Origin: a virus
Strand: one strand, 5' to 3'
DNA: 25,279 bases
IMG/VR virus record: IMGVR_UViG_3300042562_000154
Coordinates: 1-25,279 of that record
Shown here: positions 1 through 25,279 of the stretch, one piece after another
Layout of the letters: each line of letters opens with the position of its first letter
Position numbering within the stretch: position 1 is the first letter of the stretch
The notes under the pieces: generated by a model
The model's input: the letters and a program-made list of their open reading frames with translations, nothing else
Told to the model about the DNA's origin: nothing
The model's database searches: none
Position numbers and translations under genes: made by a program

Positions 1-1398
1 GACAATTCAAGTCAAGAGTTTGTTAAAATGGCTCAACGTGCAGGACAGTTAGAAGATGCAATTGGAGATGCAAACGCAGCGGTAAAAGCATTTAATCCTG
101 AAGCTAAATTAAAGGCTGTGGTTGATGTTGTTGGTGTAGTAGCAAATGGATTTTCAGCCGCACAAGGGGCAATGGCATTGTTTGGGGGTGAGAGTGAAGA
201 ATTGGAAAAGGTAATGGTTAAGACACAGGGAGCAATAGCACTCGCAACAGGTATAAACGGCTTGATGGGTATGGGTGATGCATTTACAAATTTGTCAAAT
301 ATAATAAAGACAAAAGTTGTAACTGCATTTGGCACGATGAGGTCTGCTATTATTTCAACAGGTATTTTAGGATTAGTAGTTTTGATTGGTACTTTGATTT
401 ATTCATGGATGGAAGAGAAAAAAGCCAATGAGGAAGCGACAAAAGAATTAAAGCGATTTGGTGAAGAAAATAAACGTATTCAAGACGAAGTAACAAACAC
501 TGCAATAGCAGGTATGAAAGGTCGTCAAAAAGAACAAACAGAGTTACAACGTAAGTTTAATGATAGAATAGCTGAGTTATACAAAGACGAAACTAAAACA
601 ATTCGTGAGAAAAACACTATTGCACTTGAATTAAATAAACAACTTGAGATTGAGCAATTGGCTTTAAAGGATAAATACCGAGAGGAAGATTTAAAAAGAC
701 AAAAAGAAAAAGCAGAAAAAGAAAAAGAGTTACACGATAAAAACCAAAAATCAAACGATGAATATGCGAAGTTAGCTGATGAAAAGTTTACTAAGGATAT
801 GTATGCTGAAATTGAATCTCTAAGAACGATGAATGATTTAACATCACAGTTTGAGCGTAAAGAGTTTGAAGATTCACAAAAAAGATATGATGCAGAACAG
901 AAATCAATAAACGATGCAATTGAATTAAATAGGGTAAAAAAAGAAGCCCAGTTAAATAATTTAATGGTTGTTGGTGATGCGTTAAATGGATTTATAGCAT
1001 TAGCAGGTCAAGAAACTGCCACAGGTAAGGCTTTGGCAATTGCTCAAGCAACTATTGATACATACATGGGAGCTACAAGTGCTTATGCAGCAGCAGCAAA
1101 AATAGACCCAATTGTATTAGCACCATTAGCAGCAGCAGGAGCAATTGCAGCAGGTTTAGCAAATGTGAGAAGAATAGTAGCAGTAAAAGTACCTGGTGGC
1201 GGTGGTGGAGGTTCAGCCCCAAGTGGAGGCGGTGCACCATCAGTACCACAATTCAACCCAGCAGTAGCACAACAAGTACAAGGAGGTGGTGATGTTCAGT
1301 TAGGGATGAAACCACAAAAGGTATATGTAGTAGAGAGCGACATACGAGGCACAATGAATAAGGTTGATGTAATAGAGGCGAACGCTACAATAGGATAA
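1..1398 (+). CDS. Tape-measure-like tail protein, C-terminal part (5' truncated)
   Basis: The reading frame is open from the first base of the window, nine codons before the first ATG at 28, so the true start lies upstream and this is a partial gene. About 104-128 codons after that ATG there is one strongly hydrophobic segment (IISTGILGLVVLIGTLIYSW). A long charged coiled coil rich in K and E follows (roughly residues 130-310), then an Ala-rich helix (ALAIAQATIDTYMGATSAY) and a Gly-rich linker near 1192-1245. This order (hydrophobic helix, coiled coil, Ala-rich helix, Gly linker) is usual for the C-terminal end of tape measure proteins of Bacteroidota phages, which set tail length and may help DNA entry. 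No catalytic motif is visible. A non-tape-measure structural role cannot be excluded because the N-terminal part is missing. Confidence 0.72.
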   Translation, partial: DNSSQEFVKMAQRAGQLEDAIGDANAAVKAFNPEAKLKAVVDVVGVVANGFSAAQGAMALFGGESEELEKVMVKTQGAIALATGINGLMGMGDAFTNLSNIIKTKVVTAFGTMRSAIISTGILGLVVLIGTLIYSWMEEKKANEEATKELKRFGEENKRIQDEVTNTAIAGMKGRQKEQTELQRKFNDRIAELYKDETKTIREKNTIALELNKQLEIEQLALKDKYREEDLKRQKEKAEKEKELHDKNQKSNDEYAKLADEKFTKDMYAEIESLRTMNDLTSQFERKEFEDSQKRYDAEQKSINDAIELNRVKKEAQLNNLMVVGDALNGFIALAGQETATGKALAIAQATIDTYMGATSAYAAAAKIDPIVLAPLAAAGAIAAGLANVRRIVAVKVPGGGGGGSAPSGGGAPSVPQFNPAVAQQVQGGGDVQLGMKPQKVYVVESDIRGTMNKVDVIEANATIG

Positions 1399-1431
1399 AA
1401 GCATTTTATAGCAATAAATATATTTACAATT

Positions 1432-2061
1432 ATGGATAAGTTACCGATATACAGGTTTTACGTACCCGAAGATGAAGATGAAGTTGGGGTTTCAGCGATA
1501 GCATTAGTAGACTATCCTGCAATCGAAATGAATTGGCAAGCGTTTAACGATAACAGGTTGACATTTAAAGCCGATACCGAAAAGCGTATAATAAGCGGAC
1601 CATTAATGGTAGCGGATTTACCTATTTATCGTAGAGATGAAACAGGCGAATACTACGGAGTGTTCACGGCTGAAGACATTTACAACATCGTTAAAAAGTT
1701 TTTCCGCAATAACAACACATCACAGGTTAACATGATGCACGATAGTGAACTAATGGTTAAAGATGTGTACATGATTGAGTCTTTTATTATCGACAAGAAT
1801 CGTGGTGTGTATTCACCTGCGGGTTACAACTTAACAGAGGGCAGTTGGTTTGGTTCATTCAAAGTAGATAACGATGATGTGTGGGAAAACTACATTAAGA
1901 GCGGAGATTTTAAAGGGTTTAGCGTAGAGGGTTTATTTAAAACTATAAAGATGACCGACAAACCTAAATCAGTAATTGACGAGATCATTGATGTGGTTAA
2001 AAACGTAGATGCAAGCAAAGTCGAGGCGGCAATGCAGATACTCAAAAAAGCAAATATTTAA
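1432..2061 (+). CDS. XkdF-like prohead protease
   Basis: A 209-residue protein, probably the maturation protease that trims scaffold and capsid proteins during head assembly. The sequence shows the pattern of the XkdF-like putative phage serine protease family: GPLMVADLPIYR near residue 56, then an acidic segment with YYGVF and an EDIY helix, VNMMH around residue 100, an MIESFIID strand, GSWFGSFKVDNDDVWE, and a conserved end FKGFSVEGLF. The H in VNMMH and the S in FSVEG are candidate active-site residues by position, but this assignment is inference. It lies directly upstream of a scaffold-like gene and the major capsid gene, the usual place for a prohead protease. The start ATG at 1432 follows an A/T-rich leader with no Shine-Dalgarno sequence, as is common in Bacteroidota. 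Confidence 0.8.
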   Translation: MDKLPIYRFYVPEDEDEVGVSAIALVDYPAIEMNWQAFNDNRLTFKADTEKRIISGPLMVADLPIYRRDETGEYYGVFTAEDIYNIVKKFFRNNNTSQVNMMHDSELMVKDVYMIESFIIDKNRGVYSPAGYNLTEGSWFGSFKVDNDDVWENYIKSGDFKGFSVEGLFKTIKMTDKPKSVIDEIIDVVKNVDASKVEAAMQILKKANI

Positions 2062-2080
2062 ACAATTTATATTTTAAAAC

Positions 2081-2668
2081 ATGACAAAGTCAGAAGCGTT
2101 AAGCAAAATTAAAAACTTATTGTTCGGAGAGCAAAAGTTTGAACAAGCCAAGTTAGAAGATGGCACAATAGTAATGTGGGAAGGTGAACTTGCCACAGGT
2201 ACTGCATTATTCGTAGTAGCAGAAGATGGCACACAAATGCCTGCACCTGATGCTGAACACAAATTAGAAGATGGTTCTATTGTATCAACCGTTGGTGGAT
2301 TAGTAGTAACTGTTACGCCTGCGGAAGCAGAAGAAAAAGAAGAGGTTGAAATTGAAGACAAGAAAGAGGAAATGGCAAGCGAACTTGAAATGTATGTTGA
2401 GAAACTTGCAGAAAAGTTAGCAGCATTAGAAGTTAAGATTGAGGAAATGGGAAAGAAACCTGAAGCAATGAGTACAGAAGATGTAAACTCAAAGGTGGAA
2501 GCTATCAATACCGAAATCGCATTGAAGTTTAATGCAGTTATTGACTTGGTATCTAAAATTTCAAACGAGCCAGCCGCAGCACCTGCTCAACCTGTAAAGT
2601 CAGGATTCAAAAAAGAAAGCAAAAACTCAATCGAAGATTTAGCAAGAATAATTAATTCAATTAAATAA
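2081..2668 (+). CDS. Scaffold-like head assembly protein
   Basis: A 195-residue acidic protein between the protease and the capsid gene. The N-terminal half has two copies of a short beta motif (KLEDGTIV near residue 25 and KLEDGSIV near residue 61), each followed by a Gly- and Val-rich strand. The middle is a strongly acidic coiled coil (EEKEEVEIEDKKEE, then Leu/Glu heptads to about residue 130). The C-terminal end is a Pro/Ala linker followed by a basic tail (KSGFKKESK). An acidic coiled coil with a basic C-terminal end next to the capsid gene fits an internal scaffold that the upstream protease would degrade. No homologue with a proven function is recognised, so the role rests on context and composition. 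Confidence 0.6.
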   Translation: MTKSEALSKIKNLLFGEQKFEQAKLEDGTIVMWEGELATGTALFVVAEDGTQMPAPDAEHKLEDGSIVSTVGGLVVTVTPAEAEEKEEVEIEDKKEEMASELEMYVEKLAEKLAALEVKIEEMGKKPEAMSTEDVNSKVEAINTEIALKFNAVIDLVSKISNEPAAAPAQPVKSGFKKESKNSIEDLARIINSIK

Positions 2669-2676
2669 ATAAAAAA

Positions 2677-3615
2677 ATGGCATTTAATGTAACAGGTCTA
2701 ACAAATTGGACCAAAGCAAACGAAACAACATTAATTACAAAGTCTTTATTCAAAGCAAAGACTGCGACTTTAATGACAAAATTAACAGGTGTAAAATCAT
2801 CTATGCAAATCCCTACCTTAGCTAAGAACGTAGTTTTCCAAGCTGGTGGTACTTGTGGATTTAACGCAAGTGGTGACACAGACATCTCAAGCAGAAATGT
2901 AACTATCGGTAAAATCTCTGTTCAAGAGCAATGGTGTATTAAAGACTTAGAAACTAAGTACACTCAGTTATTGTTAACTAACGGTTCTTACTACGAGTCT
3001 TTACCAGGTGGTATCGAAGCAGCTATTGTTGAGCAAACAACTGGTCAAATCGCTGAAAGCATTGAAACTGCAATTTGGCAAGGTGACACTTTAAGTGTTA
3101 ACAACAACTTGAACAAATTTGATGGCTTACAAAAAATCATTGGAGCAGCAGCAGGTGTAGTTAGTGCTAACGTATCAACTTACATCACTCCTGTAACTGC
3201 AATTACTTCATCTAACATCCTTTCGATTGTAGATGCAATTTACACTGCTATTCCAGTTGCGATTTTAGACAAAGAAGATTTGCATTTGTTCATGGGTAAT
3301 GACGTATACCGTTTATACCAATTAGCACTTAAGAATGCAAACCTTTTCCATTACATCGCTAACGGTGATACTGATGCAGTTTACACTCATCCGGGTACAA
3401 TGTTAAAGATTATGCCTGTTAATGGCTTAAACGGAACAAGTGACCTATATGTATTGCGTACTTCAAACATGTTCTTAGGTGTTGACTTAGAAGGTGATGA
3501 AGATAGATTTAAGATGTGGTATTCTGAAGACTTTGATGTTGTACGTTTCCGCTCTGAGTTCAAGTACGGTGTACAGATTGCTTTACCAGCAGAGGTAGTT
3601 AAGTTTACAGTTTAA
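2677..3615 (+). CDS. Major capsid protein
   Basis: A 312-residue protein that should form the icosahedral shell. It starts with an amphipathic helix (MAFNVTGLTNWTKANETTLITKSL would form an N-arm), followed by TGVKSSMQIPTLAKNVVF, a pattern of an extended loop plus beta strands seen in HK97-fold capsid proteins. A cysteine pair region (GGTCGF, EQWCIKDLETKY) and an ALPAEVVKF C-terminal strand are typical of capsid proteins in Bacteroidota phages and GTA-like elements. The gene starts 8 bases after the scaffold gene behind an A-rich leader. Its codons look more G/C-selected than those of neighbouring genes (many AAC, GTT, ACT), in line with very high expression. A 9-bp hairpin follows the stop codon. 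The HK97 fold is an inference. Confidence 0.82.
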   Translation: MAFNVTGLTNWTKANETTLITKSLFKAKTATLMTKLTGVKSSMQIPTLAKNVVFQAGGTCGFNASGDTDISSRNVTIGKISVQEQWCIKDLETKYTQLLLTNGSYYESLPGGIEAAIVEQTTGQIAESIETAIWQGDTLSVNNNLNKFDGLQKIIGAAAGVVSANVSTYITPVTAITSSNILSIVDAIYTAIPVAILDKEDLHLFMGNDVYRLYQLALKNANLFHYIANGDTDAVYTHPGTMLKIMPVNGLNGTSDLYVLRTSNMFLGVDLEGDEDRFKMWYSEDFDVVRFRSEFKYGVQIALPAEVVKFTV

Positions 3616-3625
3616 TTAAAACAAT

Positions 3626-3651
3626 AGGGGGTGGGTAATACCATCCCCTTT
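3626..3651 (+). terminator. Hairpin after capsid gene (partial terminator)
   Basis: Bases 3626-3634 (AGGGGGTGG) pair with 3641-3649 (CCATCCCCT) in a 9-bp stem with one G-U pair and the loop GTAATA. Only three T residues follow before A/T-mixed sequence, so it is either a weak intrinsic terminator or an mRNA end-stabilising hairpin. It would let capsid mRNA outnumber the transcripts of the downstream tail genes. Confidence 0.65.
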
Positions 3652-3670
3652 AATAATAAAAAAAAAAATT

Positions 3671-4183
3671 ATGCCATGTGCAATAACAAGTGGTTTTGCG
3701 TTAGATTGTAGAGATGTTGTTGGAGGTATAAAAAACCTTTACATCGCACCTTTATCAAGCGTAACAGCAGTATCACAAAATGCAAGCGGATATGTTACCG
3801 CTATAACAAAAACAGGATTGTTTTACAAATATGAGTTGATGCCAAGAGGTGCTAATTCATTTACTGAGAATATTCAAGCAGATCCTGCAACAGGTTCAGT
3901 AGCTTACGAGCCAACTATTGCGGCTGTGTTTTCTAAACTTAGCTATATTAACGCTCAAAAACTTGATTTAATAATCAAGAACAGAATGGCTATTATAGTT
4001 GAGATGAAAGATGGCACGTTTTTCCTAACAGGCAAAGATGCAGGTATGGAAGTTAACGGAGGTACAGCGGCATCGGGTGCAGCAATGAATGAGTTTCAAG
4101 GTTACAGCCTTACATTTGGTGGAATGGAAAAAGCATTTAGCCCTGAGGTTAACCCATCAATCATAGCAGCATTACTAGTTTAA
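3671..4183 (+). CDS. Putative major tail tube protein
   Basis: A 170-residue protein that starts MPCAITSGFALDCRDVVGGIKNLYIA, a pattern found in conserved structural proteins of Bacteroidota phages placed after the capsid gene. The body is rich in beta strands (FYKYELMPRGANSFTE, IIVEMKDGTFFLTGKDAGMEV) and ends with a Gly-rich GGTAASGAAMNEFQGYSLTFGG strand pair, which resembles the tail tube fold of siphovirus major tail proteins. The start follows an A-rich tract with no Shine-Dalgarno sequence. A strong intrinsic terminator follows within 50 bases, so this gene ends the capsid-tail tube transcript. A head decoration role is the main alternative. Confidence 0.6.
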   Translation: MPCAITSGFALDCRDVVGGIKNLYIAPLSSVTAVSQNASGYVTAITKTGLFYKYELMPRGANSFTENIQADPATGSVAYEPTIAAVFSKLSYINAQKLDLIIKNRMAIIVEMKDGTFFLTGKDAGMEVNGGTAASGAAMNEFQGYSLTFGGMEKAFSPEVNPSIIAALLV

Positions 4184-4207
4184 GTTTACTTGTTTTTCAT
4201 ACAAATT

Positions 4208-4234
4208 AGCCTTGCATTTATGTGAGGCTTTTTT
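4208..4234 (+). terminator. Intrinsic terminator after tail-tube-like gene
   Basis: AGCCTTGCA at 4208-4216 pairs with TGTGAGGCT at 4221-4229 (9 bp including T-G and G-T wobbles, loop TTTA), followed by a run of six T. This is a textbook factor-independent terminator and divides the head/tail genes from the fibre-portal block. Confidence 0.85.
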
Positions 4235-4285
4235 GTTTTATGGCAATATCATAACACTTTTTTGCATAAAGTATATTTATGTATA

Positions 4286-4768
4286 GTGATAAGGTTTGAA
4301 AAATATACAACAAACAAGGTAGTGGTAACATTAACGGAAAATAGCACAGCGACTAATCCGTTTTACTTGTTCCAATTTACCAACCAAACAAGCAACGTTG
4401 ACTATTATTTTATAGCGACTGACCTATCTACCCACAAAGAAAGGTTTAACGAGTTTAGCGTTACCGAAAGGGACACACCAAACACTTTAGCAGGGCAGGT
4501 TGAGTTAGGTGATACAGGATTTTACAACTATACAATTTACCAAACATCATTAAGTACACTTAGTGGGTTGACAAATGCAAGTGAAGCGGTTAATTCGATT
4601 GTTAAAGAAGTTGAAAAAGGCAAAGTTTGGGTAGTTCCAAGTTCAGATAGCAATTTTACATATCAATTACAAGATGATACGGCAATAGTTTACAACCCAG
4701 AGGAAAGTTTAATGACTGAGGATGGGTATTTTATTTTACAAGAAAACGGTTTTTTAATAAATTTATGA
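4286..4768 (+). CDS. Conserved Bacteroidota phage structural protein
   Basis: A beta-rich protein of about 160 residues. The core NKVVVTLTENSTATNPFYLFQF, then a strand pair with ERFNEFSV, then GQVELGDTGFYNYTIYQ looks like a small beta-sandwich protein. The C-terminal tail (VYNPEESLMTEDGYFILQENGFL) is the sort of extension seen on minor virion proteins. No in-frame ATG is available: the frame opens at a TTG at 4262, and a GTG at 4286 gives MIRFEKYTTN, chosen here because it places the start just before the conserved core. The gene ends in an ATGA overlap with the fibre-like gene, so the two are translationally coupled. The exact role (tail completion, baseplate or decoration) is unknown. Confidence 0.6.
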   Translation: MIRFEKYTTNKVVVTLTENSTATNPFYLFQFTNQTSNVDYYFIATDLSTHKERFNEFSVTERDTPNTLAGQVELGDTGFYNYTIYQTSLSTLSGLTNASEAVNSIVKEVEKGKVWVVPSSDSNFTYQLQDDTAIVYNPEESLMTEDGYFILQENGFLINL

Positions 4769-5493
4769 GCGATAAAAAAATAAGTCAATTAGAATTAGTA
4801 GAAAGTAACGCAAGTGGTGATCAGTTCCCATTAGTTCAAAATGGCGGTACTATGAAAACCACGTTAAGTAAAATAGTTACTTATTTAGATTCTTTTTTTA
4901 CAACAACTGCGGAAGTAGCAGCACAGATAACCGCTGCAATAGCAGGCAAAGAAGATACAGCTAATAAGCAAAACAATTTAAATACTGATGCTACTAATAC
5001 AAAATACCCAACTGTTACTGCAACTAACGCAGGATTAGCTACAAAGTTAAATTTATCTGGCGGAAATATGACAGGTGCAATAGCAATGGGTACATCTAAG
5101 ATTACAGGTTTAGGCAATCCTACACTTGCACAAGATGCAGCAACAAAATTTTACGTTGATGGATTGACTACTGATTTTCAATTAGAATATGATTTAAGCA
5201 ATACGGCAACAGGCACAACATTGGTAAATATTGATGCGTTATCTGGTGTGGCAACTTTTACTCAAAGATTAAATGCAAAGTCAAATGCTTATTACGCAAT
5301 TGATAACGCAGAAATAGATTTGCGTGATAAAATAGAATGCCATTTATATTATGAAGGAGCAGGTTTTCCTGTAATAATGCATTATAGCACAGTTGTGGGA
5401 AGGATAAAAATACACGTTGGAAACATTGCAGTTGATGGTGGTTCTGGTACAAATACTAATGCAGACTTAGTTGTAACATTTAGAAAAATATAA
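4765..5493 (+). CDS. Short tail fibre or collar-repeat protein
   Basis: A 242-residue protein with a helical N-terminal part (MSDKKISQLELV, a common virion-attachment start in phage fibres, then Ala/Thr-rich helices), followed by a fibre-like repeat LNLSGGNMTGAIAMGTSKITGL and AAKFYVD-type motif (DAATKFYVDGL, about residues 110-135). The C-terminal 100 residues are a beta-rich head (HLYYEGAGFPVIMHYSTVVGRI) that could bind a surface polysaccharide. The SGG-MTG-I-GTSKITGL pattern is a known trimeric fibre repeat. It overlaps the upstream gene by 4 bases and the portal gene by 1 (TAATG). It is odd to find a fibre gene between tail-tube-like and portal genes. Confidence 0.68.
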   Translation: MSDKKISQLELVESNASGDQFPLVQNGGTMKTTLSKIVTYLDSFFTTTAEVAAQITAAIAGKEDTANKQNNLNTDATNTKYPTVTATNAGLATKLNLSGGNMTGAIAMGTSKITGLGNPTLAQDAATKFYVDGLTTDFQLEYDLSNTATGTTLVNIDALSGVATFTQRLNAKSNAYYAIDNAEIDLRDKIECHLYYEGAGFPVIMHYSTVVGRIKIHVGNIAVDGGSGTNTNADLVVTFRKI

Positions 5494-7322
5494 TGAAGAC
5501 ACAAGTAATAACATTCTCAAATGATAAAGTGCCTGTGTTTAAGGAGGTACGAAATAAAGACTATATCAATTATGGCGAAGATAACAACTATCCTAACTTT
5601 TTAGTTACTTTATTTAATCGTTCTGCAAAGCACAATGCAATCCTAACAGCTAAACAATTATACATTGCAGGTCAAGGTTTGGCGTTTAATGCAGAAGGTT
5701 TACCAACTGACAAAATAGTAAGCACTCAAGCATTTATTGACAATGCTAATCCTTACGAATCGCTACACTCAGTAAGTAGTAAGATGGCATTGGACATTGA
5801 GTTGTTTGGTGGATGCTATATTCATATAATTAAGTCAAAGGATAAAAAAGGAATTGCAGAAGTTTACCATTTAGACTATTGTAACCTAAGAACAAACAAA
5901 GACAATTCTAAAATATACTATTCAGAGTATTGGTTAAACGATGATGGCTCAGATAACACGAGCATTAAGAAAGACCAAATAACGGAATACCCAGCATACG
6001 GAAGTAAAGACTACGAGAAAGGCAAAGAAGGTGTATTGTATTACAAGCAATACAGACCAAACATAGAAACTTACACGCTACCTGAGTACATAGGTGCTGT
6101 TCCTGCTATCATAACTGATGCGGAAATAGCAAACTATCATCGTGCCTCAATTCAAAATGGATTTATGGGGGGTACTATGGTTACGTTTATGAATGGTGTG
6201 CCAAGTGATGAAGAGATGTCGACTGTTGAAAAGCAAATGAAAAAGAAGTTCACAGGCACAGACCGTGCTAACTCTTTAGTAATTGACTTCGTAGATGATC
6301 CTGCTCGTGCGCCACAGATTCAACAGTTAACTGGCAATGATTTTGACAAGCGTTACGATGCGTTAAACAAAACAATTCAAGAAGAAATTTTTGTCGGGCA
6401 TAAAGTTACTTCGCCAATGTTATTTGGGGTAAGAACTGAAGGTCAATTAGGTGGGCGTAACGAAATGGCAACAGCTTTTCAGTTATTTCAAAACACTTAC
6501 ATCACACCTAAACAAAATGCAATTGAAGTTATCTTAAATGATTTAGTAGGCTTAAAAAATAAAGTTACATTTATCCCTATTGAGCCTGTAATGCCTGAAT
6601 TTAGTGAGGCAACTCTTGCAACTATTTTGACAAAAGATGAGATGCGTGAAATAATAGGTCGTAAACCATTAGAAGTACCACAGCAAGTTGAAGTAGTACA
6701 ATCTAAATTCTCAAAAGATGACCAAGAGTTAGCGGTGTTTATGGAGTTTGGTGAGCCTGCTGATAGTTACACAGAGGTAAAGAAAATTAAACAAGTGTTT
6801 AGTGTGGCTGACATGGATACACAAAGCCAAATGTTTGCACTAACCACAACCGAAAAAGGTATAATCGACATTTTAAAGAATGACGATAAAGCCACAGCGG
6901 ATGATATTGCTAAATTGTTAAAGGTAAAAGTAAAAGAGATTGAAGACATCATGGCTAACATGATGGATAAAGGTTACTTGGATGACAATTTAAAATTAAC
7001 ACCAAAAGGAGTTGATACAAAAGTTCCTGATTTTAGTGAGTTGTATGTAAAATACAAGTATGCATTAAGATTCGACACGCAAGGTCCTGCAATATTACCG
7101 AATGGCAGAACACGTCCTTTTTGCAAGGGAATGATTGAAGCGAATAGATTATATACTCGTGAGGAAATTAACAAGATAGGCGACAGATTAGGTGCTATTT
7201 ATGGCATACCGAACTATGATGCGTTCACACGTAGAGGTGGCTGGTACACAGAACCTGGTACCAATATTCATTCGCCATCATGCAGACACATTTGGTTACA
7301 AACTTTAGTTAAAAAGAAATAA
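5493..7322 (+). CDS. Portal protein with C-terminal winged-helix and MuF-like domains
   Basis: A 609-residue protein. Residues 1-400 are portal-like: a start KTQVITFSNDKVPVFKEV, the short motif INYGEDNNYPNFL, a clip region with FIDNANPYESLHSVSSKMALDI, and the wing/stem region FVGHKVTSPMLFGVRTEGQLGGRNEM, typical of the portal ring through which DNA is packaged. Residues about 450-510 (LTTTEKGIIDILKND, then DDIAKLLKV and KGYLDDNLKLTPKGV) read as a MarR-type winged helix. Residues about 525-609 are a separate domain with FDTQGPAILPNGRTRPFC, YTREEINKIG, RRGGW and a final CRHIW at 597-601, like the cysteine-tryptophan end of MuF-type minor head proteins. The portal call is firm. The fusion of three domains is seen in the sequence, and the function of the extra ones is inference. 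Confidence 0.8.
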   Translation: MKTQVITFSNDKVPVFKEVRNKDYINYGEDNNYPNFLVTLFNRSAKHNAILTAKQLYIAGQGLAFNAEGLPTDKIVSTQAFIDNANPYESLHSVSSKMALDIELFGGCYIHIIKSKDKKGIAEVYHLDYCNLRTNKDNSKIYYSEYWLNDDGSDNTSIKKDQITEYPAYGSKDYEKGKEGVLYYKQYRPNIETYTLPEYIGAVPAIITDAEIANYHRASIQNGFMGGTMVTFMNGVPSDEEMSTVEKQMKKKFTGTDRANSLVIDFVDDPARAPQIQQLTGNDFDKRYDALNKTIQEEIFVGHKVTSPMLFGVRTEGQLGGRNEMATAFQLFQNTYITPKQNAIEVILNDLVGLKNKVTFIPIEPVMPEFSEATLATILTKDEMREIIGRKPLEVPQQVEVVQSKFSKDDQELAVFMEFGEPADSYTEVKKIKQVFSVADMDTQSQMFALTTTEKGIIDILKNDDKATADDIAKLLKVKVKEIEDIMANMMDKGYLDDNLKLTPKGVDTKVPDFSELYVKYKYALRFDTQGPAILPNGRTRPFCKGMIEANRLYTREEINKIGDRLGAIYGIPNYDAFTRRGGWYTEPGTNIHSPSCRHIWLQTLVKKK

Positions 7323-7924
7323 TGGCAAAGGTATATTTTTTAAGCGAGGCAACACTGAAAGCCGAAAGCATACTACAAGATAATGTTGATATGAAAGTTA
7401 TTGCACCGACCATTTGGGATGTGCAGAACTTTTATGTGTTACCGATATTGGGAACTACTTTATACAATGATTTAATTGATAAAGTAAGGCACAACACATT
7501 AACAGGTAATGATAAGAACCTTATGGATACTTACATCACTCCAACAATGGTGTGGTATTGTCGTGCAGAGTTGCCATTGGTAATGAACTACAAGTATTTT
7601 AATAAATCAGTAGGTGTACAAAACGCAGACAACATGAACCCTGCCTCATTAGAGGAAATTGGATTCTTGATGAACAACGCGAAAAACAAAGCCGAGTGGT
7701 ATGCAGAGCGTTTGACAAAATACTTAATGAGCAATCAGACATTATTTCCTAATTACCTAAATCAAATCAACTCTAACATAGATACCATCTACGCTAAACG
7801 TACGAACTACACAAGCGGAATGGTGTTAGGGGGTAGCGGATGTTGCAAAGGTGATTATAATTTCACAGGAATACGAAACGCACCGAGCGAGTATAACCGA
7901 AACGAAGGCTGCAATAATTGTTAA
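7322..7924 (+). CDS. Head-tail connector-like protein (DUF6712-like)
   Basis: A 200-residue mostly helical protein directly after the portal, joined by a TAATG junction. The sequence (VYFLSEATLKAESILQDNVDMKVIAPTIWDVQNFYVLPILGTTLY, then TPTMVWYCRAELPLVMNYKYFNKSVG) matches the layout of a family common in Bacteroidota phages, where it fills the place of head completion proteins such as gp6 of HK97. A Cys-rich end (GGSGCCKGDYNF ... NEGCNNC) with four cysteines may bind a metal or form disulfides. The connector role follows from position and helical content, and the family name is given from memory of the pattern. Confidence 0.6.
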   Translation: MAKVYFLSEATLKAESILQDNVDMKVIAPTIWDVQNFYVLPILGTTLYNDLIDKVRHNTLTGNDKNLMDTYITPTMVWYCRAELPLVMNYKYFNKSVGVQNADNMNPASLEEIGFLMNNAKNKAEWYAERLTKYLMSNQTLFPNYLNQINSNIDTIYAKRTNYTSGMVLGGSGCCKGDYNFTGIRNAPSEYNRNEGCNNC

Positions 7925-7926
7925 AT

Positions 7927-8061
7927 ATGAACAACGGGGTAAGCAAAAAGAATATCGAAAAACTAAAGCAGTTTTTAACACAAAAACAAAATGAAGTACA
8001 CAACGCTAAATCAAATAATAAATCAACTCGAAGCAGTACAGCAAAGCCACGCACAGCTTAA
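7927..8061 (+). CDS. Small basic hypothetical protein
   Basis: A possible 44-residue protein (start MNNGVSKKNIEKLKQFL) that begins two bases after the connector gene stop, has a plausible amphipathic helix at the N-terminal end and a Ser/Lys/Arg-rich tail. It overlaps the next gene by 71 bases in another frame. That overlap is long for a real pair, so this may be chance. Nothing indicates a function. Confidence 0.35.
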   Translation: MNNGVSKKNIEKLKQFLTQKQNEVHNAKSNNKSTRSSTAKPRTA

Positions 8062-8431
8062 TGGGTTTGGGTTTGGTGAAGTGTTTGAATTAAGCACACA
8101 GCAAGAGAACTATCCTTTATTGTGGGCAAATGTTTTGACTTCTAATATTAGCGAGAAAACATTAACGCTAAACTTCGGGATAATGATCCTTGACATTGTT
8201 AGTGATGATTCAAGGAACGAGCGTGACACCATGAGCGACACACTAAGTATTAGCCAAGATGTAATTGCAATGCTTGAGAATCCATTAAATGATGATAGCT
8301 TCTTGGTAGGTGATAGCGTAACATTAGAGCCATTATTCGAGGCGTTTCCTGACAAAGTAAATGGGTGGTTAATGACACTTTCATTTGAGTTACCATTCGA
8401 GGCTAATAGATGTCAAGTTCCAATTAAATAA
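7991..8431 (+). CDS. Neck or tail-completion-like protein
   Basis: A 146-residue protein. Its N-terminal helix TLNQIINQLEAVQQSHAQLNGFGFGEVFEL is followed by YPLLWANV, a beta strand block (KTLTLNFGIMILDIVSDDSRNERDTMSDTL) and a C-terminal strand (WLMTLSFELPFEANRCQVPIK). This helix-then-beta design and its place after the portal and connector genes fit small tail terminator or neck proteins, and similar proteins are widespread in Bacteroidota phages at this site. No enzyme motif is visible. The start ATG at 7991 sits after an A-rich stretch (CAAAAACAAAATG). Confidence 0.55.
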   Translation: MKYTTLNQIINQLEAVQQSHAQLNGFGFGEVFELSTQQENYPLLWANVLTSNISEKTLTLNFGIMILDIVSDDSRNERDTMSDTLSISQDVIAMLENPLNDDSFLVGDSVTLEPLFEAFPDKVNGWLMTLSFELPFEANRCQVPIK

Positions 8432-8464
8432 AAGCAAAAAATTAAAATAATTATATTTAAGTAT

Positions 8465-8770
8465 ATGTCAACTACAACAGAATTATTATTAGGCGGTTTT
8501 CAAAAAGGTAAATTTATTGATTCATCAGCCGCTATAACAAATGCAAAATATCAATTTGTATATTTCCAAGAGGATAGCGTAGTGAGTGTGTTTACAGGAA
8601 CAGACAACAGTAACCAAGTAACTGCATGGGGAATTAGTGGCAAGACCATTAAAGCAGGCGTAACCTTATTTGCACAAGGCGGACAAGGAATTAAAGCGTT
8701 AACACTTGCAAGTGGTAGTGCATTTGTATTTGATGAGATTATAACTCCTGCCACTATTAACGTAGGTTAG
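8465..8770 (+). CDS. Small beta-rich structural protein
   Basis: A 101-residue protein, rich in Gly, Thr and Val and predicted to be all-beta (YQFVYFQEDSVVSVFTG, GISGKTIKAGVTLFAQGGQGIKALTLASGSAFVFDE). It ends three bases before the start of the large tail fibre gene. Proteins of this size and composition at this place are often head decoration proteins or fibre attachment proteins, but the sequence gives no proof of either. It is not recognised as a named family. Confidence 0.5.
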   Translation: MSTTTELLLGGFQKGKFIDSSAAITNAKYQFVYFQEDSVVSVFTGTDNSNQVTAWGISGKTIKAGVTLFAQGGQGIKALTLASGSAFVFDEIITPATINVG

Positions 8771-8772
8771 TA

Positions 8773-10671
8773 ATGTACGGCTATAAATTAGGGTTAAAAA
8801 AAGTCGGGGAAAGTGTACCCGCTGCACCTGCTAATGTGGTACAACCATTATTAAGTGGGAATGGTGCTATTGGCACTGTTGTAACATCAAGCACAGGTTC
8901 TTGGACAGGATTTCCAACTCCTACATTTACTTTTGATTTTAAAATTGATAATGCAAGCGTGCAAAATGGCGAAAGTAACACATACACGCCATTAATTGGT
9001 GAAGATACTAAAACTTTAACAGTAACCGTAACGGCTACAAATAGTCAAGGAAGTGTTAATGCTGACTCAAGCAACTCACTTGTTGTTGGTAGTATCCCTG
9101 TAAACATGGAAGCCCCTACTATTTATGGTGACAACACATTTGGTAGCACATTAACTACAACAGATGGAACATTTACAGGTACTGCACCGATAACTTATAC
9201 TTACCAATGGAATCGTAATGATTCACCAATAGCAGGACAGACTGCGAACACTTATGTAATCGGGTCAAGTGATAGTTTAGCGGAAATTACTTGTGTAGTA
9301 ACAGGCACTAATAGTTACGGATTTGATTCTGAAGTTTCAAACATAATATCAGTTGTAGACTTTGCACCTGTTAACACGGTAGCACCAACAGTAAGCCCAA
9401 GTGGTACACAATCAACAGGTACTTTAATTACGGCAAATGTTGAATCATGGGATGGTGTTGCACCAATAACTTACGAATACAAGTGGACTCGTGATGGAAT
9501 TGCGATAAGTGGTGCAACAGCATCTACTTACACAATACAATTAGCAGATGATGGCACAACAATAAGAGTAGAAGTTAAAGGTACTAATGCTTACGGTGCA
9601 AGTGGATTTGTTGCATCAAGTAATAGTGTAAGTGCTGTTAACACAGTAGCCCCTACAATATCATCAGCTATAATAAGTGGCACGGCAGTAGTTGGGCAAA
9701 CATTAACCGCAAGTGCAAGTGGTGTTACAGGTATACCTACACCAACATTATCATACCAATGGAAACGTGGTGCTACTAATATAGGTACAAACGCAAGCAC
9801 ATATACTTTAGTACAAGCAGATGCAGGTAATACATCAAACATTACATGCGTAGTTACCGCTACTAATGCAGGTGGTTCGGCTAATGCAACAAGCAATCAA
9901 ATTGCACAAATATTTGATGCAACAGCTAATACATTTATTACAAATGCTTTGATAACTGACTCAACTCAAAGAAGTGCAGTTAACTTTGAAATGGTTACAC
10001 TAAAAGCTGGAGGTGTTACAAGTGGTTACATAGCATCATACCCATTGGTTGGTGGTACTGCAACTACACATAAATGGAATATGTTTAATTCATTAGATAC
10101 AGATGCGGCTAAGCGACTTACTTTTGCTGGGACAATAACACACGATGCAAATGGTATGCAGGGCAATGGTACAAATGGAACTGCAAACTCATTTATTAAT
10201 CCAAGTTTAGATTTAACTAATGATTTCACAGCATGGGTTTATTCAAGAACAACGACAACGGCAACATCAACAAGAGCTGATTTTGGTATATTAGGCACAG
10301 CTCCATTCCCAGGTACTTATTTATCAGTTAACTCGCATACTAATACAGGTAATGCAGCCAATTTTACAAATGATAGTGCAGCTGCACAACCAAATACAAG
10401 TGGTTTATTTTTACTAAAAAGAGTTGGAACAACTATAACTTTAAAAAGAAATAATGTAGTAATACGAACATATACTGCGTCAAGTTTAACATTACTTAAT
10501 GGACAAATAAGATTAATGTCTGGGCTAGTTCTTCCTTTAGCAATTGTAAATTACTCAAATAAACAATATACTGACTTTGGATTTTTGAATGTAGGCACTA
10601 ACGATACACAAGATACTGCTATATTTAATGCAGTTGTAGGTAAAGAAACTATTTTAGGTCGTAATGTATGA
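8773..10671 (+). CDS. Tail fibre or adhesin with Ig-like repeats
   Basis: A 632-residue protein built from four bacterial Ig-like repeats of about 90 residues (roughly 17-113, 114-195, 196-290, 291-380). Each carries the same landmarks: a start such as NTVAPT, G-TL, a YQW or YKW strand, a STYT-type strand (ASTYTL, NTYVIG), and a closing VTATN or VTGTNSYG strand. The last repeat is the cleanest, with YQWKRGATNIG and ITCVVTATNAGG. The C-terminal 245 residues differ: they carry FTAWVYSRTTTTATSTRADFGIL and an LLKRVGTTITLKRNNVVIRTY strand pair, like a LamG/concanavalin-type sheet that could bind a host glycan. The protein most likely acts outside the virion in host recognition. Its first residues, MYGYKL, resemble those of the next gene. 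Confidence 0.75.
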   Translation: MYGYKLGLKKVGESVPAAPANVVQPLLSGNGAIGTVVTSSTGSWTGFPTPTFTFDFKIDNASVQNGESNTYTPLIGEDTKTLTVTVTATNSQGSVNADSSNSLVVGSIPVNMEAPTIYGDNTFGSTLTTTDGTFTGTAPITYTYQWNRNDSPIAGQTANTYVIGSSDSLAEITCVVTGTNSYGFDSEVSNIISVVDFAPVNTVAPTVSPSGTQSTGTLITANVESWDGVAPITYEYKWTRDGIAISGATASTYTIQLADDGTTIRVEVKGTNAYGASGFVASSNSVSAVNTVAPTISSAIISGTAVVGQTLTASASGVTGIPTPTLSYQWKRGATNIGTNASTYTLVQADAGNTSNITCVVTATNAGGSANATSNQIAQIFDATANTFITNALITDSTQRSAVNFEMVTLKAGGVTSGYIASYPLVGGTATTHKWNMFNSLDTDAAKRLTFAGTITHDANGMQGNGTNGTANSFINPSLDLTNDFTAWVYSRTTTTATSTRADFGILGTAPFPGTYLSVNSHTNTGNAANFTNDSAAAQPNTSGLFLLKRVGTTITLKRNNVVIRTYTASSLTLLNGQIRLMSGLVLPLAIVNYSNKQYTDFGFLNVGTNDTQDTAIFNAVVGKETILGRNV

Positions 10672-10883
10672 TAGGATATAAATTAGACACAAAACAACGA
10701 GATGAATTGGTAGGGCAACAATTTGCACCTGATTCTTATTTTAACCCCGTACCCGATATAGATGGCGTGTACTTTATTTTTGAAGGTGAAGTTGACAGAT
10801 GCGTAAACCCTGAGTTTATGTGGGTGAAAGAATTGCCTAAAGCAGAGTATGTATCACCAACTTTTGATAACCCAATTATTTAA
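10668..10883 (+). CDS. Small protein following the tail fibre
   Basis: A 71-residue protein overlapping the fibre gene by 4 bases (ATGA). It starts MIGYKLDTKQ, which shares the M-x-GYKL start of the fibre protein, and contains GVYFIFEGEVDRC and PEFMWVKELP. No family is recognised. Coupled translation after a fibre gene suggests a fibre-associated or chaperone role, which is inference only. Confidence 0.5.
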   Translation: MIGYKLDTKQRDELVGQQFAPDSYFNPVPDIDGVYFIFEGEVDRCVNPEFMWVKELPKAEYVSPTFDNPII

Positions 10884-10904
10884 TATTATAAAGTTAAGCC
10901 TTAA

Positions 10905-11084
10905 ATGAAATCATTAAATGACACGACAGCCGACACGTTAACGGCAATTAGTAGCGTAAGTGCATTGGCACACATGGCAACTTCTTACCAACCTATTATA
11001 TCAGCACTTGCAGGAATAATTGCAATCTTATCAGGTGCAGCGGCATTTTGGTATTATGTTAAAAAGGGCAATGCGATTAAGTAA
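10905..11084 (+). CDS. Small membrane protein, holin candidate 1
   Basis: A 59-residue protein with one clear transmembrane helix (about residues 29-51, IISALAGIIAILSGAAAFWYY) after a polar N-terminal part and followed by a short basic tail (VKKGNAIK). It overlaps the next gene, another small membrane protein, by 14 bases, and the endolysin lies just beyond. Size, topology and place fit a holin or a holin regulator. The two adjacent membrane proteins could be a holin-antiholin pair. The choice between them cannot be made from sequence. Confidence 0.6.
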   Translation: MKSLNDTTADTLTAISSVSALAHMATSYQPIISALAGIIAILSGAAAFWYYVKKGNAIK

Positions 11085-11262
11085 AAGACATAGAAATTTA
11101 CTAAGCACTTTTTTGGGTGCGGTTGTGGCTATATCTACTGCATGGGTAAGCGTAGATTGGGAAACATTTGCATTTGACTTTAAGCACATAGCACCGCTTG
11201 TATTAAGTGGGCTTGTGGCATTAGGTGGTTACATGACAACGATTAATGTAAATGATAAGTAA
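11071..11262 (+). CDS. Small membrane protein, holin candidate 2
   Basis: A 63-residue protein starting MRLSKRHRNL. It has two hydrophobic segments (about residues 10-27, LLSTFLGAVVAISTAWVSV, and 38-56, IAPLVLSGLVALGGYMTTI) and a positively charged N-terminal end, the layout of a class II holin. An earlier in-frame ATG at 11020 would add 17 residues but would run deep into the preceding membrane gene. The ATG at 11071 is preceded by AAAAAGGGCA and is preferred. It overlaps the endolysin gene by 11 bases, which suggests coupled lysis timing. Confidence 0.68.
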   Translation: MRLSKRHRNLLSTFLGAVVAISTAWVSVDWETFAFDFKHIAPLVLSGLVALGGYMTTINVNDK

Positions 11263-11668
11263 GCACATAACGGTTAAAGAGGCAACACAAAGTGCAACGG
11301 CTACACGGTTAAAGATAGACAACATACCGAGTCCCGAAGTGTTAGCCAATATGAAGTTAGTAGCTGAGAAATGCTTTGAACCTTTGAGAGAGTGGTATGG
11401 TAAGCCAATTACAATTAACTCGTTTTACCGTTCGCCTGCTTTAAATAAGGCGGTTAAAGGGGCAAAGAATAGCGACCATGTAAAAGGCATGGCAATTGAT
11501 TTAGACGCTGGCAGTAACTCGGAAAACTTAAAGCTATTTAATTGGCTAAAGGATAACGTGGAGTTCAAACAATTAATCCATGAGTACGGAGATAAGAGCG
11601 GTCCAGAATGGGTACATATAAGCTATGACCCAAAAGATTTAAGAACACAATTACTTTACATCAAATGA
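11252..11668 (+). CDS. Endolysin: zinc peptidase of family M15
   Basis: A 138-residue protein with the M15 peptidase pattern: a conserved strand ITINSFYRSPALN (residues 53-65), S74-x-H76-xx-G-x-A-x-D83 (SDHVKGMAID) and EWVHIS at 119-124. By comparison with the family, H76, D83 and H122 bind zinc and E119 is catalytic. Enzymes of this group cut peptide stems of peptidoglycan, either D-Ala-D-Ala or L-Ala-D-Glu bonds. There is no signal peptide, so release would need the holin encoded just upstream. It overlaps the holin-like gene by 11 bases and the spanin-like gene by 4. A virion-bound cell-wall enzyme is less likely given the lysis context. Confidence 0.88.
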   Translation: MISKHITVKEATQSATATRLKIDNIPSPEVLANMKLVAEKCFEPLREWYGKPITINSFYRSPALNKAVKGAKNSDHVKGMAIDLDAGSNSENLKLFNWLKDNVEFKQLIHEYGDKSGPEWVHISYDPKDLRTQLLYIK

Positions 11669-12240
11669 ACAACAACACACTTGTAACACTATGCTTGGTA
11701 GTTATTACTATGCTATCTGTAAAGCTACACTGCACGAATGAGCAATTAAACAAAGAACTTGCAATCGTTAACGCATTGGAGAATGAGAACGCAACAATAG
11801 CAACGGATAGAATGTTGGTGTTAGATAGTGTGGATGTGTTAAAGGCTACAATTGAAGCTGAGCGTATAGCGTTAACTAATCGTTTAGATGGTTACAAAAA
11901 GAAACCGACTAAGGAACGCATTAAATTAATAACTAAAATTGATTCCTTAGCTATTCAAACCGATACAGGGGCAATACTTTCTTTGCATGGTATAGACAGC
12001 ATTAACTTACTTTCTTTATCTTATGCATCATGTGTCATTCAATCTACTATTAAGGATACGATTATAGCGCATTTAACGAATGCAAATCTAAAAGCAGATA
12101 CATTGCTTGCTAATAAAGATACAATCATTAAGGCACAAACTAAAGTGGCAAAAAAAGCTATTAACTTAGTTAAGGTGTGGCAAGGTGTAAGCTATGCACT
12201 TGCTGCGTTAACCGTGATTATTTACATAACTGCAAAATAA
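11665..12240 (+). CDS. Spanin-like membrane protein with central coiled coil
   Basis: A 191-residue protein with a hydrophobic N-terminal segment (residues 5-20, TLVTLCLVVITMLSVK), a long helical and charged periplasm-type middle (ENATIATDRMLVLDSVDVLKATIEAERIAL and further heptads), and a second hydrophobic segment at the C-terminal end (about 171-190, WQGVSYALAALTVIIYITAK). It follows the endolysin in an ATGA overlap, where phages of Gram-negative hosts put genes that fuse inner and outer membranes. A single protein with hydrophobic ends is like unimolecular spanins such as T1 gp11. However, the Cys at residue 23 has KLH before it rather than a good lipobox, so the outer-membrane anchor is not proven. 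Confidence 0.5.
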   Translation: MNNNTLVTLCLVVITMLSVKLHCTNEQLNKELAIVNALENENATIATDRMLVLDSVDVLKATIEAERIALTNRLDGYKKKPTKERIKLITKIDSLAIQTDTGAILSLHGIDSINLLSLSYASCVIQSTIKDTIIAHLTNANLKADTLLANKDTIIKAQTKVAKKAINLVKVWQGVSYALAALTVIIYITAK

Positions 12241-12253
12241 TTTTAAAAAAAAC

Positions 12254-12283
12254 TTGGATTAATCAAAATAAGGTTTATTTTTG
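12254..12283 (+). promoter_or_regulatory. Promoter of Bacteroidota type, copy 1 (ATCAAAA family)
   Basis: TTG at 12254-12256, a 19-base spacer and TATTTTTG at 12276-12283 fit the Bacteroidota primary sigma consensus (TTG, N19, TAnnTTTG). The spacer holds ATCAAAA at 12262-12268, exactly 7 bases before the -7 box, as in the two related promoters at 15175 and 19341. It drives the DnaA-like gene at 12306. Confidence 0.8.
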
Positions 12284-12305
12284 TACCACACAATTAATAA
12301 ACATT

Positions 12306-12692
12306 ATGAGATTAACAACACAATTACCTTATCAAGGTATTCAATTAGCAGCACCGTTCTGCAAGAGGTCATCAATGATTAAAGATGACCGCAAAAAAGC
12401 CGAAGTTATTAAGCGCATTGTTTGCCAATACTTAGGTTTACCACTATCATTAGTTATGACACGAGGTCGCAAGCACTATTTAGTAGAAGGTAGACAAATG
12501 GCAATGTATTTTATGAGAAAATATACAAGGCTTAGTTTAAACCAAACAGGATTAGAATTTGGCGGCTTAAATCACGCAACTGTAATTCATGCGGTGCATA
12601 CAGTTAACAACATTCTTACATACGATAAAGTGTATATGCGTAAATTTAAAGACGTTGAACACTTAATTAAACAAGACCTTGTAATTAGTTAA
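12306..12692 (+). CDS. Stand-alone DnaA domain IV DNA-binding protein
   Basis: A 128-residue protein consisting almost only of the DNA-binding domain of the chromosomal initiator DnaA. Visible landmarks are LGLPLSLVMTRGRKHYLVEGRQMAMYFMRKYT (residues 43-74) and the DnaA signature GGLNHATVIHAVHTV (86-100), in which H90 and the flanking residues contact the DnaA box. The AAA+ ATPase domain of DnaA is absent. It may direct replication proteins to an origin, compete with host DnaA, or regulate its own gene. A perfect DnaA box lies 4 bases after its stop codon. The ATG at 12306 is chosen because it follows the promoter; the frame extends further upstream but through the promoter itself. Confidence 0.88.
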   Translation: MRLTTQLPYQGIQLAAPFCKRSSMIKDDRKKAEVIKRIVCQYLGLPLSLVMTRGRKHYLVEGRQMAMYFMRKYTRLSLNQTGLEFGGLNHATVIHAVHTVNNILTYDKVYMRKFKDVEHLIKQDLVIS

Positions 12693-12695
12693 TAA

Positions 12696-12704
12696 TGTGT
12701 ATAA
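12696..12704 (-). promoter_or_regulatory. Perfect DnaA box
   Basis: TGTGTATAA at 12696-12704 is, on the other strand, TTATACACA, a perfect match to the DnaA box consensus TTATNCACA. It lies directly after the gene for a DnaA domain IV protein and 6 bases before an AT-rich palindrome. No second perfect box was found by eye in the window. Confidence 0.6.
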
Positions 12705-12710
12705 CTTTAG

Positions 12711-12726
12711 TACTATATATATAGTA
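12711..12726. repeat. 16-base perfect palindrome, all but two bases A/T
   Basis: TACTATATATATAGTA equals its own reverse complement. It lies between a DnaA box and the -7-like box TACATTTG upstream of the homing endonuclease gene. It could be a duplex-opening site, an operator or a transcript hairpin. Confidence 0.7.
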
Positions 12727-12734
12727 TGCTTATG

Positions 12735-12742
12735 TACATTTG
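12735..12742 (+). promoter_or_regulatory. Possible -7 box before the HNH gene
   Basis: TACATTTG matches TAnnTTTG exactly and is followed by C, as in strong Bacteroidota promoters. No TTG lies 19-21 bases upstream, so a protein bound at the palindrome would have to replace the -33 contact. A transcript would start about at the ATG at 12747 and be almost leaderless. Confidence 0.4.
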
Positions 12743-12746
12743 CTAC

Positions 12747-13277
12747 ATGATAAAAGAACAATTTACACAAATCGAGTTTAAAGGCAAAAAAATTACAGTT
12801 GGTAATTTTGGCTCAATCCTAACTTACAATAATTTAAGAGTTAGAAAACTGCAAGTCAATTCAAGTGGGTATTTATGCTATACAATAGATAAATGTTATT
12901 TAGCGCATAGATTAGTAGCTTTTGCATGGATTGAAAACAATGATCCTATTAATAAAAAGTATGTGAATCATAAAGATGGTAACAAAAAAAACAATCACTT
13001 TAGTAATTTAGAGTGGGTTACCAAGCAAGAAAATGAATTGCATAGCGTAAGAGTATTAGGGAATAAAAGAAATATAAAAGGATTACAAGCTAATTGGGAA
13101 AACCCAACACATTGTAGAGCAATATCCATTTATGACTTAAGCGGTAATTTAATTAAAAATTGTAAGTCAGGTATTGAGGCTGCTAAATATTTAAATGTAG
13201 TACCAACTGCAATTAATAATGCTTTGAAAGGCAGAACAAAAACAACAAAAGGACATATTGTAAAATACACTAATTAA
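12747..13277 (+). CDS. HNH homing endonuclease
   Basis: A 176-residue free-standing HNH endonuclease. The core reads YLAHRLVAFAWIENNDP (residues 51-67) then KYVNHKDGNKKNNHFSNLEWVT (71-92), in which H75, N82-N83 and N87 occupy the HNH metal and catalytic positions. The C-terminal part AISIYDLSGNLIKNCKSGIEAAKYLNVVPTAINNALKGR (about 125-163) is the helix-turn-helix NUMOD1-type DNA-recognition repeat usual in phage homing endonucleases. It probably cuts a rival phage genome near its own insertion site to spread itself. An earlier in-frame ATG at 12726 lies at the end of a palindrome, so the ATG at 12747 (MIKEQF) is preferred. No intron or intein halves are seen around it. Confidence 0.88.
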   Translation: MIKEQFTQIEFKGKKITVGNFGSILTYNNLRVRKLQVNSSGYLCYTIDKCYLAHRLVAFAWIENNDPINKKYVNHKDGNKKNNHFSNLEWVTKQENELHSVRVLGNKRNIKGLQANWENPTHCRAISIYDLSGNLIKNCKSGIEAAKYLNVVPTAINNALKGRTKTTKGHIVKYTN

Positions 13278-13284
13278 TAACACT

Positions 13285-13620
13285 ATGAAAGTTTACATAG
13301 ACCAAGCCTACTTCATGGATTATAGTAATTCAATTGAAGTAATCATGTGCGAATTAGGCACAGAGAATAATACCAATGCAGATTGGAAAACAGCAAGTAT
13401 AGCACTTGAGGACCTAAACCATTTTATCCGCACTCGTTATCCTGATGAACACGTTATTGATATTCCTACACACGAAGGTGAGCATAAGCAATTTGTTGTT
13501 AAATATGTACACAATGCAATGGATAACTTAGAAAAATATTGCAAGGAATATATTGAATGCGGAAAAGAAATAATATATTTGACCGCACCAAACCAAGATT
13601 CAAATTTAAACTTATTTTAA
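13285..13620 (+). CDS. Hypothetical protein next to recombination genes
   Basis: A 111-residue protein of mixed helix and strand content (MKVYIDQAYFMDYSNSIEVIMCELG at the start, then DLNHFIRTRYPDEHVIDIPTHEGEHKQFVVKYVHNAM). It is not recognised. It sits 7 bases after the HNH gene and 10 bases before the annealing-protein gene, so it is probably cotranscribed with recombination genes. The last residues DSNLNLF resemble the loose sliding-clamp binding pattern (Q-x-x-L-x-L-F) placed at protein ends, which would fit a DNA-metabolism role. The match is weak. Confidence 0.5.
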   Translation: MKVYIDQAYFMDYSNSIEVIMCELGTENNTNADWKTASIALEDLNHFIRTRYPDEHVIDIPTHEGEHKQFVVKYVHNAMDNLEKYCKEYIECGKEIIYLTAPNQDSNLNLF

Positions 13621-13630
13621 CACCACTATT

Positions 13631-14191
13631 ATGGAAAAATCACTAACCAAACTGCCTACATTGGCAGAACTCACGCAAGACTTGGAGTTAGCGTGGAAGA
13701 ATGACCAACTTAATTTACTTCTTAACCAAGCACCACCAGCGCAATGGGTAAAGACACATCCATTCATTAAAGGCTACAACTACTTGCCTATTGACAAGGT
13801 GGAATTATTACTGCGTAAAATCTTCAAAGAGTACAAGATTGAGATTACAGGACAAGGCACTGCATTTAATGGTGTGTGGGTAACGGTAAGAGTACACTTT
13901 AAATCACCTACTAATGGTGAGTGGTTGTTTTATGACGGTATAGGAGCAGCACAATTGCAAACAAAACAAGGTTCAAGTCCTGCAGACTTAGGAAACATTA
14001 ACAACGGAGCGTTAAGCATGGCGTTCCCAATTGCCAAGACAGTAGCTGTTAAGGATGCTGCGGACCATTTCGGTGCATTGTTTGGGGCAAACTTGAATCG
14101 CAAGGATGTTGTCGAATTTAAACCAGATGCAAATATAAATGAGCAATTTACTAAGTCAAACGCTGAAAAGATGGGAGGTAAAAATGGCTAA
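13631..14191 (+). CDS. Single-strand annealing protein, Rad52-like
   Basis: A 186-residue protein with features of phage single-strand annealing proteins of the Rad52 group: WVKTHPFIKGYNYLPIDKVELLLRKIF (residues 39-66), then a beta sheet with GTAFNGVWVTVRVHFK and EWLFYDGIGAAQLQTKQGSSPADL, and a conserved helix NNGALSMAFPIAKTVAVKDAADHFGALFG (about 122-152). Such proteins anneal complementary single strands during phage recombination and concatemer formation. The following gene encodes a YqaJ-type exonuclease, which would make the single strands, and overlaps by 8 bases. The exact subfamily (Rad52, Erf or Redbeta) cannot be fixed by eye. Confidence 0.72.
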   Translation: MEKSLTKLPTLAELTQDLELAWKNDQLNLLLNQAPPAQWVKTHPFIKGYNYLPIDKVELLLRKIFKEYKIEITGQGTAFNGVWVTVRVHFKSPTNGEWLFYDGIGAAQLQTKQGSSPADLGNINNGALSMAFPIAKTVAVKDAADHFGALFGANLNRKDVVEFKPDANINEQFTKSNAEKMGGKNG

Positions 14192-14858
14192 GTATAACGT
14201 ATTCGAAACTAAAGAAGACTGGGCAAAGTTCCGCAGGGGATTGTTTACCGCAAGTGAGGTACACAGATTATTAGCCGAACCAAAACTGAAAGCTGATAAA
14301 GAAGCGGGCAATCTTAGCGAAGGCGCAAAAACTTATGTTCGTGAGCGTGTAGCTATCCTACTTGCGCCCGAAGAACCACAGCACTATAATTCCAACATGG
14401 AGCGAGGTAACGAAGCAGAACCACAAGCTGTATTAGCTTATGCTGAAAGTATAGGCAAGTCGGTTAATGATGATGACTTTGTTTACACTTCGGTAGGTGG
14501 TTTTGTGTTTTTTACTGATGAGGACCACAACGCAGGAGGCACGCCTGACATTATAATCGGCAAATCAATCTGCGAAATTAAATGTCCACTAAGTAAAACG
14601 CACCTTGAATACTTAATGATGCGTGATGCTGAGGAATTAAAGAAAGCAGTACCTCAATATTATAGTCAAATGCAAATGAATATGTGGCTATGTGGTGCAG
14701 ACGATGGTGTGTTTATTTCTTTTGATGACCGTTACTACAACCAGGTACATCACTTGCACTCAATCTACGTTCCAAGAGATGAGGAACACATCGACCTAAT
14801 TAAATCAAAGCTACTTAAAGCAAAAGAATACAAAGACCAAATATTAAATACAATATGA
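14184..14858 (+). CDS. YqaJ-type viral recombinase exonuclease
   Basis: A 224-residue nuclease of the PD-(D/E)XK superfamily. It carries FRRGLFTASEVHRLL near the start (residues 16-30), an ERGNEAEP helix at 73-80, the core motif GGTPDIIIG with D122, then CEIKCP with E131 and K133, and a QYYSQMQMNMW helix near 170. Together these residues bind the metal and place the scissile DNA end. The enzyme would degrade one strand of linear DNA to feed the annealing protein encoded just upstream. The ATG at 14184 (MAKYNV) is preferred over an earlier frame opening at 14139 because a good Shine-Dalgarno sequence, GGGAGG, sits 5 bases before it, unusual for this genome. Confidence 0.85.
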   Translation: MAKYNVFETKEDWAKFRRGLFTASEVHRLLAEPKLKADKEAGNLSEGAKTYVRERVAILLAPEEPQHYNSNMERGNEAEPQAVLAYAESIGKSVNDDDFVYTSVGGFVFFTDEDHNAGGTPDIIIGKSICEIKCPLSKTHLEYLMMRDAEELKKAVPQYYSQMQMNMWLCGADDGVFISFDDRYYNQVHHLHSIYVPRDEEHIDLIKSKLLKAKEYKDQILNTI

Positions 14859-15070
14859 TAGTAACAAGTATCTGTTTATCGGATATTCCCGAAGACAAAA
14901 TCACAACCGCAGCCAATGGCAAAAAGTATGTTAACATAGTAGTTGACCAGCGAAGGGAAAAAGACCAGTATGACAACACGCATACGGTGTACATGAGCCA
15001 AAGTAAAGAAGATAGGCAAAGTAAACTTCCCAAAAAGTATGTAGGCAACGGCAAAGAGTACACGTTTTAA
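14855..15070 (+). CDS. Small conserved protein of the recombination operon
   Basis: A 71-residue polar protein starting MIVTSICLSDIPEDKITT, with NGKKYVNIVVDQRREKDQYDNTHTVYMSQSKEDR in the middle. The strand KYVNIVVDQRREKDQYDNTHTVYMSQ looks like part of an OB-type sheet, so a single-stranded DNA-binding role is possible and would complete the annealing protein plus exonuclease set. Sequence alone does not prove it. It overlaps the exonuclease gene by 4 bases and is the last gene before a clear intrinsic terminator. Confidence 0.55.
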   Translation: MIVTSICLSDIPEDKITTAANGKKYVNIVVDQRREKDQYDNTHTVYMSQSKEDRQSKLPKKYVGNGKEYTF

Positions 15071-15072
15071 TT

Positions 15073-15101
15073 AAAAAATCCTCCCAAGTGGAGGTTTTTT
15101 T
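15073..15101. terminator. Intrinsic terminator of the recombination operon
   Basis: CCTCC at 15080-15084 pairs with GGAGG at 15090-15094 (loop CAAGT), flanked by AAAAAA at 15073-15078 and a run of seven T at 15095-15101. The hairpin with T-run works on the + strand; the A-run could also let it act on the - strand. Confidence 0.88.
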
Positions 15102-15119
15102 ATGTTTGTTTTAAAAATA

Positions 15120-15140
15120 TTCGCTTTGATTTACAGCGAG
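15120..15140. repeat. Inverted repeat upstream of promoter copy 2
   Basis: TTCGCT (15120-15125) and AGCGAG (15135-15140) form an inverted repeat with a 9-base spacer, followed by two near-copies of TTACAA(A)TTAT. It lies about 35-55 bases before the TTG of the next promoter, a place suited to an upstream regulator. No binding protein is identified. Confidence 0.4.
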
Positions 15141-15174
15141 TTACAAATTATTTTACAATTATATTGAAATAGTA

Positions 15175-15204
15175 TTGGATATATCAAAACAGGATGTACA
15201 TTTG
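15175..15204 (+). promoter_or_regulatory. Promoter of Bacteroidota type, copy 2 (ATCAAAA family)
   Basis: TTG at 15175-15177, 19-base spacer, TACATTTG at 15197-15204. ATCAAAA lies at 15183-15189, again 7 bases before the -7 box. The leader continues as CACCAAACCAATAAAAA up to the ATG at 15233. Confidence 0.85.
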
Positions 15205-15207
15205 TAT

Positions 15208-15224
15208 CACCAAACCAATAAAAA
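15208..15224 (+). repeat. 17-base direct repeat in leader, copy A
   Basis: CACCAAACCAATAAAAA here is repeated exactly at 15530-15546, each time a short distance before a start codon. Related A/C-rich leaders (ACCACACAA-) follow the promoters at 12254 and 19341. It may help translation in place of a Shine-Dalgarno sequence. Confidence 0.6.
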
Positions 15225-15232
15225 ATAACATT

Positions 15233-15430
15233 ATGAACATCACAAAAGGACAGTCATCACAAAAAGAACATTTAAGTAACGGTTCATTTACTGCTTGTAA
15301 TCGCAGATTGTCAGGTATTGCTACTAATGACTTTGACCATTTTAAATGGTGTGCTGAAAAATATCCAGAATCTTGTTGTCAAAAATGCTTTAATCGTTTT
15401 ATAGAAAAATTAAACAGACGAAAAAAATAA
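15233..15430 (+). CDS. Small Cys-rich early protein
   Basis: A 65-residue basic protein behind promoter copy 2. It has four to five cysteines (ACNRRLSG, WCAEKYPESCCQKCFNRF), so a zinc-knuckle-like fold is plausible, and ends in KLNRRKK. A frame opening at 15194 is rejected because it would lie inside the promoter; ATG 15233 gives MNITKG. Small zinc proteins just after an early promoter often modify host functions, but nothing in the sequence names a target. No family is recognised. Confidence 0.6.
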   Translation: MNITKGQSSQKEHLSNGSFTACNRRLSGIATNDFDHFKWCAEKYPESCCQKCFNRFIEKLNRRKK

Positions 15431-15474
15431 TAAATTGTCAAAGTTATTGTAGATAAAATTTAAAGATAAAAAAT

Positions 15475-15494
15475 CCCACAGTATTCGTACAGGG
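15475..15494 (+). other. Hairpin with UUCG loop
   Basis: CCC at 15475-15477 faces GGG at 15492-15494, and GTA-TTCG-TAC at 15481-15490 gives a UUCG tetraloop stem with mismatches between. It lies just upstream of another hairpin with a T-run, so the 15431-15530 gap may encode a small structured RNA end. Confidence 0.35.
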
Positions 15495-15500
15495 TTGACA

Positions 15501-15523
15501 GGCTGGAAAGACAGCCATTTTTT
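15501..15523 (+). terminator. Intrinsic terminator
   Basis: GGCTG (15501-15505) pairs with CAGCC (15512-15516), loop GAAAGA, followed by A and six T at 15518-15523. It ends the transcript from promoter copy 2 or lowers its level before the next small genes. Confidence 0.65.
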
Positions 15524-15529
15524 AAAAAA

Positions 15530-15546
15530 CACCAAACCAATAAAAA
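15530..15546 (+). repeat. 17-base direct repeat in leader, copy B
   Basis: Exact copy of CACCAAACCAATAAAAA at 15208-15224. It starts just after the T-run of the preceding terminator and ends one base before the ATG at 15548, so the leader has been kept while the promoter upstream has no TAnnTTTG box. Confidence 0.6.
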
Positions 15547-15547
15547 C

Positions 15548-15658
15548 ATGACACAATTAATTTTTATTTTAGCATTTGCCGTATATGCGGTGCTAACATT
15601 ACCAAGAGTAATGAAACAAACTAAATCAGATTTTAAACACTTTAACAACCTAAACTAA
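15548..15658 (+). CDS. 36-residue single-span membrane protein
   Basis: A small protein MTQLIFILAFAVYAVLTLPRV followed by a basic tail ending FKHFNNLN. It has one transmembrane helix (residues 3-18). It ends in a TAATG junction with the next gene, which supports real translation. The same leader repeat as the 15233 gene precedes it. Function unknown; small phage membrane proteins at such places may act in superinfection exclusion, which is speculation here. Confidence 0.55.
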   Translation: MTQLIFILAFAVYAVLTLPRVMKQTKSDFKHFNNLN

Positions 15659-15921
15659 TGGACAATCAATTTGATGTATCAAGTCGCATTATTGAAATAA
15701 TGAGGCGTTTTAACAAAGAAGAATTAACTTACATGGCAGCAGCAATTGCAATAGCAACAGAGGTTGAGCAGTACGCTAATTTTAAAGCAGAAAAAATGTA
15801 TAGTGAAGAAGATTTAAGAGAAGCATTTAAACAATCAAGACAAGCAGAAATATTTGAAAAAAATATGCCACCTGTGTATGAAAGTTTTGAAGAATGGTTT
15901 GAACAATTTAAAAAGAAATAA
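15658..15921 (+). CDS. Hypothetical helical protein
   Basis: An 87-residue, mainly helical, charged protein (SSRIIEIMRRFNKEELTYMAAAIAIATEVEQY, then EEDLREAFKQSRQAEIFEKN and a tail FEEWFEQFKKK). It is coupled to the small membrane protein upstream by a 1-base overlap and followed after 1 base by another small gene. It is not a recognised family. The regular helices and lack of Cys suggest a small binding or adaptor protein. Confidence 0.6.
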   Translation: MDNQFDVSSRIIEIMRRFNKEELTYMAAAIAIATEVEQYANFKAEKMYSEEDLREAFKQSRQAEIFEKNMPPVYESFEEWFEQFKKK

Positions 15922-15922
15922 C

Positions 15923-16090
15923 ATGAAGTCGGAAATATTAATGAAAAGGCGTAACCGAGTATACAGGTTATTTATTCTAATGGTTAAGGAAGGCAACCAC
16001 ATGAAGGCAAGACAGGCAGATTACTTGTTGAGAGTAATTGACAACCGATTAGCAAGTTTACAAATAGAAAACTTATATACTTTTAACTAA
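15923..16090 (+). CDS. Small basic helical protein
   Basis: A 55-residue basic protein (MKSEILMKRRNRVYRLFILMVKEGNHMKARQADYLLRVIDNRLASLQ). The helix-rich, Arg/Lys-rich composition hints at nucleic-acid binding. A frame opening at 15854 lies within the preceding gene and is not used; ATG 15923 follows that gene after one base. It ends in a TAATG junction with the next gene. Function unknown. Confidence 0.55.
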   Translation: MKSEILMKRRNRVYRLFILMVKEGNHMKARQADYLLRVIDNRLASLQIENLYTFN

Positions 16091-16269
16091 TGAGCAAACG
16101 AGGCGGTAAAAGAAAAGGTGCTGGCAGACCAAGCAAGGATAACGCATTAACTGAGGGTATAAATGTATCCGTAGACATCAAGACAAAGCAATCATACAAG
16201 CTACTACCACTTGAAGTTAAGAGGCAGATAGGGGATAGGTTAAGAAGTGTTTTGGGAATGTATGTATAA
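16090..16269 (+). CDS. Small AT-hook-like basic protein
   Basis: A 59-residue protein starting MSKRGGKRKGAGRPSKDNA. The KRKGAGRPSK stretch is the Gly-Arg-Pro type core seen in AT-hooks and at the N-terminal ends of phage small terminase and replication proteins. The rest (VSVDIKTKQSYKLLPLEVKRQIGDRLRSVL) looks like a strand plus helix. Its TAA stop is part of the left end (GTATAAC) of an attC-like inverted repeat. It is coupled to the preceding gene by a 1-base overlap. Likely DNA-binding, target unknown. Confidence 0.55.
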   Translation: MSKRGGKRKGAGRPSKDNALTEGINVSVDIKTKQSYKLLPLEVKRQIGDRLRSVLGMYV

Positions 16270-16359
16270 CGTTTTGCGTATATACGAGGTACGCCTTAAC
16301 GGAAAATTTAAATTATAAACAAATGCTTGTAGGCGTATCTTGTATATACGCTGTTAAGC
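16264..16359 (+). repeat. attC-like imperfect inverted repeat 1
   Basis: Two 20-base arms (16276-16295 and 16332-16351) are reverse complements except at two places where C/T changes leave G-U-type pairs. The outer ends are GTATAAC (16264-16270) and GTTAAGC (16353-16359); the second fits the integron core site GTTRRRY exactly and TAAC pairs with GTTA. The loop is 36 bases and the whole about 96, within the known size range of attC sites. The stop codon of the upstream gene lies inside the left end. No integron integrase is in the window. Confidence 0.5.
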
Positions 16360-16374
16360 ACAGTTAAATTAATT

Positions 16375-16599
16375 ATGACAACACTAAAATTAGTAAACTT
16401 GATGATGCGTTCATCTGACAACAATCCTTATGCTGGAAAATTATCCAAGAAAGACAATGTATTGGCTGCAATAGAACTTGCAAAACTTGCAAAAAACTTT
16501 GCTGACACAGGACAAACTAACGAAGCAATGAATATTGAAAGTAGCCAATGGGTTGAAGTGATAGGTAAGTTGGAAGGTAAACTTCTTAATTGTGCCTAA
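16375..16599 (+). CDS. Putative cassette-borne hypothetical protein 1
   Basis: A 74-residue protein (MTTLKLVNLMMRSSDNNPYAGKLSKKDNVLAAIELAKLAKNFADTGQ, ending KLEGKLLNCA). It is helical, without Cys pairs or membrane spans, and not recognised. It lies between two attC-like repeats: it starts 16 bases after the GTTAAGC end of the first, and its TAA stop is part of the GCCTAAC end of the second. That layout is that of a gene in an integron-type cassette. Such genes often encode accessory functions, but no function can be named here. Confidence 0.6.
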   Translation: MTTLKLVNLMMRSSDNNPYAGKLSKKDNVLAAIELAKLAKNFADTGQTNEAMNIESSQWVEVIGKLEGKLLNCA

Positions 16600-16726
16600 C
16601 GGCTACGGCTTTACGCTGTGGTGGAATTAAAGCACTAAAGTTAAATTAAAAAACAAAAGTTCAATATGAGTACAAATGTAAAATCGAAGCAGTCAAACCG
16701 CCATAGCGTTAAAGCCGATGTTAGCG
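16594..16726 (+). repeat. attC-like imperfect inverted repeat 2
   Basis: Left end GCCTAAC (16594-16600) fits the integron core site RYYYAAC exactly and holds the stop codon of the preceding gene. CGGCTTTACGCTGTGGTGG (16606-16624) pairs with CCGCCATAGCGTTAAAGCCG (16698-16717) over 19 bp with one bulged T and a few wobbles. CTAAC pairs with GTTAG at 16720-16724. The loop is about 73 bases. Length about 133, bulged base and end motifs fit an attC site, though the right end GTTAGCG only partly fits GTTRRRY. Confidence 0.52.
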
Positions 16727-17052
16727 GTAGTGCTTTTGTGGAAATTTCATCACTTTATTTTTGGAGTGATTGGACAACTACTGAAAAGCATAAAATTTAC
16801 TTAAAAGAAATAATTGGCTTTATCATTCATTGGCGTGGGGATAGTTGGCACATTGAAGTAAAGACAAAGGAAAAGATTAGCGAATATGAGTATAGAAGCT
16901 ATGAACTGTCACATTGTGTTTATCCGAAACAAATAGCTGAATTGATAGCCAATAAGGATTGTAAAATTATTGCTTTTAAGAATACTCATAACTCAAATAA
17001 TTTTATAGACCACTTAAATAAAGTGTTGAAATGGGCGGAGTCGCTGTCGTAG
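16666..17052 (+). CDS. Putative cassette-borne hypothetical protein 2
   Basis: A 128-residue frame with an ATG at 16666. Its middle (LYFWSDWTTTEKHKIYLKEIIGFII, HWRGDSWHIEVKTKEKI, SEYEYRSYELSHC) is beta-rich, and the end (IDHLNKVLKWAESL) a helix. No family is recognised. The ATG lies in the loop of attC-like repeat 2, and the first 20 or so codons cover its right arm. If that repeat is a true attC, translation more likely starts at the GTG at 16738 (MEISSLYFW), 17 bases after the cassette junction, giving 104 residues. The ATG start is kept here because it is the only in-frame ATG. An imperfect inverted repeat (16720-16733 and 17053-17066) flanks the shorter form. Confidence 0.5.
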   Translation: MSTNVKSKQSNRHSVKADVSGSAFVEISSLYFWSDWTTTEKHKIYLKEIIGFIIHWRGDSWHIEVKTKEKISEYEYRSYELSHCVYPKQIAELIANKDCKIIAFKNTHNSNNFIDHLNKVLKWAESLS

Positions 17053-17066
17053 CATTACCGCTAACT
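17053..17066. repeat. Inverted partner of the cassette junction
   Basis: GCATTACCGCTAAC begins right after the TAG stop at 17052 and is the reverse complement, at 13 of 14 bases, of GTTAGCGGTAGTGC at 16720-16733. In a circular cassette these two would lie at opposite ends of one attC. Downstream only a short hairpin (ATTTG-CGAAA-CAAAT) follows, so a third attC would be truncated. Confidence 0.45.
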
Positions 17067-17111
17067 TACTTATTTGCGAAACAAATGTATAAAGTACCAT
17101 GAAGAAAATAC

Positions 17112-17142
17112 TTGCATAATTAAAAACTAAGTATTATTATTG
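17112..17142 (+). promoter_or_regulatory. Likely promoter of the replication operon
   Basis: TTG at 17112-17114, 20-base spacer, TATTATTG at 17135-17142 (seven of eight matches to TAnnTTTG). It would produce a leader of about 95 bases before the initiator gene. It lacks the ATCAAAA heptamer of the other promoters. Confidence 0.55.
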
Positions 17143-17153
17143 CATTGTAGTTC

Positions 17154-17240
17154 GGTCTGACACAAAGAACTTAAACGTATTAAACGCCTCTTTGTTGGAT
17201 TGTGGAAGTCAGACCCCACATGAAGATAAGGAGGCTTTTT
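17154..17240 (+). ncRNA. Structured leader with possible Shine-Dalgarno switch
   Basis: GGTCTGAC (17154-17161) pairs perfectly with GTCAGACC (17208-17215). ACAAAGA (17162-17168) pairs perfectly with TCTTTGT (17189-17195). In competition with this second helix, GCCTCTTT (17186-17193) pairs over 8 bp with AAGGAGGC (17228-17235), the Shine-Dalgarno sequence, followed by five T at 17236-17240, like a terminator. TGTGG/CCACA (17201-17205, 17216-17220) is a further alternative. The loop holds TTAAACG twice. The pairings are seen; the switching is inference. No known riboswitch class is recognised. Confidence 0.5.
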
Positions 17241-17245
17241 AATTT

Positions 17246-17944
17246 ATGAGAAATAATTATATTGTAATTCAAGGATGGATGATTACTGATTTAAATTTAA
17301 ATGGTAGTAGTCTTTTAACATTTGCCTTGATTTATGGGTTTTCACAAGATGGTAATTCCGAGTTTACAGGTTCAATTAATTATGTTTGTAAATGGTTAAA
17401 CTGTTCAAGACCAACAGCCATGAAAGCATTGAAGGAATTATGTGAGATGGATTTGATTGTTAAGTCTGAATTAGTGGTTAATGGTGTTACTTTTAACCGA
17501 TATAAAATATCTTTAGAGGGGGTAAAGAAACTTTACACAGGTAGTAAAGAAACTTTACAGGGGGGTAGTAAAGAAATTTTACCTAATAATACTACTTTAT
17601 ATAATACTAATAATAATATAGATATAGTAATACCTAAATCTGAACTTGAGTTGACATTTGATTCTTATTTGGAAATGAGGAAGCAAATAAAGAAACCTAC
17701 AACACCTTATGCAGTAAATTTAATTAAAAAGAAATTGGTTCAGATGACACAAAATAACGAGAGTGAAATGTGCGACATACTAAATCAATCAATTGTTAAT
17801 AGTTGGGCAGGTATTTACCCAATAAAAAATACCTTTGTAAAAAAAGAAAAGCCAACAATGCGAACAACTAACGAAGTATTTGACAACGTAATTGAACGCA
17901 TAAGGAATGGAGAGGATACAACCGTTAAGATAATTGGATTATGA
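17246..17944 (+). CDS. Replication initiator with winged-helix domain
   Basis: A 232-residue protein that most likely opens the phage origin and recruits the helicase. Residues 1-90 are a winged helix: IQGWMITDLNLNGSSLLTFALIYGFSQDG, then INYVCKWLNCSRPTAMKALKELCEMDLIVKSE, with the recognition helix SRPTAMKALKEL. A low-complexity linker (residues about 92-132, with repeated GSKETLQGGSKEIL and Asn-rich NNTTLYNTNNN) separates a C-terminal helical domain (DSYLEMRKQIKKPTTPYAVNLIKKKL, DILNQSIVNSWAGIYPI) similar to the C-terminal ends of DnaD or phage O-like replication proteins. Three iterons and an AT-rich tract are coded within the linker, as in the lambda O gene. The strong AAGGAGG before ATG 17246 is rare in this genome. 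Confidence 0.78.
   Translation: MRNNYIVIQGWMITDLNLNGSSLLTFALIYGFSQDGNSEFTGSINYVCKWLNCSRPTAMKALKELCEMDLIVKSELVVNGVTFNRYKISLEGVKKLYTGSKETLQGGSKEILPNNTTLYNTNNNIDIVIPKSELELTFDSYLEMRKQIKKPTTPYAVNLIKKKLVQMTQNNESEMCDILNQSIVNSWAGIYPIKNTFVKKEKPTMRTTNEVFDNVIERIRNGEDTTVKIIGL
17522..17582. repeat. Three origin iterons inside the initiator gene
   Basis: GTAAAGAAACTTTAC occurs at 17522-17536 and 17544-17558, and GTAAAGAAATTTTAC (one change) at 17568-17582. Each copy is itself an inverted repeat (GTAAAG/CTTTAC around AAA). The spacing of 22 and 24 bases puts the copies about two helical turns apart, on one face of the DNA. They lie in the linker-coding part of the initiator gene. Confidence 0.78.
17584..17632. 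other. AT-rich tract beside iterons (candidate duplex-opening element)
   Basis: Only 5 of these 49 bases are G or C. The stretch is made of repeated TAATA/TATA units and begins directly after the third iteron, matching the order iterons then AT-rich region of lambda ori. It encodes the Asn-rich part of the initiator's linker. Confidence 0.68.
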
Positions 17945-18615
17945 ACATAACAGATAAACTAACAATAACTAACGAGGATAACATGGATTTGATGGCACGT
18001 TACCCTGATAACTATTTTGATTTAGCAATAGTTGATCCACCTTATGGCATTGGAGAAAGCGGAGGTAAAAACAGAAACAATAAAAAAGGTTCTAATATTG
18101 GTTTAAAATCACCTAATTACACAAAAAAATATTGGGATAATAGCATTCCTCCAAAAGAATATTTTGATGAACTTTTTAGAGTAAGCAAAAATCAAATAAT
18201 ATGGGGAGGTAATTATTTTATTGAATATTTAAAACCAACAAGTTGTTTTTTAGTTTGGGATAAAAAAGAAACTGCAAAAGGAGATTTTGCTGATTGTGAA
18301 TTAGCTTGGACAAGTTTTAAAAGTGCTGTTAGAAAATTTACTTATGGCTGGATAGGATTTGATTATTTAAATAACCCACATAAAGAAAAAAAAATACATC
18401 CTACTCAAAAGCCAGTAGCCTTGTATAAATGGATATTAGATAAATACGCAAAAGAAGGAGATAAAATACTTGACACACATTTAGGTAGTGGAAGTATTGC
18501 AATAGCTTGTCACGATTATGATTTTAATTTAGTAGCTTGCGAGCTTGATAAAGAATACTACGACAAAGCAGTTGAGAGAATTAAAAACCACGTTAAACAA
18601 TTAAGACTAATATGA
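17941..18615 (+). CDS. DNA methyltransferase (N6-adenine or N4-cytosine, beta class)
   Basis: A 224-residue enzyme with catalytic motif DPPYGI at residues 32-37, preceded by YFDLAIV, and the S-adenosylmethionine site LDTHLGSGSIAIAC at 177-190, followed by CELDKEYYDKAVERI. The catalytic motif before the cofactor motif marks the beta class of amino-methyltransferases. The conserved HPTQKP (153-158) lies between. DPPY fits adenine N6 best; N4-cytosine is possible. The target domain (residues about 40-120) is short, so a short site is expected. No partner restriction enzyme is nearby, so it probably protects phage DNA or controls replication. It overlaps genes on both sides by 4 bases, which ties it to the replication operon. 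Confidence 0.88.
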   Translation: MNITDKLTITNEDNMDLMARYPDNYFDLAIVDPPYGIGESGGKNRNNKKGSNIGLKSPNYTKKYWDNSIPPKEYFDELFRVSKNQIIWGGNYFIEYLKPTSCFLVWDKKETAKGDFADCELAWTSFKSAVRKFTYGWIGFDYLNNPHKEKKIHPTQKPVALYKWILDKYAKEGDKILDTHLGSGSIAIACHDYDFNLVACELDKEYYDKAVERIKNHVKQLRLI

Positions 18616-19337
18616 GTGAAATAATACTATCAACCAGCGTAAGTAAATTAAACAACGCTGAGTTAAGAATAAAGATAGCCGAGTTAATAAGATGGGCGCA
18701 TAACCGCATGGGTTCAAAAAAAGACCACGAATTTGAGGCTATGGTGATGTTTGATTCAAACGAGATATGCAGGGACTTGCAAACCATAACGGAATTTAAA
18801 AATTTAAAGTTACCAGAACTATCAAAAATATTCCAAAAAGGTTTGACAAATGGATATGGCGATTTTTTTGGTTTGAATTGCGTAACTTATGCCAAATGGA
18901 TTAGAGCGTATTTAAGCGAGCAAAAAACAGCGGGTGGAATATTAGAGCATCAAGTTGTTAAAGCACGTTTAGCAGAGGCAACAACCCCATCAGAAACCGA
19001 AAGGAGGGAGTTAAGCGAAGCTAACCTACAAAGAGTAATTGAAAAGTACAAACGTACAGGCATAATAGATGACAACGGGAACCCTGCTTACTTGTATCTT
19101 TGGAACACGGGTAGAATAAGGTTTGATAATACGGAATGGGAGGCACTAATCGCTAAAGCTACTGAGTTAGAAACTAAAAAACTAACAAGGTTAAGGGAAA
19201 GAGCGAAAGATGAGGTAGACAAAGTGCGCGTAATGGAGTTAGATCGGGAATTAAACAACTTAAATTTAAACATAATTAAGACTACTGCACGGAACCTGGC
19301 AGTTGAGAATTGGGTAAAACAAGAAATAAATAAATAA
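18612..19337 (+). CDS. Replication-operon protein of unknown function
   Basis: A 241-residue, mostly helical protein. Visible parts are a central domain KLPELSKIFQKGLTNGYGDFFGLNCVTYAKWIRAYL (about residues 65-103), a pattern met in Bacteroidota mobile elements, then helices with ETERRELSEANLQRVIEKYKRTG, and a C-terminal coiled coil (LETKKLTRLRERAKDEVDKVRVMELDRELNNLNLN). It follows the initiator and methyltransferase in an ATGA overlap, the place of a helicase loader in lambda-like replication modules. No Walker motif is visible, which argues against a DnaC-type loader, but lambda P-type loaders also lack one. The loader role is inference. Confidence 0.55.
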   Translation: MSEIILSTSVSKLNNAELRIKIAELIRWAHNRMGSKKDHEFEAMVMFDSNEICRDLQTITEFKNLKLPELSKIFQKGLTNGYGDFFGLNCVTYAKWIRAYLSEQKTAGGILEHQVVKARLAEATTPSETERRELSEANLQRVIEKYKRTGIIDDNGNPAYLYLWNTGRIRFDNTEWEALIAKATELETKKLTRLRERAKDEVDKVRVMELDRELNNLNLNIIKTTARNLAVENWVKQEINK

Positions 19338-19340
19338 AAA

Positions 19341-19370
19341 TTTGTTTTATCAAAAAAAGAATTAGTTTTG
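19341..19370 (+). promoter_or_regulatory. Promoter of Bacteroidota type, copy 3 (ATCAAAA family)
   Basis: TTTG at 19341-19344, 18-base spacer, TAGTTTTG at 19363-19370. ATCAAAA lies at 19349-19355, 7 bases before the -7 box as in the other two copies. The following TACCACACAA is identical to the sequence after copy 1. It drives the gene at 19392. Confidence 0.78.
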
Positions 19371-19391
19371 TACCACACAAACCAAAAACAT

Positions 19392-19604
19392 ATGAAAGAA
19401 ACATTTAAAATTATCTTCACGTATTTATCGGCAGTTATGATACTTGCTTTAATACTTGGTAACTTAGTACAGTATATGCAATGTAAGGCGCATATTAATA
19501 CAATCATTTACCTACAAAAAGAAATCCAATATCAGCAAGGGGTAACCATAAAGGTGCTTGATAAAGTAACTGACAAAAACGGATATAGAAAGATTGAGAA
19601 TTAA
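19392..19604 (+). CDS. Small single-span membrane protein
   Basis: A 70-residue protein with a basic start (MKETFKIIF), one transmembrane helix (about residues 8-28, IFTYLSAVMILALILGNLVQYM), and a polar C-terminal part (LQKEIQYQQGVTIKVLDKVTDK) that would face the other side. An earlier frame opening at 19368 lies within the -7 box, so ATG 19392 is used. It ends in a TAATG junction with the next gene. Function unknown. Confidence 0.6.
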   Translation: MKETFKIIFTYLSAVMILALILGNLVQYMQCKAHINTIIYLQKEIQYQQGVTIKVLDKVTDKNGYRKIEN

Positions 19605-19906
19605 TGGAAAAGATAAACGGAGCAATTAAGACAGTAGGGAAAGTTGGTTATACGCTTAAAGCCACAGGTTACGAGAGCATGTCAATGTACAATTACCACT
19701 TTGATGATTACTTTACATTGGGCAGATACGCTATAACATTAGAAGATAAAGCTAACCCACGCAACTATTGGATAAGTGCAGCAAGTGAGCAGGATGTAAT
19801 TGAAAGTATTGAGAAATTAATCACCAAACATAAATTAAAAATTCATGAAACCAAAATCACAAAAGGAAGCGTTAATGCTTCTACTAAAAAAAGGTCAACC
19901 AATTAA
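19604..19906 (+). CDS. Hypothetical protein
   Basis: A 100-residue protein with a beta-rich first half (GKVGYTLKATGYESMSMYNYHFDDYFTLGRYAITLEDKANPRNYWISAAS), a helix (EQDVIESIEKLITKHK) and a basic tail (TKITKGSVNASTKKRSTN). No family is recognised. It starts in a 1-base overlap with the membrane protein upstream, and its basic end overlaps the next gene by 62 bases, so the tail sequence may be shaped by that gene rather than by selection on this protein. Confidence 0.55.
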   Translation: MEKINGAIKTVGKVGYTLKATGYESMSMYNYHFDDYFTLGRYAITLEDKANPRNYWISAASEQDVIESIEKLITKHKLKIHETKITKGSVNASTKKRSTN

Positions 19907-20090
19907 CTGGGTTAAGGCGTTTACCACAACAGGATGCAGTAAGCTATCAACACGAGTAGCTGAGTTCATTCAACAAGGTTACAAGATTAAAAAAGAACGA
20001 GTTAATTTTACAACAAGATATAAGACTCACGGAACTTACGTTGAGTACACGTTGGATGTGAAGAAAACACCAAAGAAACTTTTAAAATAA
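19845..20090 (+). CDS. Winged-helix DNA-binding protein
   Basis: An 81-residue basic protein with a compact winged-helix or helix-turn-helix pattern: QKEALMLLLKKGQPINWVKAFTTTGCSKLSTRVAEFIQQGYKIKKERV, in which INWVKAFTTTGCSKLSTRVAEF gives two helices with a turn and the wing follows (FTTRYKTHGTYVEYTL). This resembles the small helix-turn-helix proteins placed before ninG-like genes in many phages. It probably regulates a phage promoter or origin. The start at 19845 (MKPKSQKEA) overlaps the previous gene by 62 bases in a different frame; a later start at 19875 (MLLLKKG) would cut the first helix. Confidence 0.65.
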   Translation: MKPKSQKEALMLLLKKGQPINWVKAFTTTGCSKLSTRVAEFIQQGYKIKKERVNFTTRYKTHGTYVEYTLDVKKTPKKLLK

Positions 20091-20097
20091 AAACATT

Positions 20098-20187
20098 CGA
20101 GCGGTTAGAAGGCTTTAACATTACATTCAAAATATAAATGGGTTTATAAGTTTGAATCAACTATCGGCTGGAGTTACGCTCGTTTTT
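20098..20187 (+). ncRNA. Structured leader of the ninG-like gene
   Basis: CGAGCG (20098-20103) pairs with CGCTCG (20177-20182), which is followed by five T (20183-20187). TAAC (20116-20119) pairs with GTTA (20173-20176), stacked on the first helix. A separate hairpin inside has ATTCAAA (20125-20131) with TTTGAAT (20151-20157) and ATAAA (20134-20138) with TTTAT (20143-20147), loop TGGG. This fills the gap before ATG 20191 and could act as an attenuator. No known family is recognised. Confidence 0.45.
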
Positions 20188-20190
20188 AAA

Positions 20191-20709
20191 ATGAAAGAAA
20201 TTAAAAGAAAATGCAAGTATTGTTTAGAACGCTACACACCAAAGTATAGCACAACGGAACCATGCCCAAAGTACGAATGCAGGATAAAGCATTTAGAGGT
20301 TAACACATCCAAGATAAACCGAGTAAACAAGGCAAAGGCAAGGGATGATATTAAAAGCTATGCACAGCGTTTAGGAGAGGCAAAGAAAGTGTTTCAGAAG
20401 TGGATACGAATGAGGGATAAGGACAAACCTTGCATAAGTTGTGGTAGCGTATCATCAACTGTATGGGATGGTGGACATTATAAGAAAGCAGAAATATACA
20501 GTGGTGTTATATTCCACGAAAACAACGTACATTTGCAGTGCGGAAAGTGTAACAGGTTCTTGGGAGGTAACGAATTAAATTACCGAGATGGGTTGATTGC
20601 TAAGATAGGAGAACAAGCGGTTATTCAACTTGAGAAATTAGCCGACACAACACGCATAAAACGCTACACTAATGAGGAACTTGAACAAATTAAATTAAAA
20701 TACAAATAA
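20191..20709 (+). CDS. ninG: NinG/Rap-like recombination nuclease
   Basis: A 172-residue protein like lambda NinG (Rap), a structure-specific nuclease that acts on recombination branches. An N-terminal zinc-like site has C8-KY-C11 with C25 and C30. The main domain has CISCG (81-85), WDGGHYKKA (92-100, the DAGHY-type motif with the catalytic His), then FHENNVHLQCGKCNRFLGGN (109-127) with C117 and C120, which together build the HNH-type zinc and active site. A TTG-opened frame from 20152 would run through the structured leader, so ATG 20191 is chosen. It fits the annealing protein and exonuclease encoded at 13.6-14.9 kb as a third recombination function. Confidence 0.87.
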   Translation: MKEIKRKCKYCLERYTPKYSTTEPCPKYECRIKHLEVNTSKINRVNKAKARDDIKSYAQRLGEAKKVFQKWIRMRDKDKPCISCGSVSSTVWDGGHYKKAEIYSGVIFHENNVHLQCGKCNRFLGGNELNYRDGLIAKIGEQAVIQLEKLADTTRIKRYTNEELEQIKLKYK

Positions 20710-20744
20710 ATTATACTAATTGGTATTATACTCATAAGTAAAAT

Positions 20745-20758
20745 TGGCAAAATTGCCA
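20745..20758. repeat. Operator-like inverted repeat
   Basis: TGGCAA, AA, TTGCCA form a perfect inverted repeat with a 2-base spacer, 25 bases before ATG 20783. It could bind a small dimeric regulator. A TTG/TAAAATTG pair near it has poor spacing (16 bases), so a promoter is uncertain. Confidence 0.4.
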
Positions 20759-20782
20759 TTAACTCCTACGAGAAAATGTAAC

Positions 20783-20974
20783 ATGAAAAAAGATTATACA
20801 GTATATCACGCACTAAGAACACCATCAATAAACATCGAATTGAGAAAACATTTTGATGGCAAATATAGTGTGGTAGAAATAGACAAGACAGGCAACGAAG
20901 TACATCATATCCGAGATAGTTATGGTAAAGCCAACACCAAGTACAACGTGGTATTAGATACATTAAGGAAATGA
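20783..20974 (+). CDS. Small hypothetical protein
   Basis: A 63-residue protein (MKKDYTVYHALRTPSINIELRKHFDGKYSVVEIDKTGNEVHHIRDSYGKA). Beta-rich with a final helix; no family is recognised. The frame opens with a TTG at 20744 inside an inverted repeat, so the ATG at 20783 is preferred. It lies between the ninG-like gene and a promoter region, probably as the last gene of the third-promoter transcript. Confidence 0.5.
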   Translation: MKKDYTVYHALRTPSINIELRKHFDGKYSVVEIDKTGNEVHHIRDSYGKANTKYNVVLDTLRK

Positions 20975-20988
20975 GTTATAAACATTAT

Positions 20989-21019
20989 TTGGTAAATAAA
21001 CTTTACGATTATAGATTTG
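20989..21019 (+). promoter_or_regulatory. Promoter of Bacteroidota type before the sigma-like gene
   Basis: TTG at 20989-20991, 20-base spacer, TAGATTTG at 21012-21019 (perfect TAnnTTTG). It has no ATCAAAA heptamer, so it belongs to another class than the three earlier promoters. A 14-base palindrome lies just after the expected start of transcription. Confidence 0.65.
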
Positions 21020-21030
21020 TATTGTGTTTT

Positions 21031-21044
21031 AATTCAATTGAATT
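21031..21044. promoter_or_regulatory. 14-base palindrome, operator candidate
   Basis: AATTCAATTGAATT equals its reverse complement and lies about 12-25 bases after the -7 box, where a bound dimer would block RNA polymerase. No regulator is assigned. Confidence 0.5.
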
Positions 21045-21073
21045 TTCCATATTAGTTTATTGGTTAGTGGTAC

Positions 21074-21102
21074 AGAGGGGATGGCGTAATGTTATCCCTT
21101 TT
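21074..21102 (+). other. Hairpin just before the sigma-like gene
   Basis: AGAGGGGAT (21074-21082) pairs with ATCCCTTTT (21094-21102), 9 bp with two G-T pairs, loop of 11 bases. T-rich sequence follows up to ATG 21113, so it may terminate or attenuate the leader transcript. Loop and arms (GTAAT, ATCCC) resemble the hairpin after the capsid gene at 3626. Confidence 0.5.
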
Positions 21103-21112
21103 GTTTTTTAAC

Positions 21113-21574
21113 ATGAGAGATAAATTTATTAATCATATTACCCGAAACAAAGAATACCTTAACCTATGCAGGAAGGTATCGGGGCAGCATTACCAAGATT
21201 TATTTCAAGAAATAGCCATCCTTTTACTTACAATTCCTGAGAATAAACTACCACAGGAAAGCTATTTTAATTTTTGGTTTTATCGCGTAGCAACTAATCT
21301 TTGTTCAAAGCACGGAACATACGGTTATCAGTTTAGATTTGAAACCGTTTCACTTGAGGATTTAAGCAAAGAGATAGTTGAGCAGATTGAATATGTTGAA
21401 AGGGTAGATGAATATATGCCTGCTGAAGATTTGCTAATGGATTTGCCAGAGTTTGAAAATAGAGTAATACTTTTATATAACGAGTTAGGAAATATGCGTA
21501 AGGTGCAACGCATGACAGGAATAAGTTACTCAGCACTTAGAATGGTTAAAGAAAAATTGAAAAATATAAGATGA
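21113..21574 (+). CDS. Sigma-70-like transcription factor
   Basis: A 153-residue protein with the two-part layout of ECF-like sigma factors. Region 2 looks like EYLNLCRKVSGQHYQDLFQEIAILLLTI with DLFQE in place of the DLxQE core-binding motif, then NFWFYRVATN (FxxWLYRIAxN-like). Region 4 looks like LPEFENRVILLYNELGNMRKVQRMTGISYSALRMVKEKL, with a helix-turn-helix in the last 25 residues. Similar proteins occur in many Bacteroidota phages near glycosyltransferase genes. It could direct polymerase to middle or late phage promoters. An opening at 21089 would lie in a leader hairpin; ATG 21113 is used. The match is divergent, so polymerase binding is not certain. Confidence 0.65.
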   Translation: MRDKFINHITRNKEYLNLCRKVSGQHYQDLFQEIAILLLTIPENKLPQESYFNFWFYRVATNLCSKHGTYGYQFRFETVSLEDLSKEIVEQIEYVERVDEYMPAEDLLMDLPEFENRVILLYNELGNMRKVQRMTGISYSALRMVKEKLKNIR

Positions 21575-22653
21575 AAGTATTATTAGTTATACCAAGTTCA
21601 AGAGATTTAAGCAAAGGTGCATACTATTCCGGTATAGATTACCACAGAATGTACGTGCCACATAAGGCATTGTATAGCCAATGGGAAGATATTGACTTCA
21701 TAACCACTAATGATATTACTGCCGTTACTCAGGAAGTGTTAAATGAGATGTCAATTGTCGTAGTTAACCGTTCAATAAGTAAGTGTGGTACGCATTTAGA
21801 AAGTTTAGCGATGCTGAATAAGTCAAACGCCAAACTAATAGTGGACATGGATGATGATTATGTACTTCCGCACTGGCACATATACTACGAAAGCTACAAG
21901 GCATCAAACCAAACTAAAGAAATAATCGAATCTATACGTAGAGCCGACCATGTTACCTGCACACATTATCGTTTAGCCAATGCAATTAAAGAGATAGCAG
22001 ATAAACCAATTACAATTATACCGAACTGCATACTGCCAAGTGAGGAACAATTCGAAGTTACACCAGAGTTATTAACTGATAGGTTAACATTTGGGTGGAG
22101 CGGTTCGCTAACACACTTCGAAGATGTACTTGAGATGTACGATAGTATCGTACCGCTGTTTAAAGACCCTGACTACGAGCATAAGTTTAAAGTTTTGTAT
22201 GGTGGATTTGAAACTAAGGACCGAATCAGTCACGGAATAGCAGGAGTGTTAAGCGGTAAAGGCATTGCAACTACCGAGCAGTTTATACATACGCCTCCTG
22301 TGCAATCGAATAAATACGCCATGTATTACAACTTAATTAACGTGTGTTTGATTCCGTTAAGACCTAACCGTTTCAACTCCAATAAATCAAACTTAAAAAT
22401 GCTTGAGAGCGGTTTTAAAAAGAGATGTGCAATAGTTAGCGAGGTTGACCCATACATATCAGTAATAAACAAGACACCAAAAAATTGTTTAACTGTTAAA
22501 AATAGACACGATTGGTTTAAGAACATGACCAAGTTAATCAAGAATTCAAACATGAGGTTTGATTTAGCCGAGCAGTTATATGAGGATGTGCAACCATACC
22601 ACGCCAACACAATTTCAAAATTAAGATACGACTTATATAAATCACTATGTTAA
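21571..22653 (+). CDS. Glycosyltransferase, GT-B fold, family 4 like
   Basis: A 360-residue enzyme. It starts with a Rossmann-type strand (MKVLLVIPSSRDLSKGAYYSGIDYHRMYVP), followed by LIVDMDDDYVLP near residue 90, IPNCIL near 150, FGWSGSLTHFEDV near 175 (the nucleotide-sugar binding strand-loop of GT-B enzymes) and NKSNLKMLESGFKKRCAIVSEV near 270-290, matching the donor-binding helix of family 4. It transfers a sugar from an activated donor, but neither sugar nor acceptor can be read from sequence. Targets could be phage DNA bases, virion proteins or host surface glycans. It starts in an ATGA overlap with the sigma-like gene, so both are expressed together. Confidence 0.83.
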   Translation: MKVLLVIPSSRDLSKGAYYSGIDYHRMYVPHKALYSQWEDIDFITTNDITAVTQEVLNEMSIVVVNRSISKCGTHLESLAMLNKSNAKLIVDMDDDYVLPHWHIYYESYKASNQTKEIIESIRRADHVTCTHYRLANAIKEIADKPITIIPNCILPSEEQFEVTPELLTDRLTFGWSGSLTHFEDVLEMYDSIVPLFKDPDYEHKFKVLYGGFETKDRISHGIAGVLSGKGIATTEQFIHTPPVQSNKYAMYYNLINVCLIPLRPNRFNSNKSNLKMLESGFKKRCAIVSEVDPYISVINKTPKNCLTVKNRHDWFKNMTKLIKNSNMRFDLAEQLYEDVQPYHANTISKLRYDLYKSLC

Positions 22654-22871
22654 TAGAACTATCAATAGCCTGCATGGCTGTAATCCTTACATCATTTATT
22701 AATATACCACAATGGTTAGACCGTAAACCATTTAACTGTGTGGTGTGTTTAGCCTTTTGGTGTACATTTATTTACGAAATAAGCACCTTGCAACCATTGC
22801 ACAGCGTGTTGTTTTACCCATTCCTCACAGCATACGGAGCGTATATGCTAAAAAAATTAATGCACGTATGA
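22647..22871 (+). CDS. Small membrane protein with KPFxCxxCxxFW motif
   Basis: A 74-residue protein with two hydrophobic segments (about residues 2-17, LIELSIACMAVILTSF, and 33-70, with LAFWCTFIYEIST and YPFLTAYGAYML) and between them DRKPFNCVVCLAFW, whose C-x-x-C pair suggests metal binding or redox function. Its overlap of 7 bases with the glycosyltransferase gene suggests a shared pathway, perhaps anchoring the enzyme at the membrane or moving a lipid-linked sugar. This is inference. Confidence 0.6.
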   Translation: MLIELSIACMAVILTSFINIPQWLDRKPFNCVVCLAFWCTFIYEISTLQPLHSVLFYPFLTAYGAYMLKKLMHV

Positions 22872-23020
22872 CACATAAAAAAGCAAAAAGAATTTTAAAA
22901 GATTGGAGTTCAAAAAAAAATATCAGCAACAATCATTATGTTGAGGTAGAAAAACATCAAATTACTGTATGGACAAAAAGAGCATTGGTAGATTTCATGT
23001 TGTGGACTTTACCTGCCTAA
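22868..23020 (+). CDS. Small basic hypothetical protein
   Basis: A 50-residue protein (MTHKKAKRILKDWSSKKN, then VEVEKHQITVWTKRALVDFML) starting in an ATGA overlap with the membrane protein gene. The frame is open further upstream to 22745, but that part would lie inside the membrane protein gene. Basic helix plus a strand; no family recognised. Confidence 0.5.
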   Translation: MTHKKAKRILKDWSSKKNISNNHYVEVEKHQITVWTKRALVDFMLWTLPA

Positions 23021-23066
23021 TTTAAGTGTAAAAATAAAAAGAAAAATAAAACAACATTAAAATATT

Positions 23067-23267
23067 ATGAGTAATCCAAAAGAAAAAGCAAAAGAGTTAT
23101 ACGACATCTATATGGACGAGATGATAGAGATGGAGGCGTACTTTTTTGAGTCAGCAGCTAAGTCATGCGCAAAGATTGCAGTTGATGAGATTATTAAAAA
23201 TGGTTTTAATCCGCAATTACAATACAATTATTGGGAAGAAGTTAAACAAGAAATAGAAAAGCTATGA
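23067..23267 (+). CDS. Conserved small acidic helical protein
   Basis: A 66-residue protein, start SNPKEKAKELYDIYMDEM, middle YFFESAAKSCAKIAVDEIIKNG, end YWEEVKQEIEKL. This order is met in a small conserved protein widespread in Bacteroidota phages, commonly left as hypothetical. All-helical. It overlaps the next gene by 4 bases (ATGA). Role unknown. Confidence 0.6.
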   Translation: MSNPKEKAKELYDIYMDEMIEMEAYFFESAAKSCAKIAVDEIIKNGFNPQLQYNYWEEVKQEIEKL

Positions 23268-23557
23268 GGACATTCTTAGAAATATATAACGATGCTGTTG
23301 CTAATGGAATAGTTGATGTATTTGACAAAGCTAATACATTAAAAGCTCAATACTTAATTATGGGGTGGGATACTAACTCAATCGATTATGACTTTACGCA
23401 TCAGCAACTTTTAGTTTTGTCAAGTTTGCAGCATGAGATTACAGGCATAAGACCAGGTAGTTGTTCGGGATGTGTTCAAGATGTTATACGCAGAATGAAC
23501 CAATGGCTAATCAAAAACAAACCACAAAATGAAACCAAACGTAAGCGTAAAGCATAG
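23264..23557 (+). CDS. Hypothetical protein with CxxC motif
   Basis: A 97-residue protein. N-terminal helices (FLEIYNDAVANGIVDVFDKANTLKAQY), then QLLVLSSLQHEITGIRPGSCSGCVQDVIRRMNQWL with a C-x-x-C pair that may bind zinc together with a nearby His, and a strongly basic tail (NETKRKRKA). The tail overlaps the next gene by 29 bases. A DNA-binding role is possible from the basic end and the zinc-like motif, but no family is recognised. Confidence 0.55.
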   Translation: MRTFLEIYNDAVANGIVDVFDKANTLKAQYLIMGWDTNSIDYDFTHQQLLVLSSLQHEITGIRPGSCSGCVQDVIRRMNQWLIKNKPQNETKRKRKA

Positions 23558-24305
23558 CGGACATATTGGTGACATACTATATTCACTTAACATGGTTAAG
23601 AGTATAGCGGATAAACATGGACCTGTTGATTTTTACATAGGGTTTGAAATGCCTAACCAAACACCTAACCATCCAAGTGGTAAGTACACCATGACGGATA
23701 AGTCATTTGCCTATGTTTTGCCATTGCTTGAAAGTTTACCGTTTATTGGCGAAGTATATAAACATAATGGGCAAGAAATAGAATATGATTTAGATAAGTT
23801 TAGGTTGCAGGGTTTTAATTTGGCAAGTTCTGATTTAAGAAAGTGGTATCCTTATGTGTATCCTGACTTTGAAGTTAACATAAACGATAAATTAATTGAA
23901 TCGGTTAAGGCTTACGATTACTTAAAGGATGCAGTAGTAGTTAATTTAACTAAACGATACAGAAATGCATCTGTTAATTATCGTTTACTCGAAAAGTTAA
24001 ACAGACCGATTTATTTTGTTGGGTTAGATGAAGAACACGTTTTGTTTCAGCTATACGAATTAGACCACAAGCGAATAGTAGTAAAGGATGCGTTACACAT
24101 GAGTAACATCTTAAATAGTTGTTACTTGTTTATTGGAAATCAAAGCAGTACATTTGCATTAGCAGAACAGATGAAGATACGCAGAGCATTGGAAGTGCAT
24201 AATGGATGCCCAAATGTAATTACAATTGGAGGCGAAACATTTGACTACATGACAACAGAAGGACTTGAACATTTAATTAATAAACATGGAAGAAAAACCT
24301 TTTAA
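23529..24305 (+). CDS. Glycosyltransferase, GT-B fold, family 9 like
   Basis: A 258-residue protein. It begins VSVKHSGHIGDILYSLNMVKSIADKHGPVDFYIG, with the GHIGD nucleotide-sugar loop of family 9 (ADP-heptose) glycosyltransferases, and later has YLFIGNQSSTFALAEQMKIRRALEV (about residues 200-225), in which GNQSSTFALAEQ matches the family's G-D-S-G-x-x-H-x-A-A region with the His replaced. Similar enzymes occur in T-even-like and Bacteroidota phages. Together with the family 4 enzyme upstream it forms a two-enzyme sugar module. The ATG at 23529 is preceded by an A-rich CAAAA. Target and donor unknown. Confidence 0.72.
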   Translation: MKPNVSVKHSGHIGDILYSLNMVKSIADKHGPVDFYIGFEMPNQTPNHPSGKYTMTDKSFAYVLPLLESLPFIGEVYKHNGQEIEYDLDKFRLQGFNLASSDLRKWYPYVYPDFEVNINDKLIESVKAYDYLKDAVVVNLTKRYRNASVNYRLLEKLNRPIYFVGLDEEHVLFQLYELDHKRIVVKDALHMSNILNSCYLFIGNQSSTFALAEQMKIRRALEVHNGCPNVITIGGETFDYMTTEGLEHLINKHGRKTF

Positions 24306-24480
24306 AATCTCAATTACAGAGTGGGGTAAAACTTACTGCACTCATGTAGACCATAGTGGACAATCAATTGGCGAAGTAGTTGATATGTTTACTAACTTAT
24401 TAATCATGCAAGGCTATGGCAGAGAATTGATTATTGAAACATTAAAAGACCAAGTTGACATATTAAAACAAAACACATGA
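24286..24480 (+). CDS. Small hypothetical protein
   Basis: A 64-residue protein (MEEKPFKISITEWGKTYCTHVDHSGQSIGEVVDMFTNLLIMQGYGRELIIETLKDQVDIL). Strand-helix-helix layout like small conserved phage proteins in which a first strand is followed by an IGEVVDMF helix. It overlaps the glycosyltransferase gene by 20 bases and the next gene by 4. No function assigned. Confidence 0.55.
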   Translation: MEEKPFKISITEWGKTYCTHVDHSGQSIGEVVDMFTNLLIMQGYGRELIIETLKDQVDILKQNT

Positions 24481-24716
24481 GCGAAGAAGATTTGTTTGAT
24501 GAAGTTTACTTTGAAGAACCAACCACTCCAATGGAGGCGGTAAGTCTTGTAAACTATGCACTAACTACTTTGGAGATGATAGATGTTAATGACGAAAAGT
24601 TGACAGAAAGTGGCAAACGGGCAATTATTAGAATTAAAAAACAATCACTAAAACTATTATCATGGGCAGTACAAGACATGCACGATAGTATATTTGAGGA
24701 AGAAGACAATGGGTAG
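24477..24716 (+). CDS. Small acidic hypothetical protein
   Basis: A 79-residue acidic, helical protein (EEDLFDEVYFEEPTTPMEAVSLVNYALTTLEMIDVNDEKLTESGKRAIIRIKKQSLKLLSWAVQDM) ending in EEEDNG. It overlaps its neighbours by 4 and 8 bases, which supports a real operon gene. Very acidic small proteins can mimic DNA, but the pattern here is too weak to say that. Confidence 0.55.
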   Translation: MSEEDLFDEVYFEEPTTPMEAVSLVNYALTTLEMIDVNDEKLTESGKRAIIRIKKQSLKLLSWAVQDMHDSIFEEEDNG

Positions 24717-25279
24717 ACCAACTAAATCAAGAACAGAATTAGCTAAGAATTACATTCTTAAAAATCCAACATCTACACCAACAGCATTAGCAAAGATGTT
24801 GTTTACGGATTATGCTTATGAGTTTACAAGTGTAGAGGATGCAAGAAGTATTGTAAGGTCGTTAATGGGTAAAAGTGGCATAAAAAAAAGGGAAACAATA
24901 CACAAAGACTTTAGCCAACTTATTGCTGATATGCGTAAGGAATTGCCAAAAGGCGAAAGTGAAAAGACAGAACCTTACCACTTGCCTAAATCATGCACAC
25001 GCATACTTGTGTTAAGTGATATACACTTACCCTACCAAGATGATGATGCTTTGTTTGCTGCTTTGCAGTTTGGACTTGAAAAGGATGTTAACTGCATTTA
25101 CTTAAACGGTGACACGATGGATATGTACCAACTAAGTAGGCACGAAAAGAATCCTGCTAACAGATCGTTCAGCTATGAGTTAGATATATGCAGAAGTTTC
25201 CTTAAAGGGATACGCAAGATGTTCCCTAATGCACACATAGTTTACAAAATTGGAAACCACGATGAGCGATATGAGAAGT
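24709..25279 (+). CDS. Metallophosphoesterase with N-terminal helical domain (3' truncated)
   Basis: The gene runs off the window end; 190 residues are visible. After an N-terminal helical segment (MGRPTKSRTELAKNYILKNP, then TPTALAKMLFTD), which looks like a helix-turn-helix, a calcineurin-like phosphoesterase domain begins: ILVLSDIHLPYQ (D104 and H106), YLNGDTMDMYQ (G134, D135, with D138) and IGNHDERY (182-189). These D-x-H, G-D and G-N-H-D motifs bind two metal ions. The substrate may be a nucleotide, phosphoprotein or DNA end. The N-terminal fusion suggests DNA targeting, for example processing of branched or broken DNA, but this is inference. The start ATG at 24709 overlaps the gene upstream by 8 bases. 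Confidence 0.85.
   Translation, partial: MGRPTKSRTELAKNYILKNPTSTPTALAKMLFTDYAYEFTSVEDARSIVRSLMGKSGIKKRETIHKDFSQLIADMRKELPKGESEKTEPYHLPKSCTRILVLSDIHLPYQDDDALFAALQFGLEKDVNCIYLNGDTMDMYQLSRHEKNPANRSFSYELDICRSFLKGIRKMFPNAHIVYKIGNHDERYEK

Follow-up and report, generated by a model that had tools for sequence, protein, structure and literature searches.

Two hairpin-bordered gene cassettes in a virus genome as probable members of a phage-carried, integron-like recombination system

The window, meaning the whole stretch of 25,279 bases analysed here, is a virus record with portal, structural, methyltransferase and replication genes. At the 3' end of a 59-aa phage ORF (16090–16269, + strand like all features of the block), which serves as an insertion platform, lies a block of two hairpins and two small genes. 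Hairpin A (16264–16359, 96 nt) is attC-like, with a stem of 21 bp and a loop of 34 nt, and has the layout GTATAAC - gtttt - GCGTATATACGAGGTACGCCT ..34 nt.. AGGCGTATCTTGTATATACGC - t - GTTAAGC, where GTATAAC (16264–16270) is the left core box and the left border of cassette 1 and GTTAAGC (16353–16359) the right box. Together with the 74-aa gene downstream of it (16375–16599), which encodes a conserved phage protein of unknown function with 77–82% identity in other phages, it makes up cassette 1 (16270–16599). The core box GCCTAAC (16594–16600) ends this cassette and is complementary, with one G.T pair, to GTTAAGC of hairpin A, the two being the ends of one and the same cassette. GCCTAAC also opens the attC-like hairpin B (16594–16726, 133 nt), GCCTAAC - ggcta - CGGCTTTACGCTGTGGTGG ..73 nt.. 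CCGCCATAGCGTTAAAGCCG - at - GTTAGCG, with a stem of ~19 bp, a single bulged base, a loop of 73 nt and the right box at 16720–16726. Cassette 2 (16600–17064) consists of hairpin B and a 128-aa gene (16666–17052) whose start codon lies within the hairpin loop, and shows terminal complementarity between 16720–16734 and 17051–17065. The box CGCTAAC (17059–17065), shortly 3' of the stop of the 128-aa ORF (17052), is the right border of the block and is followed by the right platform flank (17066–17101). The borders of both cassettes are drawn from the AA|C cores, and the AAC is a putative exchange point, judged from junctions in the Freya and P12002 phages described below.

Hairpins were detected with a purpose-written stem scanner, checked on shuffles and control loci and used in place of a covariance model because ordinary aligners misalign such palindromes. 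When the region 15001–18500 was submitted to 600 dinucleotide-preserving shuffles the best shuffled score was 18.4, compared to 24.5 and 20.1 for hairpins A and B, and the two long inverted repeats of 96 and 133 nt claimed by an earlier sequence-only reading of this DNA are present far beyond chance. DNA folding of the + strand gave z = -5.0 for hairpin A and z = -1.9 for hairpin B, the - strand being weaker in both cases. No T-run follows the stems, and a search of the window with Rfam gave no match for the hairpins and weak matches elsewhere only. The same reading had reported a bulged base, found in hairpin B, and upstream stop codons placed inside the left core sites, which holds for the 59-aa and 74-aa ORFs (TAA within TAAC). 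It had also proposed an exact fit to the consensus RYYYAAC/GTTRRRY; GTTAAGC and GCCTAAC do fit but belong to different hairpins, while GTATAAC and GTTAGCG do not, leaving one fitting box of two in each hairpin. A near-identical copy of the hairpin A stem was found in the array of a jumbo phage (L050, 8805–8898). Further downstream in the window, within the replication gene, three tandem copies of AGGGGGTAAAGAAACTTTACA (17517–17583, spacing 22 and 24), also seen in distant relatives, represent a possible iteron-type origin.

Relatives of the window site were found via the neighbouring replication gene. In L002, the nearest relative, with ~83–99% identity in blocks around the site, positions 16247–17101 are entirely missing, and L004 is likewise cassette-free. 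In L003 the left flank is the same up to GTATAAC and the right flank is homologous (CAAATGTATAAAGTAC) after its own ...TTATAAC, with one different cassette carrying a 76-aa gene in between. The 59-aa ORF ends in ..SVLGMYV* in the window and ..SVLGLYV* in L003, compared to ..ILIKYLHN* in the cassette-free L002 and L004. The site is polymorphic, with cassettes present, absent or replaced among relatives, which bears out the proposals of integron-like cassettes in a phage and of their phage-borne spread; a conservation of the repeats at this site in all relatives, named beforehand as an observation that would speak against them, was not seen. The missing block is close to the insertion predicted between 16270 and 17066 but overshoots the core boxes by 17 bp on the left and 36 bp on the right, where the right flank is missing in L002, and these extra flanking bases led to the rejection of an origin of the window platform by a single clean insertion into the allele seen in L002. 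Directly upstream, between the 59-aa ORF and the small ORF that stops at 16090, the sequence 16077–16089 appears to be a second exchange point adjoining the cassette site; here L003 and L004 carry different extra genes, a DNA-cytosine-methyltransferase-like ORF of 328 aa (L003, 3022–4008) and an unrelated ORF of 217 aa (L004, 3371–4024). Elsewhere in the window an HNH (I-HmuI-like) endonuclease gene (12726–13277) is a probable homing insertion, since the matches to L002–L004 end near 12675 and restart at 13269–13285, these relatives being without that stretch.

Protein searches with the 128-aa protein revealed no relative in viral contigs, phages or plasmids. The 74-aa gene, on the other hand, occurs as a cassette in six contexts besides the window (L022/L030/L031, L024, L025, L026, L027 and L032), bordered by GTTAGGC... 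and ...GCCTAAC and surrounded by differing hairpins. One gene thereby bears unrelated hairpin stems in different phages, while the cassette ends co-vary (GCAC with GTGC, GCAAC with GTTGC, GCGC with GCGC). Since members of the same family occur in L028, L029 and L033–L036 as ordinary phage genes with no hairpins around them, cassettes probably capture phage genes. A scan of genome contigs with the 74-aa family gave matches in two MAG contigs only, L022 and L023. The first of these (JAFMKU010000099.1), assigned to a MAG of Candidatus Microthrix, is similar to L030/L031 in the surroundings of the cassette gene, has the same hairpins and is probably mis-binned phage DNA. In L021/L029 the same leader, approximately CCTTTAACACCAAAGAGAGATG, stands before several small phage genes in succession and is a putative repeated translation or regulatory element.

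One strict motif retrieved 96 stretches of viral contigs with hairpins of this family, and the same kind is present in the Polaribacter phages P12002L and P12002S and in Tenacibaculum phage JQ. The layout is constant, NNNNAAC, 4–6 nt, a stem of ~14–21 bp, loop, stem, 1–3 nt and GTTRNNN, with total lengths clustering near 95, 131 and 200 nt. In the boxes AAC/GTT is kept, as is an R (A or G) at position four, while positions 5–7 are free, and the consensus RYYYAAC/GTTRRRY is not followed. Differences between the arms, counted in 106 hairpins with search seeds left out and with strand-neutral weights, are mostly G(left).T(right) (166, versus 24 T.G, 17 C.A and 10 A.C), peaking at stem positions 7–8 and 12–13, and the + strand therefore folds better. 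Phages with the system range up to contigs of 362 kb, and a contig of 93 kb holds ~33 hairpins between 69.8 and 92.2 kb, nearly all in one orientation; the phage status of the IMG/VR contigs rests mostly on IMG/VR, and a check with a single terminase model matched 4 of 20. Three contigs of 83.9, 102.6 and 256 kb (L210, L212 and L213) carry the same nine hairpins at equal distances and probably are assemblies of a single virus that differ in length. The known isolates with the system infect marine Flavobacteriia, and hairpin relatives in Polaribacter, Cellulophaga and Tenacibaculum phages suggest that the window phage has hosts from this group.

The absence of an integrase near the cassettes, pointed out by the sequence-only reading, was confirmed in that no PF00589 recombinase was found in the 25-kb record. 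A host recombinase was at first suggested by the lack of PF00589 in the first 10 records, a view changed by wider sampling. Among 47 array-bearing records 5 contain a PF00589 recombinase and 42, many being fragments, do not; four of the five recombinases lie 3' of the hairpins, on the same strand and close by, and the recombinase of G028, ~25 kb from its hairpins, was set aside. A search of viral contigs with an alignment of three such proteins gave 134 loci of which the best 80, including the 3 query sources, were kept. Hairpins are found in the flank at 66 of these 80 loci, and of the 242 hairpins 241 share the strand of the recombinase and 239 lie upstream of it; shuffled sequence gave 0 hairpins and control loci, 255 kb in total, gave 1. 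The hairpin-free loci mostly have <1 kb of upstream sequence. When examining five plasmids with relatives of the recombinase no consistent array-attI layout was seen. In Danklef_1 (L264), a sister phage of Freya, the recombinase frame beside a cassette array is broken (41006–41491; annotated 132 bp, one in-frame stop).

The array-linked proteins are tyrosine recombinases, mostly of 254–270 aa. Their best curated family is NF040815 (XerA/integron integrase), with 146–188 bits under a cut-off of 220, and they show likeness to PDB 4a8e (XerC-like/XerA) and 2a3v; the match to TIGR02249 is below cut-off and limited to profile positions 1–191 and 238–313. Between GKG and HxLRH there are 60 residues (64–66 in Freya and other relatives) compared to 107 in IntI1 and 72–73 in XerC/D, and the IntI-specific insert, or additional domain, is absent. 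In a tree of 40 proteins, with two IntI and two XerC/D each included and several long branches, a supported branch sets the array-linked recombinases apart from the sampled IntI and XerC/D.

Directly before the start of the recombinase gene 61 loci have the attI-like core AACTATTATATATA, the information content being about zero over most of the 30 bases 5' of it. Near-identical platforms with different cassettes, for instance L170/L171/L175 and L177/L178, diverge exactly at TAAC. In Freya another sequence, ACCCCTATAAC..., follows the AAC and the core therefore differs between recombinase lineages. The window, having no recombinase in its 25 kb, is without such a site, and its right flank 17066–17101 differs from the attI core seen beside recombinase genes.

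Natural REARRANGEMENTS could be followed in seven isolates of Polaribacter phage Freya (Freya_1, 2, 5, 6, 8, 9 and 10), plaque-purified on one Polaribacter host and with genomes of 44.0–48.9 kb (PMC8776804); the word "integron" does not occur in that paper. The variants are Illumina assemblies, taken as deposited. Outside the array 42,063 bp are identical except for 0–4 mismatches, while the distance from the anchor gene to the recombinase is 1915, 2757, 3659, 4131, 5955, 6550 or 6857 bp. Compared to Freya_10, the variants 1, 2, 5 and 9 have an AAC at 1867, 2709, 3611 or 6502 joined to AAC 6809, which in this reference is the core before the recombinase, and in Freya_8 position 2709 is joined to 3611. 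Freya_6 equals Freya_5 plus 472 bp, one cassette with a hairpin too weak for the scanner, placed beside attI and the recombinase. Five of the six variants break exactly at AAC cores with an overlap of three or four bases, and the four hairpin-side AACs at the junctions are left boxes of detected hairpins; the stretch contains 184 AACs in all. Between P12002L and P12002S, too, there are block differences, with a number of the borders lying at AAC, and no PF00589 recombinase was found in the complete genomes of these two phages and JQ. The junctions correspond to a G-TT core, AAC being GTT on the other strand, the base-exact cut being ambiguous within AAC. A crossing at the right-hand GTT box, as in classical integrons and in the sequence-only reading, was dropped after the Freya junctions, and as exchange takes place at the left-box AAC each cassette consists of a hairpin and the gene downstream of it. 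This order is opposite to that of classical attC cassettes, whose layout that reading had recognised.

Integrase-less attC clusters (CALINs) have been published from phages, Polaribacter phage P12002L among them (Qi et al. 2023, PMC9892861), where sites of P12002L were detected by HattCI and several phage attC sites, one of them from P12002L, were active with IntI1. The likeness is evident, with hairpin sites between small phage genes in an integrase-less genome, and P12002L bears the hairpins described here. The window itself has the features of a CALIN, with two attC-like hairpins, phage genes and no PF00589 recombinase in the record, but with reservations concerning boxes and orientation as to the identity of its hairpins as attC. 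In the accessible text of PMC9892861, however, the sites are treated as bacterial attC, and a linked recombinase, an attI core, reversed cassettes and natural rearrangements are not reported. With classical integrons the arrays share a tyrosine recombinase reading away from the array with a site directly before it, folded sites with complementary ends, the G-TT core and attI-anchored insertions and deletions. They differ in that the recombinase is without the IntI-specific insert (60–66 residues versus 107 in IntI1), the genes point toward attI with the hairpin 5' of the gene, and the right box is GTTR without RRY. The recombinase resembles XerA, XerC and XerD in fold and size (NF040815; PDB 4a8e) but scores under the family cut-off, is found linked to arrays of cassettes and to a core resembling attI, and is split off by a supported branch from the sampled XerC/XerD and IntI. 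A phage-encoded unit of recombinase, attI and array was not found described in the open-access literature, a scope that leaves out most subscription papers and all preprints, and the system is apparently both widespread and undescribed.

An origin of the block as classical attC cassettes from a host integron, moved by a host IntI with the phage as a mere carrier, is in line with the activity of one P12002L site with IntI1 in E. coli (PMC9892861), and with the window, P12002L/S and JQ having no recombinase of their own. It is nevertheless improbable, as the arrays show tight linkage to a non-IntI recombinase that is encoded by the phages and has an attI core of its own, both the exchange points and the orientation of the genes are the reverse of those in classical cassettes, RRY is not kept in the right boxes and genomes of Bacteroidetes very rarely contain a complete integron (PMC9024848). 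Instead of the host integron integrase that had been proposed, the likely recombinase is a phage-encoded one of the Xer/XerA type, adjoining such arrays in many phages.

Neither does the recombinase appear to be simply the lysogeny integrase of the phage, with cassettes piling up beside it: four of the six Freya variants recombine directly before the gene, a fifth has a cassette placed there, and the core adjoining the gene is conserved along with it, so that this explanation is very improbable even when considering the XerA-like best curated family (NF040815, scores as above) and the two annotated integrases each in Ingeline and Leef. The hairpins could also be seen as transcript elements, i.e. 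terminators or RNA processing sites, the variation then arising by homologous recombination between short repeats; the better folding of the + strand with G.T pairs, like an RNA stem, and the RecT encoded by Freya agree with this. The five deletion-type Freya junctions share three or four bases only, though, and fall at hairpin cores or the pre-recombinase core among the 184 AACs, the last core directly adjoins the recombinase gene and shares its conservation, and T-runs after the stems and Rfam matches for the hairpins are lacking, which makes this explanation, too, very improbable.

The window block very probably represents two gene cassettes of a phage-carried, integron-like site-specific recombination system. 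Taken jointly, the observations make it likely that this is a distinct phage-borne class of integron, with an Xer-like recombinase and an attI core of its own, the recombinase lacking the IntI insert, with folded sites with conserved G.T pairs, reversed cassette genes and an array forming an operon that ends in the recombinase, and with a gene pool common to phages in which recombinase-less ones, including the window phage, join in trans. A cassette consists of one hairpin followed usually by one small gene and ends in an NNNNAAC complementary to the GTTNNNN 3' of the hairpin, and a circle formed by excision would thus contain a complete folded site. The small tyrosine recombinase encoded just after the array in many phages would be the catalyst, joining sites mutually or to the attI-like site, AAC-TATTATATATA, directly 5' of its gene; the folded + strand would be the substrate and the cut is predicted to fall within the AAC (GTT on the other strand). 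Viewed as reverse complement the arrangement reads intI(reading away)-attI-[cassette-attC]n with a G-TT core, the + strand corresponding to the classical bottom strand. Array and recombinase may be transcribed together as a phage operon that does without a cassette promoter at attI, and given the gene orientation such a promoter (Pc) is unlikely to be needed. Since the 25 kb of the window contain cassettes and no recombinase, recombination may occur in trans from a co-infecting phage, prophage or host; alternatively a recombinase gene might lie beyond the fragment. Counting against the phage-borne system are the flanks beyond the window boxes and the variety of stems on one gene, which it leaves unexplained, as well as the lack of a PF00589 recombinase in 42 of the 47 array-bearing records and in P12002L, P12002S and JQ, the origin of the Freya variants from Illumina assemblies and the weak hairpin of the extra Freya_6 cassette.

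Nearly all that is known of integrons concerns bacterial platforms, and attC clusters in phages have been explained as carried bacterial sites. The present results suggest that a complete system for exchanging cassettes belongs to the phages themselves and is active among the isolates of one set. Such a system would explain the turnover of small accessory genes in these phages and, using Freya and its Polaribacter host, is directly testable in cultured strains. The simple Xer-like recombinase may in addition give a handle on how integron integrases arose.

Follow-up and report, generated by a model that had tools for sequence, protein, structure and literature searches.

The 25,279-nucleotide stretch of DNA analyzed here (hereafter the window) comes from a phage, probably one of Bacteroidota, and very probably carries a replication origin at 17522–17632, inside the gene for its own initiator. 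We propose that dimers of the initiator's winged-helix domain would use the recognition helix to bind three palindromic iterons spaced by about two helical turns, with residue 56 as the main determinant of iteron specificity, that the assembled complex would melt the AT-rich tract directly downstream, and that the C-terminal domain would recruit the replicative helicase or a loader for it. Binding, dimer formation, melting, helicase recruitment and origin activity are steps that we infer from sequence. The features concerned are these:

17246–17944, + strand: initiator gene, 232 aa, with an N-terminal winged helix, a disordered linker and a helical C-terminal domain (Pfam, PHROG, AlphaFold2)
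17273–17509, + strand: predicted winged-helix DNA-binding domain, residues 10–88 (AlphaFold2, Foldseek)
17408–17446, + strand: predicted recognition helix, residues 55–67 (AlphaFold2; co-variation of residues 53–62)
17411–17413, + strand: codon 56, CCA (Pro), the top co-varying residue
17522–17536, + strand: iteron 1, GTAAAGAAACTTTAC, in frame 0, coding VKKLY
17544–17558, + strand: iteron 2, GTAAAGAAACTTTAC, identical to iteron 1, in frame +1, coding SKETL
17568–17582, + strand: iteron 3, GTAAAGAAATTTTAC, with one change (C to T), in frame +1, coding SKEIL
17583–17632, + strand: AT-rich tract, the presumed DNA unwinding element, 6 G/C in 50
17610–17625, + strand: recombination border (blastn)
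17642–17800, + strand: helical C-terminal domain, residues 133–185, the presumed helicase or loader contact (AlphaFold2, pLDDT about 95)
20988–21019, + strand: Bacteroidota-type promoter-like TTTG-N20-TAGATTTG, between genes, before an ORF at 21089–21574
20992–21006, + strand: fourth iteron-like site, GTAAATAAACTTTAC, intergenic, with one mismatch, the window's sole further copy at one mismatch or fewer

The initiator and its internal repeats

The first-pass annotation had described three repeats, two identical and one changed, with start-to-start distances of 22 and 24 and a following 49-base tract with 5 G/C, and all of these were confirmed in place. The inverted symmetry (6+3+6) is perfect in iterons 1 and 2, while iteron 3 has one arm pair broken; a perfect copy occupies the iteron 3 position in the close relative L002. 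Sites with three mismatches or fewer numbered nine in the window, where 2.4 would be expected, and all of 100 shuffles stayed below nine. The 49-mer starting at 17584 has at most 5 G/C, and equally poor 49-mers make up 11 of the 25,231 in the window, in four places. Three marks of lambda-type organization were tested and found, namely iterons in tandem within the initiator gene, lying between its DNA-binding and C-terminal domains, an AT-rich tract directly beside them, and constraint on the iterons at the DNA level (see below). The cumulative GC-skew minimum that had been suggested as a further mark of the origin is absent, since the skew rises monotonically across the window, as it does in the complete relative FCV-1, in which every annotated gene lies on one strand; this measure is uninformative here.

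In the AlphaFold2 model, residues 10–88 form a winged helix mostly with pLDDT above 90, residues 100–127 fall below 50, and helices occupy residues 133–185. The iterons are coded within the predicted disordered linker, which backs the earlier placement of the repeats in low-complexity linker sequence. Because it is disordered, the linker may tolerate iterons, leaving the DNA selectable for them in whatever reading frame they fall. The protein matches PF13730 (HTH_36) with an E value of 2.4e-8 and 34.1 bits against a gathering score of 25, and has a weak match to DnaD_N (0.008). Among PHROG families it matches phrog_6969 (1.8e-28) and phrog_678, named 'replication initiation O-like' (5.8e-17). 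Pfam gave no match to the lambda O family at E values up to 1, none to RepA_N (PF06970), and none to DnaB_2 in the C-terminal domain. The best solved relatives found by Foldseek were DnaD (9a5c, 4e-4; 2v79, 4e-3) and the N-terminal domains of plasmid Rep proteins (4pt7, 6e-4; 5kbj, 3e-3; also 4pta), with many other winged helices scoring nearly as well, and a sequence search against solved structures returned weak matches to generic regulators only. The modeled fold is thus nearer to DnaD and to plasmid RepA_N initiators, and the earlier label 'lambda-O-like' suits the way in which the system would work, not the family, which is PF13730 and DnaD-RepA_N-like, without a lambda-O Pfam match.

Repeats, recognition helix and cassette exchange across the family

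Three protein-guided scans together with pattern scans yielded 118 distinct initiators, of which 100 were non-redundant and long enough for analysis. A de novo search for spaced palindromes, calibrated on synonymous shuffles, found linker palindromes that exceeded the 95% null in 77 of these 100 relatives and the 99% null in 51; the other 23 had no repeat above the 95% threshold, and in Lactobacillus phage LL-Ku only a weak repeat was found. Within the 77 genes, repeat spacings were 20–24 bp in nearly all cases, with a peak at 22–24, and the copies were spread over two or three reading frames in 62. Median GC in the 50 bases after the last copy was 18%, compared with 32% gene-wide, and each of the 77 genes showed this drop; GC in the 50 bases preceding the first copy was 32%. 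Whole-record searches of 20 records located sites with one mismatch or fewer in the initiator cluster alone, except for the fourth site of the window and of the near-identical G001.

The half-site letters of the palindromes vary from subfamily to subfamily, and distances between half-sites correlated with distances between residues 53–62 after the rest of the domain had been removed (partial Mantel 0.60, p 0.0005, n=28), as they did in the larger set (0.44, p 0.0005, n=77). Part of the loci had been fetched by the iteron pattern, a possible sample bias, and the co-variation held when loci found by protein only were used (partial Mantel 0.56). Seven other blocks of the domain showed little or no correlation, the best being residues 5–14 (0.17, p 0.007). 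By mutual information, residue 56 was the top column (z 18.8, the next being 6.8), and it still ranked first at redundancy cuts of 60% and 50%. Proline at this position accompanies a GTAAA half-site in 30 of 32 cases, lysine GTGTA in 5 of 5, arginine GTGA in 9 of 12 (with three misfits), asparagine GTGCA in 2 of 3 and serine GTGTC in 2 of 3; with glutamine the half-site is variable. Among named phages outside the set, FCV-1 (N with GTGCAG), bajarodcaudo virus 2 (R with GTGAAC) and Streptococcus phage MismyG (P with GTAAAA) agree, whereas BF344P1 and B40-8, with Q at 56, lie outside the common Q patterns. The MismyG initiator has an SKPT helix and a GTAAA half-site like those of the window and matches both PF06970 and PF13730; its match to RepA_N ties the phage family to plasmid initiators. 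A Eubacterium eligens plasmid fits the residue-56 rule (SRPT, GTAAAA), yet is near-identical to the viral locus L108. The Treponema succinifaciens plasmid relative breaks the rule, that of T. saccharophilum has a weak repeat, and no repeat was found in that of Fusobacterium varium. Overall, the repeats appear to change in step with the recognition helix of the initiator, chiefly residue 56, which supports binding of the one by the other.

Comparisons by blastn show that the winged helix, the iterons and the AT tract are exchanged together, as a single cassette. Five relatives (L005, L033, L023, L021 and L026) match the DNA of the window only from about 17246–17266 to 17610–17625, a segment that comprises these three elements. 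In the close relative L004, the initiator-gene DNA is common with the window only from 17610 onward, and in place of all that precedes this point in the gene stands an unrelated N-terminal domain that lacks these iterons, within a backbone roughly 78–91% identical to the window on both sides of the replication region. The C-terminal part is therefore retained where the N-terminal cassette has been swapped.

A DnaB-type helicase gene adjoins the iteron-bearing initiators of L049 and L055, and annotated helicases adjoin related initiators in FCV-1 (shortly after gp53), MismyG and the F. varium plasmid. The presence of helicase genes beside such initiators in relatives supports the proposed recruitment step; none encoding a helicase or loader was recognized among the window proteins scanned, which are a subset of the genes of a fragment. 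The replication region is flanked by genes for a YqaJ-type exonuclease (14139–14858) and a NinG/Rap-like junction endonuclease (20152–20709), a lambda-like recombination gene set. Further upstream, a gene at 12177–12692 encodes a stand-alone DnaA C-terminal DNA-binding domain (PF08299, 2.2e-18), with the window's only TTATNCACA box just past it at 12696, and 12726–13277 encodes an HNH endonuclease (phrog_59, 2e-32), perhaps a homing endonuclease. A repeat of about 74 bp, at 12244–12317 and 19331–19403, contains TAnTTTTGTACCACACAA in both copies and is probably a duplicated promoter.

Alternative roles for the palindromes

The palindromes could instead be operators, with the winged-helix protein acting as a transcription regulator of its own or nearby genes and no origin being present. 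This idea draws on the fourth site, which sits in the spacer of a promoter-like sequence with TTTG at 20988 and TAGATTTG at 21012, resembling the Bacteroidota -33/-7 consensus TTTG/TAnnTTTG (PMC2483708). Patterns of the TTTG-N20 type number six in the window against 2.1 expected, so that a promoter at 20988–21019 is likely, not certain; the ORF that follows it has a weak match to Sigma70_r2 (E 0.03). The near-identical phage L002 retains the fourth site; in L004, where the cognate DNA-binding domain is gone, the site has been lost too but the -7 box remains. An operator role is also in keeping with the MarR/Crp-type regulators returned by the profile search of solved structures, and with the finding that bacterial chromosomes carry this palindrome in pairs at places other than initiator genes. 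Several observations speak against it, however: the sites lie deep in the gene, are regularly spaced and are followed by AT-rich DNA in 77 of 77 cases, the fold most resembles those of DnaD and plasmid Rep, related initiators have helicase genes as neighbors, and most relatives have no site with one mismatch or fewer outside the initiator gene. We therefore consider an operator function in place of an origin unlikely. A dual role, as origin and operator, is possible, and the simplest reading of the fourth site is that the initiator may also regulate the promoter at 20988–21019. We offer more tentatively, as an idea with somewhat less than an even chance of being right, the combined proposal that residue 56 largely sets the origin repeat throughout this phage and plasmid family and that the initiator of this phage also occupies the promoter at 20992, which would couple transcription of the following operon to replication. 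If residue 56 does set the repeat, the specificities of origin and initiator could be read from each other.

It is also conceivable that a host protein, rather than the initiator, binds the iterons, and scans for the repeat itself bear on this. A protein-blind search of 2.9 million viral contigs for two exact iterons 4–12 bases apart matched 34 stretches, 29 of which, by our reading, fall within winged-helix initiator linkers, most with the same frames and spacing as in the window; this count favors the origin reading. Two of the matches (L029 and L035) are unrelated GC-rich DNA. In L017, L032 and L036, four copies stand between structural genes, with very AT-rich DNA immediately after them; the iterons there are exact and 20–22 bp apart, possibly marking an origin outside any initiator gene. 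The same pattern matched six stretches in bacterial genomes, three bearing an initiator (a Dyadobacter prophage, a Treponema contig and a Lachnospiraceae contig) and three without one. In the Dyadobacter alkalitolerans prophage (L044/L051), up to ten copies or near-copies occur in one initiator gene, which an ATPase-like gene adjoins. Palindrome pairs outside initiator genes occur in L053 and L054 (Bacteroidaceae MAGs), L050 and L029, and are probably bound by another regulator. Since matches also occur at places without an initiator, the 15-mer alone is no proof of an origin. A host factor would account for the presence of the same 15-mer in L044 and L049, whose initiators belong to other subfamilies, and between the structural genes of L017, but the site changes with the recognition helix of the initiator across 77 initiators, and a search of the window revealed no DnaA box near the iterons, the single TTATACACA box at 12696 being fewer than chance would give. 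Binding by a host protein instead of the initiator is thus very improbable.

Equally hard to credit is that the repeats reflect a protein feature, in which recurring linker peptides such as GSKETL are coded by similar DNA by chance, even though this peptide is repeated and is conserved in the subfamily. Iteron 1 codes VKKLY in another frame, and other subfamilies retain palindromes with quite different peptides (ENHHRG, EQSS, SAET). Among synonymous shuffles that kept both protein and codon usage, three copies at one mismatch or fewer arose in 2 of 20,000, and the palindrome-triple score of the real gene was not attained in any of 3,000. In 17 non-redundant homologues with this arrangement, codon identity at same-residue pairs was 97% in the iterons and 57% elsewhere, and the core iteron codons were 100% identical, compared with 24–51% for invariant leucines elsewhere in the domain. 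The use of two reading frames, the rarity with which synonymous shuffling recreates the repeats and the difference in codon identity demonstrate that the repeats are not chance and are conserved as DNA, not as protein, and on these in silico grounds (other frame, codon identity, different subfamily peptides) we rejected the peptide explanation. An alignment of homologous initiator genes had been proposed as a check on the origin, and close and distant homologues alike keep the repeats beyond protein constraint. Finally, hairpins acting in the mRNA to control translation or stability have next to no likelihood, because, although a hairpin with a 6-bp stem and a 3-base loop is possible in each copy, the predicted fold is no better than that of shuffles (z -0.85; 33 of 200 fold as well) and the repeat letters co-vary with the DNA-recognition helix.

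Relation to known origins and implications

An origin within the initiator gene and bound by its product, lambda-O-like in its working, is on our best reading an already known kind. In lambda, inverted-repeat iterons and then an AT-rich tract lie in the middle of initiator gene O (PMC7466680), and the window has the same order. Lambda has four 19-bp imperfect inverted repeats, whereas the window has three 15-mers; its protein lacks a lambda-O Pfam match, though matching a PHROG named O-like, and no lambda-P-like partner was recognized among the window proteins scanned. Phage SPP1 likewise has oriL repeats and an AT-rich unwinding element inside initiator gene 38, together with a second origin, oriR (PMC6316719); none such has been established in the window.

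Closer parallels in protein architecture are found in plasmids. The RepA_N initiator of pSK41 has a DnaD-like winged helix that binds boxes in its own rep gene, a dispensable linker and a separate C-terminal domain (PMC5703833). In the hybrid Rep of pPR9, a module of about 500 bp comprising the PF13730 domain and the origin was swapped while the C-terminal domain stayed in place, and the region with this Rep replicates autonomously (PMC5703833, a review). The window, too, appears to combine a DnaD-like winged helix, repeats inside its own gene and a separate C-terminal domain, and the exchange in L004 and relatives is the same kind of swap as that of the PF13730 domain plus origin in pPR9. It differs in that its protein is phage-coded, with PF13730 but no RepA_N Pfam match and with a C-terminal domain lacking DnaB_2. 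Among phages, gp53 of Flavobacterium phage FCV-1, annotated only as a hypothetical protein, has the same winged helix, three repeats at 22 and 24 bp and an AT-rich tract after them; its iteron letters differ (GTGCAGAAA), it has N at position 56, and its outer copies are imperfect.

What seems new is that specificity in this family apparently follows a one-residue code. We found no earlier report of such a code in the open-access literature, whose coverage is not exhaustive, and no Bacteroides phage origins there either, which does not prove their absence. The analysis provides predicted origins for dozens of mostly uncultured phages and some plasmids, for which we found no described origin. 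The exchange of the L004 cassette is a natural experiment paralleling the hybrid plasmid initiator of pPR9. A link of nearly one residue between initiator and iteron, if true, would explain changes of specificity among related replicons, and would allow incompatibility groups to be read from sequence.
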